From Sneathiella chinensis (GTDB taxonomy: Bacteria > Pseudomonadota > Alphaproteobacteria > Sneathiellales > Sneathiellaceae), in contig NZ_VNWN01000002.1 of NCBI RefSeq assembly GCF_012720115.1, forward strand, positions 186,001-250,000: a stretch of DNA of 64,000 nt. The letters are read 5' to 3'. Of the stretch, positions 1 to 64,000 are shown piece after piece; the first letter of the stretch is position 1; every line of letters begins with the position of its first letter. The notes under the pieces were generated by a model. The model was not told where the DNA came from and did not search any database. It saw only the letters and a list, made by a program, of their open reading frames with translations. Made by a program: the position numbers and the translations under genes.

Positions 1-657
1 CACGTCAAAAACATTTTCGGCGGAACTGTCACCAATCATGGTTCTGACATCATCAAGGGTGATGGGGGTGGTATCATCCCCTTTATAGAGAACCAGTTTG
101 TCCAGTTCCTGACGGGACAGCGCCCGGTCACCGCCGAGATTTTGCCGGAGATACTCAACCGCATCCGTATTGGCGGACAAACCGGCATTTCCAAGAACTT
201 CGCGGATCAGGGCCGTAATATCCTGCGCCTTGTCCTTGTAGCAGGCGATTATTACCCCGAAAGAGGCACCGCTTACCAGCTTGACGAGAGAGGCCGTTTT
301 CTTCAGATCCCCAGCCTCAATCACGATCAGGGTGTTGGAAAGATCCGCATCCAGTGCCGGTTTCAACAGGTTGGTATGGGTATTTCCGGCGCCCCGAATG
401 CGCACCACCCGCTCACCGCCCATCATGGAAATGGCGGTGACCTCGTCCATCAGACGGGCCGGATCATCGGAGAGGTCGCCGGCAGCAATTTCGGAATAGC
501 AGAAGGGGTCATCAAGGCTGTCTACTGCGGTCAAACACAGGGCTTTTGATCGTTCCCGGACCAGCCCCTCATCCTGACCATAGACCAGAAAAACCCGGAT
601 TTTCTTATCCGGTTTCTTCAGGAAGTTTGACAGTTGTGCTGCCTTGAATTCCGCCAT
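1..657 (-). CDS. holA: DNA polymerase III subunit delta, 3' end outside window
   Basis: HolA is the clamp-loader subunit that opens the beta sliding clamp during replication. The gene reads leftwards from an ATG at 657 and is still open at base 1, so only the N-terminal 219 residues are visible. The protein begins MAEFKAAQLSNFLKK and then has VFLVYGQDEGLVRER, the typical HolA start in which the Walker-type loop is degenerate. Later come a MMGGERVVRIRG segment and a region ending in TLDDVRTMIGDSSAENVFDV, both usual for the family. The start codon directly abuts the lptE stop at 658, and leuS-lptE-holA is a common alphaproteobacterial order, so co-transcription is likely. The family is clear; the missing C-terminus cannot be assessed. 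Confidence 0.93.
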   Translation of the reverse strand, partial: MAEFKAAQLSNFLKKPDKKIRVFLVYGQDEGLVRERSKALCLTAVDSLDDPFCYSEIAAGDLSDDPARLMDEVTAISMMGGERVVRIRGAGNTHTNLLKPALDADLSNTLIVIEAGDLKKTASLVKLVSGASFGVIIACYKDKAQDITALIREVLGNAGLSANTDAVEYLRQNLGGDRALSRQELDKLVLYKGDDTTPITLDDVRTMIGDSSAENVFDV

Positions 658-1155
658 TTATCGGCTCATGTAAACGGAAAGCTGACGGTGGATTTTCTCG
701 GCCAGAACAAGGGCTGACCGCTTGCGGGCATTCTTTTCAGCGGCAAGGTTGGCAAAGTCCGAATCCACAATATTGAAGGATGCGATGGACTGGGCGCTGC
801 CCTGATACAGGGTGTTCTTGCCGGTGGAATCAAGCAGCGTATAAAGCGCCGACAGGGTCAGGTTATAGCGCGTGGTCGAGTCGTCTTCCTTAATGGCAAG
901 TCCTTGTTTTCGCTCGCTAATCTTGACCATAAGACGATATTTTGTGCCGTCCGGTGTCCCGGCAGGCGTTACCCGGTCGAGAAGCTCGTTGCGGACAATC
1001 TGGCCGGTTCGCCCCTCAATCGGCATGACATAGGTGGCGGCCAGCCTGTCACGCACGACCGAGCTGTCGTTCTGTTTTCCGTAAAGCGGCTGAAACCCGC
1101 AGGCCCCTGCAAGAAGGGCCAGCGAGATCGCGCATATCTGTTTAAATGACAACAT
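658..1155 (-). CDS. lptE: LPS-assembly lipoprotein LptE
   Basis: LptE is the outer-membrane lipoprotein plug of the LptD translocon, which inserts lipopolysaccharide into the outer leaflet. The 165-residue product has a short basic start, a hydrophobic stretch and a lipobox-like LAGAC with the lipidated Cys at residue 19, followed by GFQPLYG, a hallmark of LptE. The rest is the small single-domain fold of the family. The start overlaps the 3' end of leuS by 14 bp and the stop touches the holA start, so the three genes look translationally coupled. The lipobox has Ala rather than Leu at -3, which is tolerated. Confidence 0.9.
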
Positions 1156-3706
1156 TCACAATCCGGTTTGGGACAACAATGACCTTGCGAACAGGATTAT
1201 CCCCGATCGCCGTTTGAACATTCGGCTGGGCAAGGGCGATTTCCTCAACCTTGGCCGCATCCTCATCCTTGGCCACCTCGATCGTGGCGCGCAGCTTGCC
1301 TTTAACCTGAACCGCCATGGTAACCGTGTTATCCACGGTCAGGCTTTCGATGGCAACCGGCCACGGACTGTCGGCCAAAAGCACGTCATGACCCACGGTT
1401 TGCCACAGTTCTTCGGCCAGATGGGGCATCATGGGGCCGACGAGGCCGATCATGATTTCCATGGCTTCCCGAAGGGCGAAGGCATCGCCTTCATTACCCT
1501 CAGCGGGTTTGAAATCGGCAAGGGAACTCATGAACTTGTACAGGGCGGCGATGGCACTGTTGAAATGCAGTTTCTCGATATTGTCTGTGACCTGCACAAT
1601 GGTCTTGTGGGCCTCTTTCCGAAGGGACAGGGCCGCATCGGAGAAGGTATCCGGGGCAGGGGTGCCAGACGCCGCAGCCTTGTCCGCATTCTCGGTTACA
1701 AAGCGGTGCAGGCGATGCTTGAAGCGCCATGCGCCGGTGGCACCGGCATCGGTCCATTCCATATCCCGGTCGGGCGGGCTGTCGGACAGCACGAACCAGC
1801 GGGCCGCATCCGCGCCGAACTTGTCGATGATCTCGCCCGGATCGACAACGTTCTTCTTGGACTTGGACATTTTCTCGACGCCGCCAATGGTGACGGGCTC
1901 GCCTGTTTCCACATGGACCGGTTCGCCGGCATCATTGTGGACAACCTCGTGCGGGAACAGCCACGTGCCGTTCTTGCTGCGATAGGTTTCATGGGTGACC
2001 ATGCCTTGCGTGAACAGGCCGCTGAACGGCTCCTTGATGTCCACGGCACCGGTTTCCTGCATGGCGCGGGTAAAGAAGCGGGAATAGAGAAGATGCAGGA
2101 TCGCATGTTCAATACCGCCAATATACTGATCCACCGGCAGCCAGTAATCCACATCATCCTTGCTGACGGGATCGTCGTTGCGCGGGGCACAGAACCGGGC
2201 AAAATACCAGGAACTGTCCACGAAGGTATCCATGGTGTCCGTTTCGCGAACCGCATCGGCGCCGCAGGACGGGCAGGCGGTGTGTTTCCAGCTTGGGTGA
2301 TGATCCAGCGGGTTGCCCGGCTTGTCAAAGGTGACGTCTTCCGGCAGTTCGATCGGCAGGTTTTCCGCCTTTTCAGGAACGGTACCACAGGCATCGCAGT
2401 GGATAACCGGGATCGGGCAGCCCCAATAGCGCTGACGGGACAGGCCCCAGTCGCGGAGGCGATAGTTCAACGTGGCCTCGCCGCGACCGCTTTCTTCCAG
2501 GCGGCGGATAATCTCGGTTTTGGCGGCTTCGCTGTCCAGACCGTTCAGGAAATCGGAATTGACGATTTTTCCCGGATCCGTATAGGCCGTATCACCGATC
2601 GGTTCGTTTTCCGCCCCTTCAGGAGCGACAACGCGAAGGACTTCAAGATCATATTTGCGGGCAAAATCAAGGTCACGCTGATCATGGCCGGGGCAGGCGA
2701 AGATGGCGCCGGTGCCGTAATCCATCAGGACAAAGTTGGCCACATAGATGGGCAGGGTCTTGCCTTCGATAAAGGGATGATCCACGGTCAGGCCGGTGAA
2801 AACGCCTTTTTTCTCTGCTTTTTCAATGGCTTCCTCGCTGGTTCCCATACGGTGGCACTCGGCCACAAACTCGGCAATAGCGTCATTGTCCTTCATCAGT
2901 TTCTGGGTCAGCGGATGGTCCGCTGAAATGCCCATGAAGCTGGCCCCGAACAGCGTGTCTGGCCGGGTGGTGTAGATTTCCAGCGTGTCATCGGATCCGG
3001 TGATCTGGAAATGAACGCGGGCACCGCGGGACTTACCGATCCAGTTTTCCTGCATCAGGCGGACTCGGTCCGGCCAGCGGTCAAGGCTTTCAAGCCCGGT
3101 CAGAAGGTCGTCACTGAAATCGGAGATCCGGAACATCCACTGGTTCAATTTACGCTTTTCAACGAGGGCACCGGAGCGCCAACCGCGCCCGTCGATGACC
3201 TGTTCGTTGGCCAGAACAGTCATGTCAACCGGGTCCCAGTTGACCCAGCTTTCCTTGCGGTAAACCAGCCCTTTTTCAAGGAAATCAAGGAACAGCTTCT
3301 GTTGTTTGCCGTAATATCCCGGATGACAGGTGGCCAGTTCCTTGCTCCAGTCAAGGGACAGGCCCATGCTTTTCAGTTCGGTCCGCATGTTGGCGATGTT
3401 GGCATAGGTCCATTCGGCGGGGTGAACCCCCTTGTCCCGTGCGGCATTTTCCGCCGGCAGGCCAAATGCGTCCCATCCCATGGGGTGCAGGACGTTGAAC
3501 CCCCGGGCCCGCTTGTACCGCGCCACCACGTCGCCCATGGTGTAGTTCCTGACATGGCCGATATGGATATTCCCGGACGGATAGGGGAACATTTCCAGGA
3601 CATAGTATTTGGGGCGGGAGGTGTCGGTCTCGACCTCAAAGGTTTTTTCCTGCTCCCATCGGGACTGCCATTTGGCTTCGATTTCTTTCGCGTTATAGCG
3701 GGACAT
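1142..3706 (-). CDS. leuS: Leucyl-tRNA synthetase
   Basis: LeuS charges tRNA-Leu with leucine in the cytoplasm. An ATG at 3706 gives 854 residues beginning [14 protein letters not shown], the usual LeuS start; the frame is open 12 codons further upstream but that extension is atypical. The class I HIGH signature (HIGH, residues 48-51, in [15 protein letters not shown]) and KMSKS (in [11 protein letters not shown], about residue 615) are both intact. The CP1 editing domain lies between them ([12 protein letters not shown]). Paired CxxC elements sit in the zinc-binding insertion. Length fits the bacterial family. It heads the leuS-lptE-holA operon. A tRNA-Leu gene lies elsewhere in this window at 40758-40844. 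Confidence 0.97.
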
Positions 3707-3742
3707 AGTCTTACTACCGGGTTCGTCGTCAGTGAATATCAA

Positions 3743-3780
3743 AAATGAAAATGTGCAGCACGTCCGTACTGCACATCTGT
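3743..3780 (-). terminator. Hairpin downstream of the DUF3576 gene
   Basis: An 8-bp perfect inverted repeat ATGTGCAG (3751-3758) / CTGCACAT (3769-3776) encloses a 10-base loop. Read on the minus strand the stem is followed by TTTCATTTTTG, an interrupted T-run. It lies between the DUF3576 gene and the leuS start and probably ends the DUF3576 transcript. Confidence 0.55.
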
Positions 3781-3820
3781 AATGAACGGTTGCGGAGGCA
3801 TTTGCATCCCGGGGTGGGGA

Positions 3821-4363
3821 TCAGTTGCCTTCGCGGGTAATCCTGAGTTCCCGCGCCCGTTTCAGGATCGCGTTTTCAAGATTGGTAATTGTTTTCGGTG
3901 TCAGCTCAACCGGGATCCAGTTGTTGGTGGTGTCCAGGTTCTGTTTGAAGGCCGCAACCCGAAGGCCGTCTGCCCGAAGCCTGCGATCCAGAATATAGAC
4001 CGTCACCTTGAAACGCTCGCCCGGGGATTCCGGCGGGATATACCAGTCGGTGATGATCACGCCGCCAAATGGATCGGCGGATGTCAGGGGCATGAAGGAC
4101 AGGGTGTCAAGGGAGGCACGCCACAGATAGCTGTTGACGCCAATGCCGCTGCCACCCTGTTCGCTTTCAAGGCTCTTGGACCCGCCGAACAGGCCACCAT
4201 CACCAAAGATTGTTTCGTCGGTGGGACGACCGGTCTGGTAGACCTTGCCTTTATATTCTTCAGGGAAGCTGGAGGATGTACCCAGATTACTACTACATCC
4301 TGTCAGGCCGATGGCAAACAACAAGGCAAGACAGGCACCCAACCGGAAGCGGCTCAACTGCAT
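3821..4363 (-). CDS. DUF3576 family lipoprotein
   Basis: A 180-residue predicted lipoprotein. Residues 1-23 form a signal peptide with lipobox LTGC and the acylated Cys at 23. The mature part starts Ser/Gly-rich and contains a GGLFGG element, then a compact domain (IGVNSYLWRASLDTLSFMPL, a DWYIPP segment) that matches DUF3576, a family of unknown function widespread in alphaproteobacteria. An envelope role is inference from the signal. It is divergent from the porin at 4767 and followed by a hairpin before leuS, so it is probably monocistronic. Confidence 0.82.
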   Translation of the reverse strand: MQLSRFRLGACLALLFAIGLTGCSSNLGTSSSFPEEYKGKVYQTGRPTDETIFGDGGLFGGSKSLESEQGGSGIGVNSYLWRASLDTLSFMPLTSADPFGGVIITDWYIPPESPGERFKVTVYILDRRLRADGLRVAAFKQNLDTTNNWIPVELTPKTITNLENAILKRARELRITREGN

Positions 4364-4766
4364 AGACCAAATCCTTAAATTTCACGCCCCTGCCGTTATG
4401 GAAACAGGGGGAACAGAATCACGTTTCCCGCAGTCTAATGCAGCTTTTCCTTTGGAACAACTGCGGAAACGGAACAAGGCGGGCAAGCGGGCCTCTTTTT
4501 TATCGCTGGGTTGGTTGTATTCCCTGCATATCCATAAAATTTATCGAAAATTACCGTACGCTCAATACGAGAATCGAGGTGCAGGTGACGGTTTGTGACT
4601 TTTTGAGCACAGTTTCTACAAAATAGGGAAAACGCCGGGGGGCATCTGCTTGACCGGTGAGGGCAACAGGCGGTTTACTCGCTCTTGGCTAACAGGGCCC
4701 TTGCTGCCTTGCGTCGTTAATTTCAAACTTATTTTCTCTGGCTTGTATGAGCGGAGGGGAGACAAA
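4364..4766. other. Intergenic region between the DUF3576 gene and the porin
   Basis: A 403-bp non-coding stretch, more AT-rich in its middle, holding the divergent promoters of the DUF3576 gene and the porin. One possible plus-strand promoter is TTGTGA (4593-4598), an 18-bp spacer and TACAAA (4617-4622), which would give a porin leader of roughly 140 bases. TTGACC near 4650 is an alternative -35. Short reading frames here have no recognisable product. I saw no riboswitch. Confidence 0.4.
4593..4622 (+). promoter_or_regulatory. Possible sigma-70 promoter of the porin
   Basis: TTGTGA at 4593-4598, an 18-bp spacer, and TACAAA at 4617-4622. Both boxes are imperfect. The site is about 145 bp upstream of the porin ATG. 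It is proposed on position and sequence only. Confidence 0.3.
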
Positions 4767-5840
4767 ATGAAAAAAGTAATCTTGGGCACAACAGCTTTGG
4801 TCGCTGCAAGTGCACTCACAGCCGGTACAGCTTCTGCCGCTGAAGGAATTAAACTGAACCTCGGTGGTTACCTGCAGTCTTCATTCGTCGTTGCTGACTA
4901 CGACGATGGCGATCAGCTGCCGACAGACGTTCGTCACGAAGGCGAAGTTTTCTTCACTGGTTCCACAACCCTGGACAACGGCCTGAAATTCGGTGTCAAC
5001 ATCCAGCTCGAAGCTTACACAGCTTCTGACCAGATCGACGAAACTTTCATGTTTGTTGAAGGTTCTTTCGGTCGTGTAAACGTCGGTTCTGAAGACTCTG
5101 CTGCATACCTGATGCACTACTCTTCTCCGTCACCGGTTCCGGCTTGGGGCCTGGTTTCTCCGAACGCCAACGCTTCTGGCCTCGGAAACCCGTCAACTCT
5201 GCCGAACGAACTGGGCGACTCTGACAAGATCACCTACTTCACACCGCGTTTCGCTGGCTTCCAGGTTGGTGCTTCTTTCACTCCGGACGGAGATAAAGAA
5301 ACAACAAGCGCGACTGTTTACGCTCCGATCGCCAACGAAGGCGTTGAAGACGAAGCATACTCTTTCGGTGTAAACTACCAGAACACCTTCAACGATTTCT
5401 CCGTTGGCGCGTCTCTGGGTTACCAGCTGATCACTCGTGACCTCGCTGTTCTTGAGGACACAGACGAAATCGCAGCCGGCCTGACTGTTGGCTTCGGTGG
5501 CTTCAACGTTGGTGCAGCTTACAAGTTCACCGACAACGATTCCGGTATCGAAGATCTGGAACGCGAAGACTGGAACGTTGGTGTAACCTACGGCCAGGGT
5601 CCTTGGGAAATCGGCGTACAGTACGCTGGTGTTAAGTACGACGATCTGGGTGACGGCGATCTGCACGCTTGGGTCATCGGCGGTAACTACGTTCTCGGCC
5701 CGGGAATCACCGCATTCGGTGGCGTCCAGTTCTGGGATGCTGACGATGAATATGTATTCGTCAACGATGCTCTGTCTGGTGTTTCCGGCACAGGCAACGA
5801 CGCGACTGTATTCTTCGTAGGTACAGCTCTCTCCTTCTAA
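4767..5840 (+). CDS. Gram-negative porin
   Basis: A 357-residue outer-membrane beta-barrel porin for diffusion of small hydrophilic solutes. The ATG at 4767 is preceded by a strong ribosome-binding site (GGAGGGGA, 4753-4760); the frame is open upstream but that extension is not a signal peptide. Residues 1-24 are a classical signal peptide with cleavage after ASA. The mature protein alternates aromatic and polar residues, with repeated glycine-aromatic strand patterns (GVNYQNTFNDFSVGASLGYQL), acidic loops, and the C-terminal Phe (FVGTALSF) recognised by the BAM machinery. Codons end in T or C much more uniformly (GCT, GGT, TCT, CTG) than in neighbouring genes, which suggests high expression. 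A strong terminator follows directly. Substrate specificity cannot be read. Confidence 0.92.
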   Translation: MKKVILGTTALVAASALTAGTASAAEGIKLNLGGYLQSSFVVADYDDGDQLPTDVRHEGEVFFTGSTTLDNGLKFGVNIQLEAYTASDQIDETFMFVEGSFGRVNVGSEDSAAYLMHYSSPSPVPAWGLVSPNANASGLGNPSTLPNELGDSDKITYFTPRFAGFQVGASFTPDGDKETTSATVYAPIANEGVEDEAYSFGVNYQNTFNDFSVGASLGYQLITRDLAVLEDTDEIAAGLTVGFGGFNVGAAYKFTDNDSGIEDLEREDWNVGVTYGQGPWEIGVQYAGVKYDDLGDGDLHAWVIGGNYVLGPGITAFGGVQFWDADDEYVFVNDALSGVSGTGNDATVFFVGTALSF

Positions 5841-5867
5841 TTCGAAGGACAGAAACCGTATTACGGG

Positions 5868-5898
5868 AGGGACAGGCTTTTGGCCTGTCCCTTTTTTA
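5868..5898 (+). terminator. Rho-independent terminator of the porin
   Basis: A perfect 10-bp stem (AGGGACAGGC, 5868-5877, with GCCTGTCCCT, 5883-5892), loop TTTTG, running into six T residues. It lies 27 bp after the porin stop. Confidence 0.92.
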
Positions 5899-6007
5899 TT
5901 GCCTGAAATCTTCAGGGGGAAGACCTGCGCTTGCCTGTGCCCGTGGCCAGTGTGTAGATTACGGGTCAGTTGTTTGAAACCTATTGTCAAAGAAGAGCAG
6001 GTGATCC

Positions 6008-6835
6008 ATGGGCGGCATCATGTGGCTGGCATCCTATCCAAAGTCTGGAAATACGTGGATGCGGTCTTTTCTCAGCAACCTGATCCAGAACAAGCCGGAT
6101 GCGGTCAATATCAATGAACTGTCTCAGTTTGCCTATAGCGATAGCCAGAAATTCTGGTATGAGCAGGCGGCAGGCGGTTCTCTTGATGGGCTTTCAGCAG
6201 AACAGAAAATGGCCCTGACCCCGAAGGCGCAGCGCCTGATGACGGCATCCCGGCCCCAGTCCGTCTTTGTGAAGACCCATAACCAACTGGCGACCAACCA
6301 TGGTGTTCCCTTTGTCACTGCAGAAGAAACCGTGGGCGCCATCTATATCGTTCGCAATCCGCTGGATGTGGCGATCAGCTACGCCAACCATTCGGGAATC
6401 AGCATCGATGAAAGCATCGATTTCATGAACAACCCGGCGGCCGATACGCCCGAAGACGCGTATAAAATGCCGCAAAGCTACGGGACCTGGTCAAACCATG
6501 TGACAAGCTGGCAGAAATTCAATCCGCGATACCTGCATTTCGTTCGCTATGAAGACATGCTGCTGAAGCCGGGCAAGACCTTCTCCGGTGTGGTTAAGTT
6601 TCTGGGGATCAAGGTTCCCAAAAACCAGATCGCCAAGGCCATCAAGCAATCCTCTTTCAAGGTTCTGCAAAATCAGGAACAAAAGGAAGGCTTTTCAGAA
6701 CGGCCCGACAGTGCGGACCGTTTTTTCAGAAGTGGCAAGGCCGGTGAATGGAAAACCGTTCTGAGCCCGGAACAGGTCACCAGGATCGTCGATGCCCATC
6801 ACGATCATATGGAGAAACTGGGATATCTGCCCTGA
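6008..6835 (+). CDS. Sulfotransferase domain protein
   Basis: A 275-residue PAPS-dependent sulfotransferase-family protein that would transfer a sulfuryl group to a hydroxyl or amine acceptor. The 5'-phosphosulfate loop is clear at residues 9-17 (SYPKSGNTW), and the 3'-phosphate-binding motif with Arg116 and Ser124 lies in YIVRNPLDVAISY. The C-terminal SDRFFRSGKAGEW-like element (here SADRFFRSGKAGEWK) is also characteristic of the Sulfotransfer_1 fold. No signal peptide, so it is cytosolic. The acceptor is unknown; a glycolipid or surface polysaccharide is possible. It follows the porin after a terminator and therefore has its own promoter. Its 3' end overlaps the convergent TenI-like gene by 59 bp. 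Confidence 0.88.
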   Translation: MGGIMWLASYPKSGNTWMRSFLSNLIQNKPDAVNINELSQFAYSDSQKFWYEQAAGGSLDGLSAEQKMALTPKAQRLMTASRPQSVFVKTHNQLATNHGVPFVTAEETVGAIYIVRNPLDVAISYANHSGISIDESIDFMNNPAADTPEDAYKMPQSYGTWSNHVTSWQKFNPRYLHFVRYEDMLLKPGKTFSGVVKFLGIKVPKNQIAKAIKQSSFKVLQNQEQKEGFSERPDSADRFFRSGKAGEWKTVLSPEQVTRIVDAHHDHMEKLGYLP

Positions 6836-7412
6836 CGGTTCCGAGCGACCGGAATTCACCTTTTTCAAAGCCGTCAATGGCGCCAAACCCGGCAAAGGGC
6901 AGCAGGGAAAGCTGTTGCCAGCTTTTGGGGGTGATACCACCAAGCGCATAAACCGGGATCGGGATATCCCGAAGCAGGAGGCCTGCCCGCACCGGCCCCA
7001 GGGTCCTGGCACCCGGATGACTTCGGGTTGGGAACAGGGGGGAGAGAAAGGCCGCATCCGCACCGACCCTGGCGGCCAGATGAAGACTTCTTCTTGAATG
7101 GCAGGCCACCGTAAAGGTAAGCCCGGGATATCGGGATTTTAGCCGGGGCACCTGCGGTATCCGGTATTCAGGCAGATGGCATCCGGGCACCTTCAGGCGG
7201 GCCGATAATGCCGGATCATTCGAAATTGAAAGCCTTAATCGCCGTTCTTTGCAAATTTCGGATAGTTGTTCGGCCATATTTGCACGATCGGGCGTGTTAT
7301 AGTGGCGCAGGATAATACCGCATCCCTTCGGAAGCTGATCCGCTATTCGACGGGGATCAAGACCGCGTTTATCATCGGTAAAATAATAGAAGGGCGCCAG
7401 GATATGTTCCAT
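6777..7412 (-). CDS. Thiamine phosphate synthase / TenI-like protein
   Basis: A 211-residue TIM-barrel protein of the ThiE/TenI family. ThiE joins the thiazole and pyrimidine halves of thiamine; TenI is a thiazole tautomerase. Family signs are the VGADAAFLSPLFPTRSHPGA stretch around residues 116-135, followed by VYALGGIT, which binds phosphate. The usual ThiE HxGQxD segment is not present (CHLPEYRIPQ in its place), which favours a TenI-like or diverged role over true ThiE activity. No other thi gene is adjacent and no TPP riboswitch is visible upstream. Its 3' end lies inside the last 59 bp of the sulfotransferase gene on the other strand. Confidence 0.75.
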   Translation of the reverse strand: MEHILAPFYYFTDDKRGLDPRRIADQLPKGCGIILRHYNTPDRANMAEQLSEICKERRLRLSISNDPALSARLKVPGCHLPEYRIPQVPRLKSRYPGLTFTVACHSRRSLHLAARVGADAAFLSPLFPTRSHPGARTLGPVRAGLLLRDIPIPVYALGGITPKSWQQLSLLPFAGFGAIDGFEKGEFRSLGTVRADIPVSPYDRDGHRRSW

Positions 7413-7544
7413 TCAGGGACCGTATCACCCGCCCTGTGATTTTCACAAGCATCATTGAGAAGGTTTTTTTTACCCCGCGCTTCTGCTATCAGCTTGGATG
7501 GAACCGCCGCCGCACCTGTAGCTGCAACTTTAAGGGCCTGTAAG

Positions 7545-8213
7545 ATGACTGATATTGCTAAAAACCTGAAGGAAATCGGGAACCAGATCGAGAAAACCGC
7601 CAAACGGTGGGAACGGCAGGCTCAGGACGTGACGCTTGTTGCGGTATCCAAGAAACAGCCTGTGGAAAAGATCGAGGCCGCATTGGAGGCCGGACAGCGT
7701 GTCTTTGGGGAAAACCGCGTACAGGAAGCCCAGCAGAAATGGCCGGCACTGAAAGACCGGTTTTCGGATATTGAACTGCACCTGATCGGCCCGCTTCAGA
7801 CCAACAAGGCGAAAGAGGCGGTGGCCCTGTTCGATGTGATCCAGACCGTGGATCGGCCAAAACTGGCGCGAATTCTGGCCGAGGAAATGAAAGCCGCAGG
7901 AAAGACCATCCCGGTTTATGTTCAGGTCAATATAGGCGAGGAAGAACAGAAATCAGGCATCCTTCCCAAGGATGCGGATGCCTTTATCGAAAGTTGCCGC
8001 ACCGAGCATGGCCTTGATGTCGCAGGGTTGATGTGTATCCCCCCGGCAGAGGAGCAGCCGGCCCCGTTTTTTGCCATGCTGGCCCGGATCGCCGCGCGAA
8101 ACGGCCTTGAAAAACTGAGCATGGGCATGTCCGGGGATTACCAGATCGGGGTCCAGTTCGGGGCCACCTCCGTTCGGGTGGGCACCGGTATTTTTGGCGA
8201 GCGGGAGGGCTAG
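7545..8213 (+). CDS. YggS family pyridoxal phosphate homeostasis protein
   Basis: A 222-residue PLP-binding protein of the YggS/PROSC (COG0325) family, which buffers intracellular pyridoxal phosphate and has no known enzymatic activity. The ATG at 7545 gives the usual family length; 30 upstream codons are open but unlike the family. PLP is expected on Lys36 in VAVSK. Other family motifs are FGENRVQEAQQK, HLIGPLQTNK and LSMGMSGDY near the C-terminus, the last forming the phosphate cup. It stands alone between convergent and divergent neighbours. Confidence 0.93.
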   Translation: MTDIAKNLKEIGNQIEKTAKRWERQAQDVTLVAVSKKQPVEKIEAALEAGQRVFGENRVQEAQQKWPALKDRFSDIELHLIGPLQTNKAKEAVALFDVIQTVDRPKLARILAEEMKAAGKTIPVYVQVNIGEEEQKSGILPKDADAFIESCRTEHGLDVAGLMCIPPAEEQPAPFFAMLARIAARNGLEKLSMGMSGDYQIGVQFGATSVRVGTGIFGEREG

Positions 8214-8251
8214 TCCCGTTCATCCCATAGGGGCCGAGGAAGGCCGCACCG

Positions 8252-9652
8252 TCAGGTTTGCAAAGCGGCTCGGGTCTGAAGAAAGCGGGTCCAGTCACCG
8301 GATCGCCGGGTCAGAAGGCCAAGGACCACAGCGGTTAGCCCAAGTGCCACCAGATCGGCCACCGGGGTCGCGTACCAGCTTCCCATTTCCCCCATGACGG
8401 CCGGCAGGCCCAGGATCAGGGGCAGGGTGATGAAATAGATTTTCGTCAGGCCCAGCAACCCGGCCCGGCCTGCATCCCCGATCGCCTGAAAGAAACCCGG
8501 CAGCATGAGCAGCGGCCCGAACAGGAAATAGGTCAGGGTGACAGGGGGCAGAATGCGCGCGGTTTCCAAAATGACCGCGGCATCATCCACGAAGATATCC
8601 GCGATGGGACCGGGCAGGATCAGGAATACCAACTGCAAAAGGATGCAATAGGTTCCGGACAGCAGAAGCGACAGGCGCAGGCTTCGCAGGGTTCTGTCCC
8701 ATTGTCCGGCCCCGAAATTGTTACCGACAATGGATTGCTGCGCCAGCGTCAGGCCCAGCAGGGGCATATAGCCGAAGGTCATCAACCGGGTGACAATGCC
8801 ATAGGCGGCCATACTGGTTTCATAGGTGTCCCCATTCCAGACCTGCAACTGAAAGATGATGCTGGCGGAAATAACGGAAACCCCCACATAGCTGAGGCTG
8901 GGCGTGATGCCGAGCAGCAGATATTCCCCCCACCGACCGAGACAGGCGGTGATATGCCGGAGCCGGAATTTCAGGGAATCCTCCCGCGAATAGATATAGA
9001 CGAGGGCGCCAAGGATGGCCAAGGCCTGGGCCATAACGGTGCCGTAGGCGGTGCCGGCAACCCCCATCTGGAATTCCACCACCAGAATATAGTTGAACAG
9101 GATATTCAGCAGGGTGGACAGCAGACTGATGATGGTCAGGGAACCGATCATCCCCTGACAGCGGAAACTGTCGCTAATCAGGGCAAGAATGAAGAACAGG
9201 AAGGAAAACCAGATGGTGATGGATATATAGGTATATCCCATGCGGGCCAGCGGTTGTGATCCATTGGCAATCCCGTTGATCACGGAGGTGCCAAACAGCG
9301 CGAACAGGGTGATCAGGGAGAGGCAGATGACAGCGGACAGGGCAAGGGCACTGACAACGGCCTTCTCGCTGTCCTCGCGCCTGCCAGCCCCCAGCAGGCG
9401 GGCCAGAACACTGGCATAGCCGGAGGAGACAAGGGTGCCAAGGGCAATGACCATCATGAACAGGGGAAAGACCATGGTCACGGCGGAAAAGGCATCGGCG
9501 CCGACAAATTCACCAACAAAATATCCATCCACAACCGTGAACAGACCATTGGTCAGCATGACCAGAATGATGGGCGTGGCAACTTTCGCGTATAGCAACC
9601 CGAGGGAGCCGCGCAGAAAGATGTTATCTTGTGTGTTGATCCCCGTTTCCAT
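8252..9652 (-). CDS. MATE family efflux transporter
   Basis: A 466-residue multidrug and toxin extrusion family protein: an inner-membrane antiporter with about twelve hydrophobic segments in two six-helix bundles. The first helices contain VDGYFVGEFVGADAFSAV, typical of MATE proteins, and the middle holds the GMIGSL and LNILFNYILV stretches of the second bundle. An AAGGA-type ribosome-binding site precedes the ATG at 9652. It is divergent from a TetR regulator at 9769, with two overlapping perfect palindromes between them, so it is probably the repressed target. Substrates are unknown. Confidence 0.92.
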   Translation of the reverse strand: METGINTQDNIFLRGSLGLLYAKVATPIILVMLTNGLFTVVDGYFVGEFVGADAFSAVTMVFPLFMMVIALGTLVSSGYASVLARLLGAGRREDSEKAVVSALALSAVICLSLITLFALFGTSVINGIANGSQPLARMGYTYISITIWFSFLFFILALISDSFRCQGMIGSLTIISLLSTLLNILFNYILVVEFQMGVAGTAYGTVMAQALAILGALVYIYSREDSLKFRLRHITACLGRWGEYLLLGITPSLSYVGVSVISASIIFQLQVWNGDTYETSMAAYGIVTRLMTFGYMPLLGLTLAQQSIVGNNFGAGQWDRTLRSLRLSLLLSGTYCILLQLVFLILPGPIADIFVDDAAVILETARILPPVTLTYFLFGPLLMLPGFFQAIGDAGRAGLLGLTKIYFITLPLILGLPAVMGEMGSWYATPVADLVALGLTAVVLGLLTRRSGDWTRFLQTRAALQT

Positions 9653-9720
9653 TCAGGTATCCTTTATCTGGGTGCCAAATGCTTGCTTTTTATGAGCAGG
9701 TTGTTACTTTTACAAAGTGT

Positions 9721-9750
9721 AATTGACGATGTCAATTGACAATGTCAATT
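9721..9750. promoter_or_regulatory. Two overlapping palindromic operators, probably for the adjacent TetR repressor
   Basis: The sequence holds two 17-bp perfect palindromes of form AATTGAC-N3-GTCAATT: 9721-9737 (spacer GAT) and 9734-9750 (spacer AAT), sharing the central AATT and offset by 13 bp. The pair fills the gap between the divergent MATE and tetR genes. On the minus strand one TTGACA lies 17 bp before TAAAAG, so operator and MATE promoter probably overlap. Binding by the adjacent repressor is inferred from position and symmetry. Confidence 0.8.
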
Positions 9751-9768
9751 TTAAAATAGAGGTTTGCG

Positions 9769-10410
9769 GTGTCGAGGACCCTGAGCGAAGAACAGAGAGC
9801 CAGGAAAAAGGCTGAACTGGTGGCGGTTGCCATCGAGATTCTGGAGACGGAAGGGTTTAACGCCCTGACCCTTCGGCGTCTTGCCGCCAAGGCCGGGATC
9901 AGCCGGACCACCCCTTACCTGTATTTCAAGGACAAGGCGGATTTGCTAGTGGCGGTCTGTGTTAATACCTTCCGTTTTCTGACGGAACAATGCCGAACCA
10001 TTATCGAGGATAACCCGACCCCGGTGCAGCAGGTCACGGCCTTTGGCGAGAATTACCTGAAATTTGCCCTGAAAAACCCGGTCCTTTATCAGTTGACCTT
10101 TGCCCCGGAAACCACCCGCGAGGAAGTCGCCCCGGAAGTCATGGAAGTGGTTGAGGAATATAACACCCTTCTGGCGGTGCCCATGCAACAGGCCTATGAC
10201 GCCGGGCATTTCCTGTATCCACCGGATCGCCTGAATGCGGTTCTGTGGGCGGCGCTTCACGGTATGCTGTCGCTCCACTGGTCGGGTCATCTGGCGGAAG
10301 AGGACCAGTTCGACCAGATTTTGGCGGATATGAGAAATATCCTCGCGTTCGGTTTTATCAACCGGGACAAGGTCCGAGAGGATTATCCGGACCTGATGTC
10401 AGGAAATTGA
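9769..10410 (+). CDS. TetR/AcrR family transcriptional regulator
   Basis: A 213-residue dimeric repressor. The N-terminal helix-turn-helix spans about residues 25-60 (FNALTLRRLAAKAGISRTT followed by PYLYFKDKADLL, the TetR signature). The C-terminal part, about residues 70-200, is the helical ligand-binding and dimerisation domain. Translation starts with GTG at 9769, with AGAGG at 9758-9762 six bases upstream. It is divergent from the MATE exporter and faces a double palindromic operator, so it probably represses the exporter and itself until a toxic ligand binds. The 3' end overlaps the YkuD gene by 12 bp, tail to tail. Confidence 0.92.
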   Translation: MSRTLSEEQRARKKAELVAVAIEILETEGFNALTLRRLAAKAGISRTTPYLYFKDKADLLVAVCVNTFRFLTEQCRTIIEDNPTPVQQVTAFGENYLKFALKNPVLYQLTFAPETTREEVAPEVMEVVEEYNTLLAVPMQQAYDAGHFLYPPDRLNAVLWAALHGMLSLHWSGHLAEEDQFDQILADMRNILAFGFINRDKVREDYPDLMSGN

Positions 10411-10905
10411 CAGTTCCGTTTCCGGTGTGACGAGGGATAAAAGCTCCAGAAGGTCGGGTTTTGACAGGGCAACGCAGCCTTCGGTCCCCTGATAGCCCTC
10501 TTTCGCCACATGCATGAAGATGCAGCTTCCCTTTCCGGGAACCGGGGGGTCGTCATTATGGCCGAGAACCACCACCAGATCATACAGATCATCATCCCGT
10601 TTCATCACTTCATGACTGGCGGAAAAGGGAAGCGCTACCGGCCGGTTATAGTCACTGTGGGCGGGATCATCACACCATCCGTCCTGATCCCCGATAACAT
10701 GGGTTGGCAGGGCCGAGACCGGCCGTTCCATCCGGTCCGCCCGGTAATAGAGGGAGCGGAGCGGATAAATGCCGATGGGGGAGGCATGGTCCCCTTCGCG
10801 CTTGTCAGCCGTGACACCGGCCTTGCCAAGGGCGCAGTCAAACTCCCGGCCCAGAAACCGGAGCACGCCTTTATGAGAATTTAGTGCTTTAACCTCTATC
10901 ATCAT
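10399..10905 (-). CDS. L,D-transpeptidase (YkuD) family protein without signal peptide
   Basis: A 168-residue protein that is essentially one YkuD catalytic domain. YkuD enzymes form 3-3 cross-links in peptidoglycan or attach lipoproteins to it. His132 in SCIFMHVAKEG and Cys144 in GTEGCVALS form the catalytic pair; an upstream SPIGIYPLR segment is also standard. The canonical SxGCxR ends here as GCVAL, as in a known subgroup. There is no signal peptide or membrane helix, unusual for an enzyme that acts in the periplasm. Either export is unconventional or the substrate is cytosolic. It is transcribed away from the EamA gene. Confidence 0.85.
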   Translation of the reverse strand: MMIEVKALNSHKGVLRFLGREFDCALGKAGVTADKREGDHASPIGIYPLRSLYYRADRMERPVSALPTHVIGDQDGWCDDPAHSDYNRPVALPFSASHEVMKRDDDLYDLVVVLGHNDDPPVPGKGSCIFMHVAKEGYQGTEGCVALSKPDLLELLSLVTPETELSIS

Positions 10906-10960
10906 GGTTGTAGTCTAGCCTTCTCTTTCCATGTTTTCACCCTGATTCTGGATGATGTAG

Positions 10961-11863
10961 ATGTCGAACAAGGCGCAGCCTATTGACATGATGGTTCTGG
11001 TGGGTCTCTCCCTGATGTGGAGTTCCAGCTTTGTCTTTATCAAGATTGCCGTGGAAACCATCACCCCCTTGAGCGTGGCAACCGGGCGGATTTTTATTGC
11101 GGCGGTTGTCCTCTATCTGGTCATGAAGGTGAGGGGGCTGACTTTACCCACAGACCTTAGAAGCTGGATTTTCTTCCTGTTGATCGGCATTATTGGCAAT
11201 GCACTTCCGTTTTTCCTGATCAGTTGGGCGGAACTGACCATTGACAGTTCCGTGGCGTCGATCCTGATTGCGGCGGCCCCGTTGGCCAGCTTTCTGATCG
11301 GTCATTTCGCCACCACCGATGAACGGCTAACCCTGATGCGGACAACAGGGGTGCTTTTGGGATTTGCCGGGATCATTGTCATGATTGGGCCGGAAGCCCT
11401 TCTGAAACTGGGGGTAAATGCGGTGAGCCAACTGGCGATTGTGGCCGGGGCAACCTGTTATGTGACGGCCGGTTTCATTGCCCGGAAAATGCCGCCTCTG
11501 GCGCCGGAAACGCGGGGGACCGGCGTGTTGGTGATGGCCAGCGTTATCACGGTTCCCATCTGTCTGGTGGTGGATCAACCGTGGACCCTTGATCCCAGCC
11601 TGGAATCCCTGACCGCCCTTGTTGCCATTGGCATTTTCCCCACCGCCATGGCGACCCTGATGCTGTTTTTCCTGATTATCCGGGTCGGGGCCACCTTTGT
11701 GGCGTTGAATAACTATATCAACCCGGTTCTGGGGGTGGTCTGGGGATATCTGCTGGCCAGTGAAATCCCGACATTGCAGACATGGGCCGGACTGCTGCTT
11801 ATTCTGGGCGGGTTGATCGTCACCCAGATCCGTGCCGTTCGCGGCCCGGCAAAGGTCAGATAG
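10961..11863 (+). CDS. EamA/DMT family inner-membrane permease
   Basis: A 300-residue drug/metabolite transporter with two EamA repeats and about ten transmembrane helices. The first repeat opens with VGLSLMWSSSFVFIKIAVE and the second ends with a YINPVLGVVWGYLL helix, both characteristic of the family. EamA proteins export amino acids, metabolites or drugs; the substrate cannot be told. It is tail to tail with the next gene, overlapping it by 8 bp. No linked regulator is apparent. Confidence 0.9.
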   Translation: MSNKAQPIDMMVLVGLSLMWSSSFVFIKIAVETITPLSVATGRIFIAAVVLYLVMKVRGLTLPTDLRSWIFFLLIGIIGNALPFFLISWAELTIDSSVASILIAAAPLASFLIGHFATTDERLTLMRTTGVLLGFAGIIVMIGPEALLKLGVNAVSQLAIVAGATCYVTAGFIARKMPPLAPETRGTGVLVMASVITVPICLVVDQPWTLDPSLESLTALVAIGIFPTAMATLMLFFLIIRVGATFVALNNYINPVLGVVWGYLLASEIPTLQTWAGLLLILGGLIVTQIRAVRGPAKVR

Positions 11864-12833
11864 TCCTGTTCATATATTCATAATCCCGTGACGAGGTATG
11901 GGTTTCATAGGCCCGAAGGGCTGCTGCAGGCGCGGGGGCGGAGGCCTCTTTCGCAGTGGCAGATGGCTGGGTCACAGGCTCGGCCTTACGAGCGGGGCCG
12001 GTTGTCCCATTCTGGAAATGGCTGAGGATCTGGTGCATTTGCTGTTCGGTCAGGGCCTTGTCTTCCAGCGACTGAAGATGACCCAGACTGCGCCCAAGAT
12101 CAGGCGGTGGCCCTTTCCATTGCAACCCCATGGGAAGGGGGGCTGCGGGTCCGGTTTTGCTGTCAATGCCATCGTCCTCGGCCTCGGCCCCCGCCGCCAC
12201 CTGTTGGGCCGGGTGTGAAGCGGGTTGCGCCGCACCGACATCATCCGGAACAGGGACAATGGTGGCCCCTTTCGGGCCGAATGCGGCTGCCAGAGCGGCC
12301 AGATCCTGTGTCTTGATGGATGGGGGCTGCGAGGTCTCTTGCGGGCCTTGCCGGGCCATCTCCGGCTGCTTTGGGAGCGTTTCAGAGGTTGTATCCCCGA
12401 CTTCGACCGAGGCAGGATCGGCTTTGGCCAGAATATCGGTCGGTTCATCCGAGAACATCGCGAGGACATGATCACCCATATCCTTGCCGGTTTCACTTTC
12501 GATGGCTGTATTGACCACCGAGGCGGCAAACCCGACCACGCCGCCAAACAGGCCGCCGCCGATCATGCGGGACCCGGCACTGATCTCATCCCCGGTGACA
12601 TTCCGGTACAGGGAGGAAACCACGGGGATATGTTGCAGGGGATTGATGATGTCGAGAAAATCGTCGAAGCCGAACCCGTCCTTTCCGAACATGGAAAAGT
12701 CTGACGAACCATCCGCTGTTTTCGCAGGGCCGGACGGGGATGCCTCGGCCTGATAGCGGGGCATACCGGACAGCCCGGCGAAATTCCGGTCCAGATAGGC
12801 GTATGGGTCAGATGTAATAGGGCTAACCGACAT
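11856..12833 (-). CDS. Unrecognised 325-residue protein with glycine-rich hydrophobic segment
   Basis: I do not recognise a named family. The N-terminal third contains a globular-looking part (GFDDFLDIINPLQHIPVVSS followed by LYRNVTGDEIS) and then a glycine-rich apolar segment around residues 90-115 (RMIGGGLFGGVVGFAAS) that could insert into a membrane as a glycine zipper. The C-terminal two thirds are Pro/Ala/Gln-rich and probably disordered, ending with DYEYMNRTI. There is no signal peptide. The order of a conserved head and a low-complexity tail resembles hypothetical proteins seen in other Rhodospirillales, which is recollection rather than proof. Coding is supported by composition and by a conserved-looking N-terminus. 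Confidence 0.65.
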   Translation of the reverse strand: MSVSPITSDPYAYLDRNFAGLSGMPRYQAEASPSGPAKTADGSSDFSMFGKDGFGFDDFLDIINPLQHIPVVSSLYRNVTGDEISAGSRMIGGGLFGGVVGFAASVVNTAIESETGKDMGDHVLAMFSDEPTDILAKADPASVEVGDTTSETLPKQPEMARQGPQETSQPPSIKTQDLAALAAAFGPKGATIVPVPDDVGAAQPASHPAQQVAAGAEAEDDGIDSKTGPAAPLPMGLQWKGPPPDLGRSLGHLQSLEDKALTEQQMHQILSHFQNGTTGPARKAEPVTQPSATAKEASAPAPAAALRAYETHTSSRDYEYMNRTI

Positions 12834-12999
12834 TTTTTTCTCCTCGCCGTTATATAAGCAAGGACCGTGCCATTATTTTATGGCGCAATATCAAGTGGTT
12901 AGAATGTCATGCACCGGACCCCTTCGGCAGGCCGGAATTAATTTCCGGGAAAAACCTGCCCGCTTGGGAAAGGGCCGTACCCCTTACAGGCGGCCTGTC

Positions 13000-14121
13000 T
13001 TACAGGTAATGGCCGCTGCGTTTGCGTTTGGTGGCAAGATACAGTTCGTTATGGGTGTTGGACGGGAATTTGTGGGTAACCCGTTCCGCAACCTCGATAC
13101 CGCATCGCTCCAGTCCTTCGACCTTTTCCGGGTTATTGGTCATCAGGCGGATTTTGGTGAAGCCCAGCAGGGACAGCATTTCCGCCGCAGGCCGGAAGAC
13201 CCGCTCATCCGCATCGAAACCCAGCCGTTCATTGGCATCGATGGTATCAAACCCGTCGCTTTGCAGTTTATAGGCCCGCAGCTTGTTCATCAGGCCGATC
13301 CCGCGCCCTTCCTGCGCCAGATACAGGATGACGCCGGAGCCTTGGTCACTGATCGCCTTGATAGCCCCGCGAAGCTGTTCGCCGCAGTCGCATTTCAGGG
13401 ACCCGATCAGGTCACCGGTGAAGCATTCGGAATGCAGGCGGGCCAGAACCGGGTCATGCCGGTTGGGATCACCGATCAGGATGGCCAGATGCTCAATCCC
13501 GCCGTCCACCGGCCGGAAAGCCTGAATGCGGGTATTTTCGGCCCCCTGCAGGGGAACCTTGGCAAGGGCGACCGGACGAAGCTGCCGGGCGCTGTAATCG
13601 TCATAGGAAAAAATCTCGTCAAAAGTGACGACGGACAGGTCTTTTTCCGCGGCAATTGAGGCGGCCTTTTCCGTATCCACGGGGCAGACAATCGCCGAAG
13701 GCAGCAGGCGTCCCAGCTTGTTGATCTTGATGGCCGCATCATGGATCGGGTCAATCGGGCCCTGCAACCGGGTAAAAGGCCCCCGGAACGGCTGGTCCAG
13801 ATCATGGGTGGCATCGGCCAGCGCCCGCATCAGCGAGGCATCCATCCAGTCCTCGATGGTCAGCAGGATCGTGGTATCCCCGGTCGGCATCACATGCAGC
13901 ACATTGGCCCGGTGGGCGGTAATGGCGAACAGGGGTGCCGTCCCGCAGGTTTCCGCAAGGTCCCGGATTTCAGCATCATAAGCCATTTCCGTCGACAGGA
14001 TGGCAATGGTCTCCTGTCCGGTGGTAATGACGGCTGGAAGACCCCGCCGCAGGTCGGCAATGGCCCTGTCAACATTGCGAAGGGCGATTTTTTGGGACGT
14101 ATCGGGATTGTTTTGAGACAT
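13000..14121 (-). CDS. ribA: GTP cyclohydrolase II with degenerate RibB-like N-terminal domain
   Basis: A 373-residue enzyme for the first step of riboflavin synthesis: GTP to a diaminopyrimidine phosphate, formate and pyrophosphate. The C-terminal domain, from about residue 195, is complete: zinc ligands Cys233, Cys244 and Cys246 (HSECFTGDLIGSLKCDCGEQL without interruption), YLAQEGRGIGL at 267-277, and the NNPEKVEGLERCGIEV region. The first 195 residues resemble the RibB (DHBP synthase) fold in outline but lack its RENEGDL acidic motif and the HDTTTG motif, so that half is probably inactive. Alphaproteobacterial RibA proteins often have this layout. No FMN riboswitch is visible upstream. Confidence 0.93.
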   Translation of the reverse strand: MSQNNPDTSQKIALRNVDRAIADLRRGLPAVITTGQETIAILSTEMAYDAEIRDLAETCGTAPLFAITAHRANVLHVMPTGDTTILLTIEDWMDASLMRALADATHDLDQPFRGPFTRLQGPIDPIHDAAIKINKLGRLLPSAIVCPVDTEKAASIAAEKDLSVVTFDEIFSYDDYSARQLRPVALAKVPLQGAENTRIQAFRPVDGGIEHLAILIGDPNRHDPVLARLHSECFTGDLIGSLKCDCGEQLRGAIKAISDQGSGVILYLAQEGRGIGLMNKLRAYKLQSDGFDTIDANERLGFDADERVFRPAAEMLSLLGFTKIRLMTNNPEKVEGLERCGIEVAERVTHKFPSNTHNELYLATKRKRSGHYL

Positions 14122-14456
14122 GATTTACTGCCGGATGAGGTTCTTTGCCTTTACTATTAACAGGTTCTTCGGGACACTCGCAAATGCAAAAACCTTTCTG
14201 GCGGCCATCAACCGGGCAGAAAACGGGCGCTCTGACAATTCTGGCCCTGCAAATGAGACCCGATTTCCCTATACTGACTGCTGACATCCCTGTGAAGGGA
14301 AGGGGAAACGCGGTCAACTTTTGGTGAGTTGGGCGTATTTTTATCCCTGAAACAGCCTTGAATGAGGCAAAAAGACATAAATCTGTGAAATGCCTGTATC
14401 CGCCAAATCCCGGATTGCAGGGAAATCTGACATCATGGCCTGTAAGGGAGCGCCCC
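14122..14456. other. Intergenic region between ribA and an OmpR-type regulator
   Basis: A 335-bp gap between divergent genes. It contains a small hairpin TCCCT-gtga-AGGGA at 14287-14300 and an AT-richer stretch before 14400, but no recognisable riboswitch, operator or convincing -35/-10 pair. Short open frames on either strand have no identifiable product. Confidence 0.4.
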
Positions 14457-15146
14457 ATGTCCAGCGTGAAAAAAATTCTACTGGTGGATGATGATGAAAG
14501 CCTGCGCGAGACGCTGGCCGAACAGCTTGACCTGCATGAGGAGTTTGAAACCCTGCAGGCGGGAACCGCAAGTGACGCGCTGGAGAAGGTGCGAAACGGG
14601 CTTTTCGACCTGATCCTGCTGGATGTGGGCCTGCCGGACATGGACGGGCGCGAGGCCTGCAAGATCATGCGGAAAAACGGGTCCCGTGTGCCGATCATCA
14701 TGCTGACCGCGCAGGACAGCGACAGTGACCAGATCTTGGGGTTGGAGTCGGGGGCCAATGACTATGTCTCGAAACCGTTCCGCATCGGGGTTCTTCTGGC
14801 CCGGATCCGGGCCCAGCTTCGCCAGCATGAACAAAGCGAGGATGCGGTCTTTACAATTGGTCCCTATACCTTCCAACCGGCCAAGAAGCTGCTGGTGCAT
14901 ACGGAAACAGAGCAAAAGGTTCGCCTGACGGAAAAGGAAACGGCGATCCTGAAATTCCTGTACCGGGCCGGGCAGAAGGTGGTGTCCCGGGATATCCTGC
15001 TGGACGAGGTCTGGGGATATAATGCGGAGGTCACGACCCACACGCTGGAAACCCACATTTACCGGCTTCGTCAGAAAATCGAGGATGATCCGTCGGCGGC
15101 GGCCCTGCTGGTCACGGAAACTGGCGGCTACCGCCTCGTCCCGTAA
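14457..15146 (+). CDS. OmpR-family response regulator (orphan)
   Basis: A 229-residue two-component regulator. The ATG at 14457 has GGGAG upstream and gives the usual start MSSVKKILLVDDDES. The receiver domain (residues 5-120) has the acidic triplet D11-D13, phospho-acceptor Asp56 in LILLDVGLPDMDG, Thr in MLTAQD and Lys in NDYVSKPF. The C-terminal winged helix (about 135-229) ends with ETHIYRLRQKI and TETGGYRLVP as in OmpR/PhoB. No histidine kinase is adjacent, so its partner and regulon are unknown. Confidence 0.93.
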   Translation: MSSVKKILLVDDDESLRETLAEQLDLHEEFETLQAGTASDALEKVRNGLFDLILLDVGLPDMDGREACKIMRKNGSRVPIIMLTAQDSDSDQILGLESGANDYVSKPFRIGVLLARIRAQLRQHEQSEDAVFTIGPYTFQPAKKLLVHTETEQKVRLTEKETAILKFLYRAGQKVVSRDILLDEVWGYNAEVTTHTLETHIYRLRQKIEDDPSAAALLVTETGGYRLVP

Positions 15147-15157
15147 AGGGCTGAAGG

Positions 15158-15185
15158 CGGCTTAAAAGCCAGTTTTAGCCGTTTT
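15158..15185 (+). terminator. Terminator of the response regulator gene
   Basis: CGGCT(T)AAA (15158-15166) pairs with TTT(T)AGCCG (15173-15181) around a 6-base loop, with one T-T mismatch, followed by TTTT. It overlaps the last codons of the convergent folC gene. Confidence 0.6.
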
Positions 15186-16485
15186 CCCGCAGGATTGTTC
15201 CCGCCAGATACAGGCTGCCCGCAATCAAAAGGCGGCAGGGTTGCCGGGCCATGAAGGGGAAAAGACTGTCCACAGCCTCTGGAAGGGAGGCGGCCTCACC
15301 AATATCCAGACCGGCATTTCGGCCAATCTGGGCCAGTTCCTCTGCTGTTGTTGTGGCTTCCTCGCCCGGAATGCTCATGGCAAAGGCCCGGCTGACCAGC
15401 GGTTGCAGGTGACGCAGGAAGGAAATCTGGTCCTTCGTGTTCATCATGCCGCATACCAGATAGGTGGGTTTGTCATCGTCCTTGTTAAGGGCACGGAAAC
15501 TCTCGGCGATTTGCCGACCTGCGGCCTCGTTATGGCCCCCATCCAGCCAGACTTCCACCTCGGGGGGGAGTTGACGGATCAGCGGACCTTTTGTCAGGCG
15601 CTGCATGCGGGCGGGCCAGACCGTGGATTGGATCCCGGCCTCGATGGCTTTGCGGGACAGGGTAAACCCGTCCAGTTTTTCCGCACAGGCAATGGCCGTG
15701 GCGGCATTGGCAAACTGGTGCGTTCCAAAAAGGGACGGCGGCGGCAGGCCTTCAAGGGCCTTGAGACCAGAGTAAGCCCATTCATCGCTGGCGCCCGTGC
15801 CGGGGGTGAAATCCCAGTCCCGTTCATGGGCATGAACCGGCGCCCCCACGACCCCGGCTCGCTCAATCAGGGTCTTCATGACCGCATCCTGCTGCGGCCC
15901 AAGGACCACGGGAACGCCCGGTTTCATGATGCCCGCTTTTTCAAGGGCGATACCGGTGACGTCCGATCCAAGGAATTGTTCGTGATCCTTCGATACCGGG
16001 GTGATGGCCGTCAGGGCCGGTTTGGGGATGACGTTGGTGGCATCCAGACGCCCGCCGAGACCGGTTTCCAGCAACAGGACATCCGCCGGATTGTCGGCAA
16101 AGGCCTTGAACGCGGCGGCGGTGGTGATCTCGAAATAGGTGATCGGGGTACCGCCGTTGCGTTCCTCGCAAAAGGCAAAAAGGTCTATTAGTTCCGGGTC
16201 CGAAATGACTTCCCCGTTGAGGACAATCCGCTCATTGAACCGGACCAGATGCGGCGAGGTATAGACATGCACGCTATAGCCTGCCGCTTCCAGAATGGCG
16301 CGCAAATAGGCCAGCAGCGATCCCTTGCCGTTTGTCCCGGCCACATGGATGACAGGCGGAACGGACAGGTGCGGATTACCGAGCTTGTCCAGAATGTCCA
16401 TCATGCGATCAAGCGAGAGATCGATAACCTTGGGATGCAGCGCCATCAGGCGTTGCAGGATGGCGTCACTGGGCAGGGGGCGCAC
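15175..16485 (-). CDS. folC: Bifunctional folylpolyglutamate synthase / dihydrofolate synthase
   Basis: A 436-residue Mur-ligase-fold enzyme that adds glutamate to dihydropteroate and to tetrahydrofolates. The ATP loop is VAGTNGKGSLLAYL near residue 50; YTSPHLVRFNERI follows and is diagnostic of FolC. The C-terminal Mur ligase domain includes WLDGGHNEAAGR. It is the last gene of the trpFBA-accD-folC run, 15 bp after accD, an order conserved in many alphaproteobacteria. Confidence 0.95.
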   Translation of the reverse strand: MRPLPSDAILQRLMALHPKVIDLSLDRMMDILDKLGNPHLSVPPVIHVAGTNGKGSLLAYLRAILEAAGYSVHVYTSPHLVRFNERIVLNGEVISDPELIDLFAFCEERNGGTPITYFEITTAAAFKAFADNPADVLLLETGLGGRLDATNVIPKPALTAITPVSKDHEQFLGSDVTGIALEKAGIMKPGVPVVLGPQQDAVMKTLIERAGVVGAPVHAHERDWDFTPGTGASDEWAYSGLKALEGLPPPSLFGTHQFANAATAIACAEKLDGFTLSRKAIEAGIQSTVWPARMQRLTKGPLIRQLPPEVEVWLDGGHNEAAGRQIAESFRALNKDDDKPTYLVCGMMNTKDQISFLRHLQPLVSRAFAMSIPGEEATTTAEELAQIGRNAGLDIGEAASLPEAVDSLFPFMARQPCRLLIAGSLYLAGTILRENG

Positions 16486-16500
16486 TGGGTCTATCCTGTA

Positions 16501-17469
16501 TCAGGCCTTGCTTTCCGACGGGGCATCCGCCTTTTTCCCGGCTGCATCAGCGGCAGGGGCGGCATCTTGCGTCGGTTCAGCGGCAGGGGCGCTCTTGTCC
16601 GCGGTATCCTCGGACTTGAACTTGTTGGCAATCAGGTCGATCAGCACGGACAGGGTCTTTTTCATGTCCCGGCGGTGAACCACCATGTCCAACATGCCTT
16701 TTTCCACCAGGAACTCGGCGCGCTGGAACCCTTCCGGCAGTTTCTCGCGGATGGTTTCCTCGATCACGCGGGGGCCGGCGAAACAGATCAGGGTGCCCGG
16801 TTCTGAAATCTGGATGTCACCCAGCATGGCGTAAGACGCTGTAACGCCGCCGGTTGTCGGGTCTGTCAGGACAACGATGAAGGGCAGCTTGGCCTCTTTC
16901 AGGCGCTGGACCGCAACGGTGGTGCGCGGCATCTGCATCAGGGACAGGATACCTTCCTGCATCCGGGCACCGCCAGCGGCAGAAAACAGGATCAGTGGGG
17001 CTTTTTGCAGGATCGCCAGCTTGGAGGCCGCGACAATGGCTTCACCCACGGCCATACCAAGGGAGCCGCCCATGAACTGGAAATTCTGGACCGCGACAAC
17101 AGCGGCATTGCCGCCCATCTTGCCGTGGGCCACGATCATGGCATCCTTGTCGCCCGTATTGTGGCGGGCATCCTTCAGGCGGTCGGTATATTTCCGGGAA
17201 TCCCGGAATTTCAGGGGATCAACCTGCACATCCGGCAATTCAATCACGTCATAGCGGCTGCCGTCGAACAACTGCTCGAACCGGTCTTTCGGACCGACCC
17301 GCAGGTGATGATCACAATGATTACAGACATTGAGGTTCTGTACCAGTTCCTGATGGAACAGCATTTCCCCGCAACCGGGACATTTTACCCACAGGTTGTC
17401 CGGGGTGTCGCGGGACGAGGTTGTCAGCTTGCGGATTTTCGGAAGAACTTTGTTGGTCAACCAGTTCAT
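16501..17469 (-). CDS. accD: Acetyl-CoA carboxylase carboxyltransferase subunit beta
   Basis: A 322-residue AccD, which with AccA transfers carboxyl from carboxybiotin to acetyl-CoA to make malonyl-CoA for fatty acid synthesis. The N-terminal zinc ribbon is intact (Cys30, Cys33, Cys49, Cys52). The crotonase-like core has [12 protein letters not shown] and [11 protein letters not shown], and then [17 protein letters not shown]. The last roughly 38 residues are an Ala/Pro/Lys-rich tail not needed for catalysis. It lies between trpA (11 bp upstream) and folC. Confidence 0.96.
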
Positions 17470-17480
17470 ATCAGGTCCTG

Positions 17481-18299
17481 TCAGTGTTTCACGGTGCTGC
17501 GAATACCAGCGGATATCTCGGAAGCCAGTTCCATAACGGAACGAACGGCTTCATCATCATTTTCTGCGGCGGCGATCCGGTCGATCAGGGCAGAGCCCAC
17601 AACGGCGCCATCGGCGATTTCAGCGATTTCAGCGGCCTGTGCCCCGCTGCGGATACCAAAGCCGACAGCGACGGGCAGGTCGGTGGCATTCTTGATCCGT
17701 TGCAGGGACTGCGCCACATCCGAGGCCTTTGGCGCGGCGGCGCCTGTGGTCCCGGCGATGGAGACATAATAGATAAAGCCGGAGGTGTTCTTGAGGACAG
17801 CCTCAAGCCGCTTGTCATCGGTTGTCGGGGTCGTCAGGCGAATGAAGTTCAGCCCGGCCTTCATGGCGGGCAGGCACAGTTCCTCGTCTTCCTCGGACGG
17901 CAGGTCCACCACGATCAGGCCATCAACCCCGGCGTCCCGGGCATCTTCGAGAAACCGGTCCACCCCATAGGAATAGATGGGGTTGTAATATCCCATCAGC
18001 ACAACCGGGGTGTCGTCGTTGTCTTTTCGGAACTCGCGGATCATGGACAGGGTGGATTTCAGCGTGGTGCCGGACGCCAGCGCCCGCAGACCGGCCTGCT
18101 GGATGGCGGGACCGTCGGCCATGGGATCGGTGAAAGGCATGCCGACCTCGATGATGTCGGCCCCGGCTTCGGGCAGGCCCTGCATGATCCTGAAGGCGGT
18201 TTCCTGATTGGGATCGCCGGCCATGACAAAGGTGACGAATGCCGCACGGCCTTCCTGCTTCAATGCGCGAAAGCGCCGGTCAATACGGGTTTCACTCAC
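17481..18299 (-). CDS. trpA: Tryptophan synthase alpha subunit
   Basis: A 272-residue TIM barrel that cleaves indole-3-glycerol phosphate to indole, which is channelled to TrpB. Signature elements are [10 protein letters not shown], the catalytic Glu in [16 protein letters not shown] followed by the catalytic Asp of the same stretch, and the phosphate-binding VGFGIRSG near the C-terminus. The start overlaps the trpB stop by 4 bp (ATGA type), so translation of the complex partners is coupled. Confidence 0.97.
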
Positions 18300-19507
18300 A
18301 ATTCAACTCCCAGTGCGTCGGCGACAGTAAAGATGTCCTTGTCTCCCCGACCGGAGAGATTGACAACGATTATATGATCCTTGGGCAGGTTCGGCGCGAT
18401 CTTTTTCAGGTGGGCAAGCGCATGGCTTGACTCAAGGGCCGGAATGATGCCCTCCAGTTTGCAGCAAAGCTGGAACGCTTCCAAAGCCTCATCGTCGGTG
18501 GCATTGACGTAATTGACCCGGCCCGTATCGTTCAGCCACGCATGTTCCGGGCCAATCCCCGGATAGTCCAGACCGGCGGAAATGGAGTGGGCCTCGATGA
18601 TCTGGCCGTCATCATCCTGCAGCAGATAGGTCCGGTTGCCATGCAGGACACCGGGACGCCCGCCTTTCAGCGAGGCGGCGTGCTGGCCGCTGTCGATACC
18701 GTGACCGGCCGCCTCGACGCCGATGATGTCCACATCCTCGTCATCCAGGAACGGATGGAACAGTCCCATGGCGTTGGAGCCACCGCCAATACAGGCAAGC
18801 AGGGTGTCAGGCAGGCGGCCTTCCTGATCCATGATCTGGCGGCGGACTTCCTCGCCGATCACATTCTGGAAATCGCGGACCAGTTGTGGATAGGGGTGCG
18901 GACCGGCAACGGTACCGATGATATAGAAGGTATCATCCACATTGGTGACCCAGTCCCGAAGCGCCTCGTTCATGGCGTCTTTCAGGGTGCGGGAGCCGGA
19001 GGTCACGGGAACCACCTCGGCGCCCATCAGTTTCATGCGGAAGACGTTGGGCTTCTGCCGCTCGATATCCGTCTCACCCATATAAATGGCGCAGGGCAGG
19101 CCGAACCGGGCGGCGACGGTGGCGGTTGCAACACCATGCTGACCGGCGCCGGTTTCCGCGATAATGCGCTTTTTCCCCATGCGAAGGGCCAGCAGGATCT
19201 GGCCCATGCAGTTGTTGATCTTGTGCGCACCTGTATGGTTCAGGTCCTCACGCTTCAGATAGATTTTGGCACCGCCGAAATGCTCTGTCAGGCGCTCTGC
19301 GAAATAGAGCGGGCTTTCCCGGCCCACATAATGCTTCAGCAGGCTGGAAAGCCGGGCGGCGAATTCCGGGTCTTTCTTGGACGCTTCATAGGCCTCGTTC
19401 AGTTCAAGGATCAGGGGCATCAGTGTTTCTGCAACGAAACGGCCGCCATAAATCCCGAAATGTCCTGTTTCATCCGGCCCGGACCGGAAGGTGTTCAACT
19501 GCGTCAT
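18296..19507 (-). CDS. trpB: Tryptophan synthase beta subunit
   Basis: A 403-residue PLP enzyme that joins indole with serine to give tryptophan. The PLP lysine is Lys96 in [13 protein letters not shown]. The phosphate-binding glycine loop is [10 protein letters not shown], and the AETGAGQHG substrate loop is present. Length and start ([20 protein letters not shown]) are typical. It lies 26 bp downstream of trpF and overlaps trpA. Confidence 0.97.
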
Positions 19508-19533
19508 GGTTTATCCAATCTCAAAACCGGTAT

Positions 19534-20190
19534 TCATTGTTCCAGACCCTGTACGGTTTCAAGGAAGGCGGCGATTGCCGCAAGATCCTTGACACCGGGT
19601 TCCACTTCAACGCCGGACGATGTGTCGACGATGAGGGCCCCACTGATGGTGACCGCCTGGGTTACATTGTTTTTGTCCAGTCCGCCTGCCAGCATCCAGG
19701 GAACCGGGAAATTCGCCCCTTTTAACATCCGCCAGTCAAAAACCAGTCCATTGCCACCGGGCAGGGCGTTTTCCAGCGTGGCGGGTGGTTTGGCGTCGAA
19801 TAACAGCATGTCGGCCACGGGTTCATAAAGACGCGCAGCCTCAATATCCGATGGATCAGCGACCCGCAGGGCCTTCATGACCGGGATACCGAACCGCTCG
19901 CGGATGGCCTGCACCCGTTCCGGTGTTTCCTTGCCATGCAACTGGATCAGGCCAAGGGGGACCCCGTCCAGAACAGCGCGGATCAGGTCATCATCCGGGT
20001 CCACAAACAGGCCCACAATGGTCACGCTGTCCGGGACATCCCTGGCCAATTGTGCGGCCTGTTCGGGTGTGACCGCCCGCGGACTTGGCGGGAAAAACAC
20101 AAAACCGATATAGTCGGCGCCGTTCGTCGCTGCGGCTTGAACCGCCGCTGCGTCGTTGAGGCCGCATATTTTCGTTTTCACGCGGGTCAT
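19534..20190 (-). CDS. trpF: Phosphoribosylanthranilate isomerase
   Basis: A 218-residue TIM barrel that isomerises N-(5-phosphoribosyl)anthranilate in tryptophan synthesis. The ATG at 20190, directly after the pyrF stop, gives MTRVKTKICGLND, the canonical start with the catalytic Cys in KICGL. The frame stays open far upstream inside pyrF, but that extension is a shadow. The catalytic Asp region (LLFDAKPP) and the C-terminal phosphate loop (LAGGLDKNNV, SSGVEVEPGVKD) are intact. Confidence 0.95.
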   Translation of the reverse strand: MTRVKTKICGLNDAAAVQAAATNGADYIGFVFFPPSPRAVTPEQAAQLARDVPDSVTIVGLFVDPDDDLIRAVLDGVPLGLIQLHGKETPERVQAIRERFGIPVMKALRVADPSDIEAARLYEPVADMLLFDAKPPATLENALPGGNGLVFDWRMLKGANFPVPWMLAGGLDKNNVTQAVTISGALIVDTSSGVEVEPGVKDLAAIAAFLETVQGLEQ

Positions 20191-20191
20191 C

Positions 20192-20899
20192 TCAGGACAG
20201 GCTCTCCGCGATTGTCCGTGCCGCCGTTGCCGGGTCCTCCGCCTCTGTGATGGGGCGTCCGATAACCAGATAATCGGCCCCGTCGGACAGGGCTTCAACC
20301 GGGGTTTTGACCCGTTTCTGATCCCCGTGGTCCGATCCGGCCGGACGAATGCCGGGCACGACCAGTTTGAAATCCGGTCCAAGTTCTGCTCGGATATCGG
20401 CAATTTCAAGGGGGCTGCAAATCACACCATCCGCCCCATTGTCGCGGGCCAGACGGGCCAGCCGCAGGACCTGTTCGCGGGGGGAAGCATCCACACCGAT
20501 GGCGCGAAGGTCATCCTCATCCATGCTGGTCAGCACCGTTACCGCCAGGATCAGCGGCCGGTTCTCGCCAAATTCGGCGGCGGCATCGGCCGCAGCCCGG
20601 ATCATGGCAGGCCCGCCGCTGGCATGGATGGTCAGCATGTTGGGTTGCAGGGTGGCCGCAGCAGAGCGCACGGCCCCGGCGACAGTGTTGGGAATATCGT
20701 GGAATTTCAGGTCCAGAAACAGGGGGATATGGTCGCCGACCACAGCCTTGACCCCGTCCGGCCCAAACGCGGTTACGAACTCCTTGCCCAGCTTGATCCC
20801 GCCGGTATGCGCAGCAATCCGGGATGCCAGATCGCGGGCAAGGTCCAGATCACTTTTATCAATCGCGGTGAATACCGGATTTGAAGGAGTATGACGCAT
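20192..20899 (-). CDS. pyrF: Orotidine 5'-phosphate decarboxylase
   Basis: A 235-residue enzyme that makes UMP from OMP, the last step of de novo pyrimidine synthesis. The catalytic Asp-Lys-Asp array is in LFLDLKFHDIPNTV. The C-terminal phosphate loop (VVPGIRPAGSDHGDQKR, VIGRPIT) is standard. It starts the pyrF-trpF-trpB-trpA-accD-folC run; a 163-bp gap with AT-rich sequence separates it from lapA and may hold a promoter. Confidence 0.96.
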   Translation of the reverse strand: MRHTPSNPVFTAIDKSDLDLARDLASRIAAHTGGIKLGKEFVTAFGPDGVKAVVGDHIPLFLDLKFHDIPNTVAGAVRSAAATLQPNMLTIHASGGPAMIRAAADAAAEFGENRPLILAVTVLTSMDEDDLRAIGVDASPREQVLRLARLARDNGADGVICSPLEIADIRAELGPDFKLVVPGIRPAGSDHGDQKRVKTPVEALSDGADYLVIGRPITEAEDPATAARTIAESLS

Positions 20900-21062
20900 T
20901 TCTTCTATATCCGTTAAGTTGGCCAGAGCCCAAGAAAATCAGTGGATAATAGACAATTTGGCACGAAATGGAAGACATAGAAGGGGAAAAAGGCAGATTT
21001 GTGCTCTTGGTACAAATTGCCTGTCCTGAATGCCGGGCGGACCGCATAACAGCGGCCTGATA

Positions 21063-21422
21063 TCAGTTGGACGCGGGCGGGCGCTGGTCTGTGAGCTGCC
21101 TTGTGGTCGGGGTGTCGGTTGCCTCTGCGCCGGGGCGCTCGGCCAGTTCCCGGTTGAGGCGGGTTACCTCTCCCTGAAGGCGGAGAACCTCGCGTTTGTT
21201 GGCGCGGTTTTCAGCCCGTGTCCTGCCATCGGCGATCTTGGTCCGGATGGCGCCGAGCACAAGCCCGAGAAGACCAGAGCCCAGCATCAGCAGATAGAGC
21301 GGGATATCCATGACAAAGGGAAGCGGGTCCAGTGAAAAGGTCACAGCTTCCCGGTTCCCGATGCTGAGCAGGATGATGACAAGGGCCAGCGGCAGTACAA
21401 ATAGCCAGGACAGTTTTTTCAA
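21063..21422 (-). CDS. LapA domain (DUF1049) inner-membrane protein
   Basis: A 119-residue protein with two N-terminal transmembrane helices (about residues 5-22 and 42-62), the LapA/YciS layout, and a basic cytoplasmic tail with a short coiled coil (NKREVLRLQGEVTRLNREL) and a Pro/Thr-rich end. In E. coli the LapA relative helps control LPS synthesis via LpxC stability; whether this applies here is unknown. It lies 37 bp after ihfB, the usual neighbour. Confidence 0.85.
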   Translation of the reverse strand: MKKLSWLFVLPLALVIILLSIGNREAVTFSLDPLPFVMDIPLYLLMLGSGLLGLVLGAIRTKIADGRTRAENRANKREVLRLQGEVTRLNRELAERPGAEATDTPTTRQLTDQRPPASN

Positions 21423-21459
21423 GGGCTCTATCTTTGCGCGTTGTCGGCAAGGGTGCCGG

Positions 21460-21741
21460 TTACTTGGTATTCAGGCGTTCCCGCAATTCCTTGCCGCATT
21501 TGAAATAGGGAACATATTTCTTCTCGACCTGGACGGCTTCGCCGGTGCGCGGGTTGCGGCCCACCCGAGCGGCCCGTTCTTTTGTTGAAAAGGCACCAAA
21601 GCCCCGAAGCTCGACCCGGTCGCCGCGGGCCATGGCATCGGAAATTTCATCAAAGATGGTGGTCACGATGCGTTCCACATCCCGCAGGTACAAATGAGGA
21701 TTCCGTTCAGCGAGAAGTGCGATAAGTTCTGATTTTATCAT
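21460..21741 (-). CDS. ihfB: Integration host factor subunit beta
   Basis: A 93-residue HU/IHF-type DNA-bending protein that pairs with IhfA and shapes sigma-54 promoters, recombination sites and the nucleoid. The ATG at 21741 gives the canonical [15 protein letters not shown]; 18 upstream in-frame codons are not part of the family. The [21 protein letters not shown] arm, with its conserved Pro, intercalates DNA. It lies between sppA and lapA, as in other proteobacteria. Confidence 0.95.
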
Positions 21742-21802
21742 CCTGCGACGCCTTTGGTTCTTGTTAGAATTGAGGGACCCGTTGAAATCGAGCAAATTTT
21801 AT

Positions 21803-22708
21803 TTATTCAGGGTGCCAAAGGGAAACCAGTCCGTCAAGTGTAAGCCGTTCTGATATAACGCTTTTCCCAAGCATTCCTTGCATTAGCTGCTGAACAAGGC
21901 CTTGCGGCTCGTCATAATTCACAGGGACAAGGGGCAGGGAGGCGGGAATTCCGTGCTCTGATTCAAGCCAGTTCCGGGCTTCCAGCAGGCCGCCAATCTC
22001 ATCCACAAGGCCGCTGTCCACGGCGGACAGGCCGGTCAGGACACCGCCATTGGCAAGGGTTTCCGCCTGTTCACGGGACAGCGGGCGCCGCGTCGCAACC
22101 AGATCGACGAACCAGTTATGGGTTTCATCCACCATGGCTTGAAGATTTTTGCGGCCTTCCGCCGACAACGGCTTGAACGGGGAGGGCTCCCCCTTCAACT
22201 CGCCCGATGTGATGGAACTGGCCTTGACCCCCAGTTTATCCATCAGGCTGGAAAATTCGGTCAGTTGCACAATCACGCCGATAGACCCGGTGATGGAACT
22301 TTCCCCGGCAAAGATGCGGTCGCCTGCAAGGGCGGTAAGATACCCGCCCGAGGCGCCCACGGTGCCGATCACGGTCACGACGGGTTTTCTTTCCGCCACC
22401 CGGCGCAGGGCCTTGTAAAGCCGCTCGCTGCCATAGGTGGAGCCGCCGGGACTGTTGATATAGACAATCAACCCCTTGATCCGGTCGTCCTCCAGAATGG
22501 TCTGGACGGCATGTTGACGGCGTTCGTTTTCAACAATGATATCGCTGACATCCAGTCGGGCCACCCGGTCTTTTTCCCCCAGATTGCCAAACTTGCCGAT
22601 CAGCACGGCCACAATGACAAGCACGGCAATAACGGTTGCGGCTTGCCAAAAAAACAGGCGCCGCTTCAAACGGCGCCTGTTCATTATCGCATCGGTATCA
22701 ATGGACAT
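21803..22708 (-). CDS. sppA: Signal peptide peptidase SppA, 36K type
   Basis: A 301-residue inner-membrane serine protease (S49 family) that degrades released signal peptides. There is one N-terminal transmembrane helix (about residues 17-38). The nucleophile Ser is in TVGASGGYLTAL and the general-base Lys in ITSGELKGEPSPF. The oxyanion region YINSPGGSTYGSERL is present. It lies 48 bp downstream of rpsA with no terminator between them, so read-through is probable. Confidence 0.93.
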   Translation of the reverse strand: MSIDTDAIMNRRRLKRRLFFWQAATVIAVLVIVAVLIGKFGNLGEKDRVARLDVSDIIVENERRQHAVQTILEDDRIKGLIVYINSPGGSTYGSERLYKALRRVAERKPVVTVIGTVGASGGYLTALAGDRIFAGESSITGSIGVIVQLTEFSSLMDKLGVKASSITSGELKGEPSPFKPLSAEGRKNLQAMVDETHNWFVDLVATRRPLSREQAETLANGGVLTGLSAVDSGLVDEIGGLLEARNWLESEHGIPASLPLVPVNYDEPQGLVQQLMQGMLGKSVISERLTLDGLVSLWHPE

Positions 22709-22756
22709 GGTGTCTCCAAAAGGTTCCTGACATGTTCATAACCGATTTCCTTATCC

Positions 22757-24472
22757 TTATTCTTCGCCGCCTTCGTTGGCTTTACGCATTGCTGCGCCAA
22801 GAATATCGCCGAGGGAAGCACCAGCGTCGGAAGAGCCGTACTGAGCGACTGCTTCTTTTTCTTCTGCAACTTCCTTGGCCTTGATGGACAGGGTGACTTT
22901 ACGGGTCTTGTTGTCGATGTTGGTGATTTTCGCATCGAGCTTGTCGCCAACCGCAAAGCGGTCCGGACGCTGCTCGGCACGGTCACGGCTGAGGTCACCC
23001 TTGCGGATGAAGCCGGTCAGGCCTTCGGCCAGTTCAACATCAACACCTGCATCCTGAGTACCGGTAACGGTACAGGTCACAACAGCGCCCTTCTTCAGTT
23101 CGTTTGCGCCGGCAAACGGATCTTCGGAAAGCTGCTTGATGCCCAGGCTGACACGTTCTTTTTCAACGTCGATGTCAAGAACCTTGGCCTTGACCTTGTC
23201 GCCCTTCTTGTATTCCTGGATGGCTTTTTCGCCCGGCTCGTTCCAGTCGATGTCGGACATGTGAACCATGCCGTCAACGTCGTTTTCGAGACCGATGAAC
23301 AGACCAAACTCGGTGATGTTCTTGACTTCACCTTCGATTTCAGAGCCAACCGGAGTGGTGCTTGCGAAGCTTTCCCACGGATTGTCGAGGCACTGTTTCA
23401 GGCCAAGGCTGATCCGGCGACGGGCTTCGTCCACTTCCAGAACCATGACTTCCACTTCCTGGGAGGTGGAGACAATCTTGCCCGGATGAACGTTCTTCTT
23501 GGTCCAGCTCATTTCTGAAACGTGGACAAGACCTTCAACACCCGGCTCCAGCTCAACAAAAGCACCATAGTCGGTGATGTTGGTAACACGACCGGTGAAT
23601 TTGCCATGCAGCGGGTATTTCGCTTCGAGGCTGTCCCACGGATCGGTTTCCAGCTGCTTCATGCCGAGGCTGATGCGCTGTGTTTCCTTGTTCAGGCGGA
23701 TGACCTGTACCTTGACGGTTTCGCCAATGGTCAGGGCTTCAGACGGATGGTTGACACGACGCCATGCGATGTCGGTGACGTGCAGCAGGCCGTCAACACC
23801 ACCGAGATCAACGAACGCACCGTAATCGGTGATGTTCTTGACCACACCTTCCAGTGTCTGACCTTCTTCCAGTGTACCGATAAGTTCGGCGCGGGCTTCT
23901 GCGCGGCTCTCTTCCAGAACGGCACGACGGGAAACAACGATGTTGCCACGACGACGATCCATTTTCAGGATCTGGAACGGCTGCGGGATACCCTTCAGCG
24001 GTGCGATGTCGCGAACCGGGCGAACATCAACCTGGCTGCCTGGCAGGAAGGCAACGGCGCCGGACAGGTCAACAGTGAAACCACCCTTGACGCGGCCAAA
24101 GATAACACCGTCGACGCGTTCGTTTGCTTCGAAAGCAACTTCCAGCTTTTCCCATGCTTCTTCACGACGAGCCTTGTCGCGTGACAGAACAGCTTCACCG
24201 GAAGCGTTTTCAATCCGCTCCAGGAAGACTTCCACGGTGTCGCCGATTTTCAGGTCAGAGTCCTGACCCGGGGCTGCGAATTCCTTGAGCGGAACACGGC
24301 CTTCTGATTTCAGACCGACGTCAATGGTGACCACATCTTTCTCGATGTTGATAACGGTCCCCTTGATAACGGTTCCTTCAAGGCTATCGCTGGTGCCATA
24401 GCTTTCTTCAAGCATGGCCGCAAAATCTTCAACAGCCAGCATGCTTTCTTCAGCAAGTTCAGTATTTGACAT
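22757..24472 (-). CDS. rpsA: 30S ribosomal protein S1
   Basis: A 571-residue mRNA-binding ribosomal protein that unfolds leaders for initiation. Six S1 (OB-fold) repeats are visible, several with the telltale NITDYGAFVELEPGVEGLVH or NITDYGAFVDLGGVDGLLH sequence. The C-terminal tail is Ala/Glu-rich. Codons are strongly biased towards preferred ones, as expected for a very highly expressed protein. It follows cmk, the standard order aroA-cmk-rpsA. Confidence 0.97.
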   Translation of the reverse strand: MSNTELAEESMLAVEDFAAMLEESYGTSDSLEGTVIKGTVINIEKDVVTIDVGLKSEGRVPLKEFAAPGQDSDLKIGDTVEVFLERIENASGEAVLSRDKARREEAWEKLEVAFEANERVDGVIFGRVKGGFTVDLSGAVAFLPGSQVDVRPVRDIAPLKGIPQPFQILKMDRRRGNIVVSRRAVLEESRAEARAELIGTLEEGQTLEGVVKNITDYGAFVDLGGVDGLLHVTDIAWRRVNHPSEALTIGETVKVQVIRLNKETQRISLGMKQLETDPWDSLEAKYPLHGKFTGRVTNITDYGAFVELEPGVEGLVHVSEMSWTKKNVHPGKIVSTSQEVEVMVLEVDEARRRISLGLKQCLDNPWESFASTTPVGSEIEGEVKNITEFGLFIGLENDVDGMVHMSDIDWNEPGEKAIQEYKKGDKVKAKVLDIDVEKERVSLGIKQLSEDPFAGANELKKGAVVTCTVTGTQDAGVDVELAEGLTGFIRKGDLSRDRAEQRPDRFAVGDKLDAKITNIDNKTRKVTLSIKAKEVAEEKEAVAQYGSSDAGASLGDILGAAMRKANEGGEE

Positions 24473-24619
24473 ATTCTGATTTCCTTAATGATCCTCTATC
24501 AGGCCAAACCGGTAATCCGGCGGATCGATGGCCACCTGTTTTCCATGTCTCAAGTCACACGCCTGGAAAACGCGTTAAAAATGTCCCGGCGCGGTCGGGA
24601 CTATTCCTGAAAGGGTGTT

Positions 24620-24645
24620 ATAAAGACCAAGGACCTTATTGGTCA
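24620..24645 (-). terminator. Weak hairpin overlapping the cmk stop
   Basis: GACCAA (24625-24630) pairs with TTGGTC (24639-24644) around an 8-base loop; on the minus strand TTT and AT-rich sequence follow. The cmk stop (24636) lies inside the hairpin. At best a partial terminator between cmk and rpsA. Confidence 0.35.
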
Positions 24646-25250
24646 ATAATCTCATATGCCGCTTCAAGAGCCGCTTCTATATCCAAATTTGTCGTATCAA
24701 GCAAGTGCGCGTCGTCAGCTTTTGCAAGCGGCGCCGTATCCCGGCCCTTGTCACGGGCGTCCCGTTCCTCAAGGTCTTTCAGGATTTCCTCATATCGGAC
24801 GGTCTGGCCCTTGCCGGTCAGTTCCTCAAAACGGCGCCGGGCCCGCACCTCGCTGCTGGCTGTGACGAACAGCTTCACATCCGCATCGGGGCAGACAACC
24901 GTCCCGATATCGCGGCCGTCAAGAACCGCGCCCGGCCCCTGTTTTGCAACGGTTCGCTGATAATCGAGAAGGGCGGCCCGTACGTCCTTGTTGGCCGCCA
25001 CGATGGAGGCGGCATTGCCGGTCTCCTCGTTCCTGAGGTCTGGATCATCCAGTTTGATGGCCTCAACATTGCGGGCGGCGTCGAGGGCGGCAACCGGGTC
25101 ATGGGGGTCCAGTCCGCGCCGCAGCAGGAACAGTCCCACCGCCCGGTAGAGCGATCCCGTATCCAGATATGTGAGGCCGTATTTACCGGCGATTCGCCGG
25201 GCCAAAGTGCCTTTTCCGGCGGCGACCGGTCCGTCTACTGCAATGATCAT
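24636..25250 (-). CDS. cmk: Cytidylate kinase
   Basis: A 204-residue kinase that phosphorylates CMP and dCMP using ATP. The P-loop is [15 protein letters not shown] at the N-terminus; [12 protein letters not shown] and the [19 protein letters not shown] stretch are diagnostic. Length is near the family norm. It overlaps aroA by 4 bp (ATGA), so its translation is coupled to aroA. Confidence 0.96.
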
Positions 25251-26602
25251 CCGGCCTGTTCCTCGGTGAATTTTGCGCCAAGATCGGTCATCAGGCGGGT
25301 AAAGCCCGGGAAGCTGGTTTCCATGACCCGGCCATCATCCACCGTGACCGGATGCTCGGTGCGCATCCCCAGCACAAGGAAGGACATGGCGATCCGGTGG
25401 TCCAGTTCGGTGGCGACGGTGGCACCGCCTTGGGGCGGGGTGGAACCGCTGCTATGAATGATCAGGCCATCCTCCAGTTCCTCGCAAGTGACACCGCAGG
25501 CCTTCAGGCCCTCGGCCATGACGGCAATGCGGTCACTTTCCTTGACCCGCAATTCTTCAAGGCCGCGCATGATTGTCGTGCCTTCCGCAAAGGCGGCGGC
25601 GACAAACAGGATCGGATATTCATCGATCATCGAAACCGCCCGCTCCGGCGGAACCTCGATCCCCTTCAGGGTGCCGCCCTGAATGCGGATATCGGCAACC
25701 GGCTCGCCGGCCTCGGTGCGCAGATTTTCGATGTCGATGGTGGCGCCCATGTCGCGCAATGTGGTGAAAATGCCGTCCCGAAGCGGGTTCATGCCCACAT
25801 TGGTGATGCGGATATCGGAACCGGGGGTGATAGCGGCGGCCACAGCGGGAAACGCGGCAGAGGAGGGGTCCGCCGGGACAATGACATCGGCGGCCGTCAG
25901 TTCCTGTTGCCCGTCATAGCGGATAATGCGCCCACCGCCGGTATCGGTTTCCACCTCCACGCGGGCACCAAAGTGGCGCAGCATGTTTTCCGTATGGTCG
26001 CGGCTTGGTTTTGGCTCCACCACGGTTGTTGTGCCCGGTGTGTTGAGGGCAGCCAGCAGAATGGCCGACTTGACCTGCGCCGAGGCAACCGGCAGTTCAT
26101 ACCGGATCGGCATCAGGTCCCGGCCGGTAACAGCCAGCGGAAATCGGTCGCCGGACCGGCTGGTGACAACCGCGCCCATTTGCCCGATCGGGTCCGAGAT
26201 TCGCCGCATGGGCCGTTTGTGAAGGGAGGCGTCGCCGCAAAAAAAGGTGGTGAACGGGGCGCTGGCCACAAGGCCCATCAGAAGCCGGGCGGCGGTTCCT
26301 GAATTCCCCATGTCCAGAACACGGTCCGGTTCGGTGAGGGCACCGACACCCCGGCCGGTTACGGCCCACGACCCGTCCGGTTGTTTTTCAACCCGGGCGC
26401 CAAGCTGGCGCATGGCCTCGGCGGTACATAATACATCCTCGCCTTCCAGAATACCGGTGACGCGGGTGGTTCCTGTTGCCGACCCTCCCAGAATCAGGGC
26501 GCGGTGGGACATGGATTTGTCGCCGGGGACGGTGATGGTTCCTGTCAGGGGGCCCGTGCGGTGCGACGAGACAGGTCTGGTTCCGGATTTCTGTGAATTC
26601 AT
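25247..26602 (-). CDS. aroA: 3-phosphoshikimate 1-carboxyvinyltransferase (EPSP synthase)
   Basis: A 451-residue enzyme of the shikimate pathway that transfers enolpyruvate from PEP to shikimate 3-phosphate. The ATG at 26602 gives MNSQKSGT before the conserved [14 protein letters not shown]; the longer open frame to 26665 is less family-like. The [15 protein letters not shown] motif and the C-terminal [19 protein letters not shown] element are intact. [13 protein letters not shown] is replaced here by [13 protein letters not shown], still standard. The substrate-loop sequence resembles the class II-like alphaproteobacterial type; glyphosate sensitivity cannot be read. Confidence 0.95.
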
Positions 26603-26809
26603 TTCTTGGACAAACGCTGTATCAGGCGGCTGGTGTATTTTCAGCCGGGGGAGTTGAATTTTCATCCTGTTCTAACAAGGTTTTGCGCCAATGTCACACA
26701 GTTCCATGGCGCGGGCTTGCAAGAAAGTTTTGACAGGAGACGGTTATTCTGGCAATTCAGCGCAAATTGATTCTCGTTATATATCTGAAAACTGTTTTAA
26801 GAGGGTAAA

Positions 26810-27133
26810 ATGGCAAAACCGGAATGGGGCGCAAAGCACGCTTGTTCTTCCTGCGGTACTCGCTTTTATGACATGTTGCGGAACCCGATTGTGTGCCCAT
26901 CCTGCGGTAAAGAACATGTTCCCGAGAAACTTCTGAAGTCCCGTAAAACCGAGGACGTCAAACCGGTGAAGGCGGTCAAGGCTGCAAAACCCGGCGAGGA
27001 TGAAGAAGAGGATACGCTTCTGGACGATGATGATCTTCTGGATGCGGATGATATCGATCTTCCGGATGATGACGACGATGATGATGATCTTTCCGGTGTT
27101 GTCAGCGCGCCAAAGACCAAGGAAGACGACTAG
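26810..27133 (+). CDS. FYDLN-acid family protein (TIGR02300)
   Basis: A 107-residue alphaproteobacterial protein of unknown function. The N-terminus is a small zinc-ribbon-like unit with Cys pairs (CSSCGTRFYDM and CPSCGKEH), in which the FYD element that names the family is present. A Lys-rich linker follows, then a run dominated by Asp and Glu (about residues 62-95), including nine aspartates with hardly any interruption. RNA or protein binding is plausible but unproven. It is divergent from aroA and lies just upstream of tRNA-Ala, an arrangement I recall from other alphaproteobacteria. Confidence 0.88.
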   Translation: MAKPEWGAKHACSSCGTRFYDMLRNPIVCPSCGKEHVPEKLLKSRKTEDVKPVKAVKAAKPGEDEEEDTLLDDDDLLDADDIDLPDDDDDDDDLSGVVSAPKTKEDD

Positions 27134-27191
27134 GAAAACTGCGGATTTCCGGGCTGGAGCAAGATGATTTTCAAAGAGAGTAAATTTTTAC

Positions 27192-27220
27192 TTGAACTTT
27201 GAAACGCTTCGGCATAGTTT
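27192..27220 (+). promoter_or_regulatory. Promoter of tRNA-Ala
   Basis: TTGAAC (27192-27197), a 17-bp spacer, and TAGTTT (27215-27220), followed by the GC-rich discriminator CCGTCCGCG expected of a stringently controlled stable-RNA promoter. The predicted start is about 27 bp before the tRNA. Confidence 0.6.
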
Positions 27221-27254
27221 CCGTCCGCGTCGGAGATGATCCGGCGCATACTAC

Positions 27255-27330
<76 letters not shown>

Positions 27331-27337
27331 GAATTCA

Positions 27338-27376
27338 AAAGGGCCTGACTGGAAACAGTCAGGCCCTTTGCTTTTT
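27338..27376 (+). terminator. Terminator of tRNA-Ala
   Basis: GGGCCTGACTG (27341-27351), loop GAAA, CAGTCAGGCCC (27356-27366), with flanking AAA/TTT pairs and then TTTGCTTTTT. A strong stem with GNRA-type loop. Confidence 0.88.
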
Positions 27377-27404
27377 CAGGGTTTTTCCCGTTTGCAGCCC
27401 ATAT

Positions 27405-27686
27405 TCATTCCTTTTCGCCGTCCGGCCCGTCAGGGCCCTTGCGGAATTCCGCCGCGACCGATCGCCTGAACCAGCGGGAGGACGCCAGATCAAGAAGCCG
27501 GTGAATCGTTTCCTCATCAATGGGACGCCGTGCTGCGGGAGCGGTGCTGGGACGTTGGTCCGATATCCAGTCATCAATCAGGGGAAGGTCCCGGATACTG
27601 CTGGAGGAGGGAACATCGTAGGATTGACCGTCTATGGTGACGGAAAAGCCGCAGCCACTTGCATAGGATTTGATATCGTCGATCAT
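27405..27686 (-). CDS. Hypothetical 93-residue protein
   Basis: I do not recognise a family. From the ATG at 27686 the protein starts MIDDIKSYASGCGFSVTIDG, with QSYDVPSSSSIRDLPLIDDW following, then a Pro/Ala/Arg linker and a helix-prone C-terminal part (DEETIHRLLDLASSRWFRRS). The frame stays open 36 codons further upstream with an unlikely N-terminus. It runs towards the tRNA-Ala terminator. Coding is supported only by composition, start context and lack of another use for the region; function unknown. Confidence 0.5.
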   Translation of the reverse strand: MIDDIKSYASGCGFSVTIDGQSYDVPSSSSIRDLPLIDDWISDQRPSTAPAARRPIDEETIHRLLDLASSRWFRRSVAAEFRKGPDGPDGEKE

Positions 27687-28052
27687 GTCCGGCCTGTCTT
27701 TTAGTCTGTCTGTTTGCTGGTTGGTCGGGTGTATTGGCACGGATACGCAACAGGGCCTGAAAATCCCGTCCCCGGACCCGCCGGAATTTCCCAAACAATG
27801 ACCTGTTCCATTGATATTGCGCAGGACCGGGACGGCATCAAGCAGGCGTAATAAAAAATAATCTTTTATATCAATGGGTTATAATAATTCTGGTTGAAAC
27901 GAATCGACCCTGATTTCCCTGTTTCTGTGCCGTATATATTCAGAAAATATCAACTTTTCAGGGTGATGGTCCGGAACTGCTTGAAAAATGGTGAAAAACG
28001 GTCCCAAAATGGGAAGAACAATCGGCGCCGACAGAGCACAGGGAGACAGACC
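27687..28052. other. Upstream region of the nitrile hydratase operon
   Basis: A 366-bp stretch, markedly AT-rich between about 27840 and 27990, against GC-rich neighbours. It holds TATAAT at 27880-27885 without a convincing -35, and several other A/T boxes, so the operon promoter probably lies here but I cannot place it. No cobalamin or cobalt riboswitch is recognisable. Confidence 0.4.
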
Positions 28053-28673
28053 ATGAGCCATAACCACAAACACAGTGCCCCCCTGCCGGAAACGGTCTTG
28101 CGGGTGAAAAGCCTGGAATCCCTGCTGGTGGAAAAGGGGCTCGTGGACAGTGCGGCGCTGGATCAACTGGTGGATCGGTATGAAAACCGTGTGGGGCCGC
28201 GAAACGGGGCTGCCGTGGTGGCCCGGGCGTGGACAGATGCGGCCTATCGGGACCGGTTGCTGGCGGATGGAACGGCCGCCATTGCCGAGATGGGATATAC
28301 CGGTGCGCAAGGGGAACATATCATCGCCGTGGAGAATACGGACCGGGTGCATAACGTGGTCGTCTGCACCTTGTGTTCCTGCTATCCGTGGCCGGTACTG
28401 GGCCTGCCGCCCGTCTGGTACAAATCAGCCCCCTATCGATCCCGCGTGGTGCGGGAGCCGCGTGCGGTGCTGGCCGAGTTCGGCACCGTCCTGCCGGAGG
28501 ATGTGGAGGTTCGTGTCTGGGACAGCACGGCGGAGACCCGCTATCTGGTTATTCCAAAGAGGCCGGACGGCACGGAGGGGATGAGCGCCGCAGAACTGGC
28601 CGAACTGGTCAATCGGGACAGCATGATCGGGACGCGGCTGGCCAGTAATGTCCAAGAGGGGGAGGCAGCCTGA
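28053..28673 (+). CDS. Nitrile hydratase subunit alpha, cobalt type
   Basis: A 206-residue metal-binding subunit of nitrile hydratase, which converts nitriles to amides. The claw motif [17 protein letters not shown] has Cys105-Thr-Leu-Cys108-Ser-Cys110; Thr at the second position marks the cobalt form (iron enzymes have Ser). Cys108 and Cys110 would be oxidised after translation, as in the family. A GGGAGA ribosome-binding site precedes the ATG at 28053. The N-terminus is His-rich (MSHNHKH). The beta subunit overlaps by 1 bp. Thiocyanate hydrolase gamma is related, but the full-length beta subunit next door favours nitrile hydratase. Confidence 0.94.
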
Positions 28674-29335
28674 TGGATGGTGTACACGATATGGGCGGCA
28701 TGCATGGCATGGGGCCTGTGGATATCGAGGAGAACGAACCGGTGTTCCACGCCGAGTGGGAAAAACGCATGTTTGCCCTGAACAATGCGGTCAGTGCCCT
28801 TGGCATTCGCAATATCGACGAATCCCGTCACGCCCGCGAACGGATGACGCCTGCGGCCTATCTGGCCAGCAGTTACTACGAGATCTGGCTGGACGGACTG
28901 GTCCGTATCCTGACGGAAAAAGGGGTGATCAGTGATCGGGAGCTGGCCGGTGAGATTGCACCGCTTCCCGTCACCGTTCCCCATAATCCGCCGCTGGCTG
29001 CCGCCGATGTGGATGCGATGATGGACAAGGGCGGGACCTATCGCCGGGAGACAGGGAAAGAAGCCCGTTTCAAGGTTGGCGATCGGGTGCGCGGGCGCAA
29101 TATCCATCCGGCGGGGCATACGCGGCTGCCGCGCTATGCCCGGGACAAGGTGGGCGAGATCGTGGCCGATTACGGTCTGCATGTTTTCGCGGACAGTCAG
29201 GCCCACGGCGCGGAAAAGCCGCAGCATCTTTACAATGTCCGCTTTACCTCCCGCATGTTGTGGGGGGAGGACGGGAACGACCATGACGCCATTTATGTGG
29301 ACCTTTGGGATGATCATCTGGAGCCGGCACCATGA
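28673..29335 (+). CDS. Nitrile hydratase subunit beta
   Basis: A 220-residue partner of the alpha subunit; together they form the catalytic heterodimer. It starts [16 protein letters not shown], a very typical beta start, and continues with EPVFHAEWEKRMFALNNAV. The C-terminal SH3-like barrel includes FKVGDRVRGRNIHPAGHTRL and DYGLHVFADSQAHG, both conserved. The ATG shares a base with the alpha stop (TGATG), and the accessory gene overlaps its end by 4 bp, so the three genes are translated as a coupled unit. Confidence 0.95.
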   Translation: MDGVHDMGGMHGMGPVDIEENEPVFHAEWEKRMFALNNAVSALGIRNIDESRHARERMTPAAYLASSYYEIWLDGLVRILTEKGVISDRELAGEIAPLPVTVPHNPPLAAADVDAMMDKGGTYRRETGKEARFKVGDRVRGRNIHPAGHTRLPRYARDKVGEIVADYGLHVFADSQAHGAEKPQHLYNVRFTSRMLWGEDGNDHDAIYVDLWDDHLEPAP

Positions 29336-29703
29336 GCAGTAACGACACCCTTGCAGAAAATCTGGACTTGCCCCGGGATGACGGCGGCCCGGTGTTTGAG
29401 GAACCGTGGCAGGCACAGGCCTTTGCCCTGACCGTCAAGCTGAACGAGCAGGGATGCTTTTCATGGTCGGAATGGGCCGATATCTTCGGCGCGGAAATTG
29501 CCCGCGCCACAAAGGCGGGGCGCGGCTGTGGCAATGAGGATTATTATCTGTGCTGGCTGGCGGCGCTGGAAAGGATCATCGAGGAGAAGAATATCCTGAC
29601 CCGGGACCAGTTGCTGGCCCGCAAAGAGGCGTGGCGGCACGCAGGAGAGCATACGGAGCATGGCCAGCCGATTGTTCTTGGGGACGGGCCGGGCGGCCAT
29701 TAA
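29332..29703 (+). CDS. Nitrile hydratase accessory protein (P14K / activator type)
   Basis: A 123-residue protein that helps load cobalt into the alpha subunit and oxidise its cysteines, by comparison with the P14K/NhlE-type activators. It is visibly related to the N-terminal half of the beta subunit: FEEPWQAQAFALTVKLNEQG matches the beta EPVFHAEWEKRMFALNN region, and YYLCWLAALERIIEEKNIL matches YYEIWLDGLVRILTEKGVI. Gene order alpha-beta-activator is known for proteobacterial cobalt enzymes. It starts 4 bp before the beta stop. No cobalt permease gene is nearby. Confidence 0.9.
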   Translation: MSSNDTLAENLDLPRDDGGPVFEEPWQAQAFALTVKLNEQGCFSWSEWADIFGAEIARATKAGRGCGNEDYYLCWLAALERIIEEKNILTRDQLLARKEAWRHAGEHTEHGQPIVLGDGPGGH

Positions 29704-29764
29704 ACGCTTTGATTCCCGCCGCAATAGCGGTATGAGTTGGCCTTCATTTGACGAATATACAGGT

Positions 29765-30046
29765 ATGAACGTGCAGGATACACCCCCATTTGCCATGCCG
29801 GACATGGAGACCAAGGATAAGCTGGACAAGGCAGCAGCGATCATTACGGCAAAGCTGGATCAGGCCTTGCAGGATTGCGTTGAGGCCGGGCTGGAACGGG
29901 ATCATTTCAATGCCGCCATTGTGGCAACCCTGTTTCAGGCCATGGAAACCAGTCTGGGCGGCGCGGCCCCGCTGGCGGGTGCGTTGACGGAAATGGCCCG
30001 GATGGCCTCCGAGGCTGCCGAGAAGGAAGCCGGAAACGCCAACTGA
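29765..30046 (+). CDS. Unrecognised 93-residue helical protein behind nitrile hydratase
   Basis: I do not recognise a family. The protein starts MNVQDTPPFAMPDMETKDKL and then appears to be almost all helix (AAAIITAKLDQALQDCVEAG, FNAAIVATLFQAMETSL), with one Cys and a Glu/Ala-rich C-terminal helix. An in-frame ATG at 29732 would add 11 residues; neither start has a strong Shine-Dalgarno. It lies 61 bp after the accessory gene on the same strand with no terminator between, and a strong terminator follows, so it is probably the last gene of the operon. A link to nitrile metabolism is inference from position. Confidence 0.65.
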   Translation: MNVQDTPPFAMPDMETKDKLDKAAAIITAKLDQALQDCVEAGLERDHFNAAIVATLFQAMETSLGGAAPLAGALTEMARMASEAAEKEAGNAN

Positions 30047-30079
30047 GCCACCTGAGGCACCCCAGAGAACCAAGCATTG

Positions 30080-30109
30080 AAAAAGGCGCCGCAAAGGGCG
30101 CCTTTTTCG
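30080..30109 (+). terminator. Terminator of the nitrile hydratase transcript
   Basis: AAAAAGGCGCC (30080-30090), loop GCAAAG, GGCGCCTTTTT (30097-30107): an 11-bp perfect stem with A/T flanks that can act on both strands, serving the plus-strand operon and the convergent dehydrogenase gene. Confidence 0.9.
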
Positions 30110-30137
30110 TTATTCACGGCTTGCAGGAAGCCTGAAA

Positions 30138-31649
30138 TCAGTCGGCTGTGTGGATCGGCAGGTCCAGCAGGGCCCGACGACGCAGCCACTGGCTGGGACG
30201 ATAGCGTTCCTCGCCGGTGATTTCCTGCAGGGATTCCAGAATTTGCAGGGTGTTCTTCGCGCCCATGAAATCGGCCAGTTCCAACGGTCCATGCGGATAG
30301 TTGAGACCAAGTTTCATGCCCTTGTCGATATCTTCCGGGGTTGCCACCTGGATCTGGGCCATTTCACAGCCAAGATTGGCGACCATGGCGCGGATCCGCT
30401 GGGCGACGAAGCCGGGGGAATCCTTGACCCGTGTGACGGAAGCGGAATTCTGACGGATGGCGGCCATCACACCGGCAACCACCGCATCATCCGCACCCGG
30501 TGCGGCCATGACAGTGGTGTGGGTATGGGTGCCGGTCAGCATGTCGATGGCGACAAGACGCTTGGCATCCAGACGCAGGCGGATGGCAAGGGCGGTACAG
30601 TCCTCACCGACCGGGGCGGCCAGAATGGGGCTTGTGCCATCGTCGGTGGACAGGATGGTGACACCGATATCCCGGAGCAGGGCTTCAAGGTCCGAATTGG
30701 GTTCGGCCAGATAGGCGCTCTTGATCGGGGCGACGGCTTCCGGTTTTGACAGCTCCGGACGGATGATGTTTCCATCGGCGTCATAGTCATAGAAACCGGC
30801 CTTGGTCTTGCGGCCCAGACGCCCGGCTTCCATCATGCTTTCATGCAGCGGATAGGTGGACAGGCGCTTGTCCTGGAAATAGCCGTTATAGATGATCTGG
30901 CTGACCGGGAAGTTCACATCGATGCCGGTCAGGTCCATCAGTTCGAACGGGCCCATGCGGAAACCGCAGGCATCGCGCATGATGGCGTCCACCTCATGCG
31001 GCTCGGCAATCCCTTCAGAGACAATGCGCAGGCCTTCGGTGGTGTAGGCACGGCCGCCCAGATTGACGAGGAAGCCCGGCGCGTCCTTGACCACGACAGG
31101 GACCCGGCCCATGCGCTTGCCAATGATTTCGAGGGCCTTTGTGGTCTCGGCGGAAGTATCGGTACCGTTGATGACCTCAACCAGTTTCATCAGCGGAACC
31201 GGGTTGAAGAAATGCAGGCCGGCAATGCGGTGGCGCCGCTGAACGGCAGAGGCGATGCTGGAAATCCGGATGCTGGAGGTGTTGGAGGCGATGATGGTAT
31301 CTTCGCGGACAACGGCCTCGATCTGCTGGAAAACCTTTTGTTTGATGTCGATATTTTCAACAATGGCTTCAACGACAAGATCACAATCGGCGAAATCATC
31401 GAGGGTCTTGGCGACGGAAAGGCGGGAAATGGCGGCGCTGGCGTCTTCGGCGCTCATCCGGCCTTTTTCGGCGGCGCGGTTCACCATGGAGGCGATATAA
31501 TCCGTTGCGGCCGCGGCGGCACCGTCTGCCGCATCGAAAATAATGGCGTTCATGCCACCGGTAACTGAAACCTGTGCAATACCGCGTCCCATTGCACCGG
31601 CACCTACGATCCCGACCTTGAGGGAGGGTTTATTGGGGTCGATCGTCAT
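30138..31649 (-). CDS. 3-hydroxyacyl-CoA dehydrogenase (PaaH-like)
   Basis: A 503-residue NAD-dependent dehydrogenase that oxidises 3-hydroxyacyl-CoA in beta-oxidation or aromatic (phenylacetate) degradation. The Rossmann motif is VGIVGAGAMGRGIAQ at the N-terminus; the catalytic His is in GLHFFNPVPLMKLVEVI with Glu in VVEAIVEN. Two C-terminal HCDH domains follow, the second ending around MKLGLNYPHGPLELADFMGA, which gives the about 500-residue length of the PaaH/PaaC class rather than the short FadB2 type. It stands alone; no paa genes are near, so a general beta-oxidation role is equally likely. Confidence 0.92.
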   Translation of the reverse strand: MTIDPNKPSLKVGIVGAGAMGRGIAQVSVTGGMNAIIFDAADGAAAAATDYIASMVNRAAEKGRMSAEDASAAISRLSVAKTLDDFADCDLVVEAIVENIDIKQKVFQQIEAVVREDTIIASNTSSIRISSIASAVQRRHRIAGLHFFNPVPLMKLVEVINGTDTSAETTKALEIIGKRMGRVPVVVKDAPGFLVNLGGRAYTTEGLRIVSEGIAEPHEVDAIMRDACGFRMGPFELMDLTGIDVNFPVSQIIYNGYFQDKRLSTYPLHESMMEAGRLGRKTKAGFYDYDADGNIIRPELSKPEAVAPIKSAYLAEPNSDLEALLRDIGVTILSTDDGTSPILAAPVGEDCTALAIRLRLDAKRLVAIDMLTGTHTHTTVMAAPGADDAVVAGVMAAIRQNSASVTRVKDSPGFVAQRIRAMVANLGCEMAQIQVATPEDIDKGMKLGLNYPHGPLELADFMGAKNTLQILESLQEITGEERYRPSQWLRRRALLDLPIHTAD

Positions 31650-31723
31650 TGTTTTTTATTTCCTTCTTTTGGGTGTTCCAAGTTTCGCGCTGCATCCTGC
31701 CTTCTGAAAAAGGAAAGAGCAAC

Positions 31724-31752
31724 CTTGATGACGCGCATAAGGCAACCTAAAT
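31724..31752 (+). promoter_or_regulatory. Sigma-32 (RpoH)-type promoter of hsp20
   Basis: CTTG (31724-31727), 18 bases, then CCTAAAT (31746-31752). This fits the alphaproteobacterial RpoH pattern CTTG-N17/18-CYTATnT with one mismatch. It lies 87 bp before the hsp20 ATG, which fits a heat-shock gene. Confidence 0.72.
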
Positions 31753-31759
31753 TATGATT

Positions 31760-31839
31760 AGAAACAGTGCCAGACCGGGCTGTTTCCCGGATGCCGGTTA
31801 TCGGATTCGAAGTTGCTCGCTCAATAGAGGAGATCGCGT
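31760..31839 (+). promoter_or_regulatory. Candidate ROSE-type RNA thermometer in the hsp20 leader
   Basis: The roughly 80-nt leader predicted from the RpoH-like promoter contains hairpin CCGGG/CCCGG (31775-31779 with 31786-31790), a small CCG/CGG hairpin, and then TTGCT (31813-31817) able to pair with the Shine-Dalgarno AGGAG (31828-31832). UUGCU against AGGAG with a central G-G opposition is the hallmark of ROSE elements, which mask the ribosome site at low temperature. Leader length and the downstream small heat-shock gene also match. Confidence 0.68.
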
Positions 31840-32298
31840 ATGCCTCGCGTATCCATGTTTAACAGCCCACATTTGCTGGGTTTCGATCATTTCGAGCATA
31901 TGCTCGACCAACTCTCCAAGTCCGGTGGGGACGGCTATCCTCCCTATAACATCGAACAGGTTGCTGATAATCACCTCAGAATTTCCCTGGCGGTGGCCGG
32001 ATTTAATGAGGAAGACCTGAAGATAACACTGGAACAAAACCAGCTAATCATTCATGGTAAGCAGAAGGAAGATACAGGGCGCGTATACCTGCACCGTGGT
32101 ATTGCGGCACGCCAGTTCCAGAAAAAGTTTGTTCTGGCCGAAGGCGTGGAGGTATCCGGCGCCGAGATGAATAATGGAATGTTGCATATTGATCTGAACC
32201 TGCCGTTGCAGTCCAAGGACGTGACCCGCATTCAGATCAAGACCGGGGGACAATCCCGGGGCATGAAAACCATCGGTTCATCGGAAACAGTAGAGTGA
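31840..32298 (+). CDS. Small heat-shock protein, Hsp20 family
   Basis: A 152-residue IbpA-like holdase that binds unfolding proteins and hands them to other chaperones. The N-terminus (MPRVSMFNSPHLLGFDHFEH) is the IbpA-type start; the alpha-crystallin domain spans about residues 35-130 and includes ISLAVAGFNEEDLKITLEQ and YLHRGIAARQFQKKF, with GVEVSGAEMNNGMLHIDL. The expected C-terminal IXI-type motif is not obvious. A ROSE-like leader and RpoH-type promoter lie upstream. The DUF1150 gene follows, a usual alphaproteobacterial partner. Confidence 0.93.
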   Translation: MPRVSMFNSPHLLGFDHFEHMLDQLSKSGGDGYPPYNIEQVADNHLRISLAVAGFNEEDLKITLEQNQLIIHGKQKEDTGRVYLHRGIAARQFQKKFVLAEGVEVSGAEMNNGMLHIDLNLPLQSKDVTRIQIKTGGQSRGMKTIGSSETVE

Positions 32299-32334
32299 TC
32301 CTTGTCGGATCAGTCGGTTTAGAGGAGTAGTGTG

Positions 32335-32553
32335 ATGCAGTATCAACAAACCGTTCTTCGCCAGATCAGCCCTGCGGCGCTTGCTGTTCTGGGCTCCATG
32401 GATATGGCTTATATCCGTAAGGTTGAGGAAGACGGAACCGAACTCTATGCCATTTTTTCTGCGGACGGCCATCGTCTTGGCGAGGAAGAAAGCATTGAAG
32501 TGGCGCAGATTGTCAGCCGCCAGAACGATCTTGAGGCCTTTCTGGTCAACTGA
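32335..32553 (+). CDS. DUF1150 family protein
   Basis: A 72-residue protein typical of the alphaproteobacterial DUF1150 family, commonly found next to ibpA-type genes. It reads MQYQQTVLRQISPAALAVLG then MDMAYIRKVEEDGTELYAIF, with an acidic C-terminal part (GEEESIEVAQIV). AGAGGAG at 32321-32327 sits seven bases before the ATG at 32335, which decides the start over a GTG at 32332. It is 36 bp after hsp20 and probably co-induced. Function unknown. Confidence 0.88.
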   Translation: MQYQQTVLRQISPAALAVLGSMDMAYIRKVEEDGTELYAIFSADGHRLGEEESIEVAQIVSRQNDLEAFLVN

Positions 32554-32595
32554 CCACCAGAAGCCCTGAAAGGGATGCCGGGTCCGATCCGGGTC

Positions 32596-32662
32596 CGGCC
32601 GCCCCCCATCTGAGGCCCCCTAGCAGGCCCTCTATCCCCGCTCCTTGTAAGAGGGGCGGCCG
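32596..32662. repeat. 10-bp GC-only inverted repeat after the DUF1150 gene
   Basis: CGGCCGCCCC (32596-32605) and GGGGCGGCCG (32653-32662) are exact inverted repeats 47 bp apart, in the convergent gap between the DUF1150 and M23 genes. There is no T-run, so a bidirectional structural role or a weak terminator are both possible. Confidence 0.5.
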
Positions 32663-32691
32663 CCTTCCCCCGCAATCAGGCCTTTCCCGGG

Positions 32692-33756
32692 TCATTCCGC
32701 AATAATCAGGGCGTCATCGCTGACGGTTTGTCCTTCGCGTTCCAGCAAAACAGTTCCGCGATAGGCCCCCGGCTTCCAGCCCCCCTCGGGGCGCTTCACA
32801 CCAATATACCGGGTTTCCGCAATACGGTTTCGGGTGCGGGGCGGCGTGGTATGGGTTGCCAGAACCTGACCCTCCGGACCGGTGATGGTCAGGGTGACCA
32901 CATCCCCCTGTTTGCCGCCGATATAGTAGGTCCAGAAAAACAGGGTCGGGGCCATGGGGGGCAGTACGGATTCGGCCTTGTCGCCGCTTTCAAGATCCCG
33001 GCGGCCGGTTGGTCTGGTTTCGGAAAATCCCGTATTGATAAAAGCCTGATCCCGGTAGTCCAGTTGTTGCAATGCCAGATCCGACCAGTAGGTCTGGCGG
33101 ATATCGCCGCACCCGTCGGCACTGTCGCGGCCTGAAAAGGGGTCAATGCCGACCTGTCCGCGCCGCAGTTCAAAATGAAGGTGCGGGAAATCGGTCAGTC
33201 CCGACATGCCGACCTGCCCCAGCAGATCCCCTTTCCTGACCGTCTGGCCCTTGGTGACGGTGATGCTGTTATTCTTGAGATGGGCGTATGTGCTGGTCCA
33301 TCCGCCACCATGGTCAAGGGTCACCGCATTGCCAAGCCCGATCTTGTATATTTCCTTTTTCTTTTCCGGCGAATAGCTGCTGAAATAGGTGTCGGGAACG
33401 CCGTTTCGCAAATTGACAACGATGCCATCGGCCGCCGCCACAACCTCGACACCGGATCGCATATCCGCCAGCGTCCGCACCCGGATATCGGTGCCGCCAT
33501 GCCCGTCATAGGTCATGCTGCCGCAGCGATAGTCGTGGGCGGCTTTTGTCGGGTCCAGATCAATATAATGCTGGATGAAGCAGTCCGCACCCAGGGTGCA
33601 CCGGAGCGGCAGGTCCAGAAACGGTGGGCGATCCTTGAGAATATTGTCCGCAAGGCTTGTGGGGACAGACAGAACACCCAGACTGGCGATCAGGGTCAGG
33701 CAGAGAAGTAGGGGGCGGAACAGGGGCATGGACCGGGGCTCGTTGTTTTTCTTCAT
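32692..33756 (-). CDS. M23 family metallopeptidase (secreted)
   Basis: A 354-residue LytM/M23-type zinc endopeptidase predicted to act on peptidoglycan crosslinks. Residues 1-36 form a signal peptide (cleavage near SLA/DN). The zinc ligands are visible: GHGGTDI (His and Asp) and FPHLHFELRRG (last His), with the intervening TSTYAHLKNNSITVTKGQTV strand typical of the lysostaphin-like fold. After the catalytic domain comes a C-terminal domain of about 150 residues with a possible immunoglobulin-like fold (VVTLTITGPEGQVLATHTT). CxxC-like cysteines lie near the N-terminus (LRCTLGADCF). It is isolated, and reads away from ptsN after a terminator. Confidence 0.9.
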   Translation of the reverse strand: MKKNNEPRSMPLFRPLLLCLTLIASLGVLSVPTSLADNILKDRPPFLDLPLRCTLGADCFIQHYIDLDPTKAAHDYRCGSMTYDGHGGTDIRVRTLADMRSGVEVVAAADGIVVNLRNGVPDTYFSSYSPEKKKEIYKIGLGNAVTLDHGGGWTSTYAHLKNNSITVTKGQTVRKGDLLGQVGMSGLTDFPHLHFELRRGQVGIDPFSGRDSADGCGDIRQTYWSDLALQQLDYRDQAFINTGFSETRPTGRRDLESGDKAESVLPPMAPTLFFWTYYIGGKQGDVVTLTITGPEGQVLATHTTPPRTRNRIAETRYIGVKRPEGGWKPGAYRGTVLLEREGQTVSDDALIIAE

Positions 33757-33862
33757 ATGACAATAGTCTTTAATTTTGACTTTATCATGAAGTCTGGGCC
33801 GATCGGGGCCAAAGTCCAGCGGGTTTTTTGGAAGGGGCGGGGCCGGGATTGTCTGCCTTGGG

Positions 33863-33894
33863 GAAAAAAAACAGGCCCTGAGGGGCCTGTTTTC
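33863..33894 (-). terminator. Terminator of ptsN
   Basis: On the minus strand AAAACAGGCCC-type arms (33868-33878 paired with 33883-33893) enclose loop TGAG in plus orientation, and a run of eight T residues follows on the minus strand (33864-33871). Ends the rpoN-hpf-ptsN transcript before the M23 gene. Confidence 0.88.
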
Positions 33895-33919
33895 CGGTTG
33901 TGAAGGGTGCGATCCGCTG

Positions 33920-34378
33920 TTACGCCGTGACGCTGTCCTCGGTCAGGACGGCAAACAGGGCATCCGCATTTTCCGTGCCGCGTAACCGTTCGCAACGGTT
34001 GGTGTCCCGCAAGGTACGGGACACACGCGCCAGGGCTTTCAGGTGATCTGCGCCCCCGTCATCGGGGGCCAGAAGAAGAAAGACCAGATCCACCGGCATG
34101 TCATCCATGGCATCGAAATCCACGCTTGAATCCAGACGGGCAAAAAAGCCGTGGATTTTTTTCAGGGATTTCAACTTGCCGTGGGGAATGGCAATACCCT
34201 TCCCCACGCCTGTGGTTCCCAGCCGTTCCCGCTCGATCAGAACGGTGAGGATATCTCTCTCACTACAGCCGGTCGCAACAGCCGCCCGCCTTGCAAGCTC
34301 CTGCAAGACCTGTTTCTTGCTGGATGCCTTTACATCCACAAAAACAGTTTGCGGGCTGATAAGTTCAGCTATTTCCAT
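33920..34378 (-). CDS. ptsN: PTS IIA-like nitrogen regulatory protein
   Basis: A 152-residue EIIA-Ntr, the output phosphoprotein of the nitrogen PTS that senses nitrogen status and controls potassium uptake, polyhydroxyalkanoate and sigma-54 functions in other proteobacteria. The phosphorylatable His is His66 in GIAIPHGKLKSL. The remainder (TGCSERDILTVLIERERLGT) is typical. It is 52 bp after hpf, and rpoN-hpf-ptsN is a conserved order. No ptsO or ptsP gene is in the window. Confidence 0.94.
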   Translation of the reverse strand: MEIAELISPQTVFVDVKASSKKQVLQELARRAAVATGCSERDILTVLIERERLGTTGVGKGIAIPHGKLKSLKKIHGFFARLDSSVDFDAMDDMPVDLVFLLLAPDDGGADHLKALARVSRTLRDTNRCERLRGTENADALFAVLTEDSVTA

Positions 34379-34430
34379 GATCCTCTTGTCATCTGGTCAA
34401 AATTGAACTGAACGCACCCGTCTACAGGCT

Positions 34431-35024
34431 TTAGCCGACCTTTTCAACCTTGGGGTCGATCCAGCCGATATTCCCGTCAGAACGGCGATAAATGACATTC
34501 AGTCCTTTCGTTCCTGAATTGTGGAACATCATCGCTGGCAAATTTGCCAGATCCATCCTCATTACGGCCTCACCAACGGAACAATCCGGAATATCGGCAT
34601 TGCTCTCTGCAATGATGATCGGTTGCCATTCGTCGGAAGCATGATCGTCTTCGGGGGCTTCCTCAGGCTCCGGCGCCAGAATATAGGCCTGCGCCGCCAT
34701 GGCCATCTTGGCCTTGGCCCGCTCCTTGCCGTGGTGATCCTTGAGCCGTCTTTTATACCTTCTCAATTGTTTGTCAATGCGTTCTGCTGCCGCATCAAAG
34801 CACGCATGGGGGTCCACATGACTGGCCGAGGAGGAAACATCAATCCCCGATCCGATGTGGACACTGCATTCAATATGGAAGTTGTGGTTGATCCGGCTAA
34901 GGGTAACCTGGGCGTCAATGGCGTTTGTGAAATACTTCTGGACGCGCTCGTTCAAGCCATCCGTAACATAGTTTGTGAATGCATCACCGACATCGACCTG
35001 CTTACCTTTAACAATCACATGCAT
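34431..35024 (-). CDS. hpf: Ribosome hibernation-promoting factor, long form
   Basis: A 197-residue long HPF that dimerises 70S ribosomes into inactive 100S particles. The ATG at 35024 has GGA seven bases upstream; a TTG at 35036 would add four residues and is less likely. The N-terminal domain (about 1-105) starts MHVIVKGKQVDVGD, with the basic RRYKRRLKDHH region that binds 16S RNA. The linker is acidic, and the C-terminal domain ends with GLNVIYRRSDGNIGWIDPK, which mediates dimerisation. It lies between rpoN and ptsN. Confidence 0.93.
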   Translation of the reverse strand: MHVIVKGKQVDVGDAFTNYVTDGLNERVQKYFTNAIDAQVTLSRINHNFHIECSVHIGSGIDVSSSASHVDPHACFDAAAERIDKQLRRYKRRLKDHHGKERAKAKMAMAAQAYILAPEPEEAPEDDHASDEWQPIIIAESNADIPDCSVGEAVMRMDLANLPAMMFHNSGTKGLNVIYRRSDGNIGWIDPKVEKVG

Positions 35025-35060
35025 GTGCTTATCCAATTCTAGAAGTCAAAGAGTACACAC

Positions 35061-35094
35061 CTGAATTCGCTTGTTCTCATTTGTGGGAATTCAG
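35061..35094. repeat. EcoRI-containing inverted repeat between rpoN and hpf
   Basis: CTGAATTC (35061-35068) and GAATTCAG (35087-35094) form an exact 8-bp inverted repeat separated by 18 bp. It lies 37 bp upstream of the hpf start in the 163-bp rpoN-hpf gap and could be an operator or leader hairpin. Confidence 0.4.
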
Positions 35095-35165
35095 GACCAA
35101 AGGCAGTCCAAAACATGGAATATGTTGGGACGAATTAACCTCGTTGCACAGGTGGTTCCATTTTC

Positions 35166-35187
35166 TTAGCCCCTTTTTAGCCCCTTT
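35166..35187. repeat. Tandem 11-bp repeat after rpoN stop
   Basis: Two exact copies of TTAGCCCCTTT (35166-35176, 35177-35187) lie head to tail, directly after the rpoN stop codon at 35188-35190. No function is evident; slippage or duplication is the simplest explanation. Confidence 0.6.
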
Positions 35188-36741
35188 TCAGGATCTGATC
35201 AGTTGCTTCTTCTGCCTTCTGCGTTCCACAGAAGACGGTATCTTGAGCGCATCCCTGTATTTGGCGACAGTTCGCCGCGCGATATCAATCCCCTCATTCT
35301 TCATCAATTCGACGATCTTGTCATCAGAAAGGATAGCGTTCGGCTTTTCCCCGTCAACAAGCTGCTTCAGTTTGTGGCGGACCGCCTCGGCGGACAAGGC
35401 ATCGCCCCCGGCGGTTGAATTGATGGCGGATGTAAAGAAATATTTCAGTTCAAACAGTCCCCTGTCACAGGACAGGAACTTGTTGGCAGTCACCCGGCTG
35501 ACCGTGCTTTCATGCATTCCGATCGCATCGGCAATCGCCTTCAGGTTCAGCGGGCGCAGATACTGAACGCCATGCGTGAAAAAGGTTTCCTGTTGCCGAA
35601 CCAGTTCCGTTGTCACCTTCAAGATCGTATTAGCCCTTTGTTCCAGGGATTTGACCAGCCAGTTCGCCGTATTCAGGCAATCGGACAGGTACTCCTTTTC
35701 CCCTTTTTTCAGTGCCTTAGTATTTAGTTGGGCATGATAGCGGTTGTTTACAAGAACCTTGGGCAGGGTTTCGCTGTTCAGTTCAATATGCCAGGTCCCG
35801 TCCGGGTTTCGGGTAATGAATACATCCGGTATGACGGTGTCGGTGCGTTCGCTGCTGAATTTCAGGCCGGGCTTGGGGTCCAGTTCACGGATTTCCGCAA
35901 TCATGTCGGTCAGGTCTTCCTGATCCACACCGCACCGGGCTTGCAGGCCTTTCAAGTCCCCCTTGGCCAGAAGTGGCAGATTTTCCAGAAAAACCTGCAT
36001 GATCGGGTCCAACCGGTCCTTGTCTTTCAGTTGCAGGGCCAGACAATCAGCCAGATCGCGGGCAAAGACACCGGCAGGCTCGAAGCCGCGGAGAATGTCC
36101 AAAGCCTCGGTTACCTGCTGTTCGTCACAGTTCAGGGTTTGGGCAATATCAGTCGGGCTTTCCGTGAAATAGCCTGCCTCGGATACAAGGTCGATCAGAT
36201 AGACCGCGATGAATTTGATGGGGGCCGAGAGCCGCACCAGATTGAGCTGCGCGGTCAGGTGGTCCTGAAGGGTCAGGTCCTCGCTGAGGGTGTTTTCAAG
36301 GCTGTAATCGTTGCCGCTGTAACTGCCGGAGCCAGCGGCGGCGAGATAGCCGGTGTCGGTCCCATCGGCCAGCGAGGCCGGCGCGGCACCATCGGCGCTG
36401 CTGTCATTGTTGTAAAGGTTGTCGTAATCCGTATCCAGCGGGCTGTCTGCGGTTTCGGGCAGGGCCGTCGCCTCGCCAAGGGACAGGTCGTCAAGGGCAC
36501 CGGCATCATTCTGCCAGTCATCCTCGAACCCGGTATCCTTGTCGCTGACTACATCAAGGGGGGTATCGGGGCTGCTGTCGCCTTCGTTCCGGTCCAGCAG
36601 GGGGTTCTTTTCCAGTTCCTGCTCGACAAAGGCGGACAAATCCAGATTGGACAGTTGCAACAGTTTGATTGCCTGCTGCAATTGGGGAGTCATGACAAGT
36701 TGCTGACTCTGTTTTATTTCCAGTCTGGGGGCTAAAGCCAT
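35188..36741 (-). CDS. rpoN: RNA polymerase sigma-54 factor
   Basis: A 517-residue alternative sigma factor that recognises -24/-12 promoters and needs enhancer-binding ATPases. Region I is Gln/Leu-rich (IKQSQQLVMTPQLQQAIKLL at the start), region II is a long acidic stretch (about residues 60-130), and the core-binding region follows. The C-terminal HTH and the RpoN box (ARRTVAKYRDALKI) are intact near the end. It follows lptB by 37 bp. A sigma-54-like site lies before glnK in this same window. Confidence 0.96.
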   Translation of the reverse strand: MALAPRLEIKQSQQLVMTPQLQQAIKLLQLSNLDLSAFVEQELEKNPLLDRNEGDSSPDTPLDVVSDKDTGFEDDWQNDAGALDDLSLGEATALPETADSPLDTDYDNLYNNDSSADGAAPASLADGTDTGYLAAAGSGSYSGNDYSLENTLSEDLTLQDHLTAQLNLVRLSAPIKFIAVYLIDLVSEAGYFTESPTDIAQTLNCDEQQVTEALDILRGFEPAGVFARDLADCLALQLKDKDRLDPIMQVFLENLPLLAKGDLKGLQARCGVDQEDLTDMIAEIRELDPKPGLKFSSERTDTVIPDVFITRNPDGTWHIELNSETLPKVLVNNRYHAQLNTKALKKGEKEYLSDCLNTANWLVKSLEQRANTILKVTTELVRQQETFFTHGVQYLRPLNLKAIADAIGMHESTVSRVTANKFLSCDRGLFELKYFFTSAINSTAGGDALSAEAVRHKLKQLVDGEKPNAILSDDKIVELMKNEGIDIARRTVAKYRDALKIPSSVERRRQKKQLIRS

Positions 36742-36778
36742 CTCAACTCCCGCTCAACTTTGATACCCGTAACCCGGC

Positions 36779-37552
36779 TCAAAGATTGAAGCGGTCTCCC
36801 AGATAGACGCGTCTAACGCCTTCGTCGGCGACAATCTCTGACGGGGTGCCTTCCTTTATGACATGCCCTTCGTTAAGAATGTATGCCCGATCGATAATTT
36901 CCAGGGTCTCCCGGACATTATGTTCGGTGATCAGCACGCCGATGCCGCGATCTTTCAGATGGGCGATCAAGTCCCGGATGTCGCCAACGGCAATGGGGTC
37001 GATCCCGGCAAAGGGCTCATCCAGCATAATATAACTGGGTTTGCTGGCAAGGGCGCGGGCAATTTCAACACGCCGCCGCTCGCCGCCGGACAGGGCCACC
37101 GCCGGGGTGCGCCGCAGATGGGTGATGGAAAACTCGGCCAGAAGCTCTTCCAGCATGTTTTCCCGCTTCACCTGTACCGGTTCGATCAGTTCCAGAACAG
37201 AGCGGATATTCTGCTCCACATTCATGCCCCGGAAGATGGAGGCTTCCTGCGGCAGATACCCGATGCCAAGACGGGCCCGCCGGTACATGGGCAGGCGGGT
37301 CACCTCAACCCCGTCGAGGGTGATGGTGCCGTAATCGGGCCTGAGAAGGCCGGACATGATGTAGAAACTGGTTGTCTTGCCGGCCCCGTTAGGACCCAGC
37401 AGGCCGACCGCCTCGCCCCGGTGGACGGCAATGTCCACACCGCGCAGGACAGGACGCTTCTTGAAGCTCTTGCCGATATTCTCGGCAATCAGGCCGGAAT
37501 TGTTTGTGACCAGCCGGGGGCCGTTCTCGGTCCCGTGATTTTCCTGATCCAT
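36779..37552 (-). CDS. lptB: LPS export ABC transporter ATP-binding protein LptB
   Basis: A 257-residue ATPase that powers LPS extraction from the inner membrane with LptFG. The ATG at 37552 follows a GGGGG ribosome-binding site; the open frame extends further into lptA but that part is a shadow. Walker A is [15 protein letters not shown], the ABC signature [15 protein letters not shown], and Walker [13 protein letters not shown]. The start of the fold ([16 protein letters not shown]) is the LptB pattern. LptC-LptA-LptB-RpoN is the standard order. Confidence 0.96.
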
Positions 37553-37565
37553 ACTACCCCCCACG

Positions 37566-38144
37566 CTACTCGGCTTTGTTGCCGGGGACGAAAATGCCGC
37601 GAACCCGGCCGCTGCTATTACCGGTTCCTGTGCCCTCGATGCGGCTTTTGCCGGAGACCAGATCAAGGCTGACCTTCTGTCCCTTGAGAACGTTCTGCCC
37701 CTGCGTCAGAACCACATTGCCCAGCAGATCGATACGTTTGTTGATCACGTCGTAAATGCCGCGCTCGCCTTCGGCGGTTTCGCGGGGGCTGGACATGAAG
37801 ACGTTCCCCTCTGCCTCGATGGAGCGAATATTGGCCGGTCCGTCATTGCCCGCCGCCTGTTTGCTGTCCGACTTGTTCATGTAGAAAACCGTCAACCGAT
37901 CGGCTTTCAGGCGAATGTCGCCCTGCAGGACCTGAACGTTGCCGGCGAAGGTGGCGCTTTGATCCGTTTGCTGGACTTCCAGCACATCGGCCAGAATTTC
38001 AATGGGTTGATCCGTGTCAAATGCACCGGTCAGCGCCGATTGTGCCGTCGCTGGTAAAGGCATGCCCAGAAAAGCCAGTACAAGGCCCGTTGCAAGAAGG
38101 CCAAGACAATAGGAATAAAAACGCGTCATAGTCATCCAGTTCAC
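37566..38144 (-). CDS. lptA: LPS transport periplasmic protein LptA
   Basis: A 192-residue OstA-like protein that forms the periplasmic bridge for LPS between LptC and LptD. An N-terminal hydrophobic signal (about residues 10-35) precedes the beta-jellyroll, whose repeats show in [37 protein letters not shown], and the [16 protein letters not shown] strand. The [14 protein letters not shown]-like end (here [14 protein letters not shown]) is low-complexity. It is 2 bp downstream of lptC and 13 bp before lptB. Confidence 0.92.
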
Positions 38145-38146
38145 GC

Positions 38147-38830
38147 TTAAGGATAGAGGGTCATTTTGACATGCCCCTCAAACCGTATGTTACCATTTAA
38201 TTGATTTGCCACAAGACTATCCGCTTCGATTTTCCCCATCGGCCCATGCCCTTGCAGGCCATCCGGGCTCTTGATAATCCGGTCTTTCATCAGGACGCGG
38301 GCAGTTTGGGCATAAATCTGGTTACCGGTATCCGAGAAAATCTCGATCCCCCCGGCCAGATCAAGGATGCCGGTTTCCGTATCCAGCGTGCCGTTTGGCG
38401 CCGACAGGGACAGCCAGTCGCCATTGGCCAGAAAGATATCGGCCTGAATGTTCACAAGGCCGATTTCACGGGCATTGGTGTCCATCTGGGTCGCGCTGTC
38501 GGCGGTGACCACATATTGCTGGGCACCGGAATCGCTGGAGATGAAGCGGGGGTTGTTCATGGTCAGCTTGTCGTCGGTCCAGTCTGTATCGCTGTATTCC
38601 AGACTGATGGGGTTTCCTTCTTCTTCCAGCGAGGGGATCAGGAAGGCAAGACCGACAAGGATCAGGGCCAGAACCGGCAACAGGAATTTCATGATGGCAA
38701 CAAACCGGGTGTGCTGCCCCGCCCGCCGGGCGTGGTTGCTCAGGTCTGTTCGGGTTCCGGCTCCCAGGAAACTCCGTTTCCCGCCGGGCGTTCCGGAATG
38801 CTTGTCGGCGGGTGTGCTGTCGCGGTTCAT
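38147..38830 (-). CDS. lptC: LPS export protein LptC
   Basis: A 227-residue bitopic protein that takes LPS from LptBFG and passes it to LptA. The ATG at 38830, five bases after the kdsD stop, gives a basic N-terminus, a single transmembrane helix (about residues 46-65, FLLPVLALILVGLAFLI), and a periplasmic OstA-like domain (ISLEYSDTDWTDDKLTMNNP, then VLMKDRIIKSPDGLQG). The cytoplasmic N-terminal part is longer than in E. coli LptC, as is common in alphaproteobacteria. Position next to lptA supports the call. Confidence 0.88.
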   Translation of the reverse strand: MNRDSTPADKHSGTPGGKRSFLGAGTRTDLSNHARRAGQHTRFVAIMKFLLPVLALILVGLAFLIPSLEEEGNPISLEYSDTDWTDDKLTMNNPRFISSDSGAQQYVVTADSATQMDTNAREIGLVNIQADIFLANGDWLSLSAPNGTLDTETGILDLAGGIEIFSDTGNQIYAQTARVLMKDRIIKSPDGLQGHGPMGKIEADSLVANQLNGNIRFEGHVKMTLYP

Positions 38831-38834
38831 CAGG

Positions 38835-39836
38835 TTACATGACGCCGCTGCGCAGGCAATCATGGACGCTGATAATGCCTACGGGTCGGGTGTCTTCGGC
38901 CACGAACAGGCAGGTAATCCCGCCAAAGCCCTTGGAATTCATCTGGTTCAGCGCCTCGGCAGCCAGCGCCCGCGGGGCAATGGTCTGGGGCGACCGGGTC
39001 ATGACCTCCCGCGCCGGTTTGCCCAGCAGGTCGTTGCCCATATGGCGGCGCAGGTCCCCATCCGTGATGATGCCGATCAGCAAGCCGTCCGCATCCGTAA
39101 TTCCGACGCAGCCGAAACTTTTGGCGGTCATTTCAATCAGCACAGATGTCATGGGGGTTTCTTCATCGACCAGTGGCATGGCGTCGCCATCATGCATCAG
39201 GTCGCTGACCCGCAGCAGGGAGCCGCCCAGCTTGCCGCCCGGATGAAAGACATGGAACTGATCTGCGGAAAAGCCGCGCCGCTCCAGCAGGGCAATGGCA
39301 AGGGCATCGCCCATGGCCAGGGTCAATGTGGTTGAGGTGGTCGGGGCCAGTCCGATGGAGCAGGCCTCGGGCGCGTCGGGCAGGATCAGGGCCACGTCGC
39401 TTTGCCGGGCCAGTGTGCTGTCCGCCTTGCCGACAATGGCCAGCAGCGGAATATTGAACCGCCGGGTATAGGCAATGATATCGGCCAGTTCCAGCGTGCC
39501 GCCGGAATTGGACAGGCAAAGCACCACATCATCCTGTGTAATCATGCCAAGGTCGCCGTGACTGGCCTCGCCGGGATGAACAAACTGGGCCGGGGTGCCG
39601 GTGGAGGCCATGGTGGCGGTAATTTTCTTGCCGATATGGCCGCTTTTGCCCATGCCGCTGACAATGACGCGGCCCTTGGCGTTAAAAATCAGGTCAATGG
39701 CCTTGACGAATTCGCCGTTCAGTTCCTGCTCCATTTTCAGGAGGGCCTCGGCCTCGATTTTCAGGACACGCCGGGCCGATGCCAGATCGTCATGGGCGGA
39801 ATTCTTGGTGAAGGCGGCATCCCTGGAAATTGTCAT
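38835..39836 (-). CDS. kdsD: Arabinose-5-phosphate isomerase (KpsF/GutQ family)
   Basis: A 333-residue enzyme that converts ribulose 5-phosphate to arabinose 5-phosphate, the first step of Kdo synthesis for LPS. The ATG at 39836 gives the usual length; a longer open frame to 39938 lacks family similarity. The SIS domain (about residues 45-180) holds VIVSGMGKSGHIGKK, the STGTPAQFVHPGEASHGD loop and SNSGGTLELADII. Two CBS domains follow (about residues 205-333). It is immediately upstream of lptC, which links Kdo precursor supply with LPS export. Confidence 0.94.
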   Translation of the reverse strand: MTISRDAAFTKNSAHDDLASARRVLKIEAEALLKMEQELNGEFVKAIDLIFNAKGRVIVSGMGKSGHIGKKITATMASTGTPAQFVHPGEASHGDLGMITQDDVVLCLSNSGGTLELADIIAYTRRFNIPLLAIVGKADSTLARQSDVALILPDAPEACSIGLAPTTSTTLTLAMGDALAIALLERRGFSADQFHVFHPGGKLGGSLLRVSDLMHDGDAMPLVDEETPMTSVLIEMTAKSFGCVGITDADGLLIGIITDGDLRRHMGNDLLGKPAREVMTRSPQTIAPRALAAEALNQMNSKGFGGITCLFVAEDTRPVGIISVHDCLRSGVM

Positions 39837-40072
39837 ACTGGCTTTCTGTCTAAAAACTGTCTTGCAGGTCACCATCGGCAACGGGTGGATGACGGCGGTG
39901 TGCTTGCCGGAAATATAAGCAAAACCCCCTTCATTCACAAGGATTTCATCTTTCCTGTTCCTGTCCGTCGGGGCAGGGGATGGGAAGGGGGGACGGGTGC
40001 ATTTCAGGGTTGAAATGCGGGTATTCCTGTTCTGTCGCGCAGGGCCCCCTCAAGGGGCCGTCCTGTCAGGGG

Positions 40073-40699
40073 TCAGGAATGGGCGAAAATATCCGTTTCA
40101 TCCCAGCCAACAAGGTCCAGACGGGCGCGGGTCGGCAGGAAGCGGAAGCATTGTGCGGCCAGATCCGTCCGGCCTTCCCGTTCCAGCATCACATTCAGCG
40201 CGTCCCGCAGCTGATGCAGGTAAAGAACATCAGAGGCGGCATATTCCTGCTGGGCAACGGTCAGTTCCGGTGCCCCCCAGTCAGAGCTTTGCTGTTGTTT
40301 GGAGATGTCGACGCCCAGCAGTTCCTGACACAGATTCTTGAGGCCGTGACGATCCGTATAGGTGCGGATAAGGCGCGAGGCGATTTTCGTGCAGTAAACG
40401 GGATCGCAGGTCACGCCGAGATACTTTTCCAGCACGGCAATATCGAAACGGCCAAAATGGAACAGCTTGAGGCGTTCGGGGTCGGCCAGTTGGCGGACCA
40501 GATTGGGGGCATCGTAGGATGTGCCATCGAACTTCACTAGATGGGCATCCCCATCCCCGGCAGAAAGCTGCACAAGGCAAAGCCGGTCCCGATGGGGCAA
40601 CAGACCCATGGTCTCGGTATCCACGGCAATTTCACGACCAAGGTCGATCGTGTCGGGAAGATCGTTGTGGTGAAGAAAAATTGCCACTCGTGCCTCCAT
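40073..40699 (-). CDS. Ribonuclease D-like 3'-5' exonuclease
   Basis: A 208-residue DEDDy exonuclease, short because it lacks the HRDC domains of E. coli RNase D. The acidic motifs are visible: IAVDTETMGL (motif I), FHFGRFDIAVLEKY (motif II), and a YAASDVLYLHQL motif III with Tyr. Such single-domain forms process tRNA 3' ends. It lies just downstream of tRNA-Leu(CAG) on the same strand. It ends before kdsD with a 134-bp gap upstream of the latter. Confidence 0.92.
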   Translation of the reverse strand: MEARVAIFLHHNDLPDTIDLGREIAVDTETMGLLPHRDRLCLVQLSAGDGDAHLVKFDGTSYDAPNLVRQLADPERLKLFHFGRFDIAVLEKYLGVTCDPVYCTKIASRLIRTYTDRHGLKNLCQELLGVDISKQQQSSDWGAPELTVAQQEYAASDVLYLHQLRDALNVMLEREGRTDLAAQCFRFLPTRARLDLVGWDETDIFAHS

Positions 40700-40757
40700 T
40701 ACGGCCCGCTTGCCGAATAGAGGGGTGGCGCAACCGTCAAATTATTTATCTTGCGGT

Positions 40758-40844
40758 TGGTGCCCAGGAGAAGACTCGAACTTCCACTTCCATACGGAAA
40801 CTAGCACCTGAAGCTAGCGCGTCTACCAATTCCGCCACCTGGGC
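40758..40844 (-). tRNA. tRNA-Leu(CAG)
   Basis: An 87-nt class II tRNA on the minus strand: acceptor GCCCAGG/CCTGGGC, discriminator A, encoded CCA. The anticodon stem CTAGC/GCTAG with loop TTCAGGT gives anticodon CAG, which decodes CUG. The long variable arm (TTTCCGTATGGAAG) and T-arm (TTCGAGTC) are typical of tRNA-Leu. Confidence 0.96.
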
Positions 40845-40860
40845 AACTCAGTGAGGCCAT

Positions 40861-40889
40861 CTGATATAAATTGCTGGACCGGATGTCAA
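40861..40889 (-). promoter_or_regulatory. Promoter of tRNA-Leu
   Basis: On the minus strand TTGACA (40884-40889), a 17-bp spacer, and TATCAG (40861-40866). The -35 box matches consensus exactly. Its -10 element ends 16 bp before the tRNA 5' end, so it is well placed. Confidence 0.75.
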
Positions 40890-41029
40890 CAAACTTTCTT
40901 CAAAGAAGTGCATTTTTTATTCTTTTAACTTGGCCTTCCGGTCCGATGACGGTAGATAAATGCCCAGAAATGATGAGCAAAACTGGGGCAGCATGGGTGT
41001 TTGCCGCCCCTAACCAGAGGAATTCAAAA

Positions 41030-41980
41030 ATGTCTGCGGGTCTGATTACAATTATCGGCGGCTCCGGCTTTATTGGTCGCCATCTTGTCGGGCGATTGGC
41101 TTCCAGGGGATACCGGGTGCGGATTGCCGTCCGCGATACGGAAAAAGCAGCACAGCTTATGACACAGGGCAATGTGGGTCAGGTTGTCGGCATGCAAACC
41201 AATATCCGCAATCAGGCATCCGTTGAGCGGGCCGTTGCCGGTGCTGATATTGTTATCAACCTTGTGGGGCTTCTGTTCGAATCCGGATCGCAGAAATTTA
41301 ACGCCGTCCATGTAGAGGGCGCAAAGCGGGTTGCCGAGGCGGCAAAGGCGGCCGGTGCCCGTCAACTGATTCACATGTCCGCGCTTGGTGCGGATGAAAA
41401 AAGCGAATCAAACTATGCCCGGACAAAGGCCGAAGGCGAGAAAGCCGTGAGTGAGGCGTTTGAAGGCGCCACCATCCTGCGTCCGTCCGTGGTGTTCGGC
41501 GCCGGGGATGACTTCACCAACAAATTTGCACGGCTGACCGCCTGCCTGCCAGCCTTGCCGTTGGCAAATGGGGGCCGCGCCCTGATGCAGCCGGTCTGGA
41601 TCGAGGATCTGGCCGATGCCATCGTAAAAATCATCGAGACCCCGGAACAGCAGGGCAAGATTTTCGAATTTGGCGGACCGGAGCAGGTTTCCCTGCGCGC
41701 CATTATCGAATCTATCCTGACGGAAACCCGTCGGTGTTGTCCGATCCTGTCCGTTCCGGCAGGCCTGATGAAGGTGCAGGCGTTGTTCCTGTCCCTGTTG
41801 CCGGGCACACCCATGTTGACCATCGATCAAGTTCGCCTGCTGGAAGAGGATAACGTGATCAGCGGCACGGCTGCCGGTTTTGCCGATCTTGGGATTGCCC
41901 CAACGGCCATGGGCAGTGTTATTCCCTCTTATGTGCGGCGCTTTCGGCGCGGCGGCGGTTTGAAGGAATTGCACGGCTGA
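41030..41980 (+). CDS. Complex I NDUFA9-like NAD(P)-binding protein
   Basis: A 316-residue extended short-chain dehydrogenase/reductase of the NDUFA9/NAD-dependent epimerase-like type. The ATG at 41030 has CAGAGG upstream and starts MSAGLITIIGGSGFIGRHLVGR with the GxxGxxG nucleotide-binding loop; the open frame 53 codons upstream is not used. Motifs IVINLVGLLFESG, VEGAKRVAEAAKAAG and IHMSALGAD are typical of the family, whose mitochondrial relatives are complex I accessory subunits. In bacteria it is found alone and its role is unclear. It reads towards a strong terminator. Confidence 0.85.
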   Translation: MSAGLITIIGGSGFIGRHLVGRLASRGYRVRIAVRDTEKAAQLMTQGNVGQVVGMQTNIRNQASVERAVAGADIVINLVGLLFESGSQKFNAVHVEGAKRVAEAAKAAGARQLIHMSALGADEKSESNYARTKAEGEKAVSEAFEGATILRPSVVFGAGDDFTNKFARLTACLPALPLANGGRALMQPVWIEDLADAIVKIIETPEQQGKIFEFGGPEQVSLRAIIESILTETRRCCPILSVPAGLMKVQALFLSLLPGTPMLTIDQVRLLEEDNVISGTAAGFADLGIAPTAMGSVIPSYVRRFRRGGGLKELHG

Positions 41981-42010
41981 TCCTGCCTTAAACCGGATCT
42001 CTTTTATCGA

Positions 42011-42043
42011 AGCTGTCGGCAGTCTCTGCCGGCAGCTTTTTTT
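42011..42043 (+). terminator. Terminator of the NDUFA9-like gene
   Basis: AGCTGTCGGCAG (42011-42022), loop TCT, CTGCCGGCAGCT (42026-42037), with one G-T pair, followed by a run of T residues. Confidence 0.85.
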
Positions 42044-42160
42044 GTGCCCGCTGCCAGAATACCTATAAAACAATTGGGTCCGAATTGAGACTAATTAATT
42101 CAGGGTGAGTCATTCATCTTCTCGGAAAAAGCGTTTGTAGAATTTTGTTTCAAAAAATAG

Positions 42161-42175
42161 GACAGCACAGCTGTC
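42161..42175. promoter_or_regulatory. Dyad in the gltDB upstream region
   Basis: GACAGC-aca-GCTGTC is an exact 6-bp inverted repeat inside an AT-rich region about 225 bp upstream of gltD. It could be a regulator site; no cognate regulator is known to me. Confidence 0.3.
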
Positions 42176-42399
42176 TTAAATGTGTGTTTTTGCTTTTCAT
42201 AAGATTAGTTTTCGGTTAGAAAGACACTCCCGAGGGCGGAAAGCCTATAAAAACCGCCTGTGGCCAACGGTCTCTCACAACCGGGAAAGTCTCCTTTTCA
42301 GAAGGGGCAGGGCGACACGGGACTAGAAAACAAAGACGAGAATGAAACGAACTGCCTCGGAGCCCTTATTGGGGTCGGAGCTGAGCTGGGATCGCCTGT

Positions 42400-43836
42400 A
42401 TGTCTAAAAATATGCTGAAATTTGTCTCTCTGGAAAAACAGATGCCCGTAAAGCGGGGGGCGGAAGCGCGCCGGGAAGACTTCAACGAGATTTATGACGA
42501 ATTTACGCCGAAAAAGGCAAAAGAGCAGGCGTCTCGCTGCTCCCAGTGCGGCATTCCCTATTGCCAGGTTCATTGTCCGGTTCAGAACAATATTCCCGAC
42601 TGGTTGAACCTGACGGCCAATGGCCGGTTGGAAGAGGCATATGAGCTGAGCCAGTCCACCAACAGCCTGCCGGAAATCTGTGGTCGCATCTGTCCGCAGG
42701 ATCGCCTGTGCGAAGGGTCCTGCGTGATCGAGAAGGGATTCGAATCCGTTACCATCGGCGCGGTTGAGAAATATATTACCGATACGGCGTGGGAAAATGG
42801 CTGGGTAAAGCCGGTAACCCCGGTTCGCGAACTGGAACAGAGCGTGGCCATCATCGGCGCCGGTCCGGGCGGTATGGCCGCAGCCGACCAGCTCCGCCGC
42901 AAGGGTTATCAGGTTCATATGTATGACCGTTATGACCGGGTGGGCGGCTTGCTGGTATACGGCATTCCGGGCTTCAAGCTGGAAAAACATGTGGTCGAGC
43001 GGCGCGCCCGCCTGCTGGAGGATAGCGGCGTGACCTTCCACCTGAATTTTGAGGTCGGCCGGGACGCCACCCTGTCGGAACTGCGCGAAAAGCATGATGC
43101 GGTGGTGATTGCCACGGGCGTCTACAAGGCCCGCGATATTGCCCTGCCGGGCAGTGGCCTTGCCGGGATCGTTCCGGCGCTGGATTACCTGACCGCGTCA
43201 AACCGCAAGGGACTTGGCGATGCCGTTCCCGCCTTTGAAAGCGGGGAATTGAACGCCGAAGGTAAGAATGTGGTGGTGATTGGCGGCGGCGATACGGCCA
43301 TGGACTGTGTCCGGACGGCGGTTCGTCAGGGGGCTAAATCCGTGAAATGCCTGTATCGGCGCGACCGCAAGAACATGCCGGGCTCGCTTCGGGAAACCCG
43401 CAACGCCGAGGAAGAGGGCGTCGAGTTTGTCTGGCTGTCCGCCCCGAAGGCGTTTCTTGGCGATGACAAGGTAACCGGGGTCAAGGCCATCAAGATGCAT
43501 TTGGGCATTGCCGATTCCACGGGCCGTCAGGTGCCGGTGGAAATCGAGGGGTCGGAACATGATCTGGATTGTGACCTCGCCATCAAGGCGCTGGGCTTTG
43601 ATCCCGAGGAACTGCCGACCCTGTTTGACGAGCCGGAACTGAAGGTCTCCCGCTGGGGAACTGTTGCGGCGGACCCGCTGACCCAGATGACCAATCTGGA
43701 TGGGGTGTTCGCCATTGGCGATATCGTGCGCGGGGCGTCGCTGGTGGTCTGGGCCATCCGGGATGGCCGGGAAGCGGCGATCTCCATCGATAAATATCTG
43801 AAAAATGCAGCGGCTCCCAAGTCGCTGGCGTCCTGA
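42400..43836 (+). CDS. gltD: Glutamate synthase small (beta) subunit
   Basis: A 478-residue NADPH-binding subunit that supplies electrons to the GltB large subunit for conversion of glutamine and 2-oxoglutarate to two glutamates. The N-terminal Cys-rich region (RCSQCGIPYCQVHCP, then CGRICPQDRLCEGSC) binds [4Fe-4S] clusters. The FAD motif VAIIGAGPGGMAAADQL and the second nucleotide motif VVVIGGGDTAMDC are intact. TGGGA eight bases upstream supports the ATG at 42400. It is followed by gltB after 20 bp; this small-large order is seen in some alphaproteobacteria. Confidence 0.95.
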   Translation: MSKNMLKFVSLEKQMPVKRGAEARREDFNEIYDEFTPKKAKEQASRCSQCGIPYCQVHCPVQNNIPDWLNLTANGRLEEAYELSQSTNSLPEICGRICPQDRLCEGSCVIEKGFESVTIGAVEKYITDTAWENGWVKPVTPVRELEQSVAIIGAGPGGMAAADQLRRKGYQVHMYDRYDRVGGLLVYGIPGFKLEKHVVERRARLLEDSGVTFHLNFEVGRDATLSELREKHDAVVIATGVYKARDIALPGSGLAGIVPALDYLTASNRKGLGDAVPAFESGELNAEGKNVVVIGGGDTAMDCVRTAVRQGAKSVKCLYRRDRKNMPGSLRETRNAEEEGVEFVWLSAPKAFLGDDKVTGVKAIKMHLGIADSTGRQVPVEIEGSEHDLDCDLAIKALGFDPEELPTLFDEPELKVSRWGTVAADPLTQMTNLDGVFAIGDIVRGASLVVWAIRDGREAAISIDKYLKNAAAPKSLAS

Positions 43837-43856
43837 TCCAAGGGTTGAGGTGAAAC

Positions 43857-46800
43857 ATGACAAACGAGAACAACATGGTTTCCGGTGAAGAATTCGTGAA
43901 ATCCTGGACGGACAACGCCAACTTCCTGAAAGAAAACGGCCTGTATAATCCGGCGGATGAGCATGACAACTGTGGTGTGGGTCTTGTGGCGGCCCTTGAC
44001 GGCACCCCGACCCGGGCGGTTGTTGAGGCCGGGATCGATGCCCTGAAGGCCGTATGGCACCGGGGCGCGGTGGACGCGGATGGGAAAACCGGTGACGGTT
44101 GCGGTATCCATGTCCAGATTCCGCAGGACTTCTTCAAGGAACATATCGCCCGCACCGGTCATGAGCCGCTGGATGGCCGTCTGGCCGTTGGCATGGTGTT
44201 TCTGCCGCGGACCGATTTCGAGGCGCAGGAAACCTGCCGGACCATCGTGGAATCCGAGGTTCTGAAGTTCGGCTATTATATCTATGGCTGGCGTCAGGTG
44301 CCGGTCAATGCCAGCATCATCGGCGAAAAGGCCAATGCCACCCGCCCGGAAATCGAACAGATCATGATCGCCAACAACCGCGGGGTTGATGACGAGGTGT
44401 TCGAACGGGAACTCTATATCATCCGTCGCCGGATCGAGAAGGCGGTTCTCAATGCCCATATCTCCGGCTTCTATATCTGTACGCTGTCCTGCCGGTCGAT
44501 CATTTACAAGGGGATGTTCCTTGCGGAACAGCTGTCCTCTTTCTATCCGGATCTGCTGGATGACCGGTTTGTGTCCAACTTTGCCATTTACCACCAGCGG
44601 TATTCCACCAACACCTTCCCCACATGGCATCTGGCCCAGCCGTTCCGCGTGCTGGCCCATAATGGGGAAATCAACACCATTCGCGGTAATACCAACTGGA
44701 TGAAAAGCCATGAAATCCGCATGGCGCACAAGACATTCGGGGACCTCAGCGACGATGTGAAGCCGATCATTCAGGCGGGCAGTTCCGACAGTGCGGCGCT
44801 GGATGCGGTGTTTGAGGTTCTGGTTCGTGCCGGGCGAAGCGCCCCCATGTCCAAGACCCTGCTGATTCCCGAAAGCTGGTCCAACAATGCGTCCATGCCG
44901 GAAAGCCACAAGGCGCTGTATGCCTACAGCAACTCGGTCATGGAGCCGTGGGACGGCCCGGCCGCCATTTGTGCCACCGACGGCCGCTGGGTGATCGCCG
45001 GACTGGACCGCAATGGCCTGCGTCCGCTGCGTTACACCATCACCAATACGGGCATGCTGATCGTTGGTTCTGAAACCGGCATGGTTCCGGTCAATGAATT
45101 GCAGGTGGAACGCAAGGGCCGTGTGGGGCCCGGTGAAATGATCGGTGTCGATCTGGCAGACGGAAAATTCTATTTCTCGGATGAACTGAAGGATCGTCTG
45201 GCTGCGGCCCAGCCGTTCGGAAAATGGATCGAGAATATTGTTGAACTTGAAGAAGTTCTGAAGGATGTGGACGAGAACCGCAAGTTCGATCGGACCGAGC
45301 TTCGCAAGCGCCAGATCCTGTCTGGCTGGAGCCTTGAGGATCTGGAACTGATCCTGCATCCCATGGCCGAGGACGGCAAGGAAGCGGTTGGTTCCATGGG
45401 CGATGATACACCGCTTGCGGTGCTGTCGAACCATTATCGCGGTCTGCACCACTATTTCCGCCAGCGGTTCAGTCAGGTGACAAACCCGCCGATCGACAGT
45501 TTGCGCGAACGCCGGGTCATGACCTTGAAAACCCGTCTTGGCAACCTGAACAATATTCTGGACGAGGACCCCAGTCAGGCGGAAATCCTGTCTTTGGAAT
45601 CACCGGTCCTGACCAATGGTGAGTTTGAGGCCATGCAGAAATACATGGGCGATACAGCTCATGTGATTGACTGTACCTTCGATCCCACAGAAGGGCCGGA
45701 AGCCCTGTCGAACGCCCTTCGCCGTATCCGCGACGAGGCCGAGGATGCCGTTCGCGGCGGATGCGCCCACCTGGTCCTGAGTGATATGGAGGCCGGGCCG
45801 GATCGGGCGCCGATCCCTAGCATTCTGGCCGCTGGCGGGGTGCACACCCATCTGGTGAAAGAAGGCCTGCGGACCTTTACCTCGGTCAATATCCGGACGG
45901 GTGAATGTCTGGATGTGCAGTATTTTGCGGTTCTGGTCGGCGTCGGAGCCACCACCATCAACCCGTATCTGCTGCAGGAAAGCATTGCCGATCGCCACGA
46001 CCGGGGCCTGTTCCCGGGGCTGGACCTGAAGGAATGCCTGCGCCGCTCCAAGGACGCGGTCGATAATGGCCTGCTGAAGGTCATGTCAAAGATGGGCATT
46101 TCCGTTCTCAGTTCCTATCGCGGTGGGTACAATTTCGAGGCGGTTGGCCTGTCCCGGGCGCTGGTGGCGGAATTCTTCCCCGGTATGCCGTCCCGGATTT
46201 CCGGTATCGGTTTGCCCGGTATTCAGCACAAGGTCGAGGAACAGCATCGCAAGGCCTACCGCGAGGATGTCATTGCCCTGCCGGTTGGCGGTCTGTATCG
46301 CTACCGGGCGCGCGGCGAGGTCCATTCCTTTGACGGTGAGTTGATCCATATCCTGCAGACGGCTGTCGAGAAGGACAGCTATTCCATGTACAAGAAGTAC
46401 AGTGCTGGCCTGCGCAATATGGCCCCGGTCAATCTGCGCGACCTGCTGGACTTCAAGTCTGACCGGTCCCCCATTTCCATCGATGAAGTGGAAAGCATCA
46501 CCGAAATCCGTAAACGGTTTGTGACCGGTGCCATGAGCCTGGGGGCCCTGTCCAAGGAAGCCCACGAGACATTGGCCATTGCCATGAACCGGATCGGCGG
46601 CAAGTCGGACAGCGGTGAAGGCGGCGAGGATGTCAGCCGTTTCACCCCGCGCCCGAACGGTGATAACGCCAACTCCGCCATCAAGCAGATTGCCTCTGGC
46701 CGGTTTGGTGTGACCGCCGAATATCTCAATAACTGCGAGGAAATCGAGATCAAGGTGGCCCAGGGGGCAAAACCTGGTGAAGGTGGTCAGTTGCCCGGCT

Positions 46801-48404
46801 TCAAGGTGTCGGAAATGATTGCCAAGCTCCGCAATTCAACGCCGGGCGTGACGCTGATCTCTCCGCCGCCGCATCATGATATCTACTCCATCGAGGATCT
46901 GGCGCAGCTCATCTATGACCTGAAGCAGATCAATCCGGAAGCCCGCGTTTGCGTGAAACTGGTGGCCGAGGCCGGTATCGGTACGGTTGCTGCCGGTGTG
47001 GCCAAGGCGAAGGCTGACGTGATCATGATCTCCGGCAATTCCGGCGGGACGGGCGCCAGCCCGCAAACCTCCGTCAAATATGCCGGTGTGCCGTGGGAAA
47101 TGGGCCTGCCGGAAGTCAATCAGGTGCTGACCCTGAACAAGCTGCGGCACGGGGTGCTGCTGCGTGTGGACGGCGGGATGAAAACCGGCCGGGATATCGT
47201 CATCAGTGCCATGATGGGCGGTGAGGAATTTGGTCTTGGCACCGGGGCGCTAGTGGCGCTGGGCTGTATTCTGGTACGGCAGTGTCACTCCAACACCTGT
47301 CCGGTGGGCATCTGTACGCAGGATGAGGACCTGATCAAGAAATATGAAGGCACGGCGGACAAGGTGGTCAACCTGTTCAGCTTCCTTGCCGAGGAAGTGC
47401 GTGAAATTCTGGCCTCTCTGGGTTACCGCTCCCTTGACGAGATCATCGGTCGCAGCAACCTGCTGACACAGGTCAGCCGTGGCTCTGCCCGTCTGGATGA
47501 TCTGGACCTGAACCCGCTTCTGGCGGAAGCCGATGCGGGCGACAACCCCCGGACCTGCACCAATACAGGACCGGTTCCGGTGCCGGAAACGCTGGATGCC
47601 CGGATGATCATGGATGCGGCCAGTGTGTTCAGCAAGGGCGGTGAAAAGCGCCAGCTTGCCTACAGCATCCGCAACACACACCGGGCCATCGGGACCAAGC
47701 TGTCCTCGCAGATTGTGCGGACCTTTGGCATGAAAGGGCTGGAGCCCGGCCATATCACGGTGCGCCTGCGCGGTTCCGCGGGTCAGTCCCTTGGCGCGTT
47801 TGCGGTGCAGGGCCTGAAGCTGGAAGTATTGGGCGATGCCAACGACTATTGCGGCAAGGGCCTGTCCGGCGGCACCATTGTGGTCCGTCCCATGACCTCC
47901 AGCCCGATTACGTGGAATGAAAATACCATTATCGGGAACACGGTTCTGTACGGGGCCACATCCGGGTATCTGTTCGCGGCCGGTCAGGCCGGTGAGCGGT
48001 TCGCGGTTCGGAACTCCGGCGCGGTTACCGTGATCGAGGGTTGCGGCACCAATGGCTGCGAATACATGACCGGTGGTACGGTTGTGATTCTGGGCGATGT
48101 GGGCGGAAACTTTGGCGCCGGTATGACGGGCGGTATGGCGTTCCTGTATGATCCGGACAACAAGCTGCCGCTCAATATCAACGACGAATCCGTTGTCTAT
48201 CAGCGGATTGCCTCCAGCCACTGGGAAGGGGAATTGCGCTCCCTTGTGGAAGAACATTACATCAATACCAGTTCCCCGCTGGCCGAAAAACTTCTGGCCC
48301 ACTGGGAAATGGAACTGGGTCAGTTCTGGCAGGTCTGTCCGAAGGAAATGATTAACAAGCTGTCCCATCCCCTGAGTGACGAACAGGAACGGGAAACCGC
48401 CTGA
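43857..48404 (+). CDS. gltB: Glutamate synthase large (alpha) subunit
   Basis: A 1515-residue ferredoxin/NADPH-type glutamate synthase large subunit. The class II glutaminase domain should begin at Cys39 after removal of a 38-residue propeptide (DEHDNCGVGLVAALDG). The central and FMN-binding synthase domains (about residues 450-1200) include SGEGGEDVSRF, GAKPGEGGQLPG and the 3Fe-4S Cys cluster in CHSNTCPVGICTQ. The C-terminal GXGXG-type beta-helix contains GGTIVVRP and CEYMTGGTVV. It forms the GltBD holoenzyme with the upstream gene, and it is part of the nitrogen group in this window. Confidence 0.97.
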   Translation: MTNENNMVSGEEFVKSWTDNANFLKENGLYNPADEHDNCGVGLVAALDGTPTRAVVEAGIDALKAVWHRGAVDADGKTGDGCGIHVQIPQDFFKEHIARTGHEPLDGRLAVGMVFLPRTDFEAQETCRTIVESEVLKFGYYIYGWRQVPVNASIIGEKANATRPEIEQIMIANNRGVDDEVFERELYIIRRRIEKAVLNAHISGFYICTLSCRSIIYKGMFLAEQLSSFYPDLLDDRFVSNFAIYHQRYSTNTFPTWHLAQPFRVLAHNGEINTIRGNTNWMKSHEIRMAHKTFGDLSDDVKPIIQAGSSDSAALDAVFEVLVRAGRSAPMSKTLLIPESWSNNASMPESHKALYAYSNSVMEPWDGPAAICATDGRWVIAGLDRNGLRPLRYTITNTGMLIVGSETGMVPVNELQVERKGRVGPGEMIGVDLADGKFYFSDELKDRLAAAQPFGKWIENIVELEEVLKDVDENRKFDRTELRKRQILSGWSLEDLELILHPMAEDGKEAVGSMGDDTPLAVLSNHYRGLHHYFRQRFSQVTNPPIDSLRERRVMTLKTRLGNLNNILDEDPSQAEILSLESPVLTNGEFEAMQKYMGDTAHVIDCTFDPTEGPEALSNALRRIRDEAEDAVRGGCAHLVLSDMEAGPDRAPIPSILAAGGVHTHLVKEGLRTFTSVNIRTGECLDVQYFAVLVGVGATTINPYLLQESIADRHDRGLFPGLDLKECLRRSKDAVDNGLLKVMSKMGISVLSSYRGGYNFEAVGLSRALVAEFFPGMPSRISGIGLPGIQHKVEEQHRKAYREDVIALPVGGLYRYRARGEVHSFDGELIHILQTAVEKDSYSMYKKYSAGLRNMAPVNLRDLLDFKSDRSPISIDEVESITEIRKRFVTGAMSLGALSKEAHETLAIAMNRIGGKSDSGEGGEDVSRFTPRPNGDNANSAIKQIASGRFGVTAEYLNNCEEIEIKVAQGAKPGEGGQLPGFKVSEMIAKLRNSTPGVTLISPPPHHDIYSIEDLAQLIYDLKQINPEARVCVKLVAEAGIGTVAAGVAKAKADVIMISGNSGGTGASPQTSVKYAGVPWEMGLPEVNQVLTLNKLRHGVLLRVDGGMKTGRDIVISAMMGGEEFGLGTGALVALGCILVRQCHSNTCPVGICTQDEDLIKKYEGTADKVVNLFSFLAEEVREILASLGYRSLDEIIGRSNLLTQVSRGSARLDDLDLNPLLAEADAGDNPRTCTNTGPVPVPETLDARMIMDAASVFSKGGEKRQLAYSIRNTHRAIGTKLSSQIVRTFGMKGLEPGHITVRLRGSAGQSLGAFAVQGLKLEVLGDANDYCGKGLSGGTIVVRPMTSSPITWNENTIIGNTVLYGATSGYLFAAGQAGERFAVRNSGAVTVIEGCGTNGCEYMTGGTVVILGDVGGNFGAGMTGGMAFLYDPDNKLPLNINDESVVYQRIASSHWEGELRSLVEEHYINTSSPLAEKLLAHWEMELGQFWQVCPKEMINKLSHPLSDEQERETA

Positions 48405-48423
48405 TCCTTTTCTGGTGTCCTAA

Positions 48424-48458
48424 AAAAGAGAGCCCCGTTTTTCAGCGGGGCTCTTTTT
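48424..48458 (+). terminator. Terminator of gltDB
   Basis: AGAGCCCCG (48429-48437), an 8-base loop, CGGGGCTCT (48446-48454), running into T residues, with an A-rich 5' flank. Located about 20 bp after the gltB stop. Confidence 0.9.
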
Positions 48459-48497
48459 GTATCAGGGCGGCAGGGTGTGTCCGGCTGGCCGGGCGGA

Positions 48498-49052
48498 TCA
48501 GGATAGCAGGGACCAGATGCCGACGGCCACAAACGTGGCGGCGGCCAGTTTTCGGACCGCGTTCATGGGGATACGGTCCATCAGGGCCTGTCCCGCATAA
48601 ATCACCGGCACATTGGCCAGCATCATGCCAAGGGTGGTGCCGGCGGTGACCAGAACAAGGGCCTGATACTCGACCCCCAGCAGGACCGTGGCAATCTGGG
48701 TCTTGTCGCCAATTTCGGCCAGAAAGAACAGCCCCGTTGTCACGCCGAAAACGCCGAACCTGTCAAACAGGGTGGAGGGTTCCTCGTCCTTGTCGGGGAC
48801 CAACAGCCACAGCCCCACGGCAATGAAACTGCCCCCGACGATCCATTGTCCGGCGTCGCTCTGGAAAAACTGGCTGGCCCATCCGCCCAGCCACGCGGAA
48901 GCCGCATGGTTGGCCAGTGTTGCCACCAGAATTCCGGCAATAATGGGCAGGGGTTTGCGAAAGCGGGTGGCCAGCAACAGCGACAACAGTTGGGTCTTGT
49001 CGCCGATTTCGGCCAGCGCAACGGTAACCGTTGAGGTGAGGAAGGCTTCCAT
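48498..49052 (-). CDS. TMEM165/GDT1 family (UPF0016) manganese exporter
   Basis: A 184-residue protein with about six transmembrane helices and two copies of the family signature EIGDKTQ (in TVALAEIGDKTQLLS near the start and FLAEIGDKTQIATVLLG in the second half), the usual internal duplication. Bacterial members such as MneA export Mn2+. The ATG at 49052 gives MEAFLTSTVTVALAEIG; an in-frame upstream ATG would add seven unlikely residues. No yybP-ykoY (manganese) riboswitch is recognisable in the 300 bp upstream. Confidence 0.9.
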   Translation of the reverse strand: MEAFLTSTVTVALAEIGDKTQLLSLLLATRFRKPLPIIAGILVATLANHAASAWLGGWASQFFQSDAGQWIVGGSFIAVGLWLLVPDKDEEPSTLFDRFGVFGVTTGLFFLAEIGDKTQIATVLLGVEYQALVLVTAGTTLGMMLANVPVIYAGQALMDRIPMNAVRKLAAATFVAVGIWSLLS

Positions 49053-49150
49053 ACAAATACACTCGAACAACAAGGTGGATGCAAAAACAGTTTGCTTTAT
49101 TAGGAGGAGGGGGCCCCCCTGTCAAGGAAGCGGCAGGATTTTCAGTATCG

Positions 49151-49187
49151 CCTGTGATCTGCCCGGCAGGAATTACCACAGGCGGGG
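49151..49187. repeat. Long inverted repeat upstream of the GDT1 gene
   Basis: CGCCTGTG (around 49150-49157) and CACAGGCG (around 49177-49184) are exact inverted repeats that enclose an inner CTGCC/GGCAG hairpin, forming a two-tier stem in the gap between the divergent GDT1 and 89-residue genes. It may be a leader element; its class is not recognised. Confidence 0.4.
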
Positions 49188-49351
49188 CGGCAAGGGCGCT
49201 GGGCAGCGAGCGGAAAGCCGCGAGTATATGGGTAACAGATTGTTTTGTCGGGATGTTTTCAAATACTGGGCGGGCGGTCCTGAACTGGCCCGAACTTTGC
49301 TTCTGTTGGGGGAGAATAGGAATACAGCCGTCCCGTAACAGGAGATCCAGA

Positions 49352-49621
49352 ATGCAGACCACACCGTCAATGGTTTCACCCAGCCCGTCCCGAAAAGCCG
49401 GATATGCCGATCCGATCATTGATCAGGGGGATGTAAACTGGGCGGCCCGCAAGTTTATCCTGCTGTTCGGCGAGGATGCGGCGGATTGGGCCCTCAGGGA
49501 AGTCACCCGTCTTGAACTGGAAGGCAAGCTGCATGTGGCCGAGATGTTCCACCGGGTTGCCAGCGAATGCGCCCGTCTTCTGCAGAAAAGTGAAAAATTG
49601 CGGATTGTCAGCATGCACTGA
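49352..49621 (+). CDS. Hypothetical 89-residue helical protein
   Basis: A strong start: AGGAG seven bases before the ATG at 49352. After a Ser/Pro-rich N-terminus (MQTTPSMVSPSPSRKAGYAD) the protein is amphipathic helix: DVNWAARKFILLFGEDAADW and LEGKLHVAEMFHRVASECAR. The open frame continues upstream without other starts of merit. I recognise no domain. It is upstream of GST and separated from it by 77 bp. Coding is likely on start context and composition; function unknown. Confidence 0.62.
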   Translation: MQTTPSMVSPSPSRKAGYADPIIDQGDVNWAARKFILLFGEDAADWALREVTRLELEGKLHVAEMFHRVASECARLLQKSEKLRIVSMH

Positions 49622-49698
49622 CCGGGAAGGGGGCAGTTTCTGGAAAAATTCCCAATCTGCCTATTCTCCAAACCTTGTGCGTGGGGTATTCTGACCCC

Positions 49699-50367
49699 AT
49701 GCGTATACTTTATCATTTCTGGATTTCGCCGGCCTGCCGCAAAGTCCGCCTTGCCCTGAATGAAAAGGGTCTCAAATATGAACTGGTGGTGGAAAAGGAC
49801 TGGGAACGCCGGGATGGCTTTCTGGCCCTGAACCCTGCGAGTGAGGTGCCGGTTCTGGAAGACGAGAACGGTGCCGTTCTGGCAGACAGCCAGGCCATTG
49901 TGGAGTATCTGGAGGAAACCTACGAGGATGTTCCTCTGTTGCCGAAGGATCCGTCCCTGAAGGCGGAGGCCCGGCGCCTGATCGCGTGGTTTGACCGGAA
50001 ATTCCAGACCGAGGTCACGGACAATCTGGTCGAGGAAAAACTGATGAAGCGGCTGATGCGGGCCGGAACGCCGAACACGGCAGCCATTCGCGCCGGCCAC
50101 CACAATATTCATTATCATCTGGATTATATCTCTTACCTGACAGAGCGGCGAAGCTGGCTGGCGGGGGATGAGTTCAGCCTTGCCGATATTGCGGCGGCGG
50201 CGCAGTTGTCGGCCGTCGATTATCTGGGTGATGTCCCGTGGGAGCAGCATCCGACGGCAAAAATCTGGTATTCCCGGATCAAGTCCCGTCCGACATTCCG
50301 CCCGCTGCTGGCGGATAATCTTCCGGGCATGCCTGCCCCGAAACATTATGCCGATCTTGATTTCTGA
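49699..50367 (+). CDS. Glutathione S-transferase family protein
   Basis: A 222-residue GST with an N-terminal thioredoxin-like domain (MRILYHFWISPACRKVRLAL, then NPASEVPVLEDENGAVLADSQAIVEYL, the cis-Pro and glutathione-binding Ser-rich elements) and an all-helical C-terminal domain (about 85-220) with WLAGDEFSLADIAAAAQL. A SPACRK Cys sits in the catalytic region, so it may be of the Cys-GST type. The first ATG with usable context is 49699. The queG start overlaps its end by 20 bp, so co-translation with queG is likely. Confidence 0.9.
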   Translation: MRILYHFWISPACRKVRLALNEKGLKYELVVEKDWERRDGFLALNPASEVPVLEDENGAVLADSQAIVEYLEETYEDVPLLPKDPSLKAEARRLIAWFDRKFQTEVTDNLVEEKLMKRLMRAGTPNTAAIRAGHHNIHYHLDYISYLTERRSWLAGDEFSLADIAAAAQLSAVDYLGDVPWEQHPTAKIWYSRIKSRPTFRPLLADNLPGMPAPKHYADLDF

Positions 50368-51517
50368 GCCGGACAAGCAGGCACTTCTTGATAAGGCAAT
50401 CGTCGAGGGGTTCGATGTGGCCCGGATCACGAGCGCCGCGATTGGACCGGCGCCGGGGGACCGGCTTTCCGCTTTTCTGGAACAGGGTCGACAGGGGGAC
50501 ATGGACTGGCTGCAGACCAAGGCGGACTGGCGGCGGCATCCCCAGAACCTGTGGCCCGAAGCCCGCTCCGTTGTCATGCTGGGCCTCAATTACGGGCCGG
50601 AGGAAGACCCGCGGGCGCTGGCCGACCACCCGGACAAGGGGATTGTCTCGGTCTATGCCCGGGGCAAGGATTACCACGATGTGGTGAAAAAGCGGCTGAA
50701 GCGGATTGCCCGCTGGATGGTGCAGACCTATGGCGGCGATGTGAAGGTGTTTGTGGATACCGCGCCGGTGATGGAAAAACCACTGGCCGAGGCGGCCGGA
50801 TTGGGATGGCAGGGCAAGCATACCAATCTTCTCAGCCGGGAATTTGGCTCGTGGCTGTTTCTGGGCTGTATCTTCACCACATTGGAAATCGCGCCGGACA
50901 GCCCGGCCACCGGGGGGTGCGGGCAATGCACGGCCTGTCTTGATGCCTGTCCCACAAACGCCTTTCCGGCGCCCTATCAGTTGGATGCGCGGCGCTGCAT
51001 TTCCTATCTGACCATCGAGACACGGGCGCATATTCCGCGCCCCATGCGGCCCTTGATCGGCAACCGGATTTACGGCTGTGACGATTGTCTGGCGGCCTGT
51101 CCGTGGAACAAGTTTGCGCAAACCTCGAAAGAGATGGCGTTTGTCTCGAAAGATCAGTTGAAGGCACCGCTTTTGGCCGATCTGGTGGTGTTGGATGATC
51201 CCGCCTTTCGCGCGCTGTTCGCGGGCTCCCCGGTCAAGCGGCTGGGGCGGAACCGGTTTATCCGCAATGTGCTGATTGCCCTTGGCAATGCGGGTGATCC
51301 GGGTGTTCTGTCCGCAGTGCGCCCCTTGCTGGACGATCCATCGCCGATTGTGAGGCTTGCCACAGTCTGGTGTTTGGCCCGTCTGGAACGCCGGGAAAGT
51401 TTTGAACAACTGTACGCAACCCGGTACACTTTTGAAGACGATGCCGATGTCCGCGAGGAATGGGAGGTTGGCTTGACGGGTTTCGACAGGAAGGAAGGGG
51501 CCAATGAGCAGGCTTGA
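50348..51517 (+). CDS. queG: Epoxyqueuosine reductase QueG
   Basis: A 389-residue cobalamin-dependent iron-sulfur enzyme for the last step of queuosine synthesis in tRNA. The catalytic Asp is expected at D137 in KVFVDTAPVMEKPLAE. Two [4Fe-4S] clusters are bound by CGQCTACLDACPTNA (Cys191, 194, 197, 201) and by Cys217 with CDDCLAACPWN (Cys244, 247, 251). The C-terminal HEAT-like repeat region (about 305-375) is present. The start at 50348 overlaps the GST gene, and the stop overlaps the methyltransferase gene by 14 bp. Confidence 0.95.
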   Translation: MPILISEPDKQALLDKAIVEGFDVARITSAAIGPAPGDRLSAFLEQGRQGDMDWLQTKADWRRHPQNLWPEARSVVMLGLNYGPEEDPRALADHPDKGIVSVYARGKDYHDVVKKRLKRIARWMVQTYGGDVKVFVDTAPVMEKPLAEAAGLGWQGKHTNLLSREFGSWLFLGCIFTTLEIAPDSPATGGCGQCTACLDACPTNAFPAPYQLDARRCISYLTIETRAHIPRPMRPLIGNRIYGCDDCLAACPWNKFAQTSKEMAFVSKDQLKAPLLADLVVLDDPAFRALFAGSPVKRLGRNRFIRNVLIALGNAGDPGVLSAVRPLLDDPSPIVRLATVWCLARLERRESFEQLYATRYTFEDDADVREEWEVGLTGFDRKEGANEQA

Positions 51518-51992
51518 CAGTTTTATCCGGCGGGTCACCGCACAGCGGGATTGCCTGAACCGGGCGGCGGAGTTGCTGGCCGGGACCAACGGGGTTGTTC
51601 TGGAACTGGGTCTTGGCAATGGTCGGACCTATGACCATCTTCGCAGCCTGTTTGGCGCGGGGGATATCTATGTCTTTGATCGCCACGTCAAGGCGCACCC
51701 GGACTGTATCCCCGATGATGAACACATGATTATCGGGGATTTTCTGGAAACCCTGCCACAGGCGGGGAAGGCGCTGCCCGCGCCCGCCAAGCTGGCCCAT
51801 TGCGATATCGGGTCGGGGGACAAGGCGGCCAGTGTGATGCTGGCGGAAAAACTGGGGCGGATTTTGCCCCCCTTGCTGGGGTCCGGCAGCCTGATTGTCA
51901 GTGACCAACCCTTTGTTGTTTCCGGGTGGGAAGCGGTCTCTCTGCCGGACGGGGTTCAGGAAGGGCGATATCATATCTACAGACAGGTATGA
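51504..51992 (+). CDS. Class I SAM-dependent methyltransferase (Methyltransf_17 type)
   Basis: A 162-residue small methyltransferase. The SAM-binding motif I is VVLELGLGNGRTYDHL, followed by an acidic motif (DIYVFDRHVKAHPD) and motif II region (LAHCDIGSGDKAAS). Its length and the LELGLGNGRT form match the Methyltransf_17 family of alphaproteobacterial S-adenosylmethionine enzymes with unknown substrate. Overlapping with queG by 14 bp suggests co-translation; a tRNA-related substrate would fit but is inference. Confidence 0.82.
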   Translation: MSRLDSFIRRVTAQRDCLNRAAELLAGTNGVVLELGLGNGRTYDHLRSLFGAGDIYVFDRHVKAHPDCIPDDEHMIIGDFLETLPQAGKALPAPAKLAHCDIGSGDKAASVMLAEKLGRILPPLLGSGSLIVSDQPFVVSGWEAVSLPDGVQEGRYHIYRQV

Positions 51993-52015
51993 TTTCGTTT
52001 TATGATCTTGTTTTC

Positions 52016-52053
52016 AAAGGGATAGTCCGGCAGAAAAACGGACTATCCCTTTT
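52016..52053 (+). terminator. Terminator of the GST-queG-methyltransferase unit
   Basis: AAGGGATAGTCCG (52017-52029), loop GCAGAAAAA, CGGACTATCCCTT (52039-52051), ending in TTTT. Perfect 13-bp stem. Confidence 0.92.
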
Positions 52054-52060
52054 CTGATTC

Positions 52061-52079
52061 AGGGGGTATAGTGCCCCCT
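52061..52079. repeat. Short hairpin after the methyltransferase terminator
   Basis: AGGGGG (52061-52066) and CCCCCT (52074-52079) with loop TATAGTG lie just downstream of the terminator. It may be a second termination hairpin without T-run or an element in the cyclase upstream region. Confidence 0.35.
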
Positions 52080-52186
52080 CAAATTTCCGATATACGAGGA
52101 AAAGCGCGCGTTTTGGATGGTCCTTTGCCAAGGATCGGAACGCTGTGCGGCCCGCTACCCGGATTGCGCAGGCCGCCTTTTTTGCT

Positions 52187-52203
52187 CTATTTTCCTAAAA
52201 TAG
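52187..52203. promoter_or_regulatory. AT-rich dyad upstream of the diguanylate cyclase
   Basis: CTATTTT-cct-AAAATAG, a 7-bp exact inverted repeat in an AT-rich patch 34 bp upstream of the ATG. Could be an operator or overlap with the promoter; no -35/-10 pair is certain. Confidence 0.35.
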
Positions 52204-52236
52204 AAAAGTGCGATTAATAGGGGGCGGTCGCAGAGA

Positions 52237-53358
52237 ATGACACAGTTTGTGAAAACCACGCTCATTGAGCAGATGGGATATTCGGAGCGGGAAATCGCCC
52301 GCCGGCAGCATTACCTGAATTTTGGCGATGGGGACAAGGCCTGTCTTGCGGCCTTTCTGGATACCGTGAGCCCGTCGGCAGACGCCCTTGTTGAGCAGTT
52401 CTACAGATTTCAACTGACCCTGCCAGAGGCTGAACTGGTTATCGGCGATGCGGATACCCTTGTGCGGTTGAAAATCTATATGCGGGACTATGTGCGCAGC
52501 CTGTTCGGCGGGGTGTATGACGAGCCGTATGTGAATACACGGTTGCGGATTGGCATGGTACACAAACGCATTGGTGTGCATCCCCGGATTTACATGCAGG
52601 CGCATATCGAGTTGCAGAGATTGCTGGAGGAAGAGATCAAACGCCACCTGACCGGCGAGGTGAGGGAGGCGACCCTGACGGCGCTTCGCAAGGTTCTCCT
52701 GTTCGATGCGGAACTGGTTTTCGATGCCTTTCTTGAAACCTATATGACCGAGATACAATCCATCACCCGCGAGGTGGAGACTTATGCCTCACAGGTGGGT
52801 ATTCGGGTTGATTCCATGCTGAACCGGGTGCATCAGAAGGCGCGGCGGGATGCGCTGACCGGCCTCTATAACCGGCGGGCGCTGTATGATTTCATCAAGC
52901 ATGAAAGTCTGGTTGCCGAACGACATGGGCTGTCCTTCCTTGTTGCCTATATGGATCTGAACGGGTTCAAGCAGGTCAATGACCAGCATGGACATCATGC
53001 CGGGGATGAGGTGCTGGTTCAGGTCGCCAACGCCCTCAATTCCTCAACCCGTGATGTGGATATCACGGCCCGGTATGGAGGTGATGAATTTGTGGTGGTC
53101 ATGCCACGGACCACGTTAAGGGATGCGGAAGGCCCATTGCGCCGGATGACCGACAAGATAACCCGCGACTGCCCCTATCCGGTGACGGTGAGCATGGGCG
53201 TGGTTCAGGCTGGCCCGATCCATATTGATGAAGTGGAAGAGTTGATCCGCAAGGCGGACATGCTGATGTATGAAGCCAAGAAGCGCGCCCGTGTGGACGG
53301 GGCGCATCACTGGCAATATGAGACGGCGCTTGAAGATAGTCGCTCCGCCGCCGGGTAA
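52237..53358 (+). CDS. Globin-coupled diguanylate cyclase
   Basis: A 373-residue haem-sensor enzyme predicted to make cyclic di-GMP in response to oxygen or other gases. Residues about 10-165 form a protoglobin domain, with the proximal His at 109 in RIGMVHKRIGVHPRIYM, typical of globin-coupled sensors. After a linker helix comes a GGDEF domain (about 200-365): LTGLYNRRAL, catalytic GGDEF at 281-285 in ITARYGGDEF, and an inhibitory I-site RxxD (RDVD, 272-275) at the correct spacing. No EAL domain is fused and none adjacent. The architecture resembles E. coli DosC. Confidence 0.92.
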   Translation: MTQFVKTTLIEQMGYSEREIARRQHYLNFGDGDKACLAAFLDTVSPSADALVEQFYRFQLTLPEAELVIGDADTLVRLKIYMRDYVRSLFGGVYDEPYVNTRLRIGMVHKRIGVHPRIYMQAHIELQRLLEEEIKRHLTGEVREATLTALRKVLLFDAELVFDAFLETYMTEIQSITREVETYASQVGIRVDSMLNRVHQKARRDALTGLYNRRALYDFIKHESLVAERHGLSFLVAYMDLNGFKQVNDQHGHHAGDEVLVQVANALNSSTRDVDITARYGGDEFVVVMPRTTLRDAEGPLRRMTDKITRDCPYPVTVSMGVVQAGPIHIDEVEELIRKADMLMYEAKKRARVDGAHHWQYETALEDSRSAAG

Positions 53359-53367
53359 GGGCAGGGA

Positions 53368-54165
53368 TCAGGGCGCCAGATCGAAATCCACAATGACCGG
53401 AGCATGGTCGGACGGTTTTTCAAGGCCCCGGGCCTCAAGGTCAACGGACATGGCAGTATAGGTGCCTTGCAAGGCCGGGGTGACCCAGACATGGTCAAGC
53501 CGCCGTCCCTTGTTGGTTTTTCGCCAGTCCTTCGCCCGGTAACTCCACCAACTATACAGCCGCTCGGTCTCGGGCACGAAATGGCGCATCACGTCAATCC
53601 AGTCGTGGGAGGCCATGATCTCGCTCATATGCTCCACCTCGATGGGGGTGTGGCTGACGATTTTCAAAAGCTGCTTGTGGCTCCAGACATCATTTTCCAG
53701 CGGGGCCACGTTCAGGTCTCCCACCAGGATCATTTTGTTATCGTCAGACCGGCGCTCGCGGAACCAGGCGGTCATTTCCTGCATGAAGGCCAGTTTGTGG
53801 GCAAACTTGTCATTTTGTTCCGGGTCCGGAATATCGCCGCCTGCAGGAACGTAGAAATTGTGAAGTTCGGTGCCGTTTTCGAAGCGGACGGCCAGATGTC
53901 GCTTGTCATCCCGCCCGCACCACAGGGGGGATTCGGTCACCTCGATGGGCAGCCGGGAAAAGGTCGCAACCCCGTTATAGCTTTTCTGTCCGCGGATGCC
54001 GTGGAACTCATATCCCAGCTTGTTAAAGACTTTTAAGGGAAATTCGTTGTCGGTTACCTTGGTTTCCTGCAGGCAGATGACATCGGGACTGTGGGTCGCC
54101 ACCAGATGCTCAACATGGGCAAGACGGGCACGAACAGAATTGATATTCCAGGTGACAAGACGCAT
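53368..54165 (-). CDS. xth: Exodeoxyribonuclease III
   Basis: A 265-residue metal-dependent exonuclease and AP endonuclease of base excision repair. Family motifs are MRLVTWNINSVRARLAHVEH at the start, VICLQETKVTD, the LVGDLNVAP loop, and RRLDHVWVT with the C-terminal SDHAPVIVDF (catalytic His). It lies 27 bp downstream of the hypothetical gene at 54193 and convergent with the cyclase. Confidence 0.95.
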   Translation of the reverse strand: MRLVTWNINSVRARLAHVEHLVATHSPDVICLQETKVTDNEFPLKVFNKLGYEFHGIRGQKSYNGVATFSRLPIEVTESPLWCGRDDKRHLAVRFENGTELHNFYVPAGGDIPDPEQNDKFAHKLAFMQEMTAWFRERRSDDNKMILVGDLNVAPLENDVWSHKQLLKIVSHTPIEVEHMSEIMASHDWIDVMRHFVPETERLYSWWSYRAKDWRKTNKGRRLDHVWVTPALQGTYTAMSVDLEARGLEKPSDHAPVIVDFDLAP

Positions 54166-54192
54166 AAACTTATTCCGCTACCAGAACGATTT

Positions 54193-54789
54193 TTAGAACA
54201 GGTTGAAACTGTTGCCGGTAATGGCGATGGGCCAGCGCCCCATTTCGAACAGCTTGTATTTCAGGGCAAAGGGATGGTCGTCCTCTTCCCCGGCGGCCAG
54301 CACAAGGGCGGCCTGATGGCAGGTCTGGATGGCGGCCCCGGCGGCGGCGCGGATCAGTTCCTCATCCTCAATGCCCTGCTCTTCGGCCATGTTCTCAACC
54401 GCATGGCTGACAAGGGGGGAGGCGGTCGCCGAAATATGGGTGAGGGCCATGTTAAGGTCCTCTTCGGTGATCAGTTCAAGGGCGGATGCGGTCAGGGCAA
54501 CGCGAAGCTGTTCCTCGGCCTCCCACCATTCGGAATTCCAGTCGGGACTGGCGGCGGCATAGGCGGCCTCTTCCCAGTTTTCGATTTCCGCCACATAGGC
54601 ATTGGGGAAGCCAAGGGCCTGCGCATACCGGTTCGCGGCCTCAATGGTGCCCTTGCCAAGCGGCAGGCCCACGGACTGAAACCACGAAACCTGCGGCAGA
54701 AGCTGGGTAAAGCGCGCCACGGAAACAAGCGTGGGATATTCCTCGATATCGGGGAAATCGTCGCTGAAGTCGCTGTCGTCCTGCATCAT
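54193..54789 (-). CDS. Hypothetical alphaproteobacterial protein, 198 residues
   Basis: A soluble acidic protein with no signal peptide. It starts MMQDDSDFSDDFPDIEEYPT and then appears largely helical, with WFQSVGLPLGKGTIEAANRY, a tryptophan cluster (PDWNSEWWEAEEQL) and an Ala-rich helix (ELIRAAAGAAIQTCHQAALV), ending LFEMGRWPIAITGNSFNLF. No catalytic motif is recognisable. Composition, RBS-compatible context and conserved-looking blocks support a real gene between lolA and xth on the same strand. Function unknown. Confidence 0.72.
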   Translation of the reverse strand: MMQDDSDFSDDFPDIEEYPTLVSVARFTQLLPQVSWFQSVGLPLGKGTIEAANRYAQALGFPNAYVAEIENWEEAAYAAASPDWNSEWWEAEEQLRVALTASALELITEEDLNMALTHISATASPLVSHAVENMAEEQGIEDEELIRAAAGAAIQTCHQAALVLAAGEEDDHPFALKYKLFEMGRWPIAITGNSFNLF

Positions 54790-54868
54790 GACCTGTTGCT
54801 CATCCGGATGTTGAAATCACCCGCGTTGGTAACACGATTTGCCGCGCCGGGATAGGGGAGGGGCGGGC

Positions 54869-55498
54869 TTAATTGTTCGATTTGTCATAGTCGCTGTCAA
54901 AAAAGGTGAACAGCTTGGCTTCGAGGGGGAGGTTTCTCTCCACATCGCTCAGGGTGATGCTGGTGGTGTTGCCCTGCACATCGGTGACCAGCCACTGACG
55001 CAGCTTGAGCGGGCTTTCGCGAAAGACCAGTGTAATGCCGCCTTCGTCCGGCTCCTTGGTGTTGATCACATTCAGGCGCAGGGTGCCGGCGTCCCGTTCC
55101 ACGGAAATGACCTGTACGGCCCCCTTGAAACTGACGGTTTCCTCCAGCAGGACACTCAGCGGGGTGGAGCGGAGCGGCAGGCGGGTGGTTTCGTTGAGTT
55201 CCTTGTCATGCATGACAAGCCAGGTGCCGTCTGCCACCACCAGAATCTGGGCGGGCGGTTCATATTCAAACCGCATGCGGCCCGGACGGCGCAGGTAGAC
55301 GTCGCCCTGGGCGATCATGCCTTCCGCATTGATCTGCAGGAACCGGGCCTTCATGGACTGGATATCGTTCAGATAGGCCTCGACACGGGCAATCTGTTCC
55401 CTGTCGTCAAGGGACAGGTCCGCCGCCTGCACCGGCAGGATCACCCCCAGAAGGGAGACAAGCGCGGCAGGCAGCAAAAATTTGAACATATTCCGCAT
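54869..55498 (-). CDS. lolA: Outer-membrane lipoprotein carrier protein LolA
   Basis: A 209-residue periplasmic chaperone that moves lipoproteins from LolCDE to LolB or the outer membrane. A signal peptide (about residues 1-25, cleavage near VQA/AD) precedes the half-barrel. Family signs are RVEAYLNDIQSMKARFLQIN, LRRPGRMRFEYEPP and LVVADGTWLVMHDKELNE. The family continues with SVLLEETVSFKG. It follows ftsK by 94 bp, the typical proteobacterial pairing. Confidence 0.93.
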   Translation of the reverse strand: MRNMFKFLLPAALVSLLGVILPVQAADLSLDDREQIARVEAYLNDIQSMKARFLQINAEGMIAQGDVYLRRPGRMRFEYEPPAQILVVADGTWLVMHDKELNETTRLPLRSTPLSVLLEETVSFKGAVQVISVERDAGTLRLNVINTKEPDEGGITLVFRESPLKLRQWLVTDVQGNTTSITLSDVERNLPLEAKLFTFFDSDYDKSNN

Positions 55499-55592
55499 GG
55501 CATCGGTCCTCTGTCTCGGTCCAGAATGTTCTGGATATAATCGGTCTTGTTTTTAATGCCAGTGCATTTCGTCGAAACCATGGCAGGCCGGA

Positions 55593-57992
55593 TTAACTGG
55601 TCCTGTCTTCAATATCGCGGGCCAGCACCTCGCGTTTGCCCACATGGTTGGCAGAACTGATCACGCCTTCCTTTTCCATCTGGTCGATAATGCGGGCGGC
55701 GCGGTTATACCCGATTTGCAGGTGACGCTGGACAAAGCTGGTGGATGCCTTGCGTTCGCGGCAGACCAGAGCCACGGCCCGGTCATAAAGTTCATCCCCG
55801 CTGGAGCCGCCCTCGCCGGGAATGCCGCCGAAATCGCCATCCTGTTCCTCGGTAACCTCGGCCAGATAGTCCGGCGCCCCCTGATTTTTCAGGAAGCTGA
55901 CCACCTGTTCGACCTCTTCATCCGACACAAACGGGCCGTGTACGCGCTGGACCCGTCCGGCGCCCGGCATATACAGCATGTCACCCTGTCCAAGAAGCTG
56001 TTCCGCGCCCTGTTCGCCCAGCACGGTGCGGCTGTCGATCTTGGACGTTACCTGGAAACTGATCCGGGTCGGGAAGTTGGCCTTGATGGTACCGGTGATC
56101 ACGTCCACGGAAGGCCGCTGGGTCGCCATGATCACATGCAGGCCGGCGGCACGGGCCATCTGGGCCAACCGCTGTACGGCTCCTTCAATGTCCTTGCCGG
56201 CGACCATCATCAGGTCGGCCATTTCGTCCACAATGATGACAATCATCGGCAGCGGGTCCGTATCCAGAACCCGTTCCTCGAACACCGGTTCGCCGGTGGT
56301 GGCATCGAAGCCGGTCTGGACGGTGCGTTTCAACTCCTCACCGCGTTTCTTGGCTTCACGGATGCGCTGGTTGTAGCCATCCACGTTCCGCACCCCAAGT
56401 TCGGCCATCTTGCGGTAGCGATCCTCCATCTCCTTGACGGCCCATTTCAGGGCCACCACGGCCTTGCCGGGTTCGGTCACCACCGGGGCCAGAAGATGCG
56501 GAATGCCGTCATAAACGGACAGTTCCAGCATTTTCGGGTCAATCATGATGAACCGGCATTCCTCGGGCGGCAGGCGATACAGCAGGCTGAGGATCATGGT
56601 GTTGACGGCCACCGACTTACCGGAACCGGTGGTACCGGCAATCAGCAGGTGGGGCATACGGGCCAGATCGGCCACGACCGGGTCGCCGCCGATATCCTTG
56701 CCAAGGGCCAGCGTCAGCTTGGAACTGGTGCTTTCATAGGTTGCAGTGGACAGCAATTCCCGCAGCAGCACGGTTTCCCGGCGCTGGTTCGGCAGTTCGA
56801 TACCGATGGCGTTGCGGCCCGGAATAACGGCGATACGGGTTGAAATGGCGCTCATGGACCGGGCGATATCGTCGGCAAGGCCAATCACGCGGGAGCTTTT
56901 CAGCCCCGGTGCCGGTTCCAGTTCATACAAGGTGACCACAGGCCCCGGCCGGACCCGGCTGATGTCGCCCTTGATGCCATAATCGTCGAGAACGCCTTCC
57001 AGCATCCGGGCATTGTTTTGCAGGGAATCTTCGCTGAGCGGTTTGACGACCAGCTTCTTGTCCGCTTCGGCCAGCAGGGCGAGAGGGGGCAACTGGTACA
57101 CGTCGGAAGGACCAAGGTCGAGGGCAGCCTGTTTTTCCGCCGCCACCCGCTTGCCCGCCTTTGTTTCGGTGCGGCGGGTGTCGATTTTGGGTTCGGTCGC
57201 CTTGGGCTCGTCCGCCTTTTTCTTGGATTTTCGAAGTTTGGCCTTCTTCTTCGCGGGCTTTTGGGGTTCGTCTTCCTCGCTGGACGGGGCGCCAAGGATC
57301 ATTTCATCCTCGTCTTCATCCTCGTCCTCAGCGGAACGGCGGAACCCTTTCAGGAAGCCGGGCAGGCGGCCCACAGCGCGGGAGCCCTGCAAGACGCCGC
57401 GCCCCATGGTTTGCCATTCCGACAGCGGGAGGGCATAGGCCAGCACCAGCAGAACCGTCCCGAGAACGGCAAAAAACAGGGCCAGCAGAACCGATGGAAT
57501 GGTCACGCCCAGCTGTTGGCCCAGAATGATCAGGTTGTTGAAGATCACGTCACCGACGATCCCGCCATACCCGGCATTGAGTGGCCAGCTTGCGGGAACG
57601 GGCAGGGCGGCCAGTGCGGCCGAAGTAAAGGACAGCCCGAACGGCAGCAGCGCAATATGCAGCCATCCCCATGACAGCCCCCGGTGCGAGGCAATGCGCC
57701 AAGCCCAGGCCACAAGGGCGAACAGCAGGGCAATGGACCCAAGGCCCACGGTTTGCAGCATCAGGTCAGAGGCATGGGCCCCGACCGTTCCCAGCAGGTT
57801 ACTGGCGGGATTGTCCGTGGAATGGTTGAAGTTGGGATCCGCCGGGGAATAGGTAATCAGCGATACCGCGCCCAGCAGGGCCACGGCCAACAGGGCAAGG
57901 CCCAGCAACTCGGTCAACCGGCGGTACAGGAAATCTGTACTGCCACTCGGCAACAGGGAAATCGACTTGGATCCGGAACCTTTGAAATTCAT
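55593..57992 (-). CDS. ftsK: DNA translocase FtsK
   Basis: A 799-residue cell-division protein that links chromosome dimer resolution with septation. Four N-terminal transmembrane helices (about residues 20-190) are followed by a charged, Lys/Glu-rich linker (about 200-300) shorter than in E. coli. The RecA-like motor holds Walker A (AGTTGSGKSVAVN) and Walker B (VIIVDEMADLMM), and the C-terminal gamma winged helix (STSFVQRHLQIGYNRAARI) recognises KOPS. It is 9 bp after the aminotransferase gene and upstream of lolA. Confidence 0.96.
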   Translation of the reverse strand: MNFKGSGSKSISLLPSGSTDFLYRRLTELLGLALLAVALLGAVSLITYSPADPNFNHSTDNPASNLLGTVGAHASDLMLQTVGLGSIALLFALVAWAWRIASHRGLSWGWLHIALLPFGLSFTSAALAALPVPASWPLNAGYGGIVGDVIFNNLIILGQQLGVTIPSVLLALFFAVLGTVLLVLAYALPLSEWQTMGRGVLQGSRAVGRLPGFLKGFRRSAEDEDEDEDEMILGAPSSEEDEPQKPAKKKAKLRKSKKKADEPKATEPKIDTRRTETKAGKRVAAEKQAALDLGPSDVYQLPPLALLAEADKKLVVKPLSEDSLQNNARMLEGVLDDYGIKGDISRVRPGPVVTLYELEPAPGLKSSRVIGLADDIARSMSAISTRIAVIPGRNAIGIELPNQRRETVLLRELLSTATYESTSSKLTLALGKDIGGDPVVADLARMPHLLIAGTTGSGKSVAVNTMILSLLYRLPPEECRFIMIDPKMLELSVYDGIPHLLAPVVTEPGKAVVALKWAVKEMEDRYRKMAELGVRNVDGYNQRIREAKKRGEELKRTVQTGFDATTGEPVFEERVLDTDPLPMIVIIVDEMADLMMVAGKDIEGAVQRLAQMARAAGLHVIMATQRPSVDVITGTIKANFPTRISFQVTSKIDSRTVLGEQGAEQLLGQGDMLYMPGAGRVQRVHGPFVSDEEVEQVVSFLKNQGAPDYLAEVTEEQDGDFGGIPGEGGSSGDELYDRAVALVCRERKASTSFVQRHLQIGYNRAARIIDQMEKEGVISSANHVGKREVLARDIEDRTS

Positions 57993-58001
57993 AACTCTAT
58001 T

Positions 58002-59192
58002 CTATAAAATATTGGCAAGCCTCGTCAGGGCTTCTTCCATCATATCGGGATCAAACACGAGGGCAACTCGGATATAGGCTGCACCGGGATTGTGGCCATT
58101 TTCGTTCGTTCCGGCCAGATATTCACCGGGCAGGACGCGAACGCCGCCCTCGGTCCACAGTTTCCGCGTTGCCTCGACACTGTCGCCCACATTCAGCCAC
58201 AGGAAAAACCCGCCGGGCGGACGATAAAACTCGAACCGGTCCTTCAGGATGCGTTCGGCAATATCGATGTTGGTGCGATAGCGGTCCCGGTTGAGCGCCA
58301 CATGGCTGTCATCATCCCAGAGGGCGGCAGAGGCAGCACAGACCGGCAGCGGGGACGCCGCGCCCGCAAAGTTGCGAAGATTGAGGAACGGCTTGATGAT
58401 TTTCTCGTCGCCAGCCACGAACCCGCTTCTGAGGCCCGCCGCGCTGGAGCGTTTCGAGAGCGAGTGGAAGGACAGGACATTCTCCAGAGACCCGCCAAGG
58501 TCGCGGCATACTTCAAGGATGCCGATCGGCACCTCCCGGTCGTAAATTTCCGTATAGCATTCATCCATGATCAGCACGAAATCATGCTTGCGGGCCAGTT
58601 CCAGCACCCGGACCAGATAGTCCCGTCCGGCAATGGTGCCTTGCGGGTTGGACGGGCTGCACAGGTAAAAGGCGCCGGTCCGGTCCAGAAGTTCAGGCGT
58701 CAACTGGTCAAGATCGGGAAAGAAGTTGTTTTCTTTTTCCGCATCAAGGAACACAGGTTCCGCCCCCGCCATCACAGCGGATGCGTGATAGACATGATAA
58801 TAGGGGTTCGGCATCAGGATGACAGGCTTGCCCGCCGCGGTCGGTGTCGGGTCGATGACTGTCTGGGCAATCATGTACAGGGCTTCCTTGGTCCCGTTCA
58901 CCGGCGCGATGTGGCGGTCCTCAGCGACCATGCCGCCCGGCAGGTCGTATCGCCGGTTCAGCCAGCGGCTGATGGCGTTGCGCTGGTCCGGGGTCCCGTC
59001 GGCGGGAGGATATTTCCCATATTGGTGGTCCTGTTCCGCCAGCACCTCTTTCATGAATTCAGGGGGCTGGTTCTGCGGCTCGCCAATGGTCAGGGCCAGC
59101 GGTTTGACATTGGCCTTGGGGGTCAGGGGGTCCAGCAGGGCCCGCAATGCGACAAAAGGAGAACCTCTGAGAGAATTGAGATGGGGATTCAT
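58002..59192 (-). CDS. Class I/II PLP aminotransferase (DapC-like)
   Basis: A 396-residue fold-type I aminotransferase. The PLP lysine is in FHSLSKRSSAAGLRSGFV; NPYYHVYHASAVMAG and CSPSNPQGTIAGRDYLV are the aspartate-aminotransferase-like substrate loops. The family resembles succinyldiaminopimelate aminotransferase (lysine and peptidoglycan precursor synthesis), but other amino acids are possible. The ATG at 59192 (MNPHLNSLRGSPFVALRALL) is preferred; upstream codons to 59261 encode a hydrophobic stretch unlike the family. It is the first gene of a run with ftsK. Confidence 0.85.
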   Translation of the reverse strand: MNPHLNSLRGSPFVALRALLDPLTPKANVKPLALTIGEPQNQPPEFMKEVLAEQDHQYGKYPPADGTPDQRNAISRWLNRRYDLPGGMVAEDRHIAPVNGTKEALYMIAQTVIDPTPTAAGKPVILMPNPYYHVYHASAVMAGAEPVFLDAEKENNFFPDLDQLTPELLDRTGAFYLCSPSNPQGTIAGRDYLVRVLELARKHDFVLIMDECYTEIYDREVPIGILEVCRDLGGSLENVLSFHSLSKRSSAAGLRSGFVAGDEKIIKPFLNLRNFAGAASPLPVCAASAALWDDDSHVALNRDRYRTNIDIAERILKDRFEFYRPPGGFFLWLNVGDSVEATRKLWTEGGVRVLPGEYLAGTNENGHNPGAAYIRVALVFDPDMMEEALTRLANIL

Positions 59193-59513
59193 GGCCTGCG
59201 ACGGGGTTGAAGGTGAGTACAAAACAAAAACAAAACTAATGAATTGCCGCACCCGGCACAAGTCCGATCCTGTATCCGGCCCAATTTAGGGGAAAGGTGG
59301 GGGAAAAAGGCCTCATTCTTCAGGGGGCGTTTCCCGTTTGTTCCGGGTTTGTGCAAATAATCCGACTTCTTTCGGGATGGCACGCGCCGCGAACAGAGGC
59401 AGGCGGGATTAGGGCTTTACAAGGGAGGGAGGCGAGGGGGAGGGGGAAAAAAGAGGGGCAACCTGACTGCAAGAGGACACAGTCGAGGTTGCCCCCAAGG
59501 GGGGGGAGACAAC
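59193..59513. other. Gap between the aminotransferase and amtB
   Basis: A 321-bp non-coding stretch. It holds the amtB terminator (59445-59495) and, on the minus strand, the probable promoter of the aminotransferase-ftsK run, whose elements I cannot place. The rest is Pu/Py-biased and GC-rich with no other structure. Confidence 0.4.
59445..59495 (-). terminator. Terminator of glnK-amtB
   Basis: GGGGCAACCT (59455-59464) pairs with AGGTTGCCCC (59486-59495), with inner GACT/AGTC (59465-59468 with 59481-59484) and a bulged G. On the minus strand TCTTTTTT follows the stem. Confidence 0.85.
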
Positions 59514-60833
59514 TTAGCTGCTGGGGCCAAACTCCGGATAGGCTTCCAGTCCCAGTTCCGCCTTGTCGAGACCGGTTGCCTCGTCCTCGTCACTGGCCCG
59601 GATACCAACGGTGTATTTCAGGATCAGCCACAGGGCAGAGCTGGTGACCAGAACGAAGGCCCCGATGGCGACCACACCGGCAAGCTGGGTTGCAAAGGTG
59701 GCATCCGTGTCGGAGATGGCCACCGCAAGGGTGCCCCAGATCCCGGCGCAGAGGTGGGCTGAAATGGCGCCGACCACATCGTCGATCTTCAGCTTGTCGA
59801 GGAACGGGACAGCGAACACAACAATGGCACCGCCCACGGCCCCGATCACGATGGCCAGACCAATACCCGGATCGGCCGGTTCTGCCGTGATGGAGACCAG
59901 CCCGGCAATGGCACCGTTCAGGGCCATGGTCAGATCGACCTTCTTATAGACAATCTGGGTCAGGATCATGGCGGACAGAACCCCGCCCACGGCCGCCATG
60001 TTGGTGTTGGCAAAGACATTGGCCATCTCGATCACCGCCTCGGCAGAACCAAGGGCAAGGACAGAGCCGCCGTTGAAGCCAAACCAGCCCAGCCACAGGA
60101 TGAAAGTGCCAAGGGTCGCCAGCGGCAGGTTGGCCCCCGGGATTGGGGAAATGCGACCGTCCCGGCCATATTTACCCTTCCGTGGCCCAAGGATGACTGC
60201 GCCGGTCAGGGCTGCCCAGCCCCCGACAGAGTGCACCAGGGTTGAGCCGGCATAATCGGAAAAGCCCATGGCATCCAACCAGCCGCCGCCCCAGACCCAG
60301 GACCCCTGGATCGGGTAAATGATGGCCGTCAGCAGGAATACGAAGGCAAGGAACGGCCACAGCTTGATCCGTTCCGCCAGCGCCCCGGAGACGATAGAGG
60401 CGGCGGTTGCCACAAAGACCATCTGGAAGAACCAGTCGGAAGACGCGGCATATCCGCCTTCGGCAAAGGTTCCGGCAAGGGCCTCGGCATCATCGGGTCC
60501 CCATAAGGGGCTGAAGCTGCCGAAATAGCTGCCGACATCCATATACATCAGGTTATAGCCGATCAGATAGAAGGTCAGGGCAGAGATCGCATAGAGCGCG
60601 ATGTTTTTCAGGCAGATGGTGGCAGTGTTCTTTTTCCGCACCAGTCCAGCTTCCAGCATGGCGAAACCGGCGGCCATCCACATGACCAACGCCCCGTTCA
60701 TAAGGAAGGAGAAGGAGTTGAGGATATAGGCCGTCTCGCCGTCAACAGCGGCGCTGGCCGTTCCCGGCAGGATTGCCAGCAACGGAACCGCCGCAAGGAC
60801 GGCCAACCGTGGTTTTTTGAATAACGTTATCAT
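59514..60833 (-). CDS. amtB: Ammonium transporter
   Basis: A 439-residue Amt channel with a cleavable signal (about 1-28) and eleven transmembrane helices. The first pore histidine is in STLVHSVGGWAALTGA and the second in ISAHLCAGIWGTLAV; the conserved NTATICLKN and AGFAMLEAGLVRKKN segments mark the family. GlnK probably blocks it when nitrogen is plentiful. It follows glnK by 10 bp as usual. Confidence 0.96.
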   Translation of the reverse strand: MITLFKKPRLAVLAAVPLLAILPGTASAAVDGETAYILNSFSFLMNGALVMWMAAGFAMLEAGLVRKKNTATICLKNIALYAISALTFYLIGYNLMYMDVGSYFGSFSPLWGPDDAEALAGTFAEGGYAASSDWFFQMVFVATAASIVSGALAERIKLWPFLAFVFLLTAIIYPIQGSWVWGGGWLDAMGFSDYAGSTLVHSVGGWAALTGAVILGPRKGKYGRDGRISPIPGANLPLATLGTFILWLGWFGFNGGSVLALGSAEAVIEMANVFANTNMAAVGGVLSAMILTQIVYKKVDLTMALNGAIAGLVSITAEPADPGIGLAIVIGAVGGAIVVFAVPFLDKLKIDDVVGAISAHLCAGIWGTLAVAISDTDATFATQLAGVVAIGAFVLVTSSALWLILKYTVGIRASDEDEATGLDKAELGLEAYPEFGPSS

Positions 60834-60843
60834 GGGAACTCTC

Positions 60844-61284
<441 letters not shown>

Positions 61285-61304
61285 TCATTGTAAAACAGAT
61301 AGAT

Positions 61305-61337
61305 AACAAAAAAGCGCCCGAAAACCGGGCGCTTGAT
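61305..61337 (-). terminator. Terminator of the amidase gene
   Basis: AAGCGCCCG (61312-61320), loop AAAAC, CGGGCGCTT (61326-61334); on the minus strand a run of T residues follows. It separates the amidase transcript from glnK. Confidence 0.88.
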
Positions 61338-61360
61338 TGAAGAGTTTGTTTATTATAATT

Positions 61361-61393
61361 GCCTAAATTTTAGGCGCAGATTAAATTTTAGGC
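61361..61393. repeat. Palindrome and direct repeats between the amidase stop and its terminator
   Basis: GCCTAAATTTTAGGC (61361-61375) is a perfect 15-bp palindrome. Its right 12 bases, TAAATTTTAGGC (61364-61375), recur at 61382-61393, 18 bp on. The amidase stop is at 61397-61399. It could be an AT-rich binding site for a dimer or a spaced operator, or a fragment of a repeat family. Confidence 0.45.
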
Positions 61394-61396
61394 ATA

Positions 61397-62755
61397 CTAT
61401 GAGGCCAGCGCCTGTTCCGCCGCTTTTGACAGCCGCAGCAGCTTGCCTTCCTGAAAGGGCGGGGCCATCAGCATCATGCCGATGGGAAAGCCGCCGACAA
61501 ACCCGGCGGGCAGGCTGGTGGCGCACAGTCCCAGAAGATTGGCAAGCCGGGTCAGGCTGATGGACATCAGGGCGGCCTTCAAGTAAAGCTCCTCGTCCTC
61601 ATAGAGCGGGGCAAGGGCGGGTGGGGCCTCGGGCACGGTGGCGCCGACCACAAGATCAAACCCGGCCGTTTCCTGAAGATACCGACGGGTGAAGTCTTTC
61701 AGGGACATATAAAGCCCAACAATGCCAGGGGCGCTAAACTCATCGGCGGCAAAGAACCGCCGGGCAATGGGGCCGAACATGCCGTCCGGGTTCTGGCGGG
61801 CCATGGCCGCCCACAGGACATTCCCCTCGATATTGGCGGGGGTGCCTTGCTCGGCGCAGCGATCCAGAACCTCCTGAAAGACGGGAACCGGTCCCTCGAC
61901 AATCGTTGCCCCGGCGCGGGACAGTTTTTCAAGCCCCCGATCGATCCCGGCCTGAATGTCCGGGTCGACCAGATCGTTGAACACGGTGGTGGCCCGCAGG
62001 ATACGGGTGCCGTTCAGGGTTGCGCCGCGAAGATCGGCAGGGGCGGTCCCGGCCAGTATGGCGGTGATCATGTTGGCATCGGCCACATCCCGGGTCAGGG
62101 GGCCGACCGTATCCTGTGACGGAGACAGGGGAACGGTTCCCTCCAGCGAAATCAGGCCATGGGTTGTCTTCAGGCCTGTCAGGCCGCACCATGCGGACGG
62201 GATGCGGACCGATCCTGCCGTATCCGACCCGATGCCTGCCGCCGCAAGGCCATGGACCACGGACAGCGCCGCCCCGGAAGAAGACCCACCCGGAACCCGC
62301 TTCACGGTCTTGTCAAACGGGTTGGCGCCGGTGCCGGTCCAGGCATTGTTACCAAGGCCGGAAAAGGCCACATCGGGCATGTTCGTTTTGCCAAGGCAGA
62401 CCAGTCCGGCGCGGGTCGCCCGTTTCAGGCATTCGGCGTCATCCTCGGGGATGCGGCCTTCCAGTATTTTGGCGCCCGCCTCGGTGGCGATGCCTTTTGT
62501 ATCAAACAGGTCCTTCCACGAGATGGGAACCCCGTCCAGCGGGCTGCGGCGGGTGCCGTTTCTGGCACGTAGGGCCGCGGCCTGTGCCTCTCCCAAGGCG
62601 CGTTCACCGGTGGTACGGACATAGATTTCACCGTCCGGGTCATGGTCGGCGATGCGCTCCAGAAAGGCGGTTGTCAGCTCGACAGGGTCGATCTCCCCCC
62701 GCTCGATTTGGCTGCCAAGGTCAAGGGCGGTCATTTCATGCCAGATATTTGTCAT
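61397..62755 (-). CDS. Amidase signature family enzyme
   Basis: A 452-residue amidase. The Ser-cis-Ser-Lys triad is present: Lys81 in GVPISWKDLFDTKG, a cis-Ser in PGGSSSGAAL (158-160), and nucleophile Ser182 in GSDTAGSVRIPSAW. Family members hydrolyse amides to acids and ammonia, among them products of nitrile hydratase, but the nitrile hydratase operon lies about 33 kb away, so linkage is unproven. GatA is excluded by the lack of GatB/C and by sequence form. It reads towards glnK, separated by a terminator, and is divergent from ubiH by 59 bp. Confidence 0.88.
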   Translation of the reverse strand: MTNIWHEMTALDLGSQIERGEIDPVELTTAFLERIADHDPDGEIYVRTTGERALGEAQAAALRARNGTRRSPLDGVPISWKDLFDTKGIATEAGAKILEGRIPEDDAECLKRATRAGLVCLGKTNMPDVAFSGLGNNAWTGTGANPFDKTVKRVPGGSSSGAALSVVHGLAAAGIGSDTAGSVRIPSAWCGLTGLKTTHGLISLEGTVPLSPSQDTVGPLTRDVADANMITAILAGTAPADLRGATLNGTRILRATTVFNDLVDPDIQAGIDRGLEKLSRAGATIVEGPVPVFQEVLDRCAEQGTPANIEGNVLWAAMARQNPDGMFGPIARRFFAADEFSAPGIVGLYMSLKDFTRRYLQETAGFDLVVGATVPEAPPALAPLYEDEELYLKAALMSISLTRLANLLGLCATSLPAGFVGGFPIGMMLMAPPFQEGKLLRLSKAAEQALAS

Positions 62756-62814
62756 TGGATAATGCTCGCTTTATTCTTATAAGGTGACAACAGGATCAGA
62801 ATAATGGAACCGGC

Positions 62815-64000
62815 ATGGTTGACCAGAACAAAAGCAAACTCATGAATGCGGATATTCTCGTTGTCGGCGGTGGCCTGAACGGATTGCCCCTTGCCATTGC
62901 CGTCGCATCGGCGGGCCTGAAGGTGGTGGTGTTGGAGCGGGATACGCCCGAGGCCGTCACCGCGAACACCTTTGACGGCCGGGTCTCGGCGATTGCCCAT
63001 GCGTCCCGGAACCTGCTGAAAAGCATCGGTGTGTGGGACCATGTGGCGGAAAAACAGCCCATGCTGGATATCCGTATCACCGACGGGCCGTCGAAATTCT
63101 TCCTGCATTATGATCATCGCCAACTGGGGGACGAGCCGTTCGGCCATATGGTTGAGAACCGCCATATGCGCGTGGCCCTTCTCAAGCGGGCGGCGGAAAT
63201 CGATACCCTGACCCTGCTGGCCCCGGCGACCTATACCCGCATTGACCGGGATCAGGATGGCGTGACCGCCCTGTTGGAAGATGGCACGGAAATCCTCGCC
63301 CGTCTGGTGGTGGCCGCGGATGGCCGGGGGTCGCGCTTGCGGGAGATGGCCGGGATTGGCAAGGTTGGCTGGTCGTATGATCAGGCCGGGATTGTCTGTA
63401 CCGTTGAACATGAGCGCCCCCATAACGGCGTGGCGCAGGAACGCTTCCTCAATCCGGGGCCGTTTGCCATTCTGCCCATGACGGGCAACCGGTCTTCGCT
63501 TGTCTGGACGGAACAGACGGATATGGCCCGTCACCTGATGGGGCTGGATGATGACAGCTTCCTTGAGGAAATGGCACTGCGTTTCGGGGATTATCTGGGG
63601 GCGTTGAAAATCGTCGGTCCGCGCTGGAGCTATCCGTTGGCGCTGCATCAGGCGGACAGCTATATCGGGGAGCGGCTGGCCCTGATCGGGGATTCCGCCC
63701 ATGGCATGCACCCGATCGCGGGGCAGGGCCTTAATCTGGGGCTGCGCGATGTGGCGGCACTGGCCGAGGTGATTATGGATGCGGCCCGTCTGGGACAGGA
63801 TCCGGGATCACAGACAGCCCTGCTGCGCTATCAGCAGTGGCGGCGCTTTGACAGCGTGGTTCTGCTGACCATTACCGACTTGCTCAACCGGCTGTTCACA
63901 ACCGATATTTCCGTTGTCCGTCTGGCTCGGGATCTGGGGATGGCGGCGGTCAACCGGATGCCAAGCCTGAAGGGGTTCTTCATGGAACATGCCCGCGGCA
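62815..64000 (+). CDS. Ubiquinone biosynthesis FAD monooxygenase (UbiH/COQ6 type), 3' end outside window
   Basis: A flavin monooxygenase that hydroxylates the ubiquinone ring. The ATG at 62815 has GGA seven bases upstream and gives MVDQNKSKLMNADILVVGGG; an in-frame ATG at 62842 is possible. The GxGxxG dinucleotide loop is VVGGGLNGLPLAIA, the DG motif is VVAADGRGSRLREMAG, and the GD motif is LIGDSAHGMHPIAGQGLNLGLRD, all diagnostic of UbiH/UbiF/Coq6. About 395 residues are visible and the frame is open at base 64000, so only the C-terminal end is missing. Which ring position it hydroxylates is not certain from sequence. Confidence 0.88.
   Translation, partial: MVDQNKSKLMNADILVVGGGLNGLPLAIAVASAGLKVVVLERDTPEAVTANTFDGRVSAIAHASRNLLKSIGVWDHVAEKQPMLDIRITDGPSKFFLHYDHRQLGDEPFGHMVENRHMRVALLKRAAEIDTLTLLAPATYTRIDRDQDGVTALLEDGTEILARLVVAADGRGSRLREMAGIGKVGWSYDQAGIVCTVEHERPHNGVAQERFLNPGPFAILPMTGNRSSLVWTEQTDMARHLMGLDDDSFLEEMALRFGDYLGALKIVGPRWSYPLALHQADSYIGERLALIGDSAHGMHPIAGQGLNLGLRDVAALAEVIMDAARLGQDPGSQTALLRYQQWRRFDSVVLLTITDLLNRLFTTDISVVRLARDLGMAAVNRMPSLKGFFMEHARG

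Follow-up and report, generated by a model that had tools for sequence, protein, structure and literature searches.

Translation of hsp20, a gene of Sneathiella chinensis encoding an IbpA-type small heat-shock protein, may be gated by temperature, and the question raised by this locus is whether its 5' leader is an RNA thermometer. A first-pass annotation of the DNA analysed here, a stretch of 64,000 nucleotides that we refer to as the window, had proposed a ROSE-type element in which TTGCT (31813-31817) pairs with the Shine-Dalgarno (SD) bases AGGAG (31828-31832) through a G-G opposition, with further hairpins upstream. Both motifs are present between a promoter-like pair of elements and the hsp20 start codon (Table 1). 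The encoded protein is 44% identical to E. coli IbpA. We compared the locus with 101 non-redundant alphaproteobacterial leaders drawn from tblastn relatives in genomes across the class. The DUF1150 gene lies directly downstream of hsp20; a homologue follows on the same strand, within 900 nt of the hsp20 start, at 79 of the 101 related loci, and the spacing between SD and start codon is mostly 6-11 nt in the orthologues. The DUF1150 product is a possible chaperone partner.

Table 1. Features of the hsp20 locus (window coordinates; bulged G in square brackets)
Feature	Position	Strand	Sequence or evidence
3-Hydroxyacyl-CoA dehydrogenase-type gene	30138-31649		Upstream of hsp20, divergent transcription
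Heat-shock (RpoH-type) promoter-like element	31724-31753	+	CTTGATG (31724-31730), then CCTAAATT (31746-31753)
Hairpin I	31761-31786	+	GAAACAGU[G]CC AGACC GG GCUGUUUC; bulged G31769; stem of 8 bp below the bulge, CC/GG above it
Hairpin II	31788-31809	+	CGGAU[G]CC GGUUAUC GG AUUCG; bulged G31793
Hairpin III, candidate SD-masking thermosensor	31816-31832	+	CUC[G]CUC AAUA GAG GAG; bulged G31819; MFE and centroid
Shine-Dalgarno GAGGAG	31827-31832	+	Ends 7 nt ahead of the ATG at 31840
hsp20 (IbpA-type small heat-shock protein), 152 aa	31840-32298	+	Pfam PF00011 HSP20, 64.6 bits
DUF1150 gene, probably the second of the operon	32332-32553	+	Pfam PF06620, 29.4 bits (cut-off 25)

The pair of elements formed by CTTGATG and CCTAAATT would fit an alphaproteobacterial RpoH promoter. 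CTTGATG was followed by a -10-like element 11-17 nt downstream in all 20 same-genus leaders tested, and two homologues of RpoH are encoded in the genome (408 and 289 bits). A generic sigma-70 promoter scan gave no result, as expected if the promoter is of the heat-shock type; a heat-shock sigma-factor promoter is typical of the ROSE-like class, without strictly defining it. Transcription would then start near 31760, giving a leader of about 80 nt (31760-31839) with three hairpins.

ROSE elements mask the SD with a U(U/C)GCU motif in the 3'-proximal hairpin (PMC3669281), and their definition includes a G within the SD helix that is bulged or faces another G (PMC11342760). The minimum-free-energy (MFE) and centroid folds both paired the two CUC triplets of hairpin III (31816-31818 and 31820-31822) with GAGGAG, leaving G31819 bulged; the ROSE motif within it is UCGCU (31817-31821). 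At 37 C this register (C31816-C31822 with G31827-G31832) had a probability of 0.57, versus 0.22 for the register of the first-pass annotation, UUGCUC/GAGGAG, in which G31815 stands opposite G31830. The SD is sequestered in either register, so the proposed masking stood while the exact pairing shifted, and the G-G opposition was retained in the minor register but replaced by a bulge in the MFE structure. The annotation had named the lack of a stable pairing between 31813-31817 and 31828-31832 as grounds for rejecting the thermometer; taken literally this is nearly the case, since the MFE and centroid structures use 31816-31822. The TTG at 31813-31815 is private to this leader, same-genus orthologues mostly carrying NNACTCGCTC, and CTCGCTC is invariant or nearly so among the same-genus leaders. 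In the 64-kb window CTCGCTC-N3-9-GAGGAG occurs once, against 0.01 expected. Hairpin III became more stable when the bulged G was deleted in silico (-8.2 instead of -4.4 kcal/mol), in line with the lowered heat induction seen on deletion of the bulged G from the Providencia stuartii oppF element (PMC11342760). The MFE of the whole leader was not unusual (z -0.30).

The pairing recurs throughout the orthologue set, in counts that are not independent because the 101 leaders are related by descent. UYGCU precedes the SD in 92 of them (shuffled mean 5.3, maximum 13), and 91 show an exact pairing with the SD made up of 3 bp, a bulged G and 3 bp (shuffled mean 7.3, maximum 13), with the bulged G retained in all 91. 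Uninterrupted 6-bp pairing with the SD was not enriched, occurring in 11 of the 101 leaders versus 17 in the shuffles. While 66 of the 91 paired leaders have exactly CTCGCTC/GAGGAG, the remainder include compensatory variants: CCUGCUC/GAGAGG (L067, L075), GUCGCUU/GAGGAC (L071, L082) and CUCGCUU/AAGGAG (L029). These changes are scarce, and common ancestry accounts for some of them, leaving perhaps three events. Hairpin III is almost unvarying in a 46-leader alignment fitted to a covariance model, so that its covariation rests on these approximately three independent changes outside that set.

Seven Acetobacteraceae leaders (L043, L045, L060, L068, L073, L077 and L083, from Roseomonas, Belnapia, Asaia and relatives) have an anti-SD that has drifted to CTTCGCTC or CGCTCC, and one upstream bulged-G hairpin or none that was recognised; they may represent a lineage-specific thermometer variant. 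Elsewhere in the genome a degenerate anti-SD/SD pattern gave 17 other matches versus 28 in a reversed control, which is chance level. The window contains a second UYGCU-before-SD arrangement on the minus strand at 12833-12858 (CTTGCTTATATAACGGCGAGGAG; 10-nt loop), ahead of an ATG; this arrangement is probably a coincidence, given the chance-level frequency of the pattern across the genome.

The upstream hairpins claimed by the first-pass annotation are also present, and they covary. Hairpins I and II share a common design, a stem topped by a U-G, C-G or U-A pair followed by a bulged G and a loop-closing CC/GG (Y[G]CC/GGR). A MAFFT alignment of 21 leaders misaligned hairpin II owing to differences in loop length, and a covariance-model alignment was therefore used for counting; as such an alignment leans towards its own structure, alignment-free counts were added. 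In the model-fitted alignment of 46 leaders, the covariation score was 0.367, versus 0.160 for shuffled and 0.050-0.091 for slid alignments, and 14 of the 22 pairs had changed on both sides. These comprised 8 of the 10 pairs of helix 1 (hairpin I), in which 94% of cells were paired, and all 6 pairs of helices 2 and 3 (hairpin II). With hairpin III hardly varying in this alignment, it is hairpins I and II that the covariation supports. Counted without an alignment, at least one Y[G]CC/GGR hairpin is found in 85/101 leaders against about 7 (maximum 14) in shuffles, and at least two in 20/101 against 0.2. The pair adjoining the bulged G is U-G 51 times, C-G 38 times and U-A 13 times over the 101 leaders. 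The same bulged G occurs in the first hairpin of the Rfam families RF00435 and RF02523, in the leader of the genome's second ibpA-like paralogue and in E. coli ibpA. The function of the 5' hairpins of such leaders has been described as not fully understood, and thermoregulation in Pseudomonas survives the deletion of hairpin I (PMC3669281). Hairpins I and II may act as a scaffold for folding or as another site of recognition.

We then asked how specific this structure is and whether it belongs to a known family. A covariance model built from six relatives, with the window left out, matched the window leader at 49.5 bits (E 1.7e-10 in 80 kb), with no second match in the 64-kb window; its end-to-end alignment to the leader of E. 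coli ibpA scored 14.6 bits (E 0.07). A model that included the window had a single match in the 3.5-Mb genome at 71.2 bits (next 15.4). Across 142 genomes of the class the same model, whose sensitivity is low outside the genus, gave 13 matches, and all ten loci examined, the window's included, lie directly ahead of an orthologous hsp20. A scan with the Rfam ROSE models, which the first-pass annotation had put forward as a check, gave no such match: none to RF00435, RF01832 or RF02523 over the whole window at the gathering thresholds, and none to a ROSE family in 31650-31900 even at E<=10. Among the orthologue leaders scanned with these models, the best score was 30.9 bits to RF02523 (L007), with another weak match to that family at 25.9 bits (L110), against a gathering cut-off of 43. 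By Rfam criteria the leader falls outside RF00435, RF01832 and RF02523. It nevertheless has the features that define the ROSE-like class in the literature: U(U/C)GCU imperfectly paired with the SD, a bulged G in the SD helix, and three hairpins ahead of an HSP20 gene, small heat-shock genes of the class having two to four in their 5' UTR. Taken together with the missed Rfam thresholds, these features point to a divergent ROSE-like element, whose layout is nearest to ROSE_3 and E. coli ibpA, plus an extra 5' hairpin.

A close parallel is E. coli ibpA (RF01832, ROSE_2), likewise a small heat-shock gene, which scores 100 bits with Rfam ROSE_2 and has the same 3'-proximal hairpin of CUC[G]CUN, a 4-nt loop and NAGGAG: its SD hairpin folds as CUC[G]CUG AUUU CAGGAG, compared with CUC[G]CUC AAUA GAGGAG in the window. 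The middle hairpin of E. coli differs from that of the window in lacking the Y[G]CC/GGR form. The E. coli leader (NC_000913; L155 1424-1533, minus strand) opens with a C[G]CC/GGG hairpin (AGGACGC[G]CCUGAUGGGUGUUCU; AGGACGCGCCTGATGGGTGTTCT), which Rfam ROSE_2 omits because the model starts downstream of it. In the RF02523 ROSE_3 consensus a bulged-G hairpin (GAUGCCGAAgUCGGGUC) is followed by ACUcGCuGA..UCaGgAG, as in the layout of the window leader, which has an additional 5' hairpin. The rhizobial RF00435 (ROSE1 type), which also regulates small heat-shock genes, has the same bulged G before CC/GG in its first model hairpin, but its UUGCU hairpin is long and extends past the start codon, whereas hairpin III has 6 bp and leaves the AUG outside. 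Pseudomonas ibpA thermometers, with a leader of 61-62 nt and proven in vivo, resemble the window in their short U(U/C)GCU SD hairpin, stable 5' hairpin and sigma-32 promoter, but these gammaproteobacterial leaders have one upstream hairpin where the window has two (PMC3669281). Ahead of the other ibpA-like paralogue, same-genus genomes contain a classical ROSE-type leader that scores up to 40.7 bits with RF00435, below its cut-off of 45. In the genome studied here, the leader of this second ibpA-like hsp20 (L002 1918-2027, minus strand; G000:C14 near 266340-266450) contains ATTGCTCTATAGGAGGAT at the SD, along with two hairpins of the Y[G]CC/GGR form. Genomes of this genus thus tend to carry two different ROSE-type leaders.

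These results uphold ROSE-type SD masking ahead of the ibpA-type hsp20, through the 91 paired leaders, the stem covariation, the match of the leave-one-out model and the E. coli ibpA geometry. Judged from sequence and its conservation, we consider it highly likely that the 5' leader of hsp20-DUF1150 (31760-31839) is a ROSE-like RNA thermometer, and it is very probably a real temperature switch of a known type that the Rfam cut-offs miss. The strongest argument that temperature would gate hsp20 translation is that the SD hairpin is identical in geometry to a proven thermometer, that of E. coli ibpA, and shares its gene context. Folding at 25 and 42 C, which the first-pass annotation had suggested, did not bear out a melting transition: in a ViennaRNA temperature series the SD was about 85% paired throughout 25 to 50 C. 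As a yardstick, the E. coli ibpA SD folded in the same way was unpaired with a probability of 0.06 at 25 C and 0.14 at 42 C. Since this proven element behaves much alike, the temperature folding is uninformative. The nearly flat predicted accessibility of the SD would also fit a constitutive hairpin that merely lowers hsp20 translation, with no response at physiological temperatures. We regard this as very unlikely, as the prediction is nearly flat for the E. coli thermometer too, and the weakening bulge has been kept across leaders in which uninterrupted pairing is not enriched. Still more improbable, in our judgement, is that CUCGCUC owes its conservation to its sequence, perhaps as the target of a small RNA or protein, its pairing with the SD being incidental. 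The motif is near-invariant across the class, as the 66 exact pairs attest, but where it does vary its partner changes along with it and the bulged G is kept (the five compensatory leaders above), and the E. coli hairpin shows this geometry with an inner end of CUG/CAG.

An alternative with more in its favour, though we think it rather unlikely as the main role, is that the leader is chiefly a site of autorepression, bound by Hsp20 until the protein is titrated by aggregates, with temperature acting indirectly. Gammaproteobacterial IbpA represses its own translation via the 5' UTR, the E. coli protein binds to the 5' UTR of its own mRNA, R93 is required, and R93 is reported to be common in alphaproteobacterial IbpAs as well (PMC10474464). 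R91 and Y33 of Hsp20 align with R93 and Y34 of E. coli IbpA, and R93 equivalents (GI[AS]xRxF) are found in 100/101 orthologues and YPPYN in 101/101. The bulged-G hairpins, moreover, are conserved even though their Pseudomonas counterpart, hairpin I, is dispensable for thermoregulation (PMC3669281). Autorepression alone, however, leaves the conserved masking of the SD unexplained, and we found no binding data for alphaproteobacterial proteins. Both mechanisms coexist in E. coli, which makes autorepression an addition to a thermometer rather than a replacement for one. Given the conserved bulged-G hairpins, the R93 and Y34 equivalents and the binding of E. coli IbpA to its own 5' UTR, dual control, by temperature and by the level of chaperone, is plausible. 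A more specific version, which we put forward as a speculation more likely wrong than right by a wide measure, is that the Y[G]CC...GGR hairpins, with their fixed bulged G two pairs from the loop, are more than scaffolds and form a recognition module conserved from alphaproteobacteria to E. coli ibpA, a docking site for small heat-shock protein feedback, such that the leader would integrate temperature (hairpin III) with free chaperone (hairpins I and II).

Returning to the ROSE-like thermometer, we infer a mechanism that covers the transcription start, melting in vivo, its effect on translation and the role of the upstream hairpins. On heat shock, the RpoH-type promoter would produce the hsp20-DUF1150 transcript. 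At normal growth temperature, hairpin III would pair the whole SD with CUCGCUC around the bulged G31819, and binding of the 30S subunit would be blocked; on warming, the bulge-weakened hairpin would open and translation could start. The two stable upstream hairpins, each with its bulged G, would act as the scaffold or recognition site considered above. Beyond this locus, the data suggest that ROSE-like thermometers falling below the Rfam cut-offs are present in a broad set of alphaproteobacterial hsp20 leaders, among them those of Sneathiella, Thalassospira, Azospirillum and Magnetospirillum. The analysis supplies a seed alignment for a covariance model of these leaders, and it brings to light a bulged-G hairpin, strongly conserved and covarying, that lies upstream of the putative sensing hairpin.
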